The notes beneath the pieces were generated by a model. It worked only from the letters and a program-made list of their open reading frames with translations. It searched no databases and was not told where the DNA came from. Made by a program: the position numbers and the translations under genes. A DNA stretch of 64,000 bases from an uncultured Granulosicoccaceae bacterium. Lineage in GTDB: Bacteria; Pseudomonadota; Gammaproteobacteria; Granulosicoccales; Granulosicoccaceae. Positions 1 to 64,000 of the stretch are shown here, piece after piece. Location of the stretch: contig CALHNS010000014.1 of NCBI GenBank assembly GCA_938035125.1, forward strand, positions 62,001 to 126,000. Direction: 5' to 3'. Numbering within the stretch: position 1 is the first letter of the stretch; every line of letters begins with the position of its first letter.

Positions 1-373
1 GATCGTAATCATTCGCATCGGCTGTTAGGTCGCTGATGGGCCACTGAACACCAGAGGGCGTAGTGCTGTACAAGCTACCAAATCCGATGTTAACTGAGCC
101 TGCGTTATTCTTTAGCACCTGCCGCACAGCGCTTTTTAATATCGTAGCCCTTGACTGCTCGCCAGGCTGATCAGGATATGCTCCGTCGATGGCAAAATTC
201 ATACTGCCTGAGTAATCAAGCACGAAGAGAAGATTGGGTGGCGCACTGTTGCGAATGTCACCACGATAAATTTCAGTATCGTCGGCCAATGCAGTGGTAG
301 AGACCAATACTGCTGCAATTCCAGTCTGTACAGCTGACTTTGCCCATTGTTTCAGCAATAGTGGGGATCGCAT
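1..373 (-). CDS. PilY1-like / VWA-domain secreted protein, N-terminal part only (runs off the left edge)
   Basis: Not in the ORF track because it is truncated. Reverse-strand reading from ATG at 373: MRSPLLLKQWAKSAVQTGIAAVLVSTTALADDTEIYRGDIRNSAPPNLLFVLDYSGSMNFAIDGAYPDQPGEQSRATILKSAVRQVL; signal peptide plus MIDAS-like DYSGSMN. Confidence 0.7.
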   Translation of the reverse strand, partial: MRSPLLLKQWAKSAVQTGIAAVLVSTTALADDTEIYRGDIRNSAPPNLLFVLDYSGSMNFAIDGAYPDQPGEQSRATILKSAVRQVLKNNAGSVNIGFGSLYSTTPSGVQWPISDLTADANDYD

Positions 374-542
374 GAATTTATCCTTGTTATAAAGTGTACG
401 CAGGCTCACGATTTCAACCGAGTCGAAAAAGAAGCCAAACCTCATCAAGTAGGTTGTCGACACCACCTTCCAGCACTTGAATACTTCAGTAAAGAACTGC
501 TGTGCACTACTCAAGGGCGCACGCGGTTATCATGTGAGCATC

Positions 543-1943
543 ATGATCACGACATTGCTTAGAAATTGGGTGAAATCGCTGGCCACGCCGGTTCCAGGCT
601 ATTCGGTGGCTGTATTTCGGATTGCGATGGGCGCCTTGCTACTTTTCGAAAGCGTGAACTACGGTGTGTTTCATTGTCTGGATTGCATTTATCGCGACCC
701 GCAGATGGTGTTCAAATACCAATATTTCGATTGGGTGGCCGTACCGCCTGGAAGAGGGCTGGAACTGTTGTTATTTGTTATGGGGGTGGCATCCGTTGGC
801 GTTATGTTGGGCCTGTGGTACCGCTTTAGTGTTGTGCTTGCAACCGTGTGCTTTGCTTGGTTTTTTCTGCTCGATGCATCGTTGTACTTAAACCACTATT
901 ACTTAACGCTGTTGTTCTTAGGCATTCTGTGCTTCATTCCCGCCAATCGAGTTTGGGCTTTAGATGCCAAAAAATTTACATCCTCGTCGCCGTATATAAG
1001 GAATTGGTCGCGTGTGTGGCTAATCGTACAACTTGAGATTGTGTTGATTTGGGCGGGTATCGTTAAGCTCAACCCCGATTGGCTGCAATTAGAACCTCTA
1101 CGTTTTTGGATGACGCGGCACAGTGGCAACACCAGTGAATTAACACAATGGTTAACTCAAGATGCAGGCATTGCATTGGCGGCATACGGTGTCATTGTGC
1201 TGCATATAGTGGGCGCGCCATTGTTGTTGTGGTCTAAAACCCGATTGCCCGTGTTTTTTCTCTATCTGTGCTTTCATTCCATGAATGCCATCGTATTTAA
1301 TATTGGCATTTTTCCTTTCATGACCATTGCTGCTACAACACTTTTGTTTGCACCCGATTGGCCATTGAAGTTATGGGCAAAATTGAAATCTTCTCCATCG
1401 GATGCACTGGTAACCCCTCCAGTACCCGATTACTTCAATAGTGGCGGTGGGTTTTACAATGCAAAAGGCGTGTTCATTGTCTCGTTTGTTTGCCTGTGGT
1501 TGTTGGTGCAAGCATTGTTACCCACAAGGCCCTTATGGTACGAGGGGCCAGTGGCTTGGAATGAAGCCGGGCATTACTTCAGTTGGCGCATGAAGCTTCG
1601 TGATAAGCGCGGAGAAGCCAGTTTCATGATTCGTAATGAAAAAGAGAACAGCTTGCGTGTGGTGTACCCAAAAGATTATTTAAACCGCCGCCAAACTCAT
1701 CGTGTAACGTGTCGGCCCGATCTCATTTGGCAATTTGCACACTTTGTTGAGGCAAGGGTTGTTGAGGCAAGTAATGGGCTATACACCAACGACGATATAT
1801 TGGTGTACGGCAACATCAAGTGTTCATTAAACACACGTCCTGCACAAAAATTTTTACAACGTGTCGACATTACCTCTTTAGATAGGAGTACGCCAAGAGG
1901 TGAATGGCTAACCGAACTAACAACTGAACTGCCGAAGCGTTAA
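543..1943 (+). CDS. HTTM-domain (vitamin K-dependent gamma-carboxylase-like) membrane protein
   Basis: Multi-TM ORF with YSVAVFRIAMGALLLFESVNYG N-terminal HTTM-like segment; ATG at 543 preferred over TTG at 477. Confidence 0.65.
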   Translation: MITTLLRNWVKSLATPVPGYSVAVFRIAMGALLLFESVNYGVFHCLDCIYRDPQMVFKYQYFDWVAVPPGRGLELLLFVMGVASVGVMLGLWYRFSVVLATVCFAWFFLLDASLYLNHYYLTLLFLGILCFIPANRVWALDAKKFTSSSPYIRNWSRVWLIVQLEIVLIWAGIVKLNPDWLQLEPLRFWMTRHSGNTSELTQWLTQDAGIALAAYGVIVLHIVGAPLLLWSKTRLPVFFLYLCFHSMNAIVFNIGIFPFMTIAATTLLFAPDWPLKLWAKLKSSPSDALVTPPVPDYFNSGGGFYNAKGVFIVSFVCLWLLVQALLPTRPLWYEGPVAWNEAGHYFSWRMKLRDKRGEASFMIRNEKENSLRVVYPKDYLNRRQTHRVTCRPDLIWQFAHFVEARVVEASNGLYTNDDILVYGNIKCSLNTRPAQKFLQRVDITSLDRSTPRGEWLTELTTELPKR

Positions 1944-1947
1944 TCCG

Positions 1948-2832
1948 GTGCTTGATTCCGTTTTCGTTATTACAGGCATTCTTATGCCAGCGGTGTTTAT
2001 GGCCGTGATTGGATACGTGTGGGTGCGTTCTGGTGGTGACTACCCCGTTCCTTTTGTCACCACGCTGGTCATCAACATTGGGTTGCCTGCGTTACTGTTT
2101 CATACGCTGTCCACGTCAACAGTGGAACTGGCTGCTTTAGGGCAAATTGGGCTTGCCGCTTTGGTGGTGCATATTTTATCCACAGCGGTTGCCGTTACCT
2201 TATTAAAAACAGCGGGTAAAGATTGGCGATTGTCGGTGGCGCACGTTGTGGGCAATACCGGCAATTTAGGCTTACCCCTGTGTTTACTCGCCTTTGGTGA
2301 TGAAGGGCTTGCCTTTGCGATGGCGTACTTTGCAGTTCAATGCTTATTGATGTTCAGCTTAGGTGATGCGATTTACGCTGGCCGCTTTACTTGGAAAACG
2401 GTGCTGCGCTCTCCGGTATTGGCAGCGGTTGTGGCAGGCGTTTTGGTTCGCCTAGCAGGTGTATCACCACCCGACATTATTATGGACACCACCTCCATTT
2501 TGAGTGGGTTGGTTATTCCTATTATGCTCATCACGTTAGGGGTGAGTCTTGCCTCGCTCAAAGTGCACCATTTCTCAACGTGTTTTTTTTGGTCTGTGGT
2601 GCGCACAAGTGTGGCTATCGTGGTTGCCTTCACCGTGGCGGCGCTGTTTCAACTGGAAGGTACCGCCCGAGGCGTTTTAATTATTGAGGCAACGGTTCCA
2701 GTGGCGGTGTTTAATTTTCTTTTGGCGCAAAAACATGGTAGAGATGTGGGAGAGGTGTCGGGATTAATCCTGATGACTCACTTGGGTTCTTTAGTGTATT
2801 TGCCATTCATCCTGCATTTGGTGCTGCCTTAA
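1948..2832 (+). CDS. AEC family (auxin efflux carrier-like) transporter
   Basis: 10-TM-like ORF, NIGLPALLFHTLS and HVVGNTGNLGLPLCLLAFG motifs; GTG start. Confidence 0.8.
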   Translation: MLDSVFVITGILMPAVFMAVIGYVWVRSGGDYPVPFVTTLVINIGLPALLFHTLSTSTVELAALGQIGLAALVVHILSTAVAVTLLKTAGKDWRLSVAHVVGNTGNLGLPLCLLAFGDEGLAFAMAYFAVQCLLMFSLGDAIYAGRFTWKTVLRSPVLAAVVAGVLVRLAGVSPPDIIMDTTSILSGLVIPIMLITLGVSLASLKVHHFSTCFFWSVVRTSVAIVVAFTVAALFQLEGTARGVLIIEATVPVAVFNFLLAQKHGRDVGEVSGLILMTHLGSLVYLPFILHLVLP

Positions 2833-2893
2833 TGGTTAAGCATCAGTTACTCTAAGCCATCGAACGCATTCTTTTTTCCAGTTGAGTTTCAAC

Positions 2894-4093
2894 ATGCAGC
2901 AGCGCACAGTCAATCGCGGGGTCCTAATACTGGTCCTGGTGCTGATCTCGGCAATATTTTTCAAAGTGGTTCAGCCCTTTGTTCAGGCGGTATTTATTGC
3001 AGCACTCTTTGCAGCCTTGTTTCATCCGCTGTATCGATGGCTGAGAAACATTATGGGGGGTCGTGCAACGCTTGCATCACTCACAACCTTGCTCATCATT
3101 ATCTTTTTTGTAGTAACCCCGCTAAGTATCGTTTTCTCCATCGTGGTATCACAGGCCGCCGATTTGGCCGATCGAACGGTGCCCACTATTCAGCAGTTCA
3201 TCTCAACCCCAGGAGCTGTAAGCGAGCTGCTGTCTACACTGCCGTTTTATGAAACTTTGCAACCTTATCGATCCATGTTATTGAATGTTGCCGGTGATTT
3301 CTCTAGAAGTTTGAGTGGGTGGGCTGTTGATATGGCACAGTCATTCACGCGTGGCACCATCAGTTCTGCGTTGTCGTTATTGATCATTTTGTACACCATG
3401 TTTTTTCTTTTTATTGATGGCGATCGTTTTTTATATTATCTGTTGTACTACATACCGCTAAACGATGATGATGAAAAGAAACTGCTTGAGCGCTTTATTT
3501 CGGTCACACGTGCCACCTTAAAAGGCACTGCTGTAATTGGTATTTTGCAAGGTGGTTTAGCCGGTTTAGCGCTAAATTTTGCCGGTATCCCCAGTTCATT
3601 ATTCTGGGCGGTCACCATGATGTTCTTATCCGTTGTGCCAGGGGTTGGTGGTGCCATTGTTTGGATACCAGCCACGTTATACTTATTTTTTACAGGGCAA
3701 CAAGTAACGGCCATCGTCGTTGGGTTGTTTTGTGTTCTGGTGGTAGGCGCAATAGATAATTTGTTACGCCCTAAATTAGTAGGTAATGATACTCAGCTAC
3801 ATGAACTGATGATTTTCTTCAGTACCTTAGGCGGCTTACTGTTGTTTGGATTTATGGGTTTTATTATCGGCCCCATCGTGGCCGCTTTGTTTGTAACTGT
3901 TTGGGAGTTGTACGGCTATGAATTTAGCCGATGGTTGCCCACTACCGCTTTTCGCCCAGAGAGTGGGAAAGTGGTGTTACCGCATGAGCGCTTTACCCGT
4001 AACACCAATGCAGAGCAGCGTAGAAAGGTAGATCGAAACCAAGTCGATACCGATCAACCCACAAGCCATGCGAAAGACGACCCAAAAGATTGA
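2894..4093 (+). CDS. AI-2E family transporter
   Basis: Membrane ORF with VVPGVGGAIVWIPATLYLFFTGQ and DNLLRPKLVGNDTQLHELMIFFSTLGGLLLFGFMGFIIGPI, typical of the family. Confidence 0.85.
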   Translation: MQQRTVNRGVLILVLVLISAIFFKVVQPFVQAVFIAALFAALFHPLYRWLRNIMGGRATLASLTTLLIIIFFVVTPLSIVFSIVVSQAADLADRTVPTIQQFISTPGAVSELLSTLPFYETLQPYRSMLLNVAGDFSRSLSGWAVDMAQSFTRGTISSALSLLIILYTMFFLFIDGDRFLYYLLYYIPLNDDDEKKLLERFISVTRATLKGTAVIGILQGGLAGLALNFAGIPSSLFWAVTMMFLSVVPGVGGAIVWIPATLYLFFTGQQVTAIVVGLFCVLVVGAIDNLLRPKLVGNDTQLHELMIFFSTLGGLLLFGFMGFIIGPIVAALFVTVWELYGYEFSRWLPTTAFRPESGKVVLPHERFTRNTNAEQRRKVDRNQVDTDQPTSHAKDDPKD

Positions 4094-4201
4094 AACTGCT
4101 CTAGTTGATAACAAAAAAATTCATTCCCCAAAATTCACTTCTAGAGTTCTCCTAGAGTACTCCTATGAGTACTGGGGGGGCGGCTTTTAGTTTGTTAACG
4201 A

Positions 4202-4867
4202 TCACCAGTCTTTAGGGAATTTCTTCAGTAAATACAAAATCCCGTCATCAAGTTCTACGTATTCACCTTTAATGAGTTCTGCCATAACTTTTCCCACCAT
4301 CTCGCGGGATGCGCCAATCATGTTGCCTAGTTCTTGGTGAGAAAATTTACGTGGCAAATGATCCTGATCTTTACTGTTGGTAACTTTTAGTTCAGTTAGC
4401 TTATCGGTTAACCGTTGATAAACATTATCTAGAGCTAAACGTCGGCTGCCTTCTGTGGCTTCGCGTAATCGGTGGGTAAGAGAGCGGATAATGCCGATGG
4501 ATAAATCGGGGTGTTCACGCAAAAGATCCAGAAACCGTTGTTTGCTTATCATCAACGCGGTTGTTGCTTCCAGTGCACTCACAGATGCCGATCGGGGGGC
4601 ATCGTCAAGCAGTGCGATATCACCAACAATGGAACCTGCGTCTTGGTGATAAAGAATGAGCTCTTTGCCCTCATCGTCGCTAACGAACACTTTCACAGAG
4701 CCTGATCGAATCACGTACATGGTTTCACCCACATCGCCCTCGGTCATGACAATAGCGTTCTTCTTAAATGTCACTTCACGAGTTTGGGTGGCTATGGCCT
4801 GTAATGCGGCATCATCTAAGTGTTTGAATAAATAAACTTGTTTTAATAGCGTGATCGGATCTACCAT
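4202..4867 (-). CDS. Crp/Fnr family transcriptional regulator
   Basis: cNMP-binding fold (GETMYVIRSGSVKVFVSDDEGKELILYHQDAGSIVGDIALLDDAPRSASVSALE) plus C-terminal HTH (SHQELGNMIGASREMVGKVMAEL). Confidence 0.88.
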   Translation of the reverse strand: MVDPITLLKQVYLFKHLDDAALQAIATQTREVTFKKNAIVMTEGDVGETMYVIRSGSVKVFVSDDEGKELILYHQDAGSIVGDIALLDDAPRSASVSALEATTALMISKQRFLDLLREHPDLSIGIIRSLTHRLREATEGSRRLALDNVYQRLTDKLTELKVTNSKDQDHLPRKFSHQELGNMIGASREMVGKVMAELIKGEYVELDDGILYLLKKFPKDW

Positions 4868-4972
4868 TTCTGGAGCGCTCCTTCGTTCAAATTTGCTCGA
4901 AAGTGTACGGTATTTGGCGCGGTTACACGGAGTTACCGTTTCACTGTGGTCTGTTCAGAGTATTCTTACCTA

Positions 4973-5818
4973 ATGCATAGCTTTATTTCAGGGCCAACCG
5001 CTCGGCTGGGGTGGGTATTGGTCACCGTATTATTGGTCTTTATCGGTTCGCTGGGAACAGCGTTTGCGGCTGATGTAGCGCGGGATATACGCGGTGGCCG
5101 TCAAGATGAAGGCGCCGATTTCGCAGGTTACATCGAACTTGGTGCGCATGCAGCCACCGGTCAAATGCCTGTGGTGGGTGTTGAGAACACAGAGATTCGC
5201 TTCACCGTCGGTGGGCATGTTCGGGCTAAGGGCTTCTTTCTGGATTTTCTGACAGAAAGTTACAACCGTGGGCAATTGGGTTATCACCTGTATTCAGGCA
5301 ACACTTGGTCGTTTGATTTGATAGCCACTGGCAGCCCTGATGGTATCGATAACACCTTATCGAATGAATTGGATGGGTTGCGTGATCGATCGGGAGCGGT
5401 TGAAAGCGGGCTGCGAGTTACTGGATTCACAGGACCGCTGATCGTGCAATTTGAAGCGCTGAGCGATATCACAGGTTCTCATGACGGTGCCATTCTCTCA
5501 GGCAGTGTTGCACGATCGTACCTGTGGCGAAATTGGAATCTACATTGGTTGTTAGGTGCACGTTACTTATCTTCTGAAACCACCAGCTTTTTATTCGGCG
5601 TGGACGAATCTGAGGCCAGTGAGCGTTTTCCTCGTTATAACGCTGGCGCTGGAGTAACTTACGTAACTGAGCTGGGTGCAACCTTGCCGCTGAATCAGTA
5701 TTTTGTGTTCCGTGGTACCGCTCGATATTGGTCACTACCCGATAGCATCGCCGACAGCCCCTTTATAGAAGATCAAAACTACTCAGAAATTACCGCTTCT
5801 GTGGTTTTTGTCTACTGA
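4973..5818 (+). CDS. MipA/OmpV family outer-membrane protein
   Basis: Signal peptide, beta-barrel pattern, ends ...YSEITASVVFVY (terminal aromatic); first gene of a four-gene operon with DUF3019 and TCS genes. ATG 4973 preferred to GTG 4946. Confidence 0.65.
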   Translation: MHSFISGPTARLGWVLVTVLLVFIGSLGTAFAADVARDIRGGRQDEGADFAGYIELGAHAATGQMPVVGVENTEIRFTVGGHVRAKGFFLDFLTESYNRGQLGYHLYSGNTWSFDLIATGSPDGIDNTLSNELDGLRDRSGAVESGLRVTGFTGPLIVQFEALSDITGSHDGAILSGSVARSYLWRNWNLHWLLGARYLSSETTSFLFGVDESEASERFPRYNAGAGVTYVTELGATLPLNQYFVFRGTARYWSLPDSIADSPFIEDQNYSEITASVVFVY

Positions 5819-6309
5819 TGCGTTGGTCTTATTCAAGCCTTGTTGCCTTAATATGTTGTGTGGTGCTTGTTTCAAGCTTAGGTGCACAAACAACACTTGG
5901 CGAAAATTCACCAACACAAAACATCGATGATGCAGCAACCGATACGCAGCAGAACTTAACGGATTCCACATCGGATAACTCTGTATTAGAAGTGCAACCG
6001 GTAGTTACGTTGCGCGCGCGACCCACACGTTGTGCAACTTTGCGAGAAGGGCAGCCTTGTTACGTAAGATTTTCACTATCGTGGGAATCGGATCAACCCA
6101 TCACAGTCTGTTTAGTCAGTGAGCAAAACACAACAGGTAAGTGTTGGGAGAATGAGCTAGCAGGTAACTTTCGAAAAGATTTGTATTTGTCTGAAACCAC
6201 TGAATGGAATTTACAAAATATCGATGGGGATTCGTTCGGATCTGTAAAGGTGAGCGTTGCGTGGGTGTATAAATCACGCAGAGTAAGAAGAAATTGGAGG
6301 CTGTTCTAA
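5818..6309 (+). CDS. DUF3019 domain protein
   Basis: C-terminal TLRARPTRCATLREGQPCYVRFSLSWE...VCLVSEQ...CWEN...SVKVSVAWVYKSRRVRRNWRLF; overlaps the previous stop. Confidence 0.75.
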   Translation: MRWSYSSLVALICCVVLVSSLGAQTTLGENSPTQNIDDAATDTQQNLTDSTSDNSVLEVQPVVTLRARPTRCATLREGQPCYVRFSLSWESDQPITVCLVSEQNTTGKCWENELAGNFRKDLYLSETTEWNLQNIDGDSFGSVKVSVAWVYKSRRVRRNWRLF

Positions 6310-6325
6310 TGCGAGGTTGTGCACG

Positions 6326-7030
6326 ATGAAATCAAACTCAGACGTTAAATTACATATCATGGTGGTTGAAGATGATGCTTCGTTGTCTGAATGGATTGCC
6401 GACTATCTCACTACACATGATTATGAAGTGACTGTTGCATCTCGCGGTGATGAAGCATTGGAATTAATTAAAGAAGATGATCCTGATTTGGTTGTTTTAG
6501 ATGTGATGCTGCCAGGATTGGATGGTTTGAATGTGTGTCGACAAGCGCGTGAATTTTATAAAAAACCCATACTCATGTTAACGGCTTTGGGCAGTGAAAG
6601 TGATGAGGTTATGGGTTTAGATACGGGCGCTGATGATTACTTATCAAAGCCTGTGCGGCCGAAAATATTACTGGCAAGAATTAATGCGCTACTGCGCAGG
6701 GATGCACCCGATGCTGAAGAAGATGCCATAACCATTGGTGGTTTGCATATAGATCCTGTGTCAAGAACCCTAACGTTGAACGATGAAGGTGTTTTGGTTT
6801 CATCACACGAATTTGATCTACTCACCTTGTTAGCTCGTTCAGCAGGCACGCCGGTAAGTCGGGATACGCTAGTCACTCAGATGCGTGGAATTGAATACAA
6901 CGGTTTAGATCGCTCAATTGACATCAGCATTTCAAGGCTACGAAAAAAACTTGACGATGATGCCAGTGCTCCTGCTCGCATAAAAACCGTGCGCGGCAAG
7001 GGGTATCTTTTAGCGCCAGATGCTTGGTGA
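6326..7030 (+). CDS. OmpR/PhoB-family response regulator
   Basis: Receiver domain (VVEDDASLSEWI, DLVVLDVMLPGLDGL, K in DYLSKPVRP) plus winged HTH. Confidence 0.93.
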   Translation: MKSNSDVKLHIMVVEDDASLSEWIADYLTTHDYEVTVASRGDEALELIKEDDPDLVVLDVMLPGLDGLNVCRQAREFYKKPILMLTALGSESDEVMGLDTGADDYLSKPVRPKILLARINALLRRDAPDAEEDAITIGGLHIDPVSRTLTLNDEGVLVSSHEFDLLTLLARSAGTPVSRDTLVTQMRGIEYNGLDRSIDISISRLRKKLDDDASAPARIKTVRGKGYLLAPDAW

Positions 7031-8370
7031 AACGCTTGCTCAGACGCTTGGTGATTGGCCAATTCCCCATGCGTAGGCTTAGTTTGTCATTGTTGTTGGT
7101 TGTGTTGTTGGCAACTATAGGCTTTGGGTGGGCTCTAGATCGGTTGTTTATTGGGCTACAACCTGATGATGCCGATCGACTCGCACCTTATCGCGTAATG
7201 GGTGAATCGTTAGTGGGAAGTATTTCATCTGATGATGAACTCATCGATTTGGTTTCTCGCTGGCCCCGCGGAACGCGAGTACAGCTCAGCAGTATCGACT
7301 CAAGTGCGGTTGCGCTGCCTTTAGAATTGCAAGAAGAATTGAATCAAGTGGGCTCTTTAGCGTTAGAGACTTCTGAAGGTGTTACGTTAATTGTTCCTAG
7401 GCCTGGTAGTAATACAGCGTTGGCTATGGATTTACCTCCTCTAACGTCAACCGCAGAATCGGCCTTAAGGTTTGCGTTAACCATCTTGTTTTATGCTGGA
7501 ATCGTTGCGCTCATTTTACTTTGGGTTTATCCGCTAGTTAGGCGCTTACATGGGTTGTCGAAAGTAGCCAATGAATTTGGTGCAGGTAATTTTAATGCTC
7601 GGGTGCCTGAGTCTAGGTTCAGTTTAATCAATCATATAGAATCTGAATTTAACGCCATGGCGGGCCGAATTGCCACACTCGTTGAAGATAATCGATTGCT
7701 TAGTACAGCCGTATCACATGATTTACGCACGCCTATAGCGCGATTACGTTTTGGGTTAGATGCATTAAGCGAAGAAAGTAACCCAGCAGTAAAAGATAAA
7801 TACATGCAGCGAATCAGTAATGATTTAGCTGAAATGGAGCATTTGGTGGAAGTGCTTCTCGACTATGCAAGACTTGAAAAACAAAAGCGCGAGCTGCCAT
7901 TGCAGCCTGTAAATATTGCATCGCGTTTAACCGATAGAATTGATGCACTGGCGCATGATGCGCCATTAGATATTCATTGGCAAGAACCAGCCGCCGGTGT
8001 GTGGGTAATGGCTAGTGAGCGTTATTTGGACATGGCTATCAACAACGTATTGCAAAACGCCCAGCGTTACGGTCAAAGTAACATTACCGTGAGTTTAAAG
8101 CCAAGCTCTAAAACTGATCCTCATGTGTGGGTGTATATCGAAGACGATGGTTCGGGTATTCCTGAAGAAGAACGCTCAAGAGTGTTGAAGCCATTTGAGC
8201 GGGGCCAAGCGAATTCGGTATCCTCTGGGTTTGGAATGGGCTTGGCTATTGTTCAGCGTATACTTGATTGGCATGGCGCTAAGCTTGTTTTGCATAGTAG
8301 TGAAACACTCGGTGGTGCATCCATACAAATGGGGTTCGTAGCAAGCTCAACCCATGTTGCTAAAGCTTAA
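7024..8370 (+). CDS. Sensor histidine kinase
   Basis: HAMP-like region, H-box AVSHDLRTPIARLRF, N-box NVLQNAQRYG, G-boxes DDGSGIPEEE and GFGMGLAIV; overlaps response regulator. Confidence 0.93.
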   Translation: MVKRLLRRLVIGQFPMRRLSLSLLLVVLLATIGFGWALDRLFIGLQPDDADRLAPYRVMGESLVGSISSDDELIDLVSRWPRGTRVQLSSIDSSAVALPLELQEELNQVGSLALETSEGVTLIVPRPGSNTALAMDLPPLTSTAESALRFALTILFYAGIVALILLWVYPLVRRLHGLSKVANEFGAGNFNARVPESRFSLINHIESEFNAMAGRIATLVEDNRLLSTAVSHDLRTPIARLRFGLDALSEESNPAVKDKYMQRISNDLAEMEHLVEVLLDYARLEKQKRELPLQPVNIASRLTDRIDALAHDAPLDIHWQEPAAGVWVMASERYLDMAINNVLQNAQRYGQSNITVSLKPSSKTDPHVWVYIEDDGSGIPEEERSRVLKPFERGQANSVSSGFGMGLAIVQRILDWHGAKLVLHSSETLGGASIQMGFVASSTHVAKA

Positions 8371-8389
8371 GAGTTAACTTTAACAAATA

Positions 8390-8743
8390 ATGAACAACGA
8401 AAACCAAATCAATTACGTTGAGTTCCCTGCGGCTGACTTTTCTGCCATTAAGGCGTTTTACACTGCGGTGTTCAATTGGACATTTGAACACTTTGGTGAA
8501 GAGTATCTTGCATTCAACGATAGTCGAATGGATGGCGGGTTCTATAAGTCGACAAAAAAAGTTACCGCTGAACAGGGTGCTGCTTTGGTTATATTTTATG
8601 CCAATGATCTAGAGGCTTTTCAAGAACGCGTAACGGCTGCAGGTGGTGAAATATGCGTTCCCATATTTTCATTCCCAGGTGGCAGGCGATTTCATTTTAA
8701 TGACCCGCACGGCAATGAGCTGGCTATCTGGTCTGATAAATAG
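8390..8743 (+). CDS. VOC (glyoxalase/bleomycin resistance-like) family protein
   Basis: NYVEFPAADFSAIKAFYTAVFNWTFE...RRFHFNDPHGNELAIW, typical VOC fold ends. Confidence 0.85.
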   Translation: MNNENQINYVEFPAADFSAIKAFYTAVFNWTFEHFGEEYLAFNDSRMDGGFYKSTKKVTAEQGAALVIFYANDLEAFQERVTAAGGEICVPIFSFPGGRRFHFNDPHGNELAIWSDK

Positions 8744-8818
8744 AACGACGCATATTAGTTTACTAAGTGTTCGGCGACCAAAGCGCTGTGCTAAGTGTTA
8801 GACGCTAAGTAGAAGTTT

Positions 8819-9334
8819 TTAACTTCCAGAACACAATGGGCTAATGTCGGCCTCAACTTGCTCCACGCGCGTTAGTGTGGTGCTTACACGTTCAGATGTG
8901 TTTCCGTTGTTGTTTACATCGTTGTTATCTTCAAATTCAATCAGCATCGTATTTTCGTTTACCGATGAAATAATGCCGTTGTTGAATTCACTGAAATTTA
9001 AAAACACTTCGTTAGTGAGAGAGTCCACAGCTTCGCCATTGCCGAACGGTTCGCGATAGCACCGTGAGATTGCATCGGCTTCATCGGTTAAGTCGTACAG
9101 CACCACTTCGGCTTGGCCGGGGGTTGTGGGAGCACGAATAACCAGCAAGGCTTCATCAACCGCATGGGTAGACCATCCGCTTCGTAGCTGCCATACGCCA
9201 ACAAAAGGCTCCACTCGGCTAGCGCCCAGCGTGTTTTCGCCTCCAGAATTAATCGCATCGCCTGCCGCTCCACCGCCGCACCCTGTGCATAGTGCTACTG
9301 CGGAAATTAATGCTAAACGGGTTCTCCAGCTCAT
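8819..9334 (-). CDS. Hypothetical lipoprotein
   Basis: MSWRTRLALISAVALCTGCGGG lipobox. Confidence 0.6.
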   Translation of the reverse strand: MSWRTRLALISAVALCTGCGGGAAGDAINSGGENTLGASRVEPFVGVWQLRSGWSTHAVDEALLVIRAPTTPGQAEVVLYDLTDEADAISRCYREPFGNGEAVDSLTNEVFLNFSEFNNGIISSVNENTMLIEFEDNNDVNNNGNTSERVSTTLTRVEQVEADISPLCSGS

Positions 9335-9593
9335 GGGTTAATCCTGGTTGCGCTCGGTGTCAATTCTGCTTGTATATTGGGAATTAGCAACTGCCAGGCC
9401 AGCAAGGGTTTATTAGGGGCAAAACGATACTTGTTGCAATCTGATACAACAATTTACGCGTGATGGCCTCTTTCCTGCGTTATTTCGCGCATGATTGGCC
9501 TGAACGGGCTTAACGAGAGGTAACTTGTCGACTAAACTAAACCACTAGGCCGACAAACACTCACTTATTACGGCTACGGAGCACTTTATTATC

Positions 9594-10271
9594 ATGAAAT
9601 TACGATTTGCAGCGATTGCTTTAAGCGCGACATTAGTCGCCTGTGGTGGGGGATCAGGGGATACTGATTCTGACGTGGATGCCGATGGCGTGCCGCTCAT
9701 TGGTGGAGGCATAGACCCCACTGATTCTGATGTTGGAGAAACAATAGATTTCGAAGAAGACAATGTAATTGATCTTACCGATACCTTTGCCGATGGCTGT
9801 GAAGGCGGCTCAGGCACTGACATTGACTCATCAACCTCACGATGGGATGACAATTGCCGTTTGCAAGTAGGCGGTGAGCATCAAATCAGTAGCTACACAC
9901 AAGGTGTGCAGCGAATTGTATTCTGCCGAAATCCCGATTCTGATATCGCTAATATCGGTGCTTTTGCCGATGGTAACTTCGGTCCAATGACGCGCGAAGA
10001 AGTACGTAGATTTCAAACAGCAGAAGGCATCGGAGCTGATGGCATTGTTGGGCCTGAAACGTGGGGCGCTTTGCAAGATGTTCTAGAACTGTTAGGCGTT
10101 AATGAAGATGACGGCAGTGATGCTCATGGTGTTGCTTTACCAGGAAACTGTGCAAACGTAGTTCAGTTTTACCAGCAACGTTCTGGCACGCAGCTTACTG
10201 GCTGGACAATGGCTAGAACAATAGGCAGTAACGAGTCGGTACCTTTTTCAGTAGGTCCGCCAGTTCAATAA
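9594..10271 (+). CDS. Lipoprotein with peptidoglycan-binding (PG_binding_1-like) domain
   Basis: Lipobox ATLVACGGG; GAFADGNFGPMTREEVRRFQTAEGIGADGIVGPETWGAL. Confidence 0.75.
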   Translation: MKLRFAAIALSATLVACGGGSGDTDSDVDADGVPLIGGGIDPTDSDVGETIDFEEDNVIDLTDTFADGCEGGSGTDIDSSTSRWDDNCRLQVGGEHQISSYTQGVQRIVFCRNPDSDIANIGAFADGNFGPMTREEVRRFQTAEGIGADGIVGPETWGALQDVLELLGVNEDDGSDAHGVALPGNCANVVQFYQQRSGTQLTGWTMARTIGSNESVPFSVGPPVQ

Positions 10272-10316
10272 GCCGGTGCAATAAGCCAGTGCAATAGGTA
10301 AGTAGATTGAGGTGCT

Positions 10317-10386
10317 CAAGAATTAATAAATTCTTGGGACTCGTTGTAAAATAACGGGCCAACTTGAATTCTTAAGTTGGCCCGTT
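10317..10386 (+). terminator. Tandem hairpins; the second (13-bp perfect stem AACGGGCCAACTT/AAGTTGGCCCGTT followed by TTTT) is a likely intrinsic terminator
   Basis: CAAGAATT-aata-AATTCTTG at 10317-10336 and stem 10353-10365/10374-10386. Confidence 0.75.
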
Positions 10387-10401
10387 TTCAATTCATGTAT
10401 T

Positions 10402-11451
10402 GTGATTTTGGGAGTGCTTGTTCACGTGAGTTATACAGTTCCCATTGTAGGTGTAGCGGCTGTTGCCGTACTTGCTGGTGTTATTTTCACAACCACTCAA
10501 AATACTGATTCTACCCTTTCAACATCGCCTGAACAGCTAGATCCAGTGTCTGCAGACATTGATTCGCCTTCAGTAAACGCAAAGCCTACGAGCCAATCGC
10601 ATTCGCTAAGTACGGTTGCCGAAACAGTCATTGAAAATGATGTGGCAAAAGCAACAACGGTTGACGAAATAGAAAACGTTACACAAGAGGCGGTTGTCTC
10701 CACATCGGTTGTAGAAGCCATAGATTTTGCACAATCGATTGCCCGCGAGCGAGCCGACGATGCTACCTTGAATGAGCAGGCTAATATCTTACGTAATGAT
10801 CCTGCAAAATTAGCAGCGGTATTAGATGAATTTTCAGCAGAAACTGATGTTAAGCGCTTAGGCAGACTGCGACTGCTACTGGGTCAGCTGGAAGATTCTT
10901 CAATGGTGAGTGTGGCTGAATCTATGGTGTTTTCAGGTAACCCTGAATCATCAAGCGAAGCGCTTAGACTATTAAGAGATATTGGCCCTAATGTGCCCGC
11001 AGCTCAGGAAGTGGGTGTAACCATACTGTCTTCCACGCAAGATCCGCAGCTATTAGTAGGTGCAACCAATATTTTAACCAGTAGTGCAAATGTAGATAAC
11101 GCCACTAGAGAGCGAGTGGTTGGATCGTTGTCATCTCTTGTGCAGCACACTGATGCAACGGTTAGGCGAGCCAGTTTTTCAACGCTTGCACGTTGGTCGA
11201 AAGATCCGTCAGTGACTCCAATCCTTTTACAGGGCTTAACTGATGAAGACCCCAACGTAAGAAAAAGTACCGCCTACGGGTTAGTGGGCTATGAACACGT
11301 CGATTCATCGGTTATTACAGCGCTACTGAGCACCGCGGAGAATGCGAATGAATTGAGTCGAGCGCGCAGTGGGGCAATACTTGCGTTAGAGGGTATGCCG
11401 CTGAGCGAATCACAGCGCACCAGATTGCAAGCGGTTCAAGCACAATTTTAG
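10402..11451 (+). CDS. Membrane-anchored HEAT-repeat protein
   Basis: N-terminal TM; C-terminal repeats TDATVRRASFSTLARWSKDPSVTPILLQGLTDEDPNVRKSTAYGLVGY. True start may be GTG 10426. Confidence 0.6.
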   Translation: MILGVLVHVSYTVPIVGVAAVAVLAGVIFTTTQNTDSTLSTSPEQLDPVSADIDSPSVNAKPTSQSHSLSTVAETVIENDVAKATTVDEIENVTQEAVVSTSVVEAIDFAQSIARERADDATLNEQANILRNDPAKLAAVLDEFSAETDVKRLGRLRLLLGQLEDSSMVSVAESMVFSGNPESSSEALRLLRDIGPNVPAAQEVGVTILSSTQDPQLLVGATNILTSSANVDNATRERVVGSLSSLVQHTDATVRRASFSTLARWSKDPSVTPILLQGLTDEDPNVRKSTAYGLVGYEHVDSSVITALLSTAENANELSRARSGAILALEGMPLSESQRTRLQAVQAQF

Positions 11452-11576
11452 CGAATAGCGAATAGCGAATAGCGAATAGCGAATAGCGAATAGCGAATAG
11501 CGAATAATAAGTAATAAGTAATAAGTAATAAGTAATAAGTAATAAGTAGTAAGTAGTAAGTAGTAAGTAGTAAGTA
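11451..11576. repeat. Heptanucleotide tandem array (GCGAATA)8(ATAAGTA)6(GTAAGTA)4
   Basis: Counted directly: 18 contiguous 7-mers, 126 bp, beginning on the last base of the upstream stop codon. Confidence 0.97.
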
Positions 11577-11618
11577 GTTGGTTCATGATGTTAGTCGTAA
11601 ACAGAGCACACCCAGTTA

Positions 11619-12815
11619 ATGATAAAACTTAACCCGCAACGAGCAAGCCGAGTAAAACAGGCGGCGGATCGTTTGATTAACAGCGAACAATTTTGTGGCA
11701 TTGCTTGGCAATTTGCACAGAACAGCGATGTGCTTCTAGAAGGTGAGTCGGGGTGGTTGGATGAGCCTAATGGCAAGCCATTGCCAGAAGATGCTTTGTA
11801 TCGCATTTACTCTATGACAAAACCCATTGTGTCGGTGCTTGCGCTGCAGTTGATGGAAGAAGGCATTGTTCGCTTAACTGATCCTGTGGCGTTATATCTA
11901 CCTGAGTTTTCAGACGCTAAAGTGTTGCGTGCTGACGGTAGTGAGCAAGCGGCTAAAACGATGATGAACATTGAGCACCTGTTAACGCACAGAGCGGGAT
12001 TGTCATATGATTTTCTTCCTCGCTGTGATGTGGCCAGACGTTATCAAACAGCGCAATTAGTTGAACGAGGAAGTCGTACATTAGAAGAATTTGTAACAAC
12101 GGTTGCCAGTTTTCCGCTAGCGTTTGAGCCTGGCACTCAGTGGCGATACAGTGTTTCGAATGATGTGTTAGCGCGGGTGCTAGAGGTGGCAACAGGTAAA
12201 GCATTGCCTGCACTATTAAATGAATTTTTGTTCAACCCTTGCGAAATGCACGACACAGCTTTTTATGTTCCGGAAGAAAAACAAAATCGTTTGGCATCAC
12301 TTTATGGCACTCGGCAATTAGGGCAAATACCCGATCTAGGGTCACTTCCTCAGCCATTAACGCCACTTGATGCCTCGGAAAGTCACCCATTGAACGAACC
12401 TGATGTGTTTGTTCGTGGCGGTCATGGCTTGTATTCAACCACGGTTGATTACCAGCGCTTTCTCTCGGTGTTGCTTAATGGCAAAACCGCATCCGGTGAT
12501 CGCTTGTTATCAAAACTAACCATGGACATGATGTGGCAAGATCGTATTCCTGCCAGCCAACAGCCTTTGGCGATTGGTGATGGCCCAATGCCAGGGTATG
12601 GATGGAATCTAGCCGGTCGCGTAATGACCCACCCGGGAGAGGCGATGAGTTTAACTCTGCCCGGAGAAGGGGGTTGGGGCGGTGCCGCTGCCACCTACTT
12701 CTTTGTGCACCCAGAAACAGGCTTAAATGGTGTGGTTATGACGCAATATTTAGGTTCTATGGTGCCTGTGGGTGATGATTTACGGGTTGCGTTTCTTCAG
12801 GCGTTGGATTTTTAA
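11619..12815 (+). CDS. Serine hydrolase, beta-lactamase/penicillin-binding-like (class C/esterase type)
   Basis: SxxK in YSMTKPIVSVLALQLMEEG, YSVSN motif, MNIEHLLTHRAGLSYDF. Confidence 0.87.
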   Translation: MIKLNPQRASRVKQAADRLINSEQFCGIAWQFAQNSDVLLEGESGWLDEPNGKPLPEDALYRIYSMTKPIVSVLALQLMEEGIVRLTDPVALYLPEFSDAKVLRADGSEQAAKTMMNIEHLLTHRAGLSYDFLPRCDVARRYQTAQLVERGSRTLEEFVTTVASFPLAFEPGTQWRYSVSNDVLARVLEVATGKALPALLNEFLFNPCEMHDTAFYVPEEKQNRLASLYGTRQLGQIPDLGSLPQPLTPLDASESHPLNEPDVFVRGGHGLYSTTVDYQRFLSVLLNGKTASGDRLLSKLTMDMMWQDRIPASQQPLAIGDGPMPGYGWNLAGRVMTHPGEAMSLTLPGEGGWGGAAATYFFVHPETGLNGVVMTQYLGSMVPVGDDLRVAFLQALDF

Positions 12816-12838
12816 TTTAAGCTGCACCCACAAGTTAT

Positions 12839-13996
12839 TTACTTTGCTTTAGCCAGAATTTTAGCGCGTTGTTTTTCCAGTTTAGGGTCGGCACTCATTA
12901 GCTTGTCGGCCAATGCGGCACTTACCCGGTAGTGCTCGTCTTCTTTGGCTTTGTTGCGATTGGCATCAGCTTCTGGCCAACCTTGAATGTGTTTGCCCAC
13001 AAGATCTGCCATGAATTGCATATGTTCTGCATCATCGTTTAAGCACGGAATGTAGTTAAAAGATTCCCCGCCATTTTCCATAAAGTATTCTCGGTTCTCA
13101 CCTTCAATCTCTTCAATGGTTTCTAAGCAATCAGCAGCAAATGCAGGGCTGATCACATCGATTTTTGTAACGCCATCTTTAGGCAGACGTTTCATGGTTT
13201 CATCGCAATAAGGTTGTAACCATTCTTCTTTTCCCACACGAGATTGAAACACCACTTTTGTTTTGCTGGGGTCAATCGCCAGCTCTTCTGCTAATAATCG
13301 TGTGGTTTTGTGGCAAAGACAGTGGTAAGGATCGCCATTTAATAAATAGCGCTTTGGAATGCCGTGGTATGAGGTAACTAATAAGTCGTTCTTGCCGTTC
13401 TCGGCCCAATATTTTTTTACGCTATTGGCAAGAACTTTTATATAACCTGGCTCATCGCACCACTGATTAATGAAGCGCAGTTCGGGTAACCAACGGGTGC
13501 GCTGTAATCGATTGGCTACCTCATCAAACACAGAGGCGGTGGTTGTGCCGCTGTATTGCGGATACATAGGAATGATAAGAAGCCTGCGAACGTTGTGCTG
13601 TTCAAGTTCGGTTAGCGCATCATCCACCGAGGGCGTGCCGTAGCGCATACCAAGGCCAACCACCACGTCATCGCCATAGCGGGCACTGAGCTCTTTTTGT
13701 AGAGCCGCTTGCTGTTTTTTGGAAATGCTGAGTAAGGGGGATCCGTCTGTTTCCGACCAAACCTCTTTGTAAGCTTCTGCACTTTTAGCCGGGCGAACTC
13801 GTAAAATAATTCCGTGCAGGATGGTTTTCCATAGCCATCTTGGCAGCTCAATAATTCGAGGGTCGGACAGGAACTGGGCCAAATAACGTCTTACCTCGGG
13901 TGTTTCAGGGGCATCCGGTGTACCCAGATTGATCATAAGCACCCCCAATTTCTCTGGAGTGCCGTGATTAAATTGAGGTGTGCCGATGTATTTCAT
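12839..13996 (-). CDS. hemH: Ferrochelatase
   Basis: KLGVLMINLGTPDAPETPEVRRYLAQFLSDPRIIE; SYHGIPKRYLLNGDPYHCLCHKTTRLLAEEL; QSRVGKEEWLQPYCDETM. Confidence 0.95.
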   Translation of the reverse strand: MKYIGTPQFNHGTPEKLGVLMINLGTPDAPETPEVRRYLAQFLSDPRIIELPRWLWKTILHGIILRVRPAKSAEAYKEVWSETDGSPLLSISKKQQAALQKELSARYGDDVVVGLGMRYGTPSVDDALTELEQHNVRRLLIIPMYPQYSGTTTASVFDEVANRLQRTRWLPELRFINQWCDEPGYIKVLANSVKKYWAENGKNDLLVTSYHGIPKRYLLNGDPYHCLCHKTTRLLAEELAIDPSKTKVVFQSRVGKEEWLQPYCDETMKRLPKDGVTKIDVISPAFAADCLETIEEIEGENREYFMENGGESFNYIPCLNDDAEHMQFMADLVGKHIQGWPEADANRNKAKEDEHYRVSAALADKLMSADPKLEKQRAKILAKAK

Positions 13997-14199
13997 GCTT
14001 TTGGGGCTTTTTGATAGATTTTTCTAGTGTGGATGTTTACGAGCGTCAGCACTAACTGGAGCTGCATTCACCTGTGACTGGCTTGACTGGCAACGCAATG
14101 CGCCATGACGTACCATTGTTCCAATTGGGCCAGTATAGGTTAGGCCACTCTTTACATGTTCAACCGCCTTAATAAATGGCTGAGTTGAGGGTTCTCCCC

Positions 14200-15807
14200 A
14201 TGTCGTTAATTATCGCTGTTCCAAAAGAACAGGCAGAGCAAGAAGAGCGGGTGGCGCTCGACCCCGCCACGGTTAAACGATTGAATGAACGCCACGGAGT
14301 GTCGGTTCAAATTCAATCGGGTTGCGGTCGAGGCGCTGGGTTTTACGATCTCGACTATAGCAACGTGCAAGTGTTCGACAGTTTCGAACAAACGCTTGCG
14401 GGTGCAGACATTATTGTCAAAGTTAACCCTCCCACTGTTGAGGAGGTGCGCATGATGCCTAAAGGCGCCATGCTCGTTACTCAAATTCCTGCCTTTCAGA
14501 ACGAGGCTGCGGTAAAAGAATTATTGCAGCGCGGCATCACCACCATCGCGATGAATCTATTGCCGCGAATCACACGCGCCCAACCCATGGATGTGTTGTC
14601 CTCCCAAGCCACCGTGGCAGGGTACAAAGCGGCACTGATCGCCGCCGAGCTCTCGCCGCGAATGTTTCCGATGTTAAGTACTGCGGCAGGCACCATTCGC
14701 CCATCACGCGTCATTGTCATTGGTGCAGGCGTTGCGGGTTTGCAAGCTATTGCTACAGCCAAACGATTAGGTGCACAAGTAGAGGCTTACGATATTAGAA
14801 CCGCGGCGCGAGAACAAATTGAATCCTTAGGTGCACGCATGATCGATACGGGTGTCATCGCAGAAGGAACTGGGGGTTACGCTCGAGGTTTGAATCGAGA
14901 GGAACGCCAACAGCAACACGATGTGTTGGCAGAGCGTTTATCGCACGCACACGCTGTAATCTGTGCTGCTGCAATTCCAGGGCGTCAGGCGCCTTTAATT
15001 GTTACTAAAGACATGGTTGAGCGCATGTTGCCCGACACCATTTTAGTGGATATGGCTGCAGAAACCGGTGGCAACTGCGAACTTACCCGCCCCGGTGAAA
15101 CATACATGCACGGACATACCATCATTGTGGGTGCATCTCACCTGCCCAGTAGTGGAGCGGTGCACGCCAGTGAGCTGCACTCTCGCAATGTGTACAACAT
15201 GCTGAAGCTGCTTGTGGTGGATAAGAAACTGTACTTAGATTGGGATGATGAAGTGGTGAGTAACTGCATTCTGACCCATCAGGGCGGTCTTTATCACGAA
15301 CCCACAGCGGTCATGCTTGATCTTGATGTTGTAGCCAAAGACACAGGCGAAAGTAGTGCGCCCACACAAACAGGGATAAGCTCTGCGAAAGATGAATCTG
15401 CGGGCTGGATAGAAGAAGATACGGATGTAGCAGATCGCGCTGTGCAAGAGGTAGCGGTTGATTCCACAGCGCAATCTGTTAACGACGAGCCAAATGAGGA
15501 GGTGCCGATATCGGATGATTCATCAACTTCAGCTAAGCCATCCTCATCGGGTGAATCAATCGATACGAAAGCGGCGATGGCAGAAATTGCTACGGCAGAG
15601 ACGCCACTGCCGCATGATGATTTGCAAGTCATCAACGGAATCGGGCCAGGATTAGACAGTCGTTTGCAGGAGTATGGCGTGCGTCGTTATCAAGATCTGG
15701 CTGACATGGAGCATGATGCAGCGATTAAGCTGGGTACTTTGTTAGAGCTTGAGGAGCCTACAGCTGTACTGCAATGGGTGCAGGATGCAAAAGGAATGGT
15801 GCAATGA
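14200..15807 (+). CDS. pntA: NAD(P) transhydrogenase subunit alpha part 1 with C-terminal acidic/Ser-rich linker and helix-hairpin-helix domain
   Basis: Rossmann GAGVAGLQAIATAKRLGAQVEAYDIRTAAREQIESLGA; C-terminus DDLQVINGIGPGLDSRLQEYGVRRYQDLADM. Confidence 0.92.
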   Translation: MSLIIAVPKEQAEQEERVALDPATVKRLNERHGVSVQIQSGCGRGAGFYDLDYSNVQVFDSFEQTLAGADIIVKVNPPTVEEVRMMPKGAMLVTQIPAFQNEAAVKELLQRGITTIAMNLLPRITRAQPMDVLSSQATVAGYKAALIAAELSPRMFPMLSTAAGTIRPSRVIVIGAGVAGLQAIATAKRLGAQVEAYDIRTAAREQIESLGARMIDTGVIAEGTGGYARGLNREERQQQHDVLAERLSHAHAVICAAAIPGRQAPLIVTKDMVERMLPDTILVDMAAETGGNCELTRPGETYMHGHTIIVGASHLPSSGAVHASELHSRNVYNMLKLLVVDKKLYLDWDDEVVSNCILTHQGGLYHEPTAVMLDLDVVAKDTGESSAPTQTGISSAKDESAGWIEEDTDVADRAVQEVAVDSTAQSVNDEPNEEVPISDDSSTSAKPSSSGESIDTKAAMAEIATAETPLPHDDLQVINGIGPGLDSRLQEYGVRRYQDLADMEHDAAIKLGTLLELEEPTAVLQWVQDAKGMVQ

Positions 15808-16217
15808 ATAGCATGACAGGAACTGTGGCTTTGTACGTGTTCATGCTGGCAGCCATAGCAGGCTACATGTTAATCACACGTGTGCCCTCAATTCTCCATA
15901 CAGCTTTGATGTCAGGCTCGAACTTTGTTCATGGCATCGCCACCGTGGGGGCCATCATTGCGTTATTACACGCCGATGGCACCGTGCAAATCGTTATCGC
16001 TTTTATCAGCTTGGTATTGGCAACGGCCAATGCTGTGGGTGGCTATGTACTCACTGATCGCATATTAGAATTATTTGATGCCTCAGCGCGCCCAAGTAAT
16101 ACTGCAGCCAACGATATGGTGGAGACGTCGGTAAAAATGTTGGATGCCGACGATGATTTCATCAATGTGCCGGAGCAAAATATTCCTAGCAAAGGCGCAT
16201 CGGGAGATCAGTCATGA
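15804..16217 (+). CDS. NAD(P) transhydrogenase subunit alpha part 2 (4TM domain)
   Basis: Short TM protein (LHTALMSGSNFVHGIATVGAI) between pntA1 and pntB with ATGA overlap. Confidence 0.9.
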   Translation: MNSMTGTVALYVFMLAAIAGYMLITRVPSILHTALMSGSNFVHGIATVGAIIALLHADGTVQIVIAFISLVLATANAVGGYVLTDRILELFDASARPSNTAANDMVETSVKMLDADDDFINVPEQNIPSKGASGDQS

Positions 16218-17614
16218 TCGCCAACTCTGCTGGGCATTTACTGAGTATCGATATTGCCTACTTTATTGCAACGTGTTTGTTTGTGGTGGGCTTGCGTCGC
16301 ATGTCATCTCCTACAAAGGCGCGCAGCAGTATTTGGATTGCCGGTGTGGGTATGGCCATTGCCATAATCGCCACTTTAACCATCGCAGGTGATCCTGGCA
16401 GGCGAGTGCTCATTCCTATTGCCATGTTCTTAGGGGCAGGCTTTGCTTTTGTGCAGTCTCGACGAGTATCAATGACGGATGCACCCGCGTTAATTGCGTT
16501 ATACAACGGGTTGGGCGGAGGGGCCGCGGCGGGCATTGCATTCGTTGAGCTACTGCGAGCATCTGAACACAGTTCTTCGTTACGTTTTTTTGCTGTGGTG
16601 GGTGCGCTGGCAGGCAGCGTAGCGTTTGCAGGTTCACTTATGGCATGGCGAAAACTGCGCTCTGATATACGCCGCTCTATTCCATTCCCCAATCGGCAAG
16701 TGGTCTACCTCGCTATCATGACGTTACTGCTGTTGGTGGGTTTAATCTTGGCCTATTCAAACAGCGCGCACCCGGTATTGCTGTTGTTGTTTGTTTTGTT
16801 GGCGCTTTTCTTTGGCATCAGCATGACGTTGCCCATTGCGGCGGCCGACTTACCGGTTTTGATTTCGTTATACAACGCCTTAACTGGTCTTGCTGTTGGC
16901 TTTGAAGGGTTTGTATTAGGCAACCCAGCCATGATGGTGGCGGGCACCTTAGTATTTGCTGCAGGCACGTTATTAACGCAGCTTATGGCGCGTGCTGTTA
17001 ATCGGCGTTTAAGTGAAATTATGTACTCAGGCTTTGGTGTGGGTGATGATGATAAGCCAATGGTTGGAACGCGCGATGGTTTTGTCAATGAAGTTGAGGC
17101 GCATGATGCGGCAGCATCCATGGCGTTTGCTAATCGGGTAATCGTGGTGCCTGGCTATGGTATGGCTATTGCGCAAGCGCAGCATAAATTGCGAGAGCTT
17201 ACGCAGCTATTAGATGAGCGTGGTGTACAAACGGCTTTTGCAATTCATCCGGTTGCAGGCCGAATGCCTGGGCATATGAATGTTTTATTAGCCGATGCCG
17301 GTGTGCCTTATGAAAAGATTGCAGACCTAAGTGCGATCAATGAGGAATTCTCACACGCTGATGTTGCTTTGGTTATAGGGGCGAATGACACCGTCAACCC
17401 TTCCGCTCGAACCGATGAAAAAAGCCCGTTGTTTGGCATGCCCGTTTTGAATGTTGACCAAGCAGGTAGCGTTATTGTTTTAAAGCGCGCTAAAGGCCGA
17501 GGTTATGCTAATGTGGCGAACCCCTTATTTGAAGAGCCTGGCACGCGAGTGTTACTAGGTGATGCTAAAGACTCTTTGCAAGAATTAATCACCAGTATAA
17601 AAGCGTTGGATTAA
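16214..17614 (+). CDS. pntB: NAD(P) transhydrogenase subunit beta
   Basis: Multi-TM plus NADP domain VIVVPGYGMAIAQAQHKLRELTQLL...HPVAGRMPGHMNVLLADAGVPYEKI...DVALVIGANDTVNPSAR. Confidence 0.95.
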   Translation: MIANSAGHLLSIDIAYFIATCLFVVGLRRMSSPTKARSSIWIAGVGMAIAIIATLTIAGDPGRRVLIPIAMFLGAGFAFVQSRRVSMTDAPALIALYNGLGGGAAAGIAFVELLRASEHSSSLRFFAVVGALAGSVAFAGSLMAWRKLRSDIRRSIPFPNRQVVYLAIMTLLLLVGLILAYSNSAHPVLLLLFVLLALFFGISMTLPIAAADLPVLISLYNALTGLAVGFEGFVLGNPAMMVAGTLVFAAGTLLTQLMARAVNRRLSEIMYSGFGVGDDDKPMVGTRDGFVNEVEAHDAAASMAFANRVIVVPGYGMAIAQAQHKLRELTQLLDERGVQTAFAIHPVAGRMPGHMNVLLADAGVPYEKIADLSAINEEFSHADVALVIGANDTVNPSARTDEKSPLFGMPVLNVDQAGSVIVLKRAKGRGYANVANPLFEEPGTRVLLGDAKDSLQELITSIKALD

Positions 17615-17621
17615 ATTAAAA

Positions 17622-17652
17622 AAGCCCAAGTCACGCAGGGCGACTTGGGCTT
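17622..17652 (-). terminator. Intrinsic terminator for the BON gene (11-bp stem AAGCCCAAGTC/GACTTGGGCTT, U-tract on the minus strand)
   Basis: Perfect inverted repeat followed on minus strand by TTTTTTAATTTA. Confidence 0.75.
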
Positions 17653-17710
17653 GGTACTACTGCTGGCTGGGAGAGGCAGCCAGCTCCGCGCTACATTCTC
17701 AATCAGACAA

Positions 17711-17959
17711 TTAGTCAGACAAGATTAGGTAGTTCTCAACATCAAAGCCTTGGCTGTTAGCTTCTTGTTCAGCTAGCTGACGAGAGTAGGTGTCTTCAAC
17801 AAAGCCTGTAAGCGTTACGGTGTCGCCATTCACTTGTACGTTGATGTTTCCGTTTGTGCCTGCAACTGCACGCACATCATCTGCGATCGCTGCAAATGCA
17901 GGAGATGCGAAAGTGGCAATAAGAGCAGAAGCTGCGATTGTTTTGATTAAAGTTTTCAT
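17711..17959 (-). CDS. Small secreted BON-domain protein
   Basis: Signal peptide + DDVRAVAGTNGNINVQVNGDTVTLTGFVEDTYSRQLAEQEA. Confidence 0.75.
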   Translation of the reverse strand: MKTLIKTIAASALIATFASPAFAAIADDVRAVAGTNGNINVQVNGDTVTLTGFVEDTYSRQLAEQEANSQGFDVENYLILSD

Positions 17960-18410
17960 GGTGTAAATTCCTGTCGTTTATGTCTTGAAATGAGTGTGTA
18001 AATTGTTTGGCTAAAGGGTGTTCCCTGTGCCGTTGAAATCTAGTATCGGTATTGAGGTTGTCGCAGGCTTTGCAGCTGATTTACATCGGTGTAAACATCG
18101 ATAAAAAATTTGAATCAGTTAGAAAAAGAGTAAAAACTGCTTATTGGGTGTTGGTGGGTGTTGATGCGAGATTTATTTTTAGAAGGCGAATGAATCGTAA
18201 GCGGCGTTGGTTACGTTGGCCGCATTGCGCACTATGCAATTGCCATAATGTTTCATAATCTTTGAAACACCTGCTAGTTAAGGTTTGTGTAAATATCCAC
18301 CTAAATCCTACAAACAAACAAATTTAGGTGTCGTTTTGAGACCAATAGATATAAAAGTCGCGTCAGTAAAGGCTTCACAGATAGTTGACGAAGTGGCTTG
18401 AATTTGTTTC

Positions 18411-18621
18411 TTATGCACAGCTGAAAATTTGTTGCAAGAATTTCACAGTTACGTTAAGCATCCACAGGTTCTGTTTAGAAAAGTGACGTAATTCATTGAT
18501 AAATAAAGTATTAAACAACTTGAGCAATTCTTGTGCAACGTTTAGAGAACTACTGAATTCGGGCCTTTCGAGGTTTCATACCGTTTCTATCCACAAGGTT
18601 ATCCACAGGTTGTGTGGATAA
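18411..18621. promoter_or_regulatory. DnaA-box cluster upstream of priA
   Basis: TTATGCACA 18411-18419 (+), TTATCCACA 18599-18607 (+), TTATCCACA 18613-18621 (-), near-matches CTATCCACA about 18587-18595 and GCATCCACA about 18458-18466; AT-rich flank. Confidence 0.55.
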
Positions 18622-18706
18622 CAGCATCACGACAAAAGACTGACATTCTTGTGCGGCGGATTGCGCGATTGTGGGCGTATCATTCAACGCTCCCCCTAAG
18701 CCATAA

Positions 18707-20905
18707 GTGCCGAATCGCTTGACTGACCCATTTGTTCAAGTTGCTGTGCCCACGCCTCTATATCAGCTGTTTGACTATAAGGCCTGTGCGGGCCCGACCG
18801 CCCAGCGTGGGGCAAGGGTGAGTGTGCCTTTTGGTAGGCGCCAAGTGGTTGCTGTGGTGGTGGGTACACAGGCCTCAACGGATGTGCCTGAGAATAAGTT
18901 GCGTGCTGTGCACAAGGTGCTGGACGAAGAGCCGGTGCTACCTGCGGATTTATTAGATCTACTGGAATGGGCCAGCCGCTACTACCATCACCCTATTGGT
19001 GATGTTTTGGCCAGTGCTCTTCCGGTGCTGCTGCGAAAATCAGCTCCAGCTACCTTATCTTGCGTTGAATGCTACCGCTGGTTGCGTGATCCGTTAGTGC
19101 CTGTGAATGCTAGGGCCCATGTGCAGCTTAGCCTGCTTGCCCGTCTGCAGTCGGCAGAAGGGGAACCTATCGATGCCCAGTCTTTATCCAGCACCAGTAA
19201 GCAGTGGCGAAAATCACTACAGCCGTTGCTAGACGATGGCGCGATTGAGCGAATCGAGCTTGAAGCCTTGCCGCAAAATCGTGCTACCGATACACCACCG
19301 GTATTACTAGAAGAACAAGTTCAAGCCGTGGATGCGGTTAATGCGGCTAGTAAAACCTTTCAAACCTTTCTACTCAACGGAGTTACTGGCAGCGGCAAAA
19401 CCGAAGTGTATTTGCAGTGTTTAGATCGAACACTCTCTCAAGGCCAGCAAGTGCTGATTTTGGTGCCAGAAATTTCACTCACCCCTCAGCTCATGAGTCG
19501 ATTTCAACGGCGCGTAAGCGGTTGCTTGGTGAGTTTGCATTCTGGGTTGAACGATAGCGAGCGTTTACAGAATTGGTTGATTGCGGCCAAAGGCCATGCC
19601 GATGTAGTGATTGGCACACGTTCCGCCGCTCTGGTGCCTATGCCGCGCTTGGGGCTCATCATTATTGATGAAGAGCACGATGGTTCATTAAAGCAGCAGG
19701 ATGGGTTTCGTTACCACGCGCGTGACTTTGCCTTAATGCGCGCGCAAAAACAGCAGTGCCCTATTGTGCTTGGCTCGGCCACCCCCTCATTTGAATCACT
19801 GAACAACGTAGCGGCTGGGCGTTATATCGAGCTGCCGCTCACCATCCGAGCCGGTGGAGCCAAAGCGCCCAAGTTAGCCCTACTGGATATACGTCGTCAA
19901 AAGCTATTTGAAGGCATCAGTGAGCCTTTGATGTTAGCCATTGCCAAGCATTTAGAAGCGGGTAGTCAAGCGTTGGTGTTTATCAATCGGCGTGGCTTTG
20001 CGCCCACGATGTTATGTAACGATTGTGGGGCCAGTGCAACTTGTTTGCGTTGCGATGCGCACATGACCGTGCACGCTAAGCGACGCCAACTTCGTTGCCA
20101 CCATTGTGGGGCTGAACGTGTCATGCCCAATCAATGTGAAAGCTGCCAATCGGAAGCGCTTGATTTTATTGGTTATGGCACCGAGCGAATTAGCCAAGCA
20201 TTACAAGAGCGATTTCCTGATGTCACTATCGCAAGAATTGATCGCGACACCACACGTCGTAAAGGCGCGCTGGAAGCTCAGCTCCATGCAGCCACTTCCG
20301 GTGAGGCGCAGTTGTTAGTGGGCACGCAAATGTTGGCCAAAGGTCATCATTTTCCAGGCGTTACCTTAGTGGGGATTCTGGATGCTGATCGAGGTTTGTA
20401 CGGCACCGACTTTCGTTCGCTAGAGCACATGGGGCAATTAATTTTGCAAGTGGCAGGGCGATCGGGTCGAGAGGTTAAACAAGGCGATGTGCTGATACAA
20501 ACTCGAAATCCTGACAATCCGATGCTGCAAACTTTGGTGCGCGATGGCTATGCAGAATTTTCGCAGGCTTCAATGGTTGATCGAAAAGTGACCATGCTGC
20601 CGCCTTTTGCTTTCGTGGCACTGCTGCGGGCAGAATCCACCGATCCAAATGCACCTTCTGTGTTTTTAGAACGCGTGGTGCAAGAATTATCCAACTGGGC
20701 CGGTCCCGATTTAATGACATTAGGACCTGCACCTGCGCCCATGGAGCGATTGGGTGGTCGCTATCGTGCCCAAGTACTCATTCAAGCGGAACGACGTGCT
20801 CGATTGAACGCGTGCTTAAAAGATTTAACCGGATTCATTGATTCGTTGCCAGAGGCAAGGCGTACGCGCTGGTCTATTGATGTTGATCCTGTGGATTTGT
20901 TTTAA
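18707..20905 (+). CDS. priA: Primosomal protein N' (replication restart helicase)
   Basis: Walker A LNGVTGSGKTEVYLQ; DEEH; zinc-binding CNDCGASATCLRCDAHM...CHHCGAERVMPNQCESC; GTG start. Confidence 0.96.
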   Translation: MPNRLTDPFVQVAVPTPLYQLFDYKACAGPTAQRGARVSVPFGRRQVVAVVVGTQASTDVPENKLRAVHKVLDEEPVLPADLLDLLEWASRYYHHPIGDVLASALPVLLRKSAPATLSCVECYRWLRDPLVPVNARAHVQLSLLARLQSAEGEPIDAQSLSSTSKQWRKSLQPLLDDGAIERIELEALPQNRATDTPPVLLEEQVQAVDAVNAASKTFQTFLLNGVTGSGKTEVYLQCLDRTLSQGQQVLILVPEISLTPQLMSRFQRRVSGCLVSLHSGLNDSERLQNWLIAAKGHADVVIGTRSAALVPMPRLGLIIIDEEHDGSLKQQDGFRYHARDFALMRAQKQQCPIVLGSATPSFESLNNVAAGRYIELPLTIRAGGAKAPKLALLDIRRQKLFEGISEPLMLAIAKHLEAGSQALVFINRRGFAPTMLCNDCGASATCLRCDAHMTVHAKRRQLRCHHCGAERVMPNQCESCQSEALDFIGYGTERISQALQERFPDVTIARIDRDTTRRKGALEAQLHAATSGEAQLLVGTQMLAKGHHFPGVTLVGILDADRGLYGTDFRSLEHMGQLILQVAGRSGREVKQGDVLIQTRNPDNPMLQTLVRDGYAEFSQASMVDRKVTMLPPFAFVALLRAESTDPNAPSVFLERVVQELSNWAGPDLMTLGPAPAPMERLGGRYRAQVLIQAERRARLNACLKDLTGFIDSLPEARRTRWSIDVDPVDLF

Positions 20906-20972
20906 CGACACGTTACGATCGATATGCCCCATCATTGACGGAACCACGCGTGATTCCCGCTACACTTCGCAC

Positions 20973-22778
20973 ATGAAAGCCCGACTTGAACAACATTTGG
21001 CTACGGCCCTAGCTCAATTAAAGCAACAGGGGTTGGTGCCTGAAGAGGTTAACCCGCCCATTCAGCTGAGCCGCACCAAAGATCCAAGCCACGGAGATTT
21101 TGCGTCTAACTTGGCCATGATGCTAGCAAAGCCTGCCGGTAAGCCGCCCAGAGAAATCGCCGATGCGCTGATTGCGGCGTTGCCTGAAAACACCGACATC
21201 AAAGAGGTTCAAATTGCCGGGCCGGGTTTTATCAACTTTTTTCAAGCAGGCGATGCGCAAACGGCGGTTATCAATACCGTCTTAGCGCAAAAAGAAGCAT
21301 TTGGACGCAGCTCAATCGGTGCCAACGAACGTATTCAGGTGGAATTTGTTTCTGCCAATCCAACCGGACCTTTGCACGTAGGCCATGGCCGCGGAGCAGC
21401 TTTGGGCGCCACCATTGCCAACTTGCTGCATTTGGCAGGTTACGACGTGCAGCGTGAATACTACGTAAACGATGCTGGTCGCCAAATGCATATATTGGCC
21501 ACCAGTGTTTGGCTTCGGTATTTACAACTTAATGATGTGGCTATTCGTTTTCCAAGTAATGGTTATCGCGGTGATTACATCAATGACATTGCCAGACAGC
21601 TTAATGAGGTTCATGGCGCGGCCCTAATTCGAAAGTCGGAAGAGGTGTTTGCCGACACACCCACTGATGCATTAAACCCAAATGAAACAGCAACAGATGC
21701 GCCCGCAGGTATCAAGCCAGGGGCTGATGATGGCGACAAAGAAGCCCACATTGATGCGTTAATTCAAAATGCGCAAAAACTATTGGGTGAAAACGCCTAC
21801 GGCTCAGTGTTTGATACCGCCTTGGAAGATATTCTGGGTGATATAAAAGATGATCTGGGCGAATTTGGTGTGCATTACGATGAATGGTTTAGCGAGCGAT
21901 CGTTAACCGATGATGTAGATCGAGCCATAGAAAAATTAGCCGCCGGTGGTCACCTGTATGAAAAAGACGGTGCGCAGTGGTTTAAAACCACTGCCTACGG
22001 GGATGATAAAGATCGGGTAGTGCGACGTGATAATGGGCAAACCACCTACTTTGCTTCCGATATCGCATACATCAATAATAAGATGGAGCGTGGGTTTGAT
22101 CGTGTGCTGTATATCTTTGGTGCCGATCATCACGGCTACACTGAGCGCATGCACGCAGCTGTTCAGGCGTTAGGTTACGAGCGCAAACGCATAGAATTCC
22201 TACTTATCCAGTTTGCCAATCTGTACCGAGGCGGCGAACGGGTTGCTATGACTACGCGCGGTGGCTCTTTCGTTACCATTCGAGAGCTTCGGGATGAGGT
22301 GGGTAAAGATGCTGCCCGCTATTTCTACGTGATGCGAAAATACCAACAGCATTTAGACTTCGACATCGATTTGGCTAAATCTGAATCAAACGATAATCCG
22401 GTTTATTATGTGCAGTACGCACACGCCAGAATTTGTTCAGTATTTAGGCAAATGGAGCAGCGCACTATGACGCACGATTTGGCTGCAGGCCAGGCCGCTT
22501 TAAATCGGCTTGAAGAGCCCGAAGAAGTTGATTTACTTACTCTTTTAGCCACCTATCCGGAAGTCTTGGAGCGGGCGGCTGAAGCGCATGAACCTCACCA
22601 GATTACAGGTTACTTGCGAGATCTGGCGAATGGCCTACATTCCTATTACAACGCCCACAAGTTCCTGGTTGATGATGAGCCGTTGCGACAAGCACGGTTG
22701 ACGCTACTGGTTGCGGTAAAACAAGTGCTCGTGAACGGGCTGGGTGTTCTTGACGTGTCCACACCAGAGGTTATGTAA
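20973..22778 (+). CDS. argS: Arginyl-tRNA synthetase
   Basis: VEFVSANPTGPLHVGHGRGAALGATIANLL; ATG 20973 (MKARLEQHLATAL) preferred to ORF-track start. Confidence 0.96.
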   Translation: MKARLEQHLATALAQLKQQGLVPEEVNPPIQLSRTKDPSHGDFASNLAMMLAKPAGKPPREIADALIAALPENTDIKEVQIAGPGFINFFQAGDAQTAVINTVLAQKEAFGRSSIGANERIQVEFVSANPTGPLHVGHGRGAALGATIANLLHLAGYDVQREYYVNDAGRQMHILATSVWLRYLQLNDVAIRFPSNGYRGDYINDIARQLNEVHGAALIRKSEEVFADTPTDALNPNETATDAPAGIKPGADDGDKEAHIDALIQNAQKLLGENAYGSVFDTALEDILGDIKDDLGEFGVHYDEWFSERSLTDDVDRAIEKLAAGGHLYEKDGAQWFKTTAYGDDKDRVVRRDNGQTTYFASDIAYINNKMERGFDRVLYIFGADHHGYTERMHAAVQALGYERKRIEFLLIQFANLYRGGERVAMTTRGGSFVTIRELRDEVGKDAARYFYVMRKYQQHLDFDIDLAKSESNDNPVYYVQYAHARICSVFRQMEQRTMTHDLAAGQAALNRLEEPEEVDLLTLLATYPEVLERAAEAHEPHQITGYLRDLANGLHSYYNAHKFLVDDEPLRQARLTLLVAVKQVLVNGLGVLDVSTPEVM

Positions 22779-22781
22779 GTA

Positions 22782-23399
22782 ATGTCAGACGATGCAGGCA
22801 ATCCAAGAGTCTTCTTGCTTGCGCTCGGGCTGTTGGTGGGCTTTGTTATAGGATTTGTTATTTTATTAGCAAGCCTTCCCGTAGACACCACACTGTCCGA
22901 CGTAGAAATTGCGCGTGGCAACATTCCTGCGCAAACTGAAAAAAGAACGTTTGATTTTTATAAAGAGCTTCCGAATCAGAATGCACGACTTACTCAGGTT
23001 AGTGTGCGTCCGAACGATCCGTTAGATCAGCCCCAACCCGAAGTTGCGCCCAAAGTTATTGTGCCTGCCACACGCGTAGTCTCGGGTGATGCGCAAAATT
23101 TGAATCGACGTAATCTTGCTTCTGAGGTGTACGCAGAAATTCCTGCCTCTAACTACGGTCAAGAATCTTTTTTCTTGCAAGCCGGTAACTACCGCAGCGC
23201 ACAAGATGCAGAAATGATGCGTGCACAAGTACTGTTGATGGGCTTAGAGGCCTTTATCGTTACTCGCGAAGAGCCAAGCGGTGGTGTTGGCCATCGTGTT
23301 CGGGTTGGCCCTTTCGTTGATCAAAGCCGTATGATTGAAGCCAAGCAGCGACTTCGCCAAGGCAACGTGCGCTACGAAATCATTCGCGTAACCGGCTGA
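22782..23399 (+). CDS. SPOR-domain protein
   Basis: N-terminal TM; QAGNYRSAQDAEMMRAQVLLMGLEAFI...GHRVRVGPFVDQSRMIEAKQRL; directly after argS. Confidence 0.87.
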   Translation: MSDDAGNPRVFLLALGLLVGFVIGFVILLASLPVDTTLSDVEIARGNIPAQTEKRTFDFYKELPNQNARLTQVSVRPNDPLDQPQPEVAPKVIVPATRVVSGDAQNLNRRNLASEVYAEIPASNYGQESFFLQAGNYRSAQDAEMMRAQVLLMGLEAFIVTREEPSGGVGHRVRVGPFVDQSRMIEAKQRLRQGNVRYEIIRVTG

Positions 23400-23448
23400 T
23401 CCGCCAACCCTAGGCAAATCAGTCACCCGTATCTTCGAGGGCTGTTCA

Positions 23449-26400
23449 GTGAAACTCAGTGCGCCGGACATGCACCGTGAGGTTGATAAGTGCATGCGAG
23501 CAGATCAGCACGCACTGCGCCGGCAAATTAAATCAATAGTTACCCCTGACGTTACCCCCGACGTTACCGATGATCAGCGCTTAGCTCGCTGGCAAACTCG
23601 GGTGCAGCAATCACAAGCTAAGCGCACCGCCCGTAAAGATGTGGTGCCAACCCCCACTTGGCCAGAACTTCCCATTGTTGATCATATGGACGCCATCAAG
23701 ACGGCGTTACAGGCGAATCAAGTGGTCATTGTTTGTGGTGAAACCGGTTCAGGGAAAACCACTCAACTGCCAAAGATGTGTTTGGAGTTGGGGCGTGGGC
23801 AAGGTGGTTACATTGGGCATACACAGCCCAGACGAATAGCGGCAAGAAGTGTGGCGGCACGGCTAGCAGAAGAATTGAATACCCGTGTGGGTGAATTGGT
23901 GGGTTTTAAAATTCGCTTTACCGATCAAGTAAGCGATGCCTCACTAATTAAGCTCATGACCGATGGGATTTTGTTAGCAGAAATTCAAAAAGATCCGTTC
24001 TTAACCCAATACGACACACTGATTATTGATGAGGCGCATGAGCGCAGTTTAAATATAGATTTCTTACTGGGATACATTCGGCAGCTGTTGCCAAGGCGCC
24101 CCGACCTTAAAGTGATTATTACCTCGGCAACGATTGACCCTGAGCGATTTGCAAAACACTTTGATAATGCCCCCATCATCATGGCAGAAGGCAGAACCTA
24201 TCCGGTTGAAGTGCGATATGAAGCCATTGACGATGATGCTGAGAGTTTAGAGGACAGTGATATGTCGCTTGCAGTGGTGGCGGCATGTGAAACGTTGATT
24301 TCTGAAAATAAACACGATGTATTGGTGTTTATGACCGGTGAGCGAGATATACGCGAGCAGGCTGATGTGTTTAAACGCCATGCGTCCACATCTCGTTGGC
24401 TGCGTGGTGTGGATATCATACCGTTGTATTCTCGGTTATCAAACGCTGAGCAAAATAAGGTTTTTCAAAACCACACTAAGCCGCGCATTGTTATTGCCAC
24501 TAATGTGGCAGAAACCTCATTAACCGTACCGGGTATTCGCTCAGTGGTGGATACAGGGTTTGCAAGAATGTCGCGCTACAGTGTGCGCAGTAAGGTTCAA
24601 CGTTTGCCGATAGAACGTATTTCCCAAGCGTCTGCGAATCAGCGAATGGGCCGATGTGGACGATTAGCACCTGGGGTTTGCATTCGTTTATACAGCGAAG
24701 ATGATTTTGATGCTCGTGCAGAATTTACTGAACCTGAAATTTTACGCACCAACCTGTCGTCAGTAATTTTACAAATGGCAACGCTAAAGCTCGGTGCAAT
24801 TGATGAATTTCCGTTTATTGAGCCACCCGATTCTAAGTACATAAACGACGGCTATCGAAACTTACAAGAGCTGAGTGCGTTAGATAATAAGCGCACGCTT
24901 ACCCCACTAGGTAAGCGCATTGCAAGGCTACCTATCGATCCAAGACTTGCGCGAATGTTATTCGCTGCAGCCGATGAGGGGTCTGTTTCTGAAGTACTAA
25001 CCATTGTCTCTGCGTTGTCGGTTCAAGACCCTCGTGAAAGACCGTTCGAGAAACGCGCTGCTGCTGATGAGCAACACAGCGAATTCAATCATGAGCAGTC
25101 CGACTTTATGGCATGGCTGAATTTATGGGCCTTCGTTTCTGTGCAAAAAAAGAATTTGTCGAATTCTCAGTTTCGAAAAATGTGTAAGCAGCGTTTTCTA
25201 TCGCCAATGCGGGTGCAAGAATGGCTTGAGGTGCGGCGACAGTTAGCTACGTTGTGTAAAGAACTAAAGCTGCCACTAAACGACACTGAAAGTAGTTACG
25301 ACAATATTCATCGCGCGCTGTTGGCAGGGTTGTTGGGCAATGTGGCCATTAAGGCTGAAAAAAGCGATTACCTTGGCACACGGAACCGCCATTTGAAAAT
25401 ATTCCCAGGTTCAGGTTTATTTAAAAAAGGGCCAAAATGGATCATGGCCGCAGAGATTGCAGAAACCAGTCAATTGTTTGCAAGACAGGTTGCTTCAGTA
25501 GATGTTGATTGGATTGAGAATTTATCTGACCATTTGTTAAAGCGCAGTTATCGAGATGCGCATTGGCAAAAACGTTCAGGCACTGTGGGGGCATGGGAGC
25601 AATCGACTTTGTACGGGTTGGTCATTAATGCCAAGAAGCGTGTGAACTATTCACCTATAAATCCGAAAGAGTCGCGTGAAATATTTATACGAGATGCGTT
25701 GGTCGGTGGTGCGTTGCAAACCAAAGGTGATTTTCATCGCCATAATTTAGCGTTGTTAGATGAAGTGACCACGCTTGAGGATAAGTCTCGGCGCAGAGAT
25801 ATTGTTGTTGACCCTGAAGAGCTGGTGCGTTTCTATGACGATGTTATTCCGGATGACATCAATACCACTAAATCGTTTGAAACGTTTCGAACGGAATATG
25901 AAAAAGATAACCCTAGAGGTTTATATTATTCACGAGATCAATTGCTTCGTGATGATGAGATAGACGTCAGTGATCGAGATTATCCGAATCAACTGGATTT
26001 AGGTGGAATGGTGTTACCGCTTAAATATCATTTTGCACCGGGTGAAATAGATGACGGTGTAACGCTTGTGTGCCCTGTAGATGTGTTGAATCGTGTTCCG
26101 CCAGCACTGCCAGTATGGTTGGTGCCGGGCATGATTGAAGAAAAAGTGGCTTTACTTATTAAAGCATTGCCTAAAGCGTTACGAAGAAATTTTGTTCCCG
26201 CACCCGATTTTGCACACGCAGCCGTATCTTCCATGGCTCATGGGGAAGGGGTGTTAACTCAAGAATTGTCCGCACAATTAAAACGCATGACAGGGGTTCA
26301 AGTGCCAGCGACTGAATGGGACAGTAGCGCGTTACCCGCTCATTTAACCATGCGTTTTGAAGTGATCGATAATGAGGGCGTCATGATCGATAGCGGTCGT

Positions 26401-27345
26401 GATTTAAACGCATTGCAAACTCAATGGCTAGATCATGTAGAAGAGTCGCTTCTTAAATTTAGCGATAACAGTATTGAACAAGATCAAGTAACCGATTGGA
26501 ATTTTGGTGATTTACCCGAATCGGTTGATATTGAAAAAGCAGGCATTACGATGCAAGGTTATCCTGCGCTTCAAGCCACAGCGGATGGTGTAGCTTTGAA
26601 GTTATTTGCTACAGCAGGGGCTGCGGCTCAGTCTATGCCAGCGGGCTTACGTGCGCTGTACCGTCAATCATTAAAAGATGAAATTCGGTATTTGCAGCGT
26701 AAGTTGCCAGGTATCAATGTGTTGTGCTTGCGCTTTGCCCCCTATGGGTCAAAAAAAGATCTCACTGACGATATCATTGATGCCGCGTTAGACCACGTAT
26801 TCATTAAAGATAAACCCTTGCCGCGTTCTCGCGATGAATGGTTAGCTTTGTTAGATGCCGGACGTTCTCAGTTGGTGCCTGTAGCAGGCGAGATTTGCTC
26901 GGTGCTGGAAAAGGTCTTTGAAGCACACAGGCAGGTTGCCAAACGCATCGATGGTTCGGTGTCTTTAAGCTGGATAGAAGCGGTGAAAGATATTCGAAAT
27001 CAAATCTCATCGCTGCTGTTTGTTGGGTTCGTTACCGCTACGGGTTTGCCGCGTTTGAATCGGTTGCCAGTATATTTTGAAGGCATGAATCGTCGGCTGC
27101 TGGCGATTGATCAAGCTCCAGATAAAGATCGGCGGCGGCGCTCCGAATTTGCTCCTGGCTGGCTTGAATTTCAGGCACTACCCGATGAGCGCGCCGACGA
27201 TCCAGAATTTCATGAACTTTGGCTTGGGCTTCGGTGGGCGTTTGAAGAGCTGAGAATCAGCTTGTTTGCCCAAGAATTGGGGGCTAAAGAAAAGGTAAGT
27301 GTGTCGCGCCTTGAGAACCGGGTGAAAGAGCTTCGATCTCGCTAA
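23449..27345 (+). CDS. hrpA: ATP-dependent RNA helicase HrpA (DEAH-box)
   Basis: VVIVCGETGSGKTTQLPKMCLELG, DEAHERSLNIDFLLGY, QRMGRCGR; 1298 aa. Confidence 0.95.
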   Translation: MKLSAPDMHREVDKCMRADQHALRRQIKSIVTPDVTPDVTDDQRLARWQTRVQQSQAKRTARKDVVPTPTWPELPIVDHMDAIKTALQANQVVIVCGETGSGKTTQLPKMCLELGRGQGGYIGHTQPRRIAARSVAARLAEELNTRVGELVGFKIRFTDQVSDASLIKLMTDGILLAEIQKDPFLTQYDTLIIDEAHERSLNIDFLLGYIRQLLPRRPDLKVIITSATIDPERFAKHFDNAPIIMAEGRTYPVEVRYEAIDDDAESLEDSDMSLAVVAACETLISENKHDVLVFMTGERDIREQADVFKRHASTSRWLRGVDIIPLYSRLSNAEQNKVFQNHTKPRIVIATNVAETSLTVPGIRSVVDTGFARMSRYSVRSKVQRLPIERISQASANQRMGRCGRLAPGVCIRLYSEDDFDARAEFTEPEILRTNLSSVILQMATLKLGAIDEFPFIEPPDSKYINDGYRNLQELSALDNKRTLTPLGKRIARLPIDPRLARMLFAAADEGSVSEVLTIVSALSVQDPRERPFEKRAAADEQHSEFNHEQSDFMAWLNLWAFVSVQKKNLSNSQFRKMCKQRFLSPMRVQEWLEVRRQLATLCKELKLPLNDTESSYDNIHRALLAGLLGNVAIKAEKSDYLGTRNRHLKIFPGSGLFKKGPKWIMAAEIAETSQLFARQVASVDVDWIENLSDHLLKRSYRDAHWQKRSGTVGAWEQSTLYGLVINAKKRVNYSPINPKESREIFIRDALVGGALQTKGDFHRHNLALLDEVTTLEDKSRRRDIVVDPEELVRFYDDVIPDDINTTKSFETFRTEYEKDNPRGLYYSRDQLLRDDEIDVSDRDYPNQLDLGGMVLPLKYHFAPGEIDDGVTLVCPVDVLNRVPPALPVWLVPGMIEEKVALLIKALPKALRRNFVPAPDFAHAAVSSMAHGEGVLTQELSAQLKRMTGVQVPATEWDSSALPAHLTMRFEVIDNEGVMIDSGRDLNALQTQWLDHVEESLLKFSDNSIEQDQVTDWNFGDLPESVDIEKAGITMQGYPALQATADGVALKLFATAGAAAQSMPAGLRALYRQSLKDEIRYLQRKLPGINVLCLRFAPYGSKKDLTDDIIDAALDHVFIKDKPLPRSRDEWLALLDAGRSQLVPVAGEICSVLEKVFEAHRQVAKRIDGSVSLSWIEAVKDIRNQISSLLFVGFVTATGLPRLNRLPVYFEGMNRRLLAIDQAPDKDRRRRSEFAPGWLEFQALPDERADDPEFHELWLGLRWAFEELRISLFAQELGAKEKVSVSRLENRVKELRSR

Positions 27346-27435
27346 TCCTTGCGTATTTTAAAGTTGCGCAATGGTCAAGTCCGTCTATCCTCTTCTATTG
27401 GACCGAGTTTATTTTAGTATTGTGGGGATGAGACA

Positions 27436-28041
27436 ATGAAAAAGGCGTTAATGGCGCTTGCTCTGTTACTGACGTCGACGTCAATGTCGGTAAAGGCTGC
27501 TGGCCTAGACATTGCGCTCAGTAACAATACGGCGAATATTGCCGTTCTGCTTAACCCCTATAATTTTCGCGCTGGCGGTGGCTCTGAATTGGCCGTTGGT
27601 GGTTTCCTAAATGAAACTGGCGATAGCTTATTGTTTGCGTCTTTGATGGCGCATGGGGTTAGAAAATTACCCGATCAGCAATACAATTTGGCCGCTGGGA
27701 TAAAATTGCTTACTGGCGACTTAGAAGTAGGTGATCAGTTCGCAGAAGCCGTAGGCGATTCTGAAAACGTCGGTGCATTGGCGCTAGGGTTTAAAGCAGG
27801 TTATGTGATTCCATCGCGCCAGAATCCCATGGAATTTTCAATTGAAGGTTTTATAGCGCCCAAAATTACCAGCTTTGGTGATGCGGAAGGCTATACAGAA
27901 ATCAACGCACGTTTTCAGATTGAGGTCATTCCTCAAGCATTAACTTATGTTGGCTATCGTCGCATCGAATTCGATACGAATGATTTCAGTGACCTTCGAT
28001 TGGATAGAAGCATTCACCTAGGTATGAAGTTAACCTTCTAG
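27436..28041 (+). CDS. YfaZ-like outer-membrane protein
   Basis: Signal peptide, beta-barrel pattern, ends RSIHLGMKLTF. Confidence 0.6.
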   Translation: MKKALMALALLLTSTSMSVKAAGLDIALSNNTANIAVLLNPYNFRAGGGSELAVGGFLNETGDSLLFASLMAHGVRKLPDQQYNLAAGIKLLTGDLEVGDQFAEAVGDSENVGALALGFKAGYVIPSRQNPMEFSIEGFIAPKITSFGDAEGYTEINARFQIEVIPQALTYVGYRRIEFDTNDFSDLRLDRSIHLGMKLTF

Positions 28042-28841
28042 TGAATCGCCTTATCGAGGTGATGCGCCGCCTGCGTGATCCGAAAACCGGTTGTGCGTGG
28101 GACAGAGAACAGAATTTTAAATCCATTGCCCCGTACGCAATTGAAGAGGCGTATGAGGTGGTGGATGCCATTGAACGCGAGGATCTGGCTGATTTAAAAG
28201 ATGAGCTGGGTGATTTATTGCTGCAGGTGGTGTTTCACTCACAAATGGCTAGCGAATTAGGTGAATTTGACTTTAACGATGTGGTTAGCGGTATCGTTAA
28301 TAAAATGATTCGTCGCCATCCTCATGTATTCGGCAATGAAAATTTTTCAAATACTACCGACGTGAAAGCCTCTTGGGAGGCAATAAAGGCGCAAGAGAGA
28401 GCTGAGAAGCAGTTAAGCCAAGGTTTAACATCCAGTGAAAATCCCCCGCCTGCCTCTGCCCTTGATGGAATCGCCAAATCGTTGCCGGCATTAAAACGTG
28501 CTGACAAAATTCAAAAACGTGCAGCTCGAGTCGGCTTTGATTGGCCAAATGCAGCTCCAGTGTTCGACAAAATTAAAGAAGAAACCGATGAAGTAAAAGA
28601 AGCGGTTGCTCGCTCAAATGCGGTTGATATTGAAGAAGAGCTGGGGGATCTGCTATTTAGCGTTGTCAATTTAACCAGGCACTATGGTGTGGACGCTGAA
28701 ATGGCTTTAGCCAAAGCCAATAAGAAGTTCAGTGGGCGATTTATGCATGTTGAACAACTGGCTCGCGATCAAAATGCGGACATGAATGCTCTTTCCCTGC
28801 AAGAGCTAGATGCCTTGTGGGATGAGGCGAAAAAACTTTAA
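28041..28841 (+). CDS. mazG: Nucleoside triphosphate pyrophosphohydrolase
   Basis: MRRLRDPKTGCAWDREQNFKSIAPYAIEEAYEVVDAIEREDLADLKDELGDLLLQVVFHSQMA; GTG start overlapping previous stop. Confidence 0.95.
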   Translation: MNRLIEVMRRLRDPKTGCAWDREQNFKSIAPYAIEEAYEVVDAIEREDLADLKDELGDLLLQVVFHSQMASELGEFDFNDVVSGIVNKMIRRHPHVFGNENFSNTTDVKASWEAIKAQERAEKQLSQGLTSSENPPPASALDGIAKSLPALKRADKIQKRAARVGFDWPNAAPVFDKIKEETDEVKEAVARSNAVDIEEELGDLLFSVVNLTRHYGVDAEMALAKANKKFSGRFMHVEQLARDQNADMNALSLQELDALWDEAKKL

Positions 28842-30092
28842 TTAAACAGAACTTCTAACCCAGCGGCTTGCACGAAACGGGGTTAAGTCGATGTCTGTGG
28901 GTTCGCCGCTAATTTGCTGAGCTAACAATTTTCCAGTAATTGGACCACTCATCATGCCTATGTGTTGATGCCCAAACGCAAGCCATAGATTGTCGTGTGC
29001 GGGTGCTTGATCAATGATGGGTTTACTGTCTGGCAAAGTCGGGCGATTACCGCACCATATCGGATCATCTGTAGGCCCTGCAATTGGGAAGGCTTCGTGT
29101 GCACGCGGTATGACTTGGTTAAGTTGGGCATAATTTGGCGGTGCATCTCGTCTGGCAAGTTCTACCCCAGTGGTTAGTCGAATGCCTGCTTCCATTGGTG
29201 CCATAATGTACCCTGCGTCTACATCGTAAAGCGTGCGATGTAAGGTGGCACTACCTTCGGGGTGAAAGTGTTGATGGTAACCGCGTTCAACACCTAAGGT
29301 TACGCGATACCCTAAAGGCTTTAAAACATCAGCACTCCAAGGGCCTGCCGCCACCACTAAATGCTCGGTGGTAAGAGTTGACTTTCCGTGCAACGTAAAG
29401 TGTTTGCCATCGTATGACAAAGACTTTATAGATTGCTGTACCACGGTTCCCCCATCGGCAGCAAATTGATTGGCGTATTCTGATATTAACGCGCCTGGGT
29501 TATTCACATAAGCGCTGTCGGTTAATAAGTAACCGCCGCGAAAAATACGTTTTAATGAAGGCTCTAAGTCGTAAATCTCATCGGTAGTAAGTACTTTGGT
29601 TCCAATATGATGGCGCTCGTACATCTGCCCATTAAAATCGTTTAGCTGGTATCCATTGGAATTTCTAAACACTTTTAACCAACCCTGTTCGCTAAGGCGA
29701 TGCATGTTGCCGGTGCGTTGCATAAACGCTTTGTGTTCATCTAAGGCGGGTGTGCATAACTGATACAGAGCTTCAACGGTATCGTTGGTGTCTTGTTTGT
29801 TGGCGTGTTTAAGAAATTGGGCAAGCCAAGGAAATTCAAGTGCGATTCTTGCCAGCGTGTACCGTATCTGCGGTTTATTATTCAGTAGATACTTGGGTAA
29901 CGATTTCCACAGTTCGTGATTGTTTAATGGAATGAACGAGCTTGAATTGATAACACCTGCGTTGCCAAACGAGGTTTTTGAAGCAGGTTTTGCCGCATCA
30001 ACTAAGGTAACATGCCAACCGCGCTGTTGAAGATGCATGGCGGTTCCAACACCAACCGAGCCTGCACCTAACACTGTGATTTCTTTAGCCAT
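28842..30092 (-). CDS. FAD-dependent D-amino-acid dehydrogenase-like protein (DadA family)
   Basis: N-terminal ITVLGAGSVGVGTAMHLQQRGWHVTLVD; C-terminal WCGNRPTLPDSKPIIDQAPAHDNLWLAFGHQHIGMMSGPITGKLLA. Confidence 0.8.
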   Translation of the reverse strand: MAKEITVLGAGSVGVGTAMHLQQRGWHVTLVDAAKPASKTSFGNAGVINSSSFIPLNNHELWKSLPKYLLNNKPQIRYTLARIALEFPWLAQFLKHANKQDTNDTVEALYQLCTPALDEHKAFMQRTGNMHRLSEQGWLKVFRNSNGYQLNDFNGQMYERHHIGTKVLTTDEIYDLEPSLKRIFRGGYLLTDSAYVNNPGALISEYANQFAADGGTVVQQSIKSLSYDGKHFTLHGKSTLTTEHLVVAAGPWSADVLKPLGYRVTLGVERGYHQHFHPEGSATLHRTLYDVDAGYIMAPMEAGIRLTTGVELARRDAPPNYAQLNQVIPRAHEAFPIAGPTDDPIWCGNRPTLPDSKPIIDQAPAHDNLWLAFGHQHIGMMSGPITGKLLAQQISGEPTDIDLTPFRASRWVRSSV

Positions 30093-30233
30093 GGCTCATG
30101 GTACATGAGCCTTGAGGGTAGAATCCAGTCACCTACAATTTCAGCATTGTAGGTGACTGGAATTTCTCATTTTACCTCGTGCACAGCTTTCGGTATCAGG
30201 TGGAGCACGTGCCGCACGTTAGTTAAACCGTAT

Positions 30234-31886
30234 CTAAATGCTTAAGTTATCGATGTCCGATAAAATAGTGGCACTGTTGTCTTTATTTATAATACTAAGT
30301 AGGGAATTGCTTTTCAAAGCGTTAATCGTTTTCTGATCGTATTTGTAAACATCATCTCTAAACTGCAATCGCCCCGCTTCATCAGTAAACGTTGTTAGAT
30401 AAACAATATGAGAATCAACCGGGTTGTTCAAATCGTACTGTTTCGTTTTGGTCGAATCTAAAAAGCTTTGCGTGCGAACCTGTGACTCACCATCGAGTTG
30501 CAGCAAAAGAGATGCTAACCGGTCAGGGTCGTGCAATCGGACGCAGCCGTGGCTGAATGCACGGCGCTCACGACCAAACAAATCTTTGGCTTGGGTGTCG
30601 TGAAAATAGATGGCGTACTTATTCGGCATTAGAATTTTTAAATCACCTAAAGCGTTATTGTCCCCAGCTTTTTGCCGAATGGTATAAGGGAAGGGTTTTT
30701 GATGGTAGATGTTTCTAGAAACGCGGCTAAACGGTACTCGTATAAATTTCCCTTCTTCCCAACCCAACAGCTCATAATTATTGCGTTCCAAATACCCTGG
30801 GTTTTTAAGCTCTAAGGGCACCAGCTCATTATTAGCTATGCTGGCTGGCACAGTCCAAGTTGGTGCTGATACCACATGTTTTATCGTTTCGCTAAATTGT
30901 GGCGTGCGATGTTTTAACTTTCCAACAACAACCGCCATGTCCGCAATTTTTTGCTCGCCGTTATGCATTCGAACGCGGTAATCAGGAATATTGGCAATCA
31001 CGCGTTGGAAGCCTAAATCGCGTGGTAGCCAGCGATATCGCTCAAGGCTAATAACAACCGCTGTGATATCGTCATTAACTGAACGATTCATGGCAGCTGT
31101 CGTTTTCTTTCCAATAATTCCTGAAGGCTTTATATGATGACGCTTTTGGAAACTAATTACCGCTTCTTTAAAGTACTCATCATACTGATCATCAATGCCA
31201 GATGATCCGTCGTAATCTTTAGTTTCTAACAATCGAAGTTTTGCGCTTCTTATGGCTTCGTGTGTAGCACCTACGCTCAGTTCACCTGCATCTGGAACCT
31301 GTGTGCGTTTAACGCCAGAACTTTTTTCGTACATTAAGTTGTCTAGCGAATTTTGCAGCAGTACATAATCGGTATGAGAAGGTGCCAGTTTTTGGAAAGC
31401 TTCATCCACGCTTATCTGGCCTTGTCTAACAAGTTCGTAATAAGATTTAAGATCAGGTTTAGGCGAGCTTCGGTAATAGTAATCGTGCACTTTGCGGCCT
31501 TCAACAATACTAGAACCTAAATGATCGGCCAGCTTGTAGAAGGCATCGTCTAATGTCGACTCAAGTGAGGAAAGCGTTTTTTGACGCTCTTGCGTCGATA
31601 AATTGCCGCTGTTCAGTTCTTTTTTTAAGGCAACAATTTTATCTAAGTGATAGTTGGCAGGATTCAGCCCGTGTCTTACGCTGCCTTGAATCTGCCGAGC
31701 GAGTAACTCGACGTTATATGAGGTGAATCCTTGGCCATCAACCCAGGGGCTAGTGGATTGCTCATAAACCGCATCGGCGGCTTGAGATTGGGTCTCATTA
31801 GAGGCATAAAGAGTGGGTGTGTGCGAGAGTAGTAGGGCCGAGAAGGCCGCTGCAATAGCATTTTTGGCAAACTTAACTTTTTTCAT
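30234..31886 (-). CDS. YcbB/LdtD-like murein L,D-transpeptidase with peptidoglycan-binding domain
   Basis: PG-binding FKEAVISFQKRHHIKPSGIIGKKTTAAMN and YkuD signature HDTQAKDLFGRERRAFSHGCVRLHDPDRLA; ATG 31886 followed by signal peptide. Confidence 0.9.
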   Translation of the reverse strand: MKKVKFAKNAIAAAFSALLLSHTPTLYASNETQSQAADAVYEQSTSPWVDGQGFTSYNVELLARQIQGSVRHGLNPANYHLDKIVALKKELNSGNLSTQERQKTLSSLESTLDDAFYKLADHLGSSIVEGRKVHDYYYRSSPKPDLKSYYELVRQGQISVDEAFQKLAPSHTDYVLLQNSLDNLMYEKSSGVKRTQVPDAGELSVGATHEAIRSAKLRLLETKDYDGSSGIDDQYDEYFKEAVISFQKRHHIKPSGIIGKKTTAAMNRSVNDDITAVVISLERYRWLPRDLGFQRVIANIPDYRVRMHNGEQKIADMAVVVGKLKHRTPQFSETIKHVVSAPTWTVPASIANNELVPLELKNPGYLERNNYELLGWEEGKFIRVPFSRVSRNIYHQKPFPYTIRQKAGDNNALGDLKILMPNKYAIYFHDTQAKDLFGRERRAFSHGCVRLHDPDRLASLLLQLDGESQVRTQSFLDSTKTKQYDLNNPVDSHIVYLTTFTDEAGRLQFRDDVYKYDQKTINALKSNSLLSIINKDNSATILSDIDNLSI

Positions 31887-32103
31887 GGTACAGAACTCTT
31901 CTGGTTCTTTGCTGCGTTTTAATGCTGTCTGGTGCAGATCCATCAGGCCAGCGATTTAGTAAATCTCCTGTGTATGTAAAACGACGTAAATTCGGTTTCC
32001 TGAATCCCTTTTGTGCTCACACTGGGATGAAACCGACATTTCGAATTGGCACATTTATTCCTTACTTTGTTTTTTGATAACCGCAATCACGTGGGTAAGT
32101 TGA

Positions 32104-33531
32104 ATGAACGCTAAATTCTCTACGTTGGCCGTGGCCCTTAGCCTGGCTCTAGGGCTGCCGATGGGCGGCAATTTACATGCTGAAGAGGCTGCAAGCATCG
32201 ATGCTGCGCTTAACATCGACAACAAGCCGCCAACCAGCGATGAAAATCAATGTTTTGCACGAGTAAGTGTGCCAGCGGTATACCGAACAGAAGAGATTAA
32301 AACGGAAACCCGCGCTGAGGTTTCTCGATTCACAATTACACCTGCTGTATTTGAAAACGGTGTGGAAACCGTTATTACTTTGCCCGAACATCAAAGTATT
32401 GAAGCGGTGCAGCCTGAAATCATTGAGCGCGCGGAAACAGTTGAAATTTTCCCCGCCTCCCAGCAATGGGTAAGAGGATCGTTAGAAGGTAATCAGCCGA
32501 TCACTAAAGGTGAGATGGCAGACATCGCCGCATCAGGTGTGGATGTGGGCAACGTTGAGCCGGGTACCTGTTTAGTAGAGCACTTCTCTGAAGCTACTTT
32601 GCAAGATATACCGACAAAGATCTTGGTAAGTGAAGCTACCGAACGTCTAAGCGTTGAAGAGGCGGTTCTAAAAGAAGATACGGTATCTGTAATCACAAAA
32701 CCTGAATTTACTTTGTTGGTAGAGGTTCCACCAACTTATAACGACGGTGTAGAAAAAATTCAAATTGCTTCTGCCACAAAGCAATGGAAAACCGATTGCG
32801 GTGCTGTGCAACAGGTTGATCACATGACGGGTGAAACTCTGTGCTTGGTCGATGTGGCTGCACAGTTTAAAGAAATACCCACAAAGGTACTTGATGTGCC
32901 TGCGTTAATTACCGAAGTTAATAAAGATGCTGAGACCGAATCGGTAAAAATTCAAGTATTGGTAAGCGATGCGAAAGAAGTTCGTGAAGCAGTTGCTGAG
33001 GAATTTGATTCGATTGATCGTCAACGTATATCAAAGCCTGCCCAATACTCTTGGCTTGTCAAAGGGCAAAAGCCTGCGTTTGGTGCAAAGGCTACCGGGC
33101 GTACTGCCTGTTTTGTTGATCGCCCAGCGCAAATGGCTGAGTACACTCGAAAAGTGGTTAAAACCCCAGGGCGTTTCATTGCCAAAACCATCGCAGAAGA
33201 AACAGCATCAGTGGAAATTGAACAAATGGTTTCGGCTGCGAGTAAAGCGCCTTACAAAGAGCCTGCAACGTTTGAAACGGTTGAACGTAAGATAAAAGTA
33301 AGTGATGCCAAAATCGAATGGAAGCCGGTTTTGTGTCAGGTTAATTTCTCAGAAGATATTATCAGTCAGGTACAAGAGGCACTGGTTAGAGAGGGTTATG
33401 AGCCAGGGCCTATTGATGGCATTATGGGGCGAGGTACTTCCAATGCCATCAGTTCTTATCAAAAATCGAACAAGTTAGCCGATGGTGGCTTAACTATTGA
33501 GACGTTAGAAAAACTGGGCATCAAACTATAG
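32104..33531 (+). CDS. Secreted repeat protein with C-terminal PG_binding_1-like domain
   Basis: Signal peptide; four degenerate Cys-led repeats (C50, C156, C247, C336, then C411); C-terminus VQEALVREGYEPGPIDGIMGRGTSNAISSYQKSNKLADGGLTIETLEKLGI. Confidence 0.8.
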   Translation: MNAKFSTLAVALSLALGLPMGGNLHAEEAASIDAALNIDNKPPTSDENQCFARVSVPAVYRTEEIKTETRAEVSRFTITPAVFENGVETVITLPEHQSIEAVQPEIIERAETVEIFPASQQWVRGSLEGNQPITKGEMADIAASGVDVGNVEPGTCLVEHFSEATLQDIPTKILVSEATERLSVEEAVLKEDTVSVITKPEFTLLVEVPPTYNDGVEKIQIASATKQWKTDCGAVQQVDHMTGETLCLVDVAAQFKEIPTKVLDVPALITEVNKDAETESVKIQVLVSDAKEVREAVAEEFDSIDRQRISKPAQYSWLVKGQKPAFGAKATGRTACFVDRPAQMAEYTRKVVKTPGRFIAKTIAEETASVEIEQMVSAASKAPYKEPATFETVERKIKVSDAKIEWKPVLCQVNFSEDIISQVQEALVREGYEPGPIDGIMGRGTSNAISSYQKSNKLADGGLTIETLEKLGIKL

Positions 33532-33563
33532 TTAATTTGCTATAAAGCGCGATGTTAAGTTGC

Positions 33564-33597
33564 GGCAGATCCGAACCATTCGGATCTGCCGTTTTTG
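33564..33597 (+). terminator. Intrinsic terminator (12-bp perfect stem GGCAGATCCGAA/TTCGGATCTGCC + GTTTTTG)
   Basis: Read directly; lies between convergent genes. Confidence 0.85.
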
Positions 33598-35460
33598 TTA
33601 GTAGCTCCAGTTCACCACGTTCAATAGCTGAGCCTCTGTTAAGCCTTCGGTTAGCGGGCTAGCCAATGTTGGCGTTTCATTGAATAAGCTAGCTAAATCT
33701 CGTGCATTGTCTTGAGTGACCGACATGCCGTGAAAGAGCATCAAAGATCGAGTCTCTCCGGCAGGGACAGATACATCAATACGTGCCGATAGGCCTTCTG
33801 GTCCCCAGCAATTAAACACGGTTGTGCTGGTGAAAACTGAGCTGGATAAGGGTGTGCCTGGGCCATAGAACACGGTTGTGTTCGCAGGATCTCCACGTTC
33901 GCCGTTACTGCCATCATCAGTAATCACCCAGCGATCATCGGCACCGAAGGTGGTGTCTTCGCTACTGGTTGTGATTATGCGATTGCCACGATCTGCTCCA
34001 AAATTCGACGCCCAATTGATAACAACAAAAATATCTTCTGTGCTGTCGTTAGTGAATGAGGTTAGGTTTCGTAACACAGGTAAGCTACTTACCGCGTGAT
34101 ATTCGGTGCTGATTTGCAAATTCGCAATGGGAACCGAGGCGTAGTTAGACGTTGAGCTGGTAGCTGAACGTAACCAGCCACCCACTTGTGTGCCGTTAAC
34201 CCACATTAATGACCCAAAGTCGAACGCATCACCGTTGTTAGGCAGTCTGGCATCCGAGATTCCTACGCCCGAACCTGCGCCAGCAGAAAAAGAGCATGAA
34301 CCACTTGGGCCTGTTCCGCTAGAGGTTGTTAACCCATCGCTTATAAACCATGAGGCCATGCCACCTGATCCTGTTAAGGTGGCGCGATTTGCTTCGGCCC
34401 CGTTAACCGGTTCATCTTCAGGTGTGGTTATTAATATCGTTGCGGCGCGGCTTCGAATGCCGTCGTTATCCACCGAGTAGATATCGTATGTGTAGTCTGT
34501 TTCTGGTTGCACGCTGCCATCGTAGAAACTCAACGCATCCAGTCGGTCGGTAATTTGCTCATCATCACGAAAGATGTCATAACCGATTACTACCCCATCT
34601 TCATCTGAGCCACGTGACCAGAAAATTTCAAGATCATAGCCTGAGTATTGAATGCTGGTTAAGCCCGGTGGCTCTGTTGGTGCCCCTGGAATTTCAGCAA
34701 AATCAGGGTCTGTGCCGGCGATTAATTCATTTAAGTTGCTAACTTCGTCGCCATCATTGTCCCAACTTGTTGAATCAAATTCATCGGCTGATACGGTGAA
34801 TGTTTGGGTTTCTTGTGCGGCGGTTTCCACACTGGAATCGTAAGTGGCCAGTGTGGTGGAACCGAAGTGATCGTAGAACACAATGCGCAATTCAGATGTT
34901 GAATTGGCTGGCAGTGTTTCTTCGATAGCCCAAGTTTCATCCACTACCCAGCCTGCTTGTAATTCAGTATCGCCAACGAATACATCCAGTTGCAATTCTT
35001 CTGATGAATACGCAGGCACAGTGATATCAAAAGTGACTCTTGTGGAAGTAACCACAGGTGCAGGCGGTTCAGGTGGTGTCTCAGGTTGAACAGGTGCTGC
35101 AGGTGTTACTGGTTCGCTTGGCTGTGAAGGTGCAGCCGGTTGTGCAACCGCAGGGGGTGTTTCATTTTGTGTAGGCACAGTGGCAGGGTTGTCGCCATTG
35201 CTGTCATCGTTCGAAGGATTAACCATAGGTGTAGAGACTGTGGGCGTGGTGCCGTTATCAAGTATCGGGCTGGGTGTTATGACACCGCTGCCGCCGGGTT
35301 GATTGCCTGATGGGGTTAACGAGGTTGTGTCAGTAGGCTGAACTGTTGCTGCTGTATTCGTATTGCTGCTGTCGCCGCCAGAGGATCCGCAAGCGCTTAG
35401 AACAAGAGATAAGGCTATCAGCAAGGTGTTACGTGTTGTTTTGAGGTATTGAGATTTCAT
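33598..35460 (-). CDS. Large hypothetical lipoprotein with Thr/Pro-rich N-terminus and FN3-like segment
   Basis: LLIALSLVLSACGSSGG lipobox; low-complexity TPAAPVQPETPPEPPAP; LEIFWSRGSDEDGVVIGYDIFRDDEQITDRLDALSFYDGSVQPETDYTYDIYSVDNDGIRS. Confidence 0.6.
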   Translation of the reverse strand: MKSQYLKTTRNTLLIALSLVLSACGSSGGDSSNTNTAATVQPTDTTSLTPSGNQPGGSGVITPSPILDNGTTPTVSTPMVNPSNDDSNGDNPATVPTQNETPPAVAQPAAPSQPSEPVTPAAPVQPETPPEPPAPVVTSTRVTFDITVPAYSSEELQLDVFVGDTELQAGWVVDETWAIEETLPANSTSELRIVFYDHFGSTTLATYDSSVETAAQETQTFTVSADEFDSTSWDNDGDEVSNLNELIAGTDPDFAEIPGAPTEPPGLTSIQYSGYDLEIFWSRGSDEDGVVIGYDIFRDDEQITDRLDALSFYDGSVQPETDYTYDIYSVDNDGIRSRAATILITTPEDEPVNGAEANRATLTGSGGMASWFISDGLTTSSGTGPSGSCSFSAGAGSGVGISDARLPNNGDAFDFGSLMWVNGTQVGGWLRSATSSTSNYASVPIANLQISTEYHAVSSLPVLRNLTSFTNDSTEDIFVVINWASNFGADRGNRIITTSSEDTTFGADDRWVITDDGSNGERGDPANTTVFYGPGTPLSSSVFTSTTVFNCWGPEGLSARIDVSVPAGETRSLMLFHGMSVTQDNARDLASLFNETPTLASPLTEGLTEAQLLNVVNWSY

Positions 35461-35702
35461 ACCAGACTCCCTAGTCAATCAGAGCACCAGTATCTCTCGA
35501 ATAACTAATTGGAAAGTGGTATTCATACCGATGGATGTAAATATCGGTAATAAGATGCGGCAAGTTGGGCATTATGCGCACTAGTGGACGAGTATTTGAT
35601 GAGCTTTATGTGTTGCTGAGTCTCAATTAATACGTCACCTATGCTAAAGATTACAAAAGAAGCTAGGTTAAGTAGCCGCATTAGGAATCTAGGTTAAGAA
35701 GA

Positions 35703-36131
35703 TTACATCAGCGCTTTTAATCGCTCTAAGTAAGCCTGTTCATCAGGCGCCACCCCTTGGCGCTGGGCATCCCATAAAAATTCACCCAAGCATTCCATCA
35801 TTCGGTGTTCCACTTCATGCCCATCTTGATACTTTAAAAGTAAAGAGCGAGTAATGGATTGAATGCCGTTGGGGCGATTGGTGCCTACTTGTTCGCGAAG
35901 CGCTAAATGCAAAGATAAATGCAGGAAAGGGTTTTCATTAGCGTGTTCAGATGTGAAGTCTTGATCGAGTACATCGTCGTCTTGCAACATGAGTTCGTGA
36001 TACCACGGATGTTCTTCAACTAAGTCAGCAATTTGTTTATCTAATGGAGCCAATGTTTCATTTGCCAATCGGCGTCGCCACGCTTGTCGAAACTGATCAC
36101 GCAGCTTTTTACGATCTTCACTGAATATCAT
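35703..36131 (-). CDS. DUF1841 family protein
   Basis: MIFSEDRKKLRDQFRQAWRR...ENPFLHLSLHLALREQV...VEHRMMECLGEFLWDAQR. Confidence 0.85.
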   Translation of the reverse strand: MIFSEDRKKLRDQFRQAWRRRLANETLAPLDKQIADLVEEHPWYHELMLQDDDVLDQDFTSEHANENPFLHLSLHLALREQVGTNRPNGIQSITRSLLLKYQDGHEVEHRMMECLGEFLWDAQRQGVAPDEQAYLERLKALM

Positions 36132-36727
36132 GATTGCACTCTTTTTTCTCGATAAGTGTCGATGGCGTTTTTAGCCGCTAGCATCAAACCTAGTGTAATA
36201 AACGCACCAGGTGGCAACAAGGCTATCAACAAGGTTGTACCTAGCCATTCCCGAATTGCTCCTAGCGTTATCAAAACGACGGCAAATCCTGCGCCCATGA
36301 TAAGTGCATCCAGTAATGCATCGCTTACTGAATGATGGCGAGCGTACACTTCTGCGCGACCTAAAATAAGGCAGTTCGTGACGATTAGGGGTAGAAAAAT
36401 TCCTAATGATCGATGCAAGGCTGGGGCGTAGGCCGCCATAAGTTGTTCAATAACGGTAACGGTGCCTGCAATAACCAACACCGACATGGGAATACGAACA
36501 CTGGTGATAATGTAATGGCGACACGCTGCAATTACTGTATTGGACACGCACAGTGTGAAAAGTGTTGCGGCTGCAAGCGCTGCGCCATTTATAACGCTGT
36601 TGCTCACCGCTAACAATGGGCATAGGCCCAATAACATCACAAGAGCTGGGTTTCTATCCCATAGCCCGTCTTGCCAGCGCTGCTTGCGCTGTTCGTGTTG
36701 AGATTGGCTAGGAGATTGATCGCTCAT
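36128..36727 (-). CDS. rsxE: Electron transport complex subunit RsxE
   Basis: LWDRNPALVMLLGLCPLLAVSNSVINGAALAAATLFTL; operon context. Confidence 0.93.
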   Translation of the reverse strand: MSDQSPSQSQHEQRKQRWQDGLWDRNPALVMLLGLCPLLAVSNSVINGAALAAATLFTLCVSNTVIAACRHYIITSVRIPMSVLVIAGTVTVIEQLMAAYAPALHRSLGIFLPLIVTNCLILGRAEVYARHHSVSDALLDALIMGAGFAVVLITLGAIREWLGTTLLIALLPPGAFITLGLMLAAKNAIDTYREKRVQS

Positions 36728-37356
36728 CTACCCAGTGCCTTGTTTTCTATTGTTGCCTGAAATTGTTGTTGTAATAAGGCAAGGCCTTGAGTTTCGTGCC
36801 AATGCAATACTCGGTAAACCGCATTGACCACGGCTCTGGGTGTAATCGTTGCTCCGGTGAATTGATCGAAACTGCCGCCATCTTTTTTCACAGCCCATTG
36901 TTCCTTGGTTAGTGTGGTAAGTGATGCGTTATCAAAGTTTTTAATCCAGGAAGATTTAACTATTTCTATGTCATCTCCCAGTCCTGGGGTTTCTTTATGG
37001 CTAATAACCCGAACGCCAAGTAATGAATGATTGTCGTGAATGGCAATGAGCAGAGCAATGTCACCTGTGTACCCATCGGGTGCGATTGCCGTGACGACAC
37101 TGCCATTCCATTTTGCATCTTTAACAATAGGGTACACGCGCAAAGCAGTGACGCTGCCTAAAGCTGAATGCTGGAAATCAAACGCATGAGTAATCATTTT
37201 CTCATCGTGCAGCGACGGAGGAACGATTTCATTTAAGCTTTGTTGAATCCATTGTTCATTGGCGCGCTCTATGGGGGCAGACGTTAACCAAGCCACAACG
37301 CTTACAATGAATACGGTTGTTAGTGCAATCACTGCCAGTCGTATGCCTGCGTTCAC
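36724..37356 (-). CDS. rsxG: Electron transport complex subunit RsxG (FMN-binding)
   Basis: SHKETPGLGDDIE and flavinylation motif DQFTGATITPRAVV. Confidence 0.93.
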   Translation of the reverse strand: MNAGIRLAVIALTTVFIVSVVAWLTSAPIERANEQWIQQSLNEIVPPSLHDEKMITHAFDFQHSALGSVTALRVYPIVKDAKWNGSVVTAIAPDGYTGDIALLIAIHDNHSLLGVRVISHKETPGLGDDIEIVKSSWIKNFDNASLTTLTKEQWAVKKDGGSFDQFTGATITPRAVVNAVYRVLHWHETQGLALLQQQFQATIENKALGR

Positions 37357-38285
37357 GGCTTAGTTTCCAATACAAAGCATCGATCTAGCAAAGGCACGGC
37401 GCAATTCATAAGCAGCACAGCGAATGCGATACCTTCAGGATAATTAGAGAAGCTCCGCAGGGCAACGGTTATGAAACCTATACCTGCACCGTATAAAAGC
37501 CTTGCCTTTAAGCTGCTTGGGGCGGTAACTGGGTCTGTTGCAATAAAAAAAGCACCCAACATCATCGCACCCGATAAAAGCATGGACGAGGGCGGTAACG
37601 TGTGTTGAGGGAATGCCCAATAGTGTAAGCCGTGCGCCACTGCTGCGCTAAGTAGCATGGCTATGGGTATGTGCCATCGAATGATACCGCGTGCTAACAA
37701 ATAAAGCCCACCGAATAACCACGCAACATTAATTGCGTTCCATGGCCACGGTGATAGGGTGTGTTCGTATACCGATAACCCTTGTCGTTCTAAGTCGCGT
37801 AAACGATCAAGTACCGTGGCTTGCGTTATGGAGTCCCATGCGTTTGCCGCTTGTGAAAATTCAGTGGGGCTAATCCAAGCGGTCATGGTTTTTGGAAAAC
37901 TGATGAGTAGTACGGCGTAGCCCACCATGGCAGGATTAAAAGGGTTTTGACCCAAGCCACCAAATACGTGTTTGCCAAGTAAGCTCATGCTGGCTGCGCC
38001 AATAATAAGTTCAAACAGAGGCAGCCCTGGCGGCAGGCAAAGCCCAAGTAGCCAAGCGGCTAACAGCATCGAGCCGTCTAGTATTGCAGGCGTTGCTGGG
38101 CGTTGCCTGAGCATCTGCACGAAGGCTTCGCAGGCCACAGAAACCAACATAATGACTGAAATGTTGACGATGATTCCAGCACCGAACCAATACACCATCA
38201 AGACGGTGCCGGGTATCAATGCCAACATGACGTTCATCATGATGTTACCGGTACTTCGGGTTGGCAATGAAAAGGCGTTGTTCAT
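37353..38285 (-). CDS. rsxD: Electron transport complex subunit RsxD
   Basis: NVMLALIPGTVLMVYWFGAG, GGLGQNPFNPAMVGYAVLLISFP, ATDPVTAPSS. Confidence 0.95.
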   Translation of the reverse strand: MNNAFSLPTRSTGNIMMNVMLALIPGTVLMVYWFGAGIIVNISVIMLVSVACEAFVQMLRQRPATPAILDGSMLLAAWLLGLCLPPGLPLFELIIGAASMSLLGKHVFGGLGQNPFNPAMVGYAVLLISFPKTMTAWISPTEFSQAANAWDSITQATVLDRLRDLERQGLSVYEHTLSPWPWNAINVAWLFGGLYLLARGIIRWHIPIAMLLSAAVAHGLHYWAFPQHTLPPSSMLLSGAMMLGAFFIATDPVTAPSSLKARLLYGAGIGFITVALRSFSNYPEGIAFAVLLMNCAVPLLDRCFVLETKP

Positions 38286-39793
38286 GAGGAGGGGCGCTTG
38301 TTTTTTACGCGTTCAAGCGCAGCTTTTATATCTATTGCTGATTGACTGCGCTGTGCAGCTACTTTGCGTCGCTGTGCATCGGCCTTGGCCTTATCAAGGG
38401 CGCGCTGTTGTTCTCTTGTGTTGTGTTTCTCCGATCGAGCTTTTGCCATTACGGCATTTTGTTCCGCTGCGCGTTGGTGTTTGAGTTCATCCTTACCGTG
38501 CTGGAACCACGATGTTAATGGAATGTTTGCTGGGCACACTAAATCGCAACACCCGCATAAAATACAGTTGTCTAATGCATATCGTTGAGCGGTGTCCGTG
38601 TCTTGTGCTGATACGGCTGAATACAGTTCTTGTGGAAGTAGGTTAACTGGGCACACGGTTGCGCAATCTGTGCAGCGAATGCAAGCAGATTGCGGTTTTT
38701 TTATAGGCATAGCGCCCACCAACAATGCGTTGCTTGTAGCCATAACAGGGGTGGAATCATTTGTTTGAGTAAAGCCGCTTAGCGGTCCACCAACCGATAC
38801 GCTAGCTCGGTTTTCATTCAGTGATTTTGCAATGAATGGATTTACGGAGGCGGCAAATTGCACTGTTGAATCGATGGGCGTGCCAAAGCGCACTTGTAAA
38901 TTCACGCTGTGTTTTAAATCTTGAGTGGTCACTGAAAGAATTCTTTGTGCTGAAAATAGGCCTTTCCATGCTTGGTGAATAGCGAGCACTGTGGCCACAT
39001 TAATGCACAGAACGCCAAACTTTGCCGCTGGTTGCCCTTGCGTTAGTTGAATGCCGGTAAGTCGTTGCACCAACGTGCTTTCAGCACCACTAGGGTAGAT
39101 GGCTGATAAGGGAGCCAGCTGCATAGTGCTTTGCTGTGCAAGAAGCGCTTGCGTGAGTTTTTCAATGGCTGTCGTTTTATCGTCTTCAATGGCCAGTAAA
39201 GCGTTGCTAACATTTAACCACTTACAAAGTGCATCACAGGCTTCAATGACAGCAACTGAGTGATTTTGTATTAACGCATCATCGCAATTTATGCCAGGTT
39301 CGCACTCCACCGCGTTAACGATAAGTGTGGGTGCGTTGTGTTCCATTACTCGTTGAATTTTTTTAGCCGTATTGAACCCAGCCCCTCCTAAACCATGCAC
39401 GCTGCAACGTTCAATGCGTTGCAGTTTTTCCTCAGCGCTGTCATCACACAACGTAATGTTTGGCAGCGTTAAAAAATCATCTTGGCCATCGGCGGCTAAC
39501 GTTAAAGTTTTTACTTTGGTGAGCGACGGGTGTGGCCAAGTGTGGTGGGTAAGCTGGGTGATTGTGCCTGAGGTAGGCGCAATAACTCCCGATGCAATGA
39601 GTTCTCCACCCATTACTTTGTCACCTACGGATACGTTGGGTTGAAGCACATCTCTTTGATAATTAACTAAGGGTAGGTAGTAATGCGTTTGCAGCGGCAT
39701 TGCATGAAGAGTTGAATCTATGTGTGCGCCGCTGGGTGTTTGCAGTGCAAGCCCTCCAGGTAAATCTTGAATAGATTCCTTAATCATGAGCAC
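38282..39793 (-). CDS. rsxC: Electron transport complex subunit RsxC
   Basis: GLGGAGFNTAKKI, VNAVECEPGINCDDALI, two 4Fe-4S motifs CIRCTDCATVCP and CILCGCCDLVCP. Confidence 0.95.
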   Translation of the reverse strand: MLMIKESIQDLPGGLALQTPSGAHIDSTLHAMPLQTHYYLPLVNYQRDVLQPNVSVGDKVMGGELIASGVIAPTSGTITQLTHHTWPHPSLTKVKTLTLAADGQDDFLTLPNITLCDDSAEEKLQRIERCSVHGLGGAGFNTAKKIQRVMEHNAPTLIVNAVECEPGINCDDALIQNHSVAVIEACDALCKWLNVSNALLAIEDDKTTAIEKLTQALLAQQSTMQLAPLSAIYPSGAESTLVQRLTGIQLTQGQPAAKFGVLCINVATVLAIHQAWKGLFSAQRILSVTTQDLKHSVNLQVRFGTPIDSTVQFAASVNPFIAKSLNENRASVSVGGPLSGFTQTNDSTPVMATSNALLVGAMPIKKPQSACIRCTDCATVCPVNLLPQELYSAVSAQDTDTAQRYALDNCILCGCCDLVCPANIPLTSWFQHGKDELKHQRAAEQNAVMAKARSEKHNTREQQRALDKAKADAQRRKVAAQRSQSAIDIKAALERVKNKRPSS

Positions 39794-40322
39794 GCGCAGG
39801 TTTTGGATAACGCCATTGGCTAACCTCAGGCTTTGCCGGCACTAAGCTAATGCAGTCAACCGGGCACGGTTCGATACACAGCTCGCAGCCGGTGCAATCC
39901 TCTGCAATCACGGTGTGCATGAGTTTGGTGCTGCCAATGATGGCATCTACTGGGCATGGCGGAATGCATAAGGTGCACCCAATGCAAGCGGCTTCGTCTA
40001 TAAAAGCCACTTGAGGTTCTTTATGAGTTCCATAATCAACATTCAACGCAACAACAGGTACACCTAAAACTTCTGCTAATGCCTCAATTGTGGAATCACC
40101 CCCTGGAGGGCATTGGTTGATATTTGCTTGTCCTGTGGCAATTGCTTCAGCGTAGGGCCTGCAACCTGGAAAATTGCATTGAGCACATTGAGTTTGTGGC
40201 AAGCAGTCGTTGATGCGCTCAACTAATACATCGGATTGATTTCCGCTGGCGCTTAAGCGAGAGAATCCGTAGCCAATTCCTGTGCACAGAAGAGCCAATC
40301 CAATTAAGGTTAACCACAACAC
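39780..40322 (-). CDS. rsxB: Electron transport complex subunit RsxB
   Basis: CAQCNFPGCRPYAEAIA; ferredoxin motifs CIGCTLCIPPCPVDAI and CTGCELCIEPCPVDCI. Confidence 0.95.
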   Translation of the reverse strand: MLWLTLIGLALLCTGIGYGFSRLSASGNQSDVLVERINDCLPQTQCAQCNFPGCRPYAEAIATGQANINQCPPGGDSTIEALAEVLGVPVVALNVDYGTHKEPQVAFIDEAACIGCTLCIPPCPVDAIIGSTKLMHTVIAEDCTGCELCIEPCPVDCISLVPAKPEVSQWRYPKPARAHD

Positions 40323-40323
40323 A

Positions 40324-40899
40324 TCAAGTTACCCCCGCAAAACCCATGAAAGCAAGAGACATGATGCCCGCCGTTATAAATGCGATTGCGGCACCTTGAA
40401 AGGGTTTGGGAATGTCGGCACGTTCTAGTCGTTCACGCATGGCCGCAAACAACACCAGCACTAAGGTGAATCCGATGGCTGCTCCAAAGCCTTGCAATAA
40501 AGCCACTAACAAGGTGCTTTGATGCTGTGTGGCCAGTAATGCCACCGCCAGCACGGCACAGTTAGTGGTGATTAAGGGTAAGTACAAGCCCAGCACTTGA
40601 TGGAGTAGCGGGCTGTGGCGCCTCATCACTAGTTCGGTAAATTGCACAACGACAGCGATGATAAAGATGAAACCAATGATTCGAAGGTATTCCAAATCAA
40701 GTGGCATTAATACATATGTTTGTAGTAAATGACTTAAAGCGGCGGCAAGTGTTAATACAAAGGTAGTGGCAACTCCTAAACCTAGCGCATTAATGACTCG
40801 GTTCGATACACCCATAAACGGGCATAGGCCAAGAAACTGCACCAGTACGAAATTATTAACAAATACCGCACTGATCAGTATCAGTAGCCACTCACTCAT
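40324..40899 (-). CDS. rsxA: Electron transport complex subunit RsxA
   Basis: [39 protein letters not shown]. Confidence 0.95.
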
Positions 40900-40902
40900 G
40901 TG

Positions 40903-42936
40903 TTACTTAACACGCATGCCTGGGGTTGCACCCTCATCAGGCGATAAAATGTATAAGTCAGAACCGCCTGGGCCTGCTGCTAATACCATGCCTTCAGATA
41001 AACCAAATCGCATCTTGCGTGGTTTTAAGTTTGCAATCATAACGGTGTGTCGGCCAATTAAATCCTCTGGCTTATAGGCTGACTTAATGCCTGCGAACAC
41101 GTTGCGTTGCTCTAAGCCGATGTCTAAAGTTAATTGCAATAGTTTATCGGCACCCTCAACCGGTTGTGCATCAACGATGCACGCGATACGAAAATCCAGT
41201 TTCGAAAAATCATCGATTTCAATGGTGTCCATGATGGGAGGGATGTCTTGTGTTGATGCTGCTTGGCTTGCTGGGGCCGCAGCTTCTGGCCCTGCGCTTT
41301 CTTTGGTTGCCTCTAACACCGCTTGCACTTGTTTGTCTTCTACGCGCATCATCATTGGTTTGTACGCATTAATACTGTGATTCACCAAGGGAGATTTTAA
41401 AGATTCAAGAGTCAGCTTGGTATTTAAAAATTTTTCCGTTTTTGTTGCTAATTCAGGTAGAACTGGTGATAAGAACGTAATGATCAGTCGGTAATAATTT
41501 AAGCTAACCGTGCAAATATCTTGCACCGCCTGCTGCTGATCGTCTTGTTTGATTTTCACCCACGGCTCAGCATCGTTAATGTACGTATTGGCGTGTTCTG
41601 CAAGTAACATAATTTCGCGCATAGCTTTGCCGAATTCACGTTGCTCGTAATAATCTAAAATAATTTGCTGGGTGCTGATCATTTGATCGTAGTTATTCTG
41701 TTCAGCCGCTGGGTAGTCTGTTGACAATTTCCCATCAAATTTCTTAGTAATAAAGCCTGCACAGCGGCTAGCGATATTCACCACCTTGCCCACAAGATCA
41801 GAATTCACACGAGTGATGAAGTCTTCTAGGTTTAAGTTTAAGTCGGTAACTGAATCGTTTAGTTTTGCCGCATAGTAGTAGCGTAAATACTCAGGGCTCA
41901 TGTGATCAAGCCAAGTGCGCGCAGTAATGGATGTGCCGCGAGACTTCGACATTTTGGCACCATCTACGGTTAAAAAGCCGTGGCAAAAAACACCGTTTGG
42001 TTTTCTAAAGCCTGCGTTTTCTAGCATAGCTGGCCAGAATAAGCAGTGGAAGTTAGCAATGTCTTTACCGATGAAGTGATACACCTCATGATCGCTATCA
42101 GGTTTCCATGTGTCTAAGTAATCAAAGCCTTCTTTGTCACCTAAATGTTTGTGGGCGGCGATATAACCAATAGGTGCATCAAGCCATACATAAAAATATT
42201 TACCCGGTGCATTAGGAATTTCAAATCCGAAGTAAGGGGCGTTGCGAGAGATATCCCAATCTTGTAAGCCACTGTCTAACCACTCTTTGAGTTTGTTGGC
42301 CACTTCATTTTGTAAAGTGCCACTGGTTGTCCATGCTTTTAGCATGTCGCCGAATTTACTCAGTGCGAAAAAATACTGTTCTGAGTCTTTTAAGACAGGT
42401 GTTTTACCGGACACTTGGCTGATGGGGTTTTTCAGTTCAGTAGCATCGTAGGTGGCGCTGCATTTTTCACAGTTGTCGCCGTATTGGTCTGCGCTGTTGC
42501 AGTTTGGGCATTCGCCTTTTACGTAGCGATCTGGCAGGAACATGCTCTCCTGCTCATCAAACAATTGTTTGATGGTGCGCTTTACGATGTGACCGCCATC
42601 GTTCAAGCGGTTATAAATTAACGTGGCTAGCTCTCGATTCTCTTCAGAGTGGGTGGTGTGGAAAACGTTGGGGCTGAGTAGAAAGTCTTGAATGTCGGCT
42701 TCGTGGCTTGCTTTTACCTTCTCGATAAGTGCTTCGGGTGAAATCCCTTCAGCCTGCGCTCGAAGCATAATAGGGGTGCCATGAGCATCATCTGCCCATA
42801 CCCAAGTACAGTGATTGCCAGCTAGGCGCTGGTAGCGCACCCAAATATCGGTTTGGATGTGCTCCAGAAGGTGACCAATATGCAGCGGGCCGTTCGCGTA
42901 TGGCAAGGCGGCGGTCACAAGAATCTGTCGAGTCAT
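40903..42936 (-). CDS. metG: Methionyl-tRNA synthetase
   Basis: [38 protein letters not shown]-terminal tRNA-binding domain. Confidence 0.96.
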
Positions 42937-43008
42937 TGCTCTTCGGTGTATAGTTTGCGGTTCGCCTTACAGTCTAACAGCCTGCCCTACTGCGAGCCAC
43001 GAAACACC

Positions 43009-44106
43009 ATGTCTGAACTGTCCAAGGACCGAGTCGAGTCCATTGTTAATAGCTTTGTCGATCCACATTTAGAGCTCACCTTCGGTGAGGCCAATGTGGT
43101 GAATTCTGTGGATGTGAATGGCAACGAGGCCATTGTGTCTCTGACGCTTCCGTATCCTGCTGAAAAATATCAGGTGTCTTTGCAGCGGCAATTGCAAGAT
43201 GCGATCGCTTCGGGCTGTGAAAACGATGCGACTCAGCTCTCATTATCGGTGAACACCAAAATCATTGCGCATTCGGTGCAACAAGGGGTTAAACGCTTAG
43301 AGCGCGTAAAAAATATCATTGCCGTGGCTTCGGGAAAAGGCGGTGTGGGCAAAAGTACGACGTCGGTGAACTTGGCGCTCTCGCTGGCTGCAGAAGGCGC
43401 ATCCGTAGGCTTACTAGATGCCGATATCTACGGCCCCAGCCAGCCTCGTATGATGGGGCTATCTGGCCAGCCTGAAAGTTCGGATGGCAAAACCATCGAG
43501 CCGATGGAAAACTACGGCGTGCAAACCATGTCGATCGGTTTCTTAATCGAAGAAGATACGCCAATGGTATGGCGTGGCCCGATGGTGACGCAGGCATTAG
43601 AGCAATTGCTTAACGACACCAACTGGCGCGACCTAGATTATCTGTTGATTGATTTACCCCCAGGTACCGGCGATACACAGCTGACACTTGCCCAAAAAGT
43701 GCCCGTCAGTGGGGCCATTATCGTTACCACCCCACAAGATATTGCGTTGTTGGATGCTCGCAAGGGCTTGAAAATGTTTGAAAAGGTTTCTGTGCCTATC
43801 TTGGGAATTGTGGAGAATATGTCCACCCATATTTGCAGTTCTTGCGGTCACGAAGAGCACATCTTTGGCTCCGGTGGTGGTTCTAAGATGGCCGAAGAGG
43901 CTAGTGTGAATCTATTGGGCGCGTTGCCATTAGAGATGGGCATTCGTCTGCAGGCTGACAGTGGAAAGCCCACCGTGGTGGCAGAGCCAGACAGCCGGAC
44001 TTCCGATATTTACAGAGAAATCGCTCGTAAAGCGGCAGCGCGTTTATCTCGACAAGCCAAAGATTATTCGGATAAATTTCCGAAAATAGTTATTCAAAAC
44101 ACCTAA
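43009..44106 (+). CDS. apbC: Mrp/ApbC iron-sulfur cluster carrier ATPase
   Basis: IIAVASGKGGVGKSTTSVNLALSLA; CSSCGHEEHIFGSGGG; ATG 43009 preferred. Confidence 0.93.
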   Translation: MSELSKDRVESIVNSFVDPHLELTFGEANVVNSVDVNGNEAIVSLTLPYPAEKYQVSLQRQLQDAIASGCENDATQLSLSVNTKIIAHSVQQGVKRLERVKNIIAVASGKGGVGKSTTSVNLALSLAAEGASVGLLDADIYGPSQPRMMGLSGQPESSDGKTIEPMENYGVQTMSIGFLIEEDTPMVWRGPMVTQALEQLLNDTNWRDLDYLLIDLPPGTGDTQLTLAQKVPVSGAIIVTTPQDIALLDARKGLKMFEKVSVPILGIVENMSTHICSSCGHEEHIFGSGGGSKMAEEASVNLLGALPLEMGIRLQADSGKPTVVAEPDSRTSDIYREIARKAAARLSRQAKDYSDKFPKIVIQNT

Positions 44107-44128
44107 ACAGCGACAAAGAAAAAGTTAA

Positions 44129-44698
44129 ATGAGCATTAAGTCCGATAAGTGGATTCGGCGCATGGCGGACAGCACCGGCATGATTGAGCCGTTTGAAGCG
44201 GGCCAAGTTCGCGTTGATTCAAGCAATGAACGAATCGTCTCCTATGGCACCTCAAGCTACGGCTACGATGTTCGCTGCGCCGATGAATTTAAGATATTCA
44301 CCAATATCAATCACGCCGTGGTCGATCCCAAAGCATTCGACCCAGATAGCTTTGTCGATCTAAAATCGGATACCTGCATCATTCCCCCTAATTCGTTTGC
44401 TTTGGCCCGCACGGTGGAATACTTTCGAATTCCTCGAAATGTACTCACGGTGTGTTTGGGCAAGAGCACCTACGCTCGCTGTGGAATTATCGTCAATGTA
44501 ACGCCACTGGAACCCGAATGGGAAGGGCATGTGACGTTGGAATTTTCTAACACCACCCCGCTGCCTGCCAAAATTTACGCTAACGAAGGCGTCGCTCAGA
44601 TGTTGTTCTTCGAAAGTGATGAAGTGTGCGACACCTCCTATCGCGATCGTGGCGGTAAGTATCAGGGTCAAACGGGCGTTACACTGCCGAAAACCTGA
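44129..44698 (+). CDS. dcd: dCTP deaminase
   Basis: [22 protein letters not shown]...[51 protein letters not shown]. Confidence 0.96.
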
Positions 44699-44732
44699 TG
44701 AATCAGTATTATCTTTTTACGACATCTATCAT

Positions 44733-44798
44733 ATGATAGACAAATCCGATTTGCGGATAGGCCCGAAATTTGGAAAGATAGGGTCAGTGATTATTTAG
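44733..44798 (+). other. Candidate 21-codon upstream ORF sharing its first four codons with rppH; ATG lies inside a 16-bp palindrome (44725-44740)
   Basis: ATGATAGACAAA TCC... = MIDKSDLRIGPKFGKIGSVII*; rppH starts ATGATAGACAAA GAC... at 44808. Confidence 0.4.
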
Positions 44799-44807
44799 AG
44801 GTGCCAC

Positions 44808-45284
44808 ATGATAGACAAAGACGGTTTTCGTCTGAATGTGGGCATTATTCTCAGTAACGATTCCGGTCAGGTGTTTTGGGCAAGGCGTGTTGGTCAAAAT
44901 GCGTGGCAGTTTCCTCAGGGCGGAATCGATGACAAAGAAACAGTGGAAGATGCCATGTTTCGAGAGCTTCGGGAAGAAACCGGGCTAGAAAGACGGCATG
45001 TGAAAGTGTTGGGGTGTACCGAAGATTGGCTGAAGTACAGACTGCCTAAGCGTTACGTGCGCAAGAACCAAACGCCCACGTGCATAGGTCAGAAGCAAAT
45101 TTGGTACATGTTGAGAATGGTGGCCGACGAGCAGGCTTTCGATCTGGCGAGTTGCGATAAGCCAGAGTTCGATCACTGGCAATGGGTGGATTACTGGGAG
45201 CCATCGAAGCAAGTGATATTTTTTAAGCGTAAGGTGTATAAAAAGGCCTTATCAGAGCTAGAACCCCTACTAAGGCTTGCCTAA
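44808..45284 (+). CDS. rppH: RNA pyrophosphohydrolase (Nudix)
   Basis: [41 protein letters not shown]; Nudix box around REEVREETGL-type segment [19 protein letters not shown]. Confidence 0.95.
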
Positions 45285-45300
45285 CCGCAAGCTTTAGTAG
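45267..45300. terminator. Hairpin overlapping the end of rppH (14-bp stem CTACTAAGGCTTGC/GCAAGCTTTAGTAG) between convergent genes
   Basis: Inverted repeat read directly, one G-T wobble. Confidence 0.55.
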
Positions 45301-45301
45301 T

Positions 45302-45721
45302 TTATAGGGGCCTCACAATAACTAAAACAACGATCCCCACCAACATCAATACCGGCACTTCGTTGAACCATCGATACCAAACGTGGCTGCGGTTGTTGGC
45401 ATCGTTTTTAAACGTCTGCACCAATTTCCAACACCATAGGTGATAACCCATCAGGGCAGCGACCAGTAGCAGCTTGGCTAAGAACCAAGCCTGTTGAATA
45501 TAAACAGACAACCAGCCAAAAAGCAGCCAAAAGCCGAAAACGAGCGTCAGTATGGCCCCCATGGTGGCGATCGCGAAGAGTTTTCGCTCCATGACTTTGA
45601 AAGTGTCGATGGTGGCTGAGTCGGTGGCGCTAGCGTGGTAGACAAACAGTCTGGGGAGGTAAAACAACCCTGCAAACCACGTCACCATAAATATCACGTG
45701 TAAGGCTTTTACCCAAAGCAT
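45302..45721 (-). CDS. hemJ: Protoporphyrinogen oxidase HemJ (CopD-like)
   Basis: MLWVKALHVIFMVTWFAGLFYLPRLFVYHA...ERKLFAIATMGAILTLVFGFWLL...KLLLVAALMGYHLWCWKL. Confidence 0.87.
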   Translation of the reverse strand: MLWVKALHVIFMVTWFAGLFYLPRLFVYHASATDSATIDTFKVMERKLFAIATMGAILTLVFGFWLLFGWLSVYIQQAWFLAKLLLVAALMGYHLWCWKLVQTFKNDANNRSHVWYRWFNEVPVLMLVGIVVLVIVRPL

Positions 45722-45893
45722 GGCGAACCCGTTGTTGTGTTTATTGAAGTCGCTAGATGATACCTGTGCACGCCCGTAGAGTGAGCCACTGCACAGTTTT
45801 TGTGTGCACAGCGTGGCACTTCCTACAGCTTTTGGGACCGATGCCGACATTTTCACTGATTCAGTCGGTCTCGACAAAGTTGGAGCAGGTGGT

Positions 45894-46400
45894 ATGAACA
45901 GGTGGCTCAAGGCGCTTATCTTTTTATTGGTGAGCGGCGTTGCAATGCCCGTAGCGGCTAAAGATTCCAGTATTTATTACAGCCTCGGTTTCTCTGATGG
46001 TGGTCTTCAAGTGCCGGGTAACGGCTCTAGAAGTTTAGGCACCATTGCAGGTTCCGTTGGAACCCAGCTTTCAAGCCGCATCGGCATAGAGCTGGCATTT
46101 GGCGCTGGCTCGGATCAGCCCAGCAGCATTCTCAGTGAATCCTTGGTGCAGTACCAAGCCGGGCTTTTACGCTTAAGCCATATGTGGTCAAACAAAGAGG
46201 TTTATTTCCTACTTGGCCATGCTCGTTTGGATGTAGACAGCCGCTTGAATCCAGTCAATGCCGGTAATGCGTTTGGCGTTGGCATTAATTTATTTGGTAC
46301 TAAAAACGTGGCCATTAACGCGCATGTTTTGAATTTGGCGGGCGGTGAATTTACCTCCGCTGTTATCGGCTTTCAATACTTTGTCGGAGGTGTTCGATGA
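45894..46400 (+). CDS. Small outer-membrane beta-barrel protein
   Basis: Signal peptide; SSIYYSLGFSDGG...; C-terminal AVIGFQYFVGGVR. Confidence 0.6.
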   Translation: MNRWLKALIFLLVSGVAMPVAAKDSSIYYSLGFSDGGLQVPGNGSRSLGTIAGSVGTQLSSRIGIELAFGAGSDQPSSILSESLVQYQAGLLRLSHMWSNKEVYFLLGHARLDVDSRLNPVNAGNAFGVGINLFGTKNVAINAHVLNLAGGEFTSAVIGFQYFVGGVR

Positions 46401-48376
46401 AGCGTCACTTAAATAGGAAGAAGAGCATGCAAACGACTCGTTTGCTCGCAGGATTAACTTTGGCTGCGTTGGTAACCATAGGTTGCGGTACGCGTGATTC
46501 GGAGTTAACGGGTGGAACCGCTGCAAGTTTTAACGCCATTGGTCAAAACACTAACGACACATTATCTCCAGAGCTAGGTGCTGCATTGCCAGGCTTTCGC
46601 GAGGTAAGAGTTATCAGTGATGTTGATTCTATTCCAACAGGCAGTACAGAAGCAGCTACCATAACGGTATTTGTTACCGATGAAAACAACAGGCCTTATA
46701 GTAATGCTGAAGTGTCTTTTTCATCAGATGGTGGTTTGCTGCAAGACATCGTTCCCACATCTAACGAAAATGGTGAAGCCAGTGCAACGCTGCGTTTAGC
46801 CAAAGATTATCGTAACCAAGATATCACGGTGGAAGTTAATTCAAACGGCTCTATCGGTACGGCGGTTGTTCGAGCCACGGGCACAGAGCTGAATTTATCG
46901 GGTTCATTGAACCTTAGCGTGGGTGCAAGCACTTCGCTAAGTGCAAGACTAACAGCAGGTGATGAAGAACCTATTCCTAATCAACCGGTGTCAGTCACCT
47001 CAGCACGTGGTCACGTCATTGAAATGGGTTCGGATATCACAAGTATTGACGGTGTTGTGAATTTTACCGTTAAAGACCTTACCCAAGCTGATGTCATTAC
47101 GGTAAAAGCTCTGGGTGATACGGTGACATCAATCGCACCGATCAGTGTCGTTACCGAGCTTTTATCTTTTACCAATTTACGCAATAACGAAGAATTGGCT
47201 GTAGGTTCGGTAACTGACGTTGTGGTTAGTTTAACGTCAAGCGGTCAGCCTCTTGCTGGTGAAACACTGCGAGCTTCATTAACTGCGGGCCAGTTATTAT
47301 CGGCATCTGAGGTTCGTACCAACGGTGCGGGTGAAGCTCGATTTTCAATGACATCCAGCAGTGCAGGCCCTGCTACCTTAACCATCAGTTCTCTTAGCGC
47401 ATCAGTCGAAGCATCAGTGGATGTGGAGTACATTGCCACTATCCCAACGCAGCTGAGCTTAACCAGTTCATCTTCTCGTGTGTCGTCTCTAGATACAGCC
47501 TCTATAATCGCTGTCGTTACAGACAACAACGGCAATGCAGTTAAAAATCAGGAAGTGAATTTTGCCAGTTCAAACCTTTTTGGTGGGCAACTTAATCCTG
47601 CATCGGCTACCACTAATAGTGATGGTGAAGCGGTGGTTACATTAACTGCTGGCAGTTCGGCAACTCAGGTGGATGAGCTTAGTATTTCAGCTCAAATCGT
47701 GGGCACGGGAGTGGCCGATACAACTCAGCTTACGATAGTAGAGCGTGTGTTGAACGTTACCATCGGTACTTCTAATAAAATTGAAGATCGTGCGCTGAAT
47801 ACTCAGCATGGATTAGCGTTTGTTGTACAAGTGGCTGACGGCGGTGGTGCACCGGTAGAAGGTGCAACGGTTTCTATGTCAGCAAGACCGTTATCTTATC
47901 GAAAAGGTTATTTGGAGTTAGTAAACTCTGATGGTGAGTCTTTCGCTGAAGCTCCAATCGATTGGGAGCCAGAAAGATGGAATGCTAGGTACATCAACTG
48001 CACTGCAGAAGATACTAATGGCAATAGAATATTAGATCCGGGTGAAGATTTTAATAACAATGGAATTCTTGATCCTCAAGATCCATCGTTATTGGCTCCA
48101 TTAGGTGGTGGTGTTGAATACCCCACGCTGGTCGGTGACACCTTAACTACTGATGCGCTGGGCACAGGGCTTCTAGAGGTTCTTTATCCGCAAAGTAGTG
48201 CTATCTGGGCTCGGGTTGAAATCGTTGCTTTGGCGCAAGCGCTGGGAGCGGAATCTGAAGCTCGATTTGAAACCTCGCTGCCGATGCTGGCGAGCGACCT
48301 AGATGATGTGGATGTAGAGCCACCCAACATTGTTAGTCCGTATGGTGTCGATTTGGATTGTTCAAACGACTTTTGA
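46397..48376 (+). CDS. Lipoprotein with invasin/Big_1-type Ig-like repeats and a Ca-binding-like DxNxNxxxDPGEDFNNNGILD motif
   Basis: LAALVTIGCGT lipobox (start ATG 46427 likely); repeats VFVTDENNRPYSNAEVSFSSDGG..., AVVTDNNGNAVKNQEVNFASS.... Confidence 0.75.
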   Translation: MKRHLNRKKSMQTTRLLAGLTLAALVTIGCGTRDSELTGGTAASFNAIGQNTNDTLSPELGAALPGFREVRVISDVDSIPTGSTEAATITVFVTDENNRPYSNAEVSFSSDGGLLQDIVPTSNENGEASATLRLAKDYRNQDITVEVNSNGSIGTAVVRATGTELNLSGSLNLSVGASTSLSARLTAGDEEPIPNQPVSVTSARGHVIEMGSDITSIDGVVNFTVKDLTQADVITVKALGDTVTSIAPISVVTELLSFTNLRNNEELAVGSVTDVVVSLTSSGQPLAGETLRASLTAGQLLSASEVRTNGAGEARFSMTSSSAGPATLTISSLSASVEASVDVEYIATIPTQLSLTSSSSRVSSLDTASIIAVVTDNNGNAVKNQEVNFASSNLFGGQLNPASATTNSDGEAVVTLTAGSSATQVDELSISAQIVGTGVADTTQLTIVERVLNVTIGTSNKIEDRALNTQHGLAFVVQVADGGGAPVEGATVSMSARPLSYRKGYLELVNSDGESFAEAPIDWEPERWNARYINCTAEDTNGNRILDPGEDFNNNGILDPQDPSLLAPLGGGVEYPTLVGDTLTTDALGTGLLEVLYPQSSAIWARVEIVALAQALGAESEARFETSLPMLASDLDDVDVEPPNIVSPYGVDLDCSNDF

Positions 48377-48491
48377 GACTCGATAGACACTACTAAATGC
48401 CGGGCTGGCTTAACTTTTGTGTGATCAGTCCGACATTACTTAGGTAACGGATGCGAATAAATGCATTCAACGATAATTAGGGCGATAAATC

Positions 48492-49769
48492 GTGCTGAAA
48501 AAAGATAACTCACCATCAGCGTCAAATTCTGATGAAAACATGCAGTTGCTGCTTAATGCGGCATCGACTGTATCGCTGGTAAGCGAACTAAATCAAAACA
48601 ATCGAGCGGCGATCTGTAAAACGGCGAAAGTTGTCCATGTGCAACGTAATGATCAACTTCAACCAGAGGCTGCAAATCGTTGGATGATGTTTCTTGTTGA
48701 AGGCTCTTTGCAGTTGTTTAATGGTAAAGAGGAAGTTGGTTCAATTACCGCGAACAGCAAAGAAGCTCAGCAGCCATTGTTTTTAGACAAAACAGCGTAC
48801 ACCATGGCAAAGACGTCAGCGGTTGCAAAAGTTGTAAAGTTCGGTCGTGAACAGTTAAGCATTTTATCCAGTGAACAGCAGAAGAATGCCATTCATGTTG
48901 TTGATATTCACACAACTGAATTGGATAACATCATTTTAGATGACATGATCAGTACGATTCAATCGAATAAGATGCAGCTGGCTACCTACAGCGAATCAGC
49001 TCGAAAAATTCTTATGAAAGTGAATGGTTTGAATGGTGCGCAGGAACTGGTAGACGTAATTCTTACTGACCCTGGTCTTACGGCTCATTTACTCAAAGTA
49101 AGTAACCAAACTGATTCTGGCAGCCCCGACTCAACCCACAGTATCCGAGGTGTTATTACCCGATTAGGCATCGATGATACGAAACTGAATATGATCGAGC
49201 TACTAAAGAATAATACGATTGTTCCTGCCAGCGAAATCATTGCCGCCAGGTATAAGCGTTATATTCAACGAACTAGCTTATCGTCTTCCATTGCAAATGT
49301 ATTGGCAGGATCAGTACCTCATCTAAAAGCCGAACAAGCCACTTTGGTTGCCATGATGGCTGACATTGGCGAGTTACTGGTTATTACTCACGCCAATAAA
49401 TTTGCAGATAAGTTCGAAGACACCGCCGCGCTCTCTACAACGGTTGAGAACCTAAGGCCGGTTATGAACGGCTGGGTGTTAGCAAATTGGGATTTTCCAG
49501 CTGACTATATCGAGGCCAGTAATATCGCTCGTGATTGGTACCGAAATCATACGGGTGACATCACATACAGTGATTTAGTGACCGCCTCATTGCTGGTGAT
49601 TCAATCTCAATTGCCGGAAGCTGTTCATAGCTCAATTCCTGCGGCTGACAATTTATTGCTGGCGCGTCGAATGGAGCAAGCGGGTATCGACTTGCGATCA
49701 CCTGCATCGATCTTCCAACAGGCGACAAGTAATATAGCAAGCGCTGAACAGACGTTAAAAGCTGCATAA
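48492..49769 (+). CDS. HDOD-domain protein with N-terminal degenerate cyclic-nucleotide-binding-like fold
   Basis: MMFLVEGSLQLFNGKEEVGSITANS; HDOD segment TDPGLTAHLLKVSNQ...HSIRGVITRLGID. Confidence 0.7.
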   Translation: MLKKDNSPSASNSDENMQLLLNAASTVSLVSELNQNNRAAICKTAKVVHVQRNDQLQPEAANRWMMFLVEGSLQLFNGKEEVGSITANSKEAQQPLFLDKTAYTMAKTSAVAKVVKFGREQLSILSSEQQKNAIHVVDIHTTELDNIILDDMISTIQSNKMQLATYSESARKILMKVNGLNGAQELVDVILTDPGLTAHLLKVSNQTDSGSPDSTHSIRGVITRLGIDDTKLNMIELLKNNTIVPASEIIAARYKRYIQRTSLSSSIANVLAGSVPHLKAEQATLVAMMADIGELLVITHANKFADKFEDTAALSTTVENLRPVMNGWVLANWDFPADYIEASNIARDWYRNHTGDITYSDLVTASLLVIQSQLPEAVHSSIPAADNLLLARRMEQAGIDLRSPASIFQQATSNIASAEQTLKAA

Positions 49770-49796
49770 CGCGGCAATCTATTGTTGAGCAGTATG

Positions 49797-49829
49797 TGAA
49801 AACGGCGCTCAAAGCGCCGTTTTTTTTTC
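49797..49829 (+). terminator. Intrinsic terminator (AACGGCGCTCAAAGCGCCGTTTTTTTTT)
   Basis: GC-rich inverted repeat with 9-T tract. Confidence 0.9.
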
Positions 49830-50141
49830 CAAAATATTATTCAAAGCAACTTAGTCGCCGATTATATGAGTCAATGTATTGACTTGAATTGTGAAAAATT
49901 ATGCACTTGCAGGGCAAATAACGAGCATTAACTAGCCGTTCGCCTTGCTGATTTATAAATACTTAAAAATCATTGGCGATATTAACCATCGTTTACAGCA
50001 AGAAGTTTCCCTTATCGTAATACTATGAGGTGCGAGTAGTCACTTATTGATTCAACTGCGCGCGGGTTCGGTATTTGAGCGGCTAGGAATAATCCTAGTG
50101 TCAGCTGAAGATTTTATTTTTTACAAGGAAACTATATCCCA

Positions 50142-50873
50142 ATGAGAGTTCACAACAAATTAATTGCCGAGTTTATTGGCACCTTCTGGCTGGTATTAGG
50201 TGGCTGTGGTAGCGCAATGCTGGCAGCAACATTTGGTGCTGATGACGGTATCAATATTGGCCTAGTGGGCGTTTCGTTAGCGTTCGGTTTAACCGTTATG
50301 ACAATGGCTTACGCGGTTGGCCCTGTATCAGGTGGTCACTTCAACCCTGCGGTATCCATTGGCTTGTTCGTTGGTGGTCGCTTCTCTGGCGGTCAGCTTG
50401 TTCCGTACATCATTGCTCAGGTTTTAGGTGCAATCGCAGCAGCTGCCGTTCTTGCAATTATCGTTAAAGGCAATGGTTCAGAAATCGGAACACTTGCATC
50501 AAACGGTTTTGGTGATGCATCGCCTGGTGGCTACAACCTATTTGCCGTACTTCTTGTTGAAGTTATCATGACGGCAGCGTTCTTATTCATCATCTTAGGT
50601 GCTACTGATGAGCGCGCTGGTACAGCAGCTGGTTTCGCACCAATTGCTATTGGTTTAGGTCTAACACTGATTCACTTGATCTCTATTCCTGTATCAAACA
50701 CATCGGTTAACCCTGCTCGAAGCACAGGTCCTGCGCTAATCTCTGCGGGTTCTGATTCGACTGCTTTAGTTCAGTTATGGGTATTCTGGGCAGCGCCAAT
50801 TGCTGGTGCGGTGTTAGGTGCCATTCTGTACAAAATGACTTTGGCTGGTGGCAAGTTCGACGCCGAAGCATAA
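50142..50873 (+). CDS. aqpZ: Aquaporin Z
   Basis: Two NPA motifs [10 protein letters not shown] and [37 protein letters not shown]. Confidence 0.95.
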
Positions 50874-50918
50874 GTGATGTAAAACGCCCCGTTAATACGC
50901 GGGGTGTTGATTTAAAAA

Positions 50919-50945
50919 AAGGGGCGAACTATCGCCCCTTTTTTC
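50919..50945 (+). terminator. Intrinsic terminator (AAAAAGGGGCG-aactat-CGCCCCTTTTTT)
   Basis: Inverted repeat plus T-tract after aqpZ. Confidence 0.9.
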
Positions 50946-50952
50946 ATCCTGT

Positions 50953-51029
50953 CTTTTAACTTTTAACTTTTAACTTTTAACTTTTAACTTTTAACTTATA
51001 GCTCTTAGCTTTCAGCTCTTAACGCTGAG
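50953..51029. repeat. Heptanucleotide array (CTTTTAA)6 followed by degenerate 7-mers CTTATAG CTCTTAG CTTTCAG CTCTTAA CGCTGAG
   Basis: Counted directly; 11 contiguous 7-mers. Confidence 0.93.
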
Positions 51030-51058
51030 CCTAATGAAATGTTTCAATCTTGTGGCTC

Positions 51059-51556
51059 TTATCTGGCGCCGATCAACGTTTCCATTTGCTGAATAAACGC
51101 TATTTGATCATGAGTTTCTGGCGTTGTTTCGCCACGCGCCGCGCTAACCGTTTCCATGGCGTTATCGGCTTGAAATCCTGCGTGCAGTAAAACTGAACTT
51201 GCTGCTAAACCAGAGCGGCCAATTCCACCCCGACAATGAATCACGATATGAGCACCTTGGGTGATGAGTGTGAATAACTCTTCAATGAACTGAGCGAAGT
51301 GCGATTGCCTCATAGGTATTGAGTAGTCGTCAATAGGGTATTGCAAGAAAGTTAACTGATGCTTGGCGCACCATTGCTTTTCACTAGCTAGCCCTAATTG
51401 ATCTGCTTCCGAATGCTCTAATAAAGAGATTAGATGAGTTGTACCAGCGTTACGGATGGCCTTAAATGCTGTTGAAAGGTCAGGTTCGGTGGGCTTGCCC
51501 ATAATGGCCATTGAGCCCTCACCAATCGTTATCACAGGGTATATCTTTGTAGCCAT
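51059..51556 (-). CDS. Dual-specificity/tyrosine phosphatase-like protein
   Basis: Signature VIHCRGGIGRSGLAASSVLLHAG. Confidence 0.85.
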   Translation of the reverse strand: MATKIYPVITIGEGSMAIMGKPTEPDLSTAFKAIRNAGTTHLISLLEHSEADQLGLASEKQWCAKHQLTFLQYPIDDYSIPMRQSHFAQFIEELFTLITQGAHIVIHCRGGIGRSGLAASSVLLHAGFQADNAMETVSAARGETTPETHDQIAFIQQMETLIGAR

Positions 51557-51613
51557 CTTGCTTTGCCGCTAATGCACTGAGCGCGTTGATGTTTTCTAGT
51601 AGACTGATCTGAA

Positions 51614-52531
51614 ATGGTAAAGGAAAATGTGAATATGCGCGCAATGGTGTCGATTGGTGAAGTGATGGCTGAAATTCGCCAATCTCCTGAGTCGAATTTT
51701 GACATTGGGTTCGCAGGGGATACGTTTAATACAGCTGTGTATTGTCAGCGGTTGTTAAACACTGATGAGCGAGTTACCTACGTTACGCGAGTAGGGAAAG
51801 ACCCTTTATCGATGGCTTGGAAACGGTTTGCAAGCCATGAAGGCTTAGATTTATCTTCGGTTTCCTACGACGAATCAGCCAATATTGGTATTTATTCTGT
51901 GTCTACGGATGAAGCCGGTGAAAGAAGCTTCAATTACTGGCGCAATCAGTCAGCTGCTCGAAAATTATTCGATACTGCAGAAAATTTAGCATCAATCCCT
52001 GCTGCACGCATCACCTATCTATCAGGCATTACCTTGGCGATCATGGCGCCCAAAGCGAGGGCGAGCCTCATGAACCATTTGGCGAAATTGTCAAAGTCCA
52101 GTGAAACACATGTTGCGTTTGATTCAAATTATCGACCTGCGTTATGGGAAAGTAAAGATGTGGCGAAAACGGTAATAGAGGAGATGTGGTCGATTGCCGA
52201 TATTGCTTTTCCATCGATCGACGATGAACAAAATCTATTTGGAGACACTGATGATTATGCCGTTGTAGAACGTTTTGCTAAAAAAACATGGGTTGCTTGC
52301 GCCATTAAACGTGGAGATCAAGGCCCCATTTCTCCTTCATTAAAATTTTCTGATAAAGATAAATTTTTACCCGCTGAAAAGGTGGTGGACACCACAGCGG
52401 CTGGGGATAGTTTTAACGGAGGCTATTTAGCCGCCTTTTTGACTGGGCAAGATGAATTGCAATGTTTGCAGGCAGGCCATGCTTGTGCATCTTATGTGGT
52501 TGGTGTTCCCGGTGCAATTTCGCTGTCATAA
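51614..52531 (+). CDS. PfkB-family sugar kinase (2-keto-3-deoxygluconate kinase-like)
   Basis: SIGEVMAEI..., FAGDTFNTAVYCQRLL; C-terminal DTTAAGDSFNGGYLAAFLTG. Confidence 0.83.
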   Translation: MVKENVNMRAMVSIGEVMAEIRQSPESNFDIGFAGDTFNTAVYCQRLLNTDERVTYVTRVGKDPLSMAWKRFASHEGLDLSSVSYDESANIGIYSVSTDEAGERSFNYWRNQSAARKLFDTAENLASIPAARITYLSGITLAIMAPKARASLMNHLAKLSKSSETHVAFDSNYRPALWESKDVAKTVIEEMWSIADIAFPSIDDEQNLFGDTDDYAVVERFAKKTWVACAIKRGDQGPISPSLKFSDKDKFLPAEKVVDTTAAGDSFNGGYLAAFLTGQDELQCLQAGHACASYVVGVPGAISLS

Positions 52532-52580
52532 CTTGAAAGTGTTAACACATCATGTTTTTCGAAAAGACCACGGATTCATC

Positions 52581-53828
52581 ATGCTAAATTCATTCTTCTA
52601 TTCTGGTTCGCTGAGAAATATTTTCAGATTATTAATCAGTTTTTTAGTTGTATTTTTGTCGTGTCCTACATACGCACAAGAAGTGATTCCTATTGCTGAT
52701 GCGCACGTTCACTACAGTCACGATTCTGTTGAACTAACACCGCCTGAACGTGTTATCGAACTGATGCAAAACGCTAATTTAAAATTTGCTTTGGTATCTA
52801 GTTCAGATGATGAAGGCACACAGTTGTTGTATGAATTGGCACCAGATCTTATCGTGCCTGCTTTGCGACCTTATCGTCGCCGTGGTGAAACAGGTTCTTG
52901 GTTTCAAGATGAAAATGCGCTTGCGTATGTGGAAAGTTTACTAGCAAAAAACACATACGCCAGTATTGGCGAGTTTCATTTGTTTGGTGAAAATGCTGAT
53001 TTACCCATACCGCGTCGAATCGTTGAATTGGCGGATGAGTACAATTTGATATTGCAAGCTCATTCCGACGCAGAAGCGGTGGAGCGATTGTTGGCTCAAA
53101 GCGCTGATGTAAAGATTATTTGGGCACATTCTGGCTTTGAAGACCCTGAAGAAATATCGGATATGCTTAGTAAGCATGATCGCCTGTGGGCTGATTTGGC
53201 CTTTCGATCGGAAGTTGGCTTTGGCGGATCGTTGGGGGATGATTGGCGGCAGTTGTTCTTAGATCACCCCGATCGGCTGATGGTAGGCACCGATACTTAC
53301 ACGCCAGAGCGTATGTACTTTATACCGGAGCACGCAGAAAACGTGCGAAGTTGGTTGAAAAGTTTACCGGAGGATGTAGCGCAGAACGTTGCTTGGCGAA
53401 ACGCATTTAATTTGGTAATGCCTGTGTGGCAATACAATAATAGAAACGAAGCATTGATTACTGAATCATCAATCGATAGTTGTTTTGTTGATGAAGCGCA
53501 AGACTCTGCGTTTTTAGAAAGTGATAACTATCGGGCAATTATAGTCACATCATCACCTGTGCAAGTTAGCGAATCTGTGTCGGCCACTGTGATTGTGTGT
53601 GGTGAAATGGGTGATGTCCAATCGATTGAATTAGATGCATCAATGCCTGCCCATGGGCATGGAACAAATTATACGCCTGAAATTTCTGTTCTAGAAATAT
53701 CAGATACTGTGGGTAAGTATCAGGTAGATGGATTAGTGATGCACATGCCAGGAACGTGGCAATGGGATATGAATATCATTAGTTCTAATGGTAGAGAAAC
53801 TTTGAAGCATGAATTTATCTTGCGTTAA
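52581..53828 (+). CDS. Secreted amidohydrolase-like TIM barrel fused to C-terminal YtkA/FixH-like domain
   Basis: Signal peptide; DAHVHYSHDSVEL, IWAHSGFEDPEE, MVGTDTYTPERM; C-terminal MPAHGHGTNYTPEISVLEISDTVGKYQVDGLVMHMPGTWQWDM. Confidence 0.7.
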   Translation: MLNSFFYSGSLRNIFRLLISFLVVFLSCPTYAQEVIPIADAHVHYSHDSVELTPPERVIELMQNANLKFALVSSSDDEGTQLLYELAPDLIVPALRPYRRRGETGSWFQDENALAYVESLLAKNTYASIGEFHLFGENADLPIPRRIVELADEYNLILQAHSDAEAVERLLAQSADVKIIWAHSGFEDPEEISDMLSKHDRLWADLAFRSEVGFGGSLGDDWRQLFLDHPDRLMVGTDTYTPERMYFIPEHAENVRSWLKSLPEDVAQNVAWRNAFNLVMPVWQYNNRNEALITESSIDSCFVDEAQDSAFLESDNYRAIIVTSSPVQVSESVSATVIVCGEMGDVQSIELDASMPAHGHGTNYTPEISVLEISDTVGKYQVDGLVMHMPGTWQWDMNIISSNGRETLKHEFILR

Positions 53829-54963
53829 AAAATATATTTTTAGTGTAGCGCTTTCGTTTTCTTTGGCCTGTACAGCTGTTGCCGAGGTAATTTTTGATGA
53901 GCAGGAAATTAGCGCAATTGCATTACAAGGCCCTTGGCCAGTAAGCACTCCTCAAGATCCTGGTAACGAGTTTTCAGGCCTTTTATGGGCAGAAAGACTC
54001 GGTTCAACGCTTTTCGACGATACGCAGTTGTCACACAATATGTCCGTAGCGTGCAGCACCTGCCATCAAGCTGATAAGGGCTTTGCAGATGGTCGTTCAT
54101 TATCCAAAGGTGAGGCAATTGGTATAAGGAATACGATAGGGTTGTTTAATTCAGGGCTTCAGCGATGGTTTGGTTGGGACGGAGGTACTGATAGTTTATG
54201 GGCGGCCTCTATTAGGCCATTGTTTACAGCCCATGAAATGGCCTCTAGTGTGGATGAGGTTACAAAAGCGCTAAGAGCGAATCACATGTTTGTATCAGCT
54301 ATTGAAGAGCAGGCTGCATCAGTTGAAAACCTAGCAGACTTAGATAACGAGGCGGTGATAGTGCTTGCTGGTAAAGTTATAGCGGCCTATGTGCGAACTT
54401 TGCGTTCAGGTAGAACAGCTTTTGATGATTACCGCGATGCATTAATCAGCGGTGATATTATTGCGCAAGAACAATATCCCAAAGATGCTAAGCGTGGTTT
54501 AAAGATCTTTATCGGTGAAGCAAATTGCCGAGTATGCCATTTCGGATCCAATTTTTCTAATAGTGAATTTCATGACATTGGTCGTCCATTCTTTATCGGT
54601 GTGGGTCAGGTTGATTCAGGGCGTTACTCTGGAATTCAACGAATACAAAAAGATCCTTATTCGTTGAATGGACACTATGGAATAAAGGTGCCAAAGCCAC
54701 AACAGCTAAAAACGGCTAATGTAAAGCTGAGTCAATCTAATTGGGGGCAATGGCGCACGCCATCATTACGCAATTTATCTTTTACTGCTCCTTATATGCA
54801 CGATGGAAGCTTAGAAACGTTACGCGATGTGGTGGATTGGTATGCTGACATCGATCCAACGCGGTTGCATAGTCAGGGTGAAGCTATATTAAAGCCACTT
54901 AATCTTAATGAAAGACAGCGTGAAGATTTAGTGGCATTTTTACGTACCTTATCGGTGAAATAA
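53809..54963 (+). CDS. Di-heme cytochrome c peroxidase / MauG-like protein
   Basis: Two CxxCH motifs (ACSTCHQADKGFADG, NCRVCHFGSNFSN), RTPSLRNLSFTAPYMHDGSLETLRDVVDWY; 20-nt overlap with upstream gene. Confidence 0.87.
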   Translation: MNLSCVKKYIFSVALSFSLACTAVAEVIFDEQEISAIALQGPWPVSTPQDPGNEFSGLLWAERLGSTLFDDTQLSHNMSVACSTCHQADKGFADGRSLSKGEAIGIRNTIGLFNSGLQRWFGWDGGTDSLWAASIRPLFTAHEMASSVDEVTKALRANHMFVSAIEEQAASVENLADLDNEAVIVLAGKVIAAYVRTLRSGRTAFDDYRDALISGDIIAQEQYPKDAKRGLKIFIGEANCRVCHFGSNFSNSEFHDIGRPFFIGVGQVDSGRYSGIQRIQKDPYSLNGHYGIKVPKPQQLKTANVKLSQSNWGQWRTPSLRNLSFTAPYMHDGSLETLRDVVDWYADIDPTRLHSQGEAILKPLNLNERQREDLVAFLRTLSVK

Positions 54964-55031
54964 TCAAGGGCTTCAAATTGTTTGAATCCCTTGTCTCAGA
55001 CGATTATTAGAGTTTTCAACGATGATAATCG

Positions 55032-55160
55032 CTATTGGGGTAGTTTTAAGCTCACTAAATCTTTGCCTACGATTGTATTGCCTGTGAAGCCTCCATTAGC
55101 AACTGCGTCTGTATAAACCTTCTCATCCTGGATCCTTAGATTTCCATGGTGATCTAATAA
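55032..55160 (-). pseudogene. Probable C-terminal gene remnant (42 codons, no start)
   Basis: Reverse frame LLDHHGNLRIQDEKVYTDAVANGGFTGNTIVGKDLVSLKLPQ*, preceded in frame by TAA; protein-like composition in an otherwise noncoding 370-bp gap. Confidence 0.45.
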
Positions 55161-55332
55161 TTATCTGTTGACAGCCAAATTGCAATGAAAAACTGGCCTG
55201 TGTCTTTAACTAGTAGTAAAATCGCCCCAAAACCAAATAAAGGAAAAGGATCACTATTCGCCATTATTTGTCGTATGTTATTGATTGTTAATAACACGTT
55301 GATTTGATGAGAAACCTAGGTCCATTGTTGCT

Positions 55333-56076
55333 TTGAGCAAAGAACTCAATAAATTAGAAAATTATTTGCTTTTTGACGAGCAACTACCTGCGTGTCTTTC
55401 CGATGGCACATCAGTTTTTAAAAGCGAGTGCCCACCCGATAAAAAATTCAAATCAGAAAATTTGTTTGAATTTCGACGAGGTCGGGGTGATTTTCATGCC
55501 TCTGTGGTAGCAGCGTTATTAGCGCTAATTTTTCTTGCTTTTTTTTGGACGCAAACCGGTTGGGATGCACGCAAACTGCCCGATAATTTGAGTAACTACA
55601 TCGGTTATCAATTCGGTATCACTGAAATTGAAGGAAGGGCAAAACGTTTAGGCACAATTTTAAAGCAGTCGTGGTTTGTACCCATGTTGTGTTTAATGGT
55701 ATTGGTGCCTGCAGCGTTATTCAATCTAAAAAATTCTTGGAAAGTAAGGCGTTGGAGGCTTCGATATCAGCAACCTACCATTGCTCGTTTTGAATATGAA
55801 AAATATTTAAGTGCTTTAGAATTTGTTGCGTATTTTGTGTTGTACACACTAGCCGTTCCAATATTGGGTTATTTATTGGCAACGCTATGTCTTGGCGTTT
55901 ACCTAACATGGCGATTGGGTTATCGAACGTTAAAGTGGTTGATCATCGGATTGGTCGCAAGTTTTGCGATTGTTTTATTGTTTCGAACGGTATTGCAAAT
56001 AAAAACCCCAAATAGTATTTGGTTATACGATTTACTGCCTTCAGCACAACGTGCGTTCATGCTGACGTATTTCTAA
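55333..56076 (+). CDS. Tripartite tricarboxylate transporter small membrane subunit (TctB-like)
   Basis: Multi-TM protein immediately upstream of TctA; TTG start. Confidence 0.65.
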   Translation: MSKELNKLENYLLFDEQLPACLSDGTSVFKSECPPDKKFKSENLFEFRRGRGDFHASVVAALLALIFLAFFWTQTGWDARKLPDNLSNYIGYQFGITEIEGRAKRLGTILKQSWFVPMLCLMVLVPAALFNLKNSWKVRRWRLRYQQPTIARFEYEKYLSALEFVAYFVLYTLAVPILGYLLATLCLGVYLTWRLGYRTLKWLIIGLVASFAIVLLFRTVLQIKTPNSIWLYDLLPSAQRAFMLTYF

Positions 56077-56090
56077 AGGCAAAAAATACA

Positions 56091-57584
56091 GTGGAAGCGT
56101 TTCTTAGTGGTTTAGATCAGTTGTTTCAACCGACCGTGCTTATCGCGATTGTCATAGGCTCTATAGGGGGGCTTATTATTGGTGCCGTTCCAGGTATTGG
56201 GCCAGCGATCGCCATTGCTATTTTGTTGCCTGCTACATTGTTTTTAGATGATTTGGTTGGTTTGGTTTTACTTTTGGGGGTATACGGTTCGTCTATGTAC
56301 GGTGGCGCCATACCGGCCATATTGATTAATACCCCAGGTACCCCAGTTAACGCATTAACAACCTACGACGGCTATGCAATGACGCGGCGTGGCGAAGCAT
56401 CACGAGCATTGGCCATAGCTTATTCTTCATCATTTATTGGTGCCGTGTTCTCTATAACGGTTGCATTAATTGCTTTGTTTGCTTTTGGGCCATATTTAAG
56501 AGACTTAGGTGCGCTATTTGGCCAGCGAGACATAATGATGGCTGCCATTCTGGGTGGGGTTTTACTCATTGCGGCTCATAAGCAGAATATGGGTATTGCA
56601 GCCATGTTGTTTGGCTTTGGTTTTTTAATATCTCTAGTGGGGCGGCAAACTACTCGAAAAATTGATCGCTATACCTTCGATGTTGAATATTTGTATGCAG
56701 GATTCAATTTAATTGTCGTCATCGTTGGGATATTCGCGCTTAGTCAGGCTATGAATTTAATGACGGGTAAAGATGATGATCCGCCGCCTGCAAGAATTTC
56801 AGGCAATGTCTTTCGCGGTTTTACTGAAATTGCGAGTAGAAAACTCATTGCATTCTTATCGGCAGTTTACGGCACCATCATGGGCATCATTCCAGGGGTA
56901 GGGGAATTTGTTGCACAATTTTTTAGTTATTCCACCGCACGTTCCTTATCAAAAGAGCCCACCCGTTTCGGATATGGATCTCCAGAAGGTTTAATTGCTT
57001 CTGAAACATCTAACAATGCGGTTCCTGCCGCTGCAATGATTCCGTTACTGGCTTTAGGTGTGCCAGGTGAGGCATTGACGGCCATGATGATGGTGGTTTT
57101 CTTTGATGCGGGAATAAAGCCTGGGCCAGATATATTTGATAATCATCCTGATTTTTTATTCAGTTTATTCACCGCATTACTGCTAGTGAACATTCTTGTA
57201 GTCACCACATTGTTGTTCTCAACTCGGTTAATAGCGAAAATGATTTATATCCCGAATCGTTTTTTGGGTGCGATGATTATGTTGTTATCGTTTGTCGGCG
57301 TATTCTCCATTAGAAACAGCCTGATAGACTGTATATTTGCGGTAGCGTTCGGTTATATCGGGTTTATTCTTCGTCGGTTGGATTGGCCATTGGTGCCAAT
57401 TGTTCTTGGTATGGTGCTAGGTTCAATTATTACTCAGCGTTTAACGGCTGGTGCTGGGCAAATAAAAACAGCGATGGATTTAATCAATCGACCGGTTTCT
57501 GGAATTTTGTTCGCGGTAATTTGTGCTGTTATCTGTTACATAATATGGCAGGTTATAAGGCAAAGAAGACGTATCCAGCAGTAG
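56091..57584 (+). CDS. Tripartite tricarboxylate transporter permease (TctA family)
   Basis: GGLIIGAVPGIGPAIAIAILLPATLFLDD, YGSSMYGGAIPAILINTPGTPVNALTTYDGYAMTRRGEASRAL. Confidence 0.93.
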   Translation: MEAFLSGLDQLFQPTVLIAIVIGSIGGLIIGAVPGIGPAIAIAILLPATLFLDDLVGLVLLLGVYGSSMYGGAIPAILINTPGTPVNALTTYDGYAMTRRGEASRALAIAYSSSFIGAVFSITVALIALFAFGPYLRDLGALFGQRDIMMAAILGGVLLIAAHKQNMGIAAMLFGFGFLISLVGRQTTRKIDRYTFDVEYLYAGFNLIVVIVGIFALSQAMNLMTGKDDDPPPARISGNVFRGFTEIASRKLIAFLSAVYGTIMGIIPGVGEFVAQFFSYSTARSLSKEPTRFGYGSPEGLIASETSNNAVPAAAMIPLLALGVPGEALTAMMMVVFFDAGIKPGPDIFDNHPDFLFSLFTALLLVNILVVTTLLFSTRLIAKMIYIPNRFLGAMIMLLSFVGVFSIRNSLIDCIFAVAFGYIGFILRRLDWPLVPIVLGMVLGSIITQRLTAGAGQIKTAMDLINRPVSGILFAVICAVICYIIWQVIRQRRRIQQ

Positions 57585-57610
57585 TATTAAATTTCCAATT
57601 GGAGGAAAAA

Positions 57611-58540
57611 ATGAAGAAAAGATTAGTATTAGCAGCAACCTTAGTTGCGGCACTCACGGGGTTTGTTGCCACTGCGCATGCAGAATACCCAGAGGCGCCC
57701 GTGCAGTTTGTGGTGCCTTGGCCCCCTGGTGATTTTGAAGATATTCTTACCCGAATGATTGCTAAGCACATGGAAGAGAAAACGGGTGTGCCTGCATCTG
57801 TTGTCAATAAGCCTGGTGGTGGTGATGGCCCTTTTCCTGGGGCATTAGAAGTGCTGAATGGTCCTGCTGATGGATCTATGGTGGGTTCTTTTGTTATCGG
57901 TGTTCCTATTGTTGGCCCTGTTATCGATATCGGTATTGAAGAAGACAGTTTCACGCCAGTGGGTATCTTTTTAACCTACCCCTTTGTTCTTGCTGCCAGT
58001 GGCGATGCGCCTTACAGCAATATGGCTGAATTAGCCGCTCACGCACAAGATAATGATGTAGTGCTGGGGCACTTTGGTGCAGGGCTTACGCCTACGCGTG
58101 CATCGTTTGCCGCTGCAAGGAAACTGGATTTTGAATTTGCTGATGAATCTGCGTTTGATTTATTAGATTGCAACACCTTATCTTCTGGTGATGCTGATGT
58201 AATCAATACAACATTGGCTTTAGTGGAGCCATGCCTTGATGAGATAAACATATTGGCTAACATCGGTTCAGAGCCCATTGCAAAGCTAGATGGTGTTGAA
58301 ACATTAGCGGCTCAATCGGGTATTAACGATATTGAATTGTGGAATGGTTTATTTGTAAAAAAAGGTACTCCGCAAGACGTGATCGATACCTTGGCATCCA
58401 TTGCTGAAGAGGTCATGGCAGGTGATGAAGCACAGCAACTGATGGCAGAAACCGGTGCACGAGTGTACTGGCAAGGCAGTGATGAGTCGGCAGCGCGCAT
58501 TGAAACCGATCGGGCCAAGAACGCTGAGCTAGACGAATAG
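57611..58540 (+). CDS. Tripartite tricarboxylate transporter substrate-binding protein (TctC/Bug family)
   Basis: Signal peptide then YPEAPVQFVVPWPPGDFEDILTRMIAKHMEEKTGVPASVVNKPGGGDGP. Confidence 0.87.
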   Translation: MKKRLVLAATLVAALTGFVATAHAEYPEAPVQFVVPWPPGDFEDILTRMIAKHMEEKTGVPASVVNKPGGGDGPFPGALEVLNGPADGSMVGSFVIGVPIVGPVIDIGIEEDSFTPVGIFLTYPFVLAASGDAPYSNMAELAAHAQDNDVVLGHFGAGLTPTRASFAAARKLDFEFADESAFDLLDCNTLSSGDADVINTTLALVEPCLDEINILANIGSEPIAKLDGVETLAAQSGINDIELWNGLFVKKGTPQDVIDTLASIAEEVMAGDEAQQLMAETGARVYWQGSDESAARIETDRAKNAELDE

Positions 58541-58579
58541 CGGTTGTCTTGTTTTTTATCAATGATAGCTGTGTAAAAG

Positions 58580-58606
58580 CGAGGCTGCGATTCATTCGCA
58601 GCCTCG
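58580..58606 (+). terminator. Hairpin CGAGGCTGCGA-ttcat-TCGCAGCCTCG between tctC and the amidotransferase gene (no U-tract)
   Basis: 11-bp perfect inverted repeat. Confidence 0.4.
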
Positions 58607-58634
58607 TGTACTTACACTACGTCATGTTGTTTGT

Positions 58635-59354
58635 ATGATGAAACGAATCAAGCTAGGAATTTTGCAAGTAAACCACGATAAAAGCGTGGAAGTCGGTGAT
58701 GCGTTTCCTGATGATGCTCACCGTTTTCGTGATTTATTTGATGCGCTAGATCAACGGTTTCAATACCGTGTATATATGACCATTGGTGGAGAACTGCCGC
58801 AAGATATCGATGAGCAAGATGCTTATCTCATTACGGGTAGCCCTTTAAGTGTTTTAGATAAACACATTTTTAGCGATAAACTAACCGCTTTTATAAAGCA
58901 GTGCGATGCGAATAAAAAGAAATTAGTGGGTGCATGCTTTGGGCATCAAGCCATTGCATTGGCATTGGGCGGAAAAGTAATGCGTTCTAGCACCGGTTAC
59001 AATATAGGAATTGAGAAGACTCAGTTCATCGAGCATCGTAGTTGGATGGTACCTGCACAGGAATCGCTTTCGATGCACGTGTTTCATGAAGATCAGGTTT
59101 GCGAAGTGCCGCCTGGGTGTGTGCTTTTAGGTAGCAGTGAAAACTGCAAGGTGGCTAGTTTCTCCAAAGGAAATCATATTCTTACTACACAGGCTCATCC
59201 TGAATTCACCAATCCCTTTATGAGCTGTGTGTTGAGTTCTATGGAAAACCATCTTGATGCTAACGTTAGGGAAAAGGTGCAAGCGAGTTTGCAGAATCCG
59301 CAAAATGGTAGTGTGTTTGCCTCTTGGTGTTCTAATTTTTATTTGGAATCTTGA
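58635..59354 (+). CDS. Class I glutamine amidotransferase-like protein
   Basis: Nucleophile motif KKLVGACFGHQAIALALGGKVMRSS; later Q-A-H-P-E: LTTQAHPEFTNPFM. Confidence 0.87.
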   Translation: MMKRIKLGILQVNHDKSVEVGDAFPDDAHRFRDLFDALDQRFQYRVYMTIGGELPQDIDEQDAYLITGSPLSVLDKHIFSDKLTAFIKQCDANKKKLVGACFGHQAIALALGGKVMRSSTGYNIGIEKTQFIEHRSWMVPAQESLSMHVFHEDQVCEVPPGCVLLGSSENCKVASFSKGNHILTTQAHPEFTNPFMSCVLSSMENHLDANVREKVQASLQNPQNGSVFASWCSNFYLES

Positions 59355-59356
59355 TC

Positions 59357-60583
59357 ATGGTGGATGATGGCCATTTGAATCTTCTTAGCCACGATAGCTT
59401 CGCCAATGGTGTGCCCCATAAAACTTTTGAACGGTTGCGCAGAGAGGCGCCAGTTTATTGGACAGAAGGCGATGCGGAGACAAAGGGATTTTGGAGCCTG
59501 ACCCGTCATGCTGATATTTCAAAAGCAAATAAGGAAAGTTTAATTTTCAGTTCGGCTCAAGGCATTCGCTTAGAGGATCAGAGCCATGAAGAATACTTGG
59601 CAAGAAAGACTTTTCAAGAAACGGATGCGCCAGAGCATGCAGAAACACGGCGCAAGGTGAACCCACAGTTTACGGTTAGAAAAATTGCAGAATTTGAACC
59701 CGTGGTTCGAACCTTGGCGCAAAGTATTGTAGGAAATGCGGTAAAACAAAAGGAATTCGATGCGGTAGAAAATATTGCAAAACTGCTACCGATGATGATG
59801 TTGGGTCGAATTTTAGGGTTGCCCGATGAAGACTTAAATTGGTTAGTAGAAAAAGGCGATGCACTGATCGGCAATTCAGACCCTGAATTCACATCAACCG
59901 TTATTGATAAAATGGACACCAGTGAATATCGGATGATGCCGTTTCGAAGTCCTGCTGGGGCTGAGCTGTATGACTATGCTGCGGATGTCATAAACGGCCG
60001 TCGTGCTATTGATAAATCGGGGCTTTTGCATCACATGTTGAATTCTGATGATGCACTGAATGAGCTTGAATTTAAGAATTTCTTCTGCTTGTTAATTGCA
60101 GCAGGAAACGATACCACTCGTTATTCCATTGCGATGGCGTTGTATTTACTAACTCAAGATTCACAATTGGTCGAGCAGTTAAAATCGAATCGCTACTGGG
60201 ATACCTGCGCCGATGAATTTATTCGGTTAGCCTCTCCAACAATGCACTTTCGAAGAACGGCCACCCAAGATATTAAATTGCACGATCAAGTAATCAAGCA
60301 AGGCGATAAGGTATTGCTGTGGTTTGTTTCCGGCAGCCGTGATGAAGCTGTTTACGAAAATCCGCACGCAGTAGCTTTAGGCCGATCACCGAATCGGCAT
60401 TTGGCCTTTGGGCAAGGTGGCCCGCATTTATGTTTGGGGCGATATCTGGCGAAAATGGAAATAACGATTGTTATCCAAGAGCTGGTGAAACACATATCCA
60501 TTATCGAAGCGCTTAATAAACCAGAATGGACGCGTTCAAACTTTATTTGTGGTGTTAAACGTTTGAATGTTCGGGTTGCTTAA
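59357..60583 (+). CDS. Cytochrome P450
   Basis: I-helix LIAAGNDTTRYSIA, ExxR-type region, heme loop LAFGQGGPHLCLGRYLAKME. Confidence 0.95.
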   Translation: MVDDGHLNLLSHDSFANGVPHKTFERLRREAPVYWTEGDAETKGFWSLTRHADISKANKESLIFSSAQGIRLEDQSHEEYLARKTFQETDAPEHAETRRKVNPQFTVRKIAEFEPVVRTLAQSIVGNAVKQKEFDAVENIAKLLPMMMLGRILGLPDEDLNWLVEKGDALIGNSDPEFTSTVIDKMDTSEYRMMPFRSPAGAELYDYAADVINGRRAIDKSGLLHHMLNSDDALNELEFKNFFCLLIAAGNDTTRYSIAMALYLLTQDSQLVEQLKSNRYWDTCADEFIRLASPTMHFRRTATQDIKLHDQVIKQGDKVLLWFVSGSRDEAVYENPHAVALGRSPNRHLAFGQGGPHLCLGRYLAKMEITIVIQELVKHISIIEALNKPEWTRSNFICGVKRLNVRVA

Positions 60584-60588
60584 AAATT

Positions 60589-61854
60589 ATGAATAGAACC
60601 CGAGCTATTTTTTGTGATCTGTTAAATCTTCCCAGAGGCAAGTACATACCATCCGATGTTGCAGCGAAAGGTTCTGTGAATTTTGCTCGTGCGGCATTTG
60701 CGGTTACCTATGATCGAGATTTATTGCCTTTGCCGGGCAGCGGCTTTCACGATGGTCTGCCTGACATGGAGCTTCGGCTTGATGAAGAGCGACGAGTGGC
60801 GTGGCAGCCTGGCACCGAAATCGCCCTAGGTGATATCCACGTTGATAACAAACCCTTTGATCTTTGTGCTCGTTCGCAATTAAAACGAACAGTGGAAGAG
60901 TGGGAATCAATGGGATGCACGCCTATGGTTGGTCTTGAAACAGAGGCCTATATTTTCCAGCGCGATTCTGACGGCGTGTGGCGTCCATACGATACACCGG
61001 GCGCATTCGTTTACGGTACTGGCCCTGAAAACGATCCTCGCGGTTTAATGGATGATATTTGGGAAGCGGCCTATGCTTGTGGTATTCCGTTAGAGAGCGC
61101 TAATGGGGAATATGATAATGGCCAAATCGAATTAACCTTGCGATTTGATGAAGCTGTGAAGGCTTGTGATGATGCGTTTCTTATGCGTGTTATGGCCAGA
61201 GAAATCGCCTTAAAAAAAGGCTTGATGTTGTCGTTTATGCCCAAACCTATTCCTGATCGAGGAGGCTCTGGGTTGCACATAAATTTTAGCTTCGTAGGCC
61301 CTAATGGAGAAAATAACATTGCTCCTAACGGCAAGCTATCTGATACAGCGAAACAATCGATGGCGGGTTTAATGCACCATCATCAGGGGTTGGCTGGGCT
61401 ACTTGCCACAACAACCAATAGTTATGATCGACTAACCGCAGGCAGTATGGCGGGTTACTGGGCAAACTGGGCAGAAGATCATCGAATGGTTACCGTGCGC
61501 AGTTCATCATCGTCTGCGAAAAGCGCACGACTGGAACACCGCATGGCAGATTGTTCCACTAATCCGTATCAAGCGGTTACATCGGTGCTGCAAGCGGCAA
61601 AGCTTGGTGTTTTAAATAAAATGCCGTTACAGCCTGCAGAAGATTTAGATGGTGTAGAAAATGTTCGAGCTAAACACCATGTGCCCGCAAACTTAGATAA
61701 AGCGTTAAACGCTTTGGATAAAGATGTTCAATTACGTCACGCAGTGGGAGAAACCTTTTGCAATGCTTTGTTGTATTTGAAGCGTGATGAGGTGAACAGG
61801 CTTTTAGGTAAGAGTGTTGATGAAGTGCGGGATTTTTATTTACCGTTTATATGA
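60589..61854 (+). CDS. Glutamine synthetase-like (gamma-glutamylamine synthetase type) protein
   Basis: GLETEAYIFQ, SANGEYDNGQIELTLRFDEAVKACDDAFLMRVMAREIALKKGLMLSFMPKPIPDRGGSGLHINFSF. Confidence 0.9.
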   Translation: MNRTRAIFCDLLNLPRGKYIPSDVAAKGSVNFARAAFAVTYDRDLLPLPGSGFHDGLPDMELRLDEERRVAWQPGTEIALGDIHVDNKPFDLCARSQLKRTVEEWESMGCTPMVGLETEAYIFQRDSDGVWRPYDTPGAFVYGTGPENDPRGLMDDIWEAAYACGIPLESANGEYDNGQIELTLRFDEAVKACDDAFLMRVMAREIALKKGLMLSFMPKPIPDRGGSGLHINFSFVGPNGENNIAPNGKLSDTAKQSMAGLMHHHQGLAGLLATTTNSYDRLTAGSMAGYWANWAEDHRMVTVRSSSSSAKSARLEHRMADCSTNPYQAVTSVLQAAKLGVLNKMPLQPAEDLDGVENVRAKHHVPANLDKALNALDKDVQLRHAVGETFCNALLYLKRDEVNRLLGKSVDEVRDFYLPFI

Positions 61855-61901
61855 TTTCTATTGCTATAGAATATGTATTTATTAGCAATGAAACACTTCA
61901 T

Positions 61902-63206
61902 TTACCAGTAGCTCATAGAAGATTGGTAAATATTTTCCATATCCACCAAATTTGATTCTCTGGGTGCATTGTTAATGGCTCGCTTTTGTCTGATAGAAGA
62001 TTCTGCCATCGGTTTTATATCATCGTGGGTAAAACCCAACTCACGTAACCCGTTTGGCATGTGTGTGTCTTTCATTAGTTGAATTAAACGCTTACTGAGC
62101 ACTTCACCTGCATCCTTAATGGTTGCGCCTTGGCTATCTGCGTTTAGATATTGCGCGGCTTCTAGGTGCCTATCAGGTGTGGCTGAGGCGGTGTATTCGA
62201 AAATGCTGGGTGCGTTAACAATAACGCTAATACCGTGTGGTACGAATGGCTCAGGATTGGGGTAATCCCGCGTTGTGATGTCATGCATTAAATGCGTTAC
62301 CCCGTATGACATAGCGTGAGGTAAATGAGTGCCCGAATTGCCAAAGGCTATGCCAGCTAGTGTTGCCCCCCACATTAATTGATCACGCGCTTCTGAATCG
62401 GTTTGGCTGGCAACACCTCGAACCAAATATTGATCTGCAATACGCAAGGCTTCGGGTGCAAATAAATCGCTAAAAGGATTAGCGCCTTGTATTAATTGTC
62501 TTGCGTTGGGGTTGGAAACTTCATCCCATTGAGTGTGCGCTTTCGAGGTGTAACATTCTAAGGCGTGGCACAGTAAATCAAATCCTGTGGATGCAACAAC
62601 ATTCGCAGGTAGGCTATCGCAGTTTGCAGGGTCCACCAGTGCAGCATCTGGCAAAAGCCAAGGATGAGCAACAACAAATTTTGTATTAAGCTCGTTAACA
62701 CGCAGCACAGATAGTGATGTGCTTTCACTGCCTGTGCCAGATGTTGTAGGGCAAGCGATGTGATATGGCAAAGGGCCCGGTACAGCTTTGCCTGTACCCA
62801 CAGGAGGTGCGAAAAAATCCATGATGGGCACATTGTGCGTTGCAACCGCTAATGCCGCTTTGGTGGTGTCGATAACCGATCCGCCACCCACCGATATGGC
62901 ACCATCAAATTTGCCCGCTTTATAAAATGCCGCCGCTTGTGTAACCGTATCGTTGCAGGGTTCTATTCTTATGTCATGGTAAATAGCAAAATCAACGTTC
63001 GATGCTGCTAATGAGGCTTTAACGGTTGCGATTATTGAGGTATCAAGAAGATTGATGTCGGTGAAAACAGCAACCCGTTTTAATTGCTGCTGCTTAATTC
63101 GTTCGCCCACTTCAATTAAACACCCACGGCCAAAAGTCAGTTTGGGAATAGCAACAGTGAAGCTAGTTGCACCGTTTTGGCAAGGAGCGTAGTACTGGCA
63201 ACCCAT
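61902..63206 (-). CDS. Iron-containing alcohol dehydrogenase, hydroxyacid-oxoacid transhydrogenase (ADHFE1)-like
   Basis: FDGAISVGGGSVIDTTKAA, PTTSGTGSESTSLSVL, GFDLLCHALECYTS...GANPFSDLFAPEALRI, GIAFGNSGTHLPHAMSYGV; ATG 63206 preferred. Confidence 0.87.
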   Translation of the reverse strand: MGCQYYAPCQNGATSFTVAIPKLTFGRGCLIEVGERIKQQQLKRVAVFTDINLLDTSIIATVKASLAASNVDFAIYHDIRIEPCNDTVTQAAAFYKAGKFDGAISVGGGSVIDTTKAALAVATHNVPIMDFFAPPVGTGKAVPGPLPYHIACPTTSGTGSESTSLSVLRVNELNTKFVVAHPWLLPDAALVDPANCDSLPANVVASTGFDLLCHALECYTSKAHTQWDEVSNPNARQLIQGANPFSDLFAPEALRIADQYLVRGVASQTDSEARDQLMWGATLAGIAFGNSGTHLPHAMSYGVTHLMHDITTRDYPNPEPFVPHGISVIVNAPSIFEYTASATPDRHLEAAQYLNADSQGATIKDAGEVLSKRLIQLMKDTHMPNGLRELGFTHDDIKPMAESSIRQKRAINNAPRESNLVDMENIYQSSMSYW

Positions 63207-63281
63207 GATGGCGTATCCGCAGTTTTGAATATGTGCCTTTGACTGTATCAAGAATACGTGTGGCTTTGAAGAACTATTGGG

Positions 63282-63314
63282 CAAAAAAAAGCGCTCATTG
63301 CGAGCGCTTTTTCT
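63282..63314 (-). terminator. Hairpin AAAAAAAAGCGCTC-attgc-GAGCGCTTTTTC between two minus-strand genes (bidirectional-looking)
   Basis: Inverted repeat with A- and T-tracts on both sides. Confidence 0.8.
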
Positions 63315-63334
63315 ACGATCCTTGTGCGAGCGTA

Positions 63335-64000
63335 CTATCCACCGCGTTGGCTTAGTATAGACAAGCCTTTCAATAGGTTTAACGCTTCGAACAATTGGTA
63401 ATCATCAGAAGCTAAGTCAGTCGTGTTCTCTTCATCTGATGCATCTTTATCGTTACTGGCCGCTTTGTCTTTATCGTCCGTACCTTCTAAGTGGCCGCTT
63501 AGGTTACTTTCACTTAATGCATTAATGCTGGTATCTTCTTCGCGAGTCCAGGTGCCAGGTTGCGTAGCGATGTCAGGCTCAATTCCTAGAGCTTGAATCG
63601 AGCGGCCTTGTGGGGTGTAGTAACGGCTAGTGGTCAGCTTTACTGCACCGCCGCCAGGTAAGTCTTGAATGGTTTGCACCGAGCCTTTACCAAAGGTTTT
63701 GGTTCCCATGATGATGGCACGTTCGTGATCCTGCATAGCACCTGCAACAATTTCTGATGCTGAAGCTGAACCGCCATTAACAAGAACCACCAGTGGTGCA
63801 CCATTTATGGCATCGCCTGATGTTGCATCGTAACGCAGCTGAGAATCGCTTTCACGTCCATCGGTGTACACGATCATACCGTCATTTAAGAAGGCATCAG
63901 AGACTCCAACAGCGCCAGAGAGAACGCCACCAGGATTATTACGCAAATCGAGCACTAAGCCGCTTAAACCCTCACTATCGGCTTGCAGCTTTTTAATAGC
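63335..64000 (-). CDS. S41-family C-terminal processing peptidase, C-terminal part (runs off the right edge)
   Basis: Open frame continues to base 64000 ([38 protein letters not shown]); catalytic [38 protein letters not shown]. Confidence 0.93.

Follow-up and report, generated by a model that had tools for sequence, protein, structure and literature searches.

A conserved glutamylation-linked cytochrome P450 module in a Granulosicoccaceae bacterium and its possible role in tyramine breakdown through homoprotocatechuate

Introduction

In the Ipu system isopropylamine is the substrate and L-alaninol the product. The pathway, present in Pseudomonas KIE171 and Paenarthrobacter aurescens TC1, combines a glutamine synthetase (GS)-like enzyme, IpuC, with a multicomponent P450 and an amidotransferase, which act by glutamylation, monooxygenation and deglutamylation (PMC6776027), and on pTC1 the genes are arranged as GATase-P450-ferredoxin-reductase-ipuC. 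In the aniline and chloroaniline systems (TdnQ/TdnT, AtdA1/A2, DcaQ/DcaT, NpaA1) a GS-like ligase is likewise paired with a GATase-like hydrolase and the oxygenase, a Rieske dioxygenase, works on the gamma-glutamyl aromatic amine (PMC11335346). The putrescine (Puu) pathway, with PuuA, PuuD and PuuC, also employs a glutamate-amine ligase and a hydrolase. P450s participate in amine catabolism in the piperidine/morpholine CYP151 clusters (PipA, MorA) as well, which are likened to the present locus by description only and for which we know of no GATase or homoprotocatechuate link. In the 4-hydroxyphenylacetate/homoprotocatechuate (Hpa) pathway, the classical entry is the flavin-dependent HpaBC acting on 4-hydroxyphenylacetate.

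Here we describe a gene trio located in a window of 64,000 nucleotides from an uncultured Granulosicoccaceae bacterium, for which oxidation of an amine via a gamma-glutamyl intermediate had been predicted. The sequence belongs to a metagenome-assembled genome whose nearest relatives are likewise labelled Granulosicoccaceae.

Gene organization of the locus

The three genes were described in the original prediction as tightly packed and co-directional, and this was borne out: the ORFs are intact, all on the plus strand and 2-5 nt apart (Table 1). Although the mechanical ORF of the P450 begins at TTG 59351, the start residue in its relatives corresponds to ATG 59357, so that only 2 nt truly separate the GATase gene from the P450 gene (59354 to 59357) and 5 nt the P450 gene from the GS-like gene (60583 to 60589). 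In a Pfam profile search of the trio, the GATase, p450 and Gln-synt_C domains each scored above cut-off. The P450, which belongs to a conserved clade and has CYP125MRCA as its best PDB match (1.5e-80), shows in alignment the AGNDTT acid-Thr pair in the I helix, E289xxR292 and the heme Cys361; judged by these intact residues it is active-looking. The GATase-fold hydrolase keeps the Cys-His-Glu triad in the motifs GACFGHQ and AHPEF, matches DcaT of the chloroaniline cluster (35% over 142 aa) and is barely similar to PuuD (24.6 bits).

Table 1. Features of the locus (positions within the window)
Feature	Position	Strand	Remarks
TctB, small membrane subunit, tripartite tricarboxylate transporter	55333..56076	+	PF07331, 42.7 bits; TTG-started mechanical ORF; conserved upstream of the trio
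TctA, large membrane subunit	56019..57584	+	PF01970, 387 bits; start probably about 56091
TctC, periplasmic substrate-binding protein	57611..58540	+	PF03401, 42.4 bits; signal peptide
Perfect 11-bp inverted repeat	58580..58606	+	intergenic (TctC to GATase gene); lacks a T tail
Class I GATase-like gamma-glutamyl-amide hydrolase (predicted)	58635..59354	+	239 aa; PF00117, 45.5 bits
Cytochrome P450, CYP125/CYP126-like group	59357..60583	+	PF00067, 84.6 bits; mechanical ORF 59351-60583, 410 aa
GS-like glutamate-amine ligase (predicted)	60589..61854	+	421 aa; Gln-synt_C, 247.9 bits

The extent originally assigned to the operon (58635-61854) holds for the trio, but it misses the upstream TctB-TctA-TctC genes (55333-58540), which are part of the same conserved gene order. 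The start of TctC (mechanical ORF from 57383) was judged by its signal peptide, and its relatives in the PDB are BugD and terephthalate-binding proteins. Regarding the inverted repeat, 57 intergenic stretches also form hairpins, but of differing sequence. The downstream Fe-ADH gene (61902-63284, minus strand) is convergent and shows no conservation, and was ruled out as a pathway member.

The GS-like protein

Loss of D50, E327 and Y179 marks glutamate-amine ligases (PMC8394153). In the GS-like protein the ammonium pocket residues D50, S53, Y179 and E327 are replaced by A, A, V and M, and the same four residues are likewise lost in PuuA, IpuC and DcaQ. Conversely, the metal ligands E129, E131, E212, E220, H269 and E357 are all retained, as are R321, R339, R344 and R359. 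By the residues that define GoaS-type glutamate-amine ligases, applied as for PuuA, IpuC, TdnQ and NpaA1, the protein belongs with this type. Since the ammonium pocket is gone and the metal and glutamate ligands are kept, the protein is, as read from its residues, a glutamate-amine ligase and not a GlnA; we propose that it acts as a gamma-glutamyl-arylethylamide synthetase.

Placement by profile and phylogeny agrees with this assignment. The protein scored 180.8 bits against a GlnA equivalog cut-off of 429 and 192 bits against a gamma-glutamylputrescine synthetase cut-off of 650, fell far under the type III equivalog cut-off as well, and formed its own branch in the GS tree, apart from GlnA. 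It is hardly conceivable, then, that it represents an ordinary nitrogen-assimilation glutamine synthetase with unrelated neighbours, despite the presence of the Gln-synt_C domain: residues, score and tree rule this out, the operon is conserved, and the genome of the window encodes a separate true GlnA (contig C103) in which no ammonium-site or ligand residue is lost.

Conservation of the module

A total of 80 P450 loci, drawn from Granulosicoccaceae, Roseobacters, SAR116 and other groups, were surveyed, with gene counts obtained by tblastn. A GS-like gene adjoins the P450 in 80/80 loci and a GATase gene accompanies it in 75/80, which argues that the grouping does not result from chance; TctA was detected in 59/80. 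The three families are thus co-conserved and, together with the residues and the tree, this pairing upholds the predicted glutamylating ligase with its partner hydrolase. Planktomarina, SAR116, Octadecabacter and Tateyamaria, all abundant in the sea, are represented in the survey, and some loci also carry a ferredoxin and a ferredoxin reductase, partners of the P450. Variations were observed as well: one relative (L155) has the GS-like gene but neither P450 nor GATase, the P450 of a Ruegeria-like subclade is instead found close to hmgA or paa genes, and a Dongia-type group has operons devoid of GATase and transaminase, with a LigB-type dioxygenase under the family cut-off (131-142 bits vs 316). 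In Novosphingobium EMRT-2 an aldehyde dehydrogenase gene (ALDH) is found immediately 3' of P450-GS. Altogether, a module that would glutamylate, oxidise and de-glutamylate an amine is well supported by comparative sequence analysis.

Link to homoprotocatechuate catabolism

Among the 52 loci with full flanks, an HpaD-type dioxygenase was present in 25 (21 of TIGR02295 type and 4 of LigB type), a DOPA/tyrosine-type decarboxylase in 29 and a class III omega-transaminase in 39, and in many loci aldehyde dehydrogenases adjoin the module. The linked HpaD, HpaE and HpaH exceed curated cut-offs, and the top matches of the linked decarboxylase are solved DOPA and tyrosine decarboxylases. Across a set of 150 Roseobacteraceae genomes, HpaD occurred in 32/36 P450-bearing versus 19/114 P450-lacking members (p=3e-15, a value that overstates the association because genomes are non-independent samples), compared with 32/36 versus 66/114 for the control HmgA. 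Thirty further genomes contained HpaD or a LigB-type dioxygenase in 29 cases and an HpaB over cut-off in 6, and the P450-bearing Granulosicoccaceae encoded HpaD in 13/15 and HpaB in 0/15. In the genome of the window the Hpa genes are on a different contig from the trio: C92 encodes HpaD (418 bits vs the TIGR02295 cut-off of 321) together with a PuuC-like ALDH, HpaG and HpaR, the decarboxylase is on C32, and a profile search of the genome found no HpaB-1.

The idea that P450 and HpaB strictly exclude each other was considered; it is true in Granulosicoccaceae but broken in Roseobacteraceae, where 3/4 members with HpaB also have the P450, and was dropped. As HpaB also occurs together with the trio in 6/80 loci, the P450 is no simple replacement of HpaB. 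Moreover, several HpaD-bearing Granulosicoccaceae are devoid of both P450 and HpaB-1, indicating that other inputs to the homoprotocatechuate pathway exist.

The substrate had been considered unreadable from sequence. Linkage to homoprotocatechuate genes and to a DOPA/tyrosine-type decarboxylase does narrow its class, favouring tyramine-like aromatic ethylamines over aniline, alicyclic amines and polyamines; the exact amine is still one that we infer.

Comparison with known systems

The prediction that a P450 takes the oxygenase role is consistent with the active-looking enzyme of the trio, but such a combination with a GS-like enzyme and an amidotransferase is already found in the Ipu pathway and is not novel; the apparent novelty lies in where the pathway would lead, homoprotocatechuate. 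As in the Ipu systems, GS-like, P450 and GATase-like genes form one cluster. However, the P450 and GS of the window are only 29% and 30% identical to the pTC1 proteins, the GS belongs to a different branch, the ferredoxin and reductase genes found inside the pTC1 cluster are not in that of the window, and it is here that homoprotocatechuate genes and TctBAC are linked to the module. The aniline and chloroaniline systems differ in their oxygenase (no Rieske alpha/beta subunits were found beside the trio), in the GS branch and in the sink, which is catechol in theirs. A PuuC-like aldehyde dehydrogenase frequently accompanies the operon, as in Puu; a putrescine-type pathway was nevertheless ruled out, as the GATase is not PuuD-related and no FAD oxidase PuuB was found beside the trio. 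With the Hpa pathway the downstream enzymes HpaD, HpaE, HpaF, HpaG and HpaH are in common, and in place of HpaBC we propose an entry through the P450 and a glutamylated amine.

Proposed pathway and alternative explanations

We consider it slightly better than an even chance that the locus encodes an Ipu-like module which feeds the homoprotocatechuate pathway from tyramine via ring hydroxylation by the P450. Tyramine would be produced by the tyrosine/DOPA-type decarboxylase, whose gene lies at another site in the genome, or the amine may be supplied from the surroundings. The GS-like enzyme would join glutamate to the amine of tyramine at the expense of ATP, the P450 would hydroxylate the ring of gamma-glutamyltyramine to give gamma-glutamyldopamine, and the GATase-like enzyme would split the oxidised amide, setting free dopamine together with glutamate. 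Dopamine could then be converted by a class III transaminase, followed by an aldehyde dehydrogenase, into 3,4-dihydroxyphenylacetate for ring cleavage and degradation by HpaD and its partners. The glutamyl group may keep the amine away from the heme iron and prevent accumulation of the reactive catecholamine.

Both the position of hydroxylation and the role of the GATase would change if the P450 attacked the carbon adjoining the amide nitrogen of the gamma-glutamyl-arylethylamide, yielding by collapse of the product an arylacetaldehyde and glutamine, in effect an oxidative deamination; the aldehyde would be oxidised by an aldehyde dehydrogenase to 4-hydroxy- or 3,4-dihydroxyphenylacetate and the GATase would hydrolyse glutamine or leftover amide. 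The Dongia-type loci, which combine decarboxylase-P450-GS with an aldehyde dehydrogenase and a ring-cleavage dioxygenase and have neither GATase nor a close transaminase, agree with this chemistry, as does the ALDH straight after P450-GS in Novosphingobium EMRT-2. Nevertheless, we regard it as unlikely: tyramine oxidised in this way still requires HpaB, which is missing in 15/15 P450-bearing Granulosicoccaceae and 24/30 other genomes, a transaminase is nearby in most full-flank loci, and the Ipu precedent is hydroxylation at a carbon without nitrogen.

Two further explanations appear to us quite improbable, and about equally so. The module could act on an aliphatic or alicyclic amine (isopropylamine- or piperidine-like), with the aromatic neighbours being incidental. 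The match in gene types with the pTC1 cluster is in line with this, as is the molinate-degrading Gulosibacter, where the locus tag of an overexpressed glutamine synthetase neighbours those of pipA-like P450s (PMC9477822); against it stand the low identity to the pTC1 proteins, the separate GS-tree branches, and an HpaD linkage and co-occurrence that exceed chance. Alternatively, the P450 might remove an O-methyl or N-alkyl group from a substituted arylethylamine (of the 3-methoxytyramine, N-methyltyramine or synephrine type), gamma-glutamyl or free, giving dopamine and the same lower pathway. The HpaD linkage fits this equally and aryl ether demethylation is frequent among bacterial P450s, but no sign of C1 handling was noticed in the loci and the linked decarboxylase indicates plain aromatic amino acids.

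Concluding remarks

A literature search pairing gamma-glutamyltyramine or tyramine with P450s and glutamine synthetase returned no account of such a pathway, and gamma-glutamyltyramine appeared only in methanofuran/methylofuran and metabolomics-type papers. It is nearly an even chance, in our estimation, that this is an undescribed route of wide distribution among marine Granulosicoccaceae, Roseobacters and SAR116, where ring hydroxylation of gamma-glutamyltyramine by a P450 lets phenolic arylethylamines reach homoprotocatechuate without HpaBC and without build-up of free catecholamine.

The sequence evidence suggests tyramine, or an amine much like it, as the substrate, which would give common ocean bacteria an undescribed route for its breakdown. 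Tyrosine-derived amines are frequent products of protein decay and the carriers of the module include abundant marine groups. If true, this route would explain the catechol supply for HpaD in many genomes without HpaB, would extend Ipu- and aniline-type chemistry by a branch for aromatic arylethylamines, and would provide a function for genes now labelled merely as glutamine synthetase, amidotransferase and P450.

Gene organization and conservation

ORF and profile checks located the three genes of the trio where the original prediction had placed them. Alignment with relatives sets the P450 start at ATG 59357, which leaves 2 nt between the GATase and P450 genes and 5 nt between the P450 and GS-like genes. 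The P450 catalytic set (heme Cys361, E289xxR292, AGNDTT) and the GATase triad Cys-His-Glu are intact in the alignments, and, in a residue table, the GS-like protein lacks none of its metal or glutamate ligands. In a P450-based scan of species genomes, 80 loci were retrieved from Granulosicoccaceae, Roseobacters, SAR116, Kiloniella, Dongia and others; the GS-like gene adjoins the P450 in 80/80 and the GATase gene is present in 75/80, in agreement with the expected co-conservation. TctA accompanies 59/80, the usual order being TctB-TctA-TctC-GATase-P450-GS, and TctC is similar to Bug proteins that bind carboxylates and to terephthalate-binding proteins. The window carries a hairpin in the TctC-GATase gap, and 57 corresponding gaps in relatives fold strongly with differing sequences; apparently the structure is conserved and the sequence is not. 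Hairpins are common behind highly expressed binding-protein genes.

Upstream in the window, a gene for a di-heme enzyme of MauG/MbnH-like type, whose TIGR04039 score of 143.8 bits is under cut-off, follows one for an amidohydrolase that weakly matches YtkA at its C-terminus; the two are possibly a separate oxidative modification pair.

Features of the operon in the window and of loci in relatives
Feature	Locus	Position (strand)
Amidohydrolase and MauG/MbnH-like gene	window	52452-54963
Hairpin, TctC-GATase gap	window	58580-58606
Class I GATase-like hydrolase	window	58635-59354 (+)
Cytochrome P450	window	59357-60583 (+)
GS-like ligase	window	60589-61854 (+)
UPF0261 (Tm-1-like) and metallo-beta-lactamase-fold genes	L075 and equivalents	111-2242 (L075)
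GS-GATase-P450 trio, Sagittula stellata plasmid	L040	7923-11230
Lone GS-like gene	L155 (G047)	5833-7104
GS remnant, 55 residues	L145 (G017)	6731-6895

Identity of the ligase and known systems

In S. typhimurium GlnA numbering, the GS-like protein retains E129, E131, E212, E220, H269, R321, R339, R344, E357 and R359, and carries D50->A, S53->A, Y179->V and E327->M. The same four positions are also lost in PuuA, IpuC and DcaQ, and are kept in E. coli GlnA and in the GlnA of the window's own genome (contig C103); a criterion published for a glutamate-putrescine ligase rests on E327, D50 and Y179 (PMC8394153). A maximum-likelihood tree separates the GS proteins of the proteobacterial trios, as a single group with support 100, from GlnA, PuuA, IpuC and DcaQ; support for the branching order of these outer groups is weak. 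The distinction from GlnA proposed originally is therefore sustained by the replaced ammonium-site residues and the separate group, and residue pattern and tree placement together predict a glutamate-amine ligase in mode of action, yet one placed outside the three characterised branches tested (PuuA, IpuC, DcaQ).

The Ipu pathway, cited as a precedent in the original prediction, which overlooked its P450, already combines a GS-like protein, a P450 and an amidotransferase (PMC6776027), the set that it has in common with the trio; pTC1 likewise carries this Ipu-type combination. For anilines and naphthylamine, glutamylation precedes oxygenation (PMC11335346). No description of the operon or of a glutamylation-dependent tyramine route was found in the open-licence literature, the scope searched. 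A second, more distant trio on a Sagittula stellata plasmid (P450 34% and GS 24% identity), next to aromatic dioxygenase and TRAP transporter genes, probably serves a different amine in a parallel way.

Linkage to homoprotocatechuate catabolism

Several families assigned by profile recur around the operon in relatives. They include HpaD (402 bits, cut-off 321), HpaE (749, cut-off 638), HpaH (377, cut-off 351) and, under cut-off, an HpaG-like protein, as well as a PuuC-like aldehyde dehydrogenase (ALDH), an omega-transaminase of class III, and ferredoxin and ferredoxin reductase. A decarboxylase also recurs; among proteins of solved structure, its best relatives are DOPA and tyrosine decarboxylases. 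Where each flank extends for at least 8 kb (52 loci), an HpaD-type dioxygenase was found in 25, the decarboxylase in 29 and the transaminase in 39; one locus (L075) gathers transaminase, ALDH, TctBAC, trio, HpaF, HpaE, HpaD, decarboxylase, HpaG and HpaH within 20 kb. Genes for UPF0261 (Tm-1-like) and for metallo-beta-lactamase-fold proteins recur close to Hpa genes, together with those for transaminase, ALDH and TctBAC.

The Dongia mobilis row comprises ALDH, LigB-type dioxygenase, FAH, an acetoacetate-decarboxylase-like gene, decarboxylase, P450, GS-like gene, ferredoxin and reductase, and a LigB-type dioxygenase also accompanies P450-GS genes in Novosphingobium and Streptomyces loci. Two unrelated dioxygenase kinds beside the pair are a useful independent sign, with the reservation that the LigB-type matches reach only 131-142 bits where the cut-off is 316. 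In a Ruegeria-like subclade (L126-L131; G166, G177, G195, G221) the P450-GS pair is found not with hpaD but at a distance of about 10 kb from hmgA or beside paaABCDE; these surroundings are again those of aromatic amino acid catabolism.

In the window's own genome, contig C92 carries HpaR, a Tm-1-like gene, a PuuC-like ALDH, HpaD (418 bits) and HpaG close together, and contig C32 a decarboxylase of the same family as the operon-linked one (55%); therefore most of the proposed pathway parts are present, though scattered. A genome search detected no HpaB-1.

Proposed pathway

Among 150 Roseobacteraceae genomes the P450 clade (all matches at least 470 bits, E <1e-140) occurs in 36. HpaD over cut-off was found in 32/36 genomes with the P450 vs 19/114 lacking it (p=3e-15 at an odds ratio of 40, shared ancestry ignored), and the control homogentisate dioxygenase HmgA in 32/36 vs 66/114 (odds ratio 5.8); the HpaD association persists among HmgA-positive genomes (p=6e-11, shared ancestry ignored). 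HpaB-1, the usual entry hydroxylase, was over cut-off in four of the 150, three of them with the P450. Thirty further P450-bearing genomes, a few common to the 150, include 25 with HpaD over cut-off, four more with the LigB type and six with HpaB over cut-off. HpaD is present in 13 of 15 P450-bearing Granulosicoccaceae genomes, and HpaB-1 is absent from all 15 searched, an overlap below expectation (p=0.02, shared ancestry ignored).

In genomes mostly without HpaB, tyramine is the amine that best explains the set of ligase, oxygenase, hydrolase, transaminase and ALDH. Tyramine would be produced by decarboxylation, the P450 would add the missing ring hydroxyl to the glutamylated substrate, and the five activities together would lead to 3,4-dihydroxyphenylacetate. 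Alternatively, the P450 step may be oxidation next to the nitrogen instead of ring hydroxylation.

Two loci (L147, L156) hold the TctBAC-transaminase-ALDH-Hpa set with the trio not nearby. Another retains the GS-like gene without P450 and GATase, and in a further one a GS remnant adjoins hpaFEDGH; these last two are likely traces of module loss. Altogether, such loci suggest that the pathway has gained the trio as a front end and can lose it.
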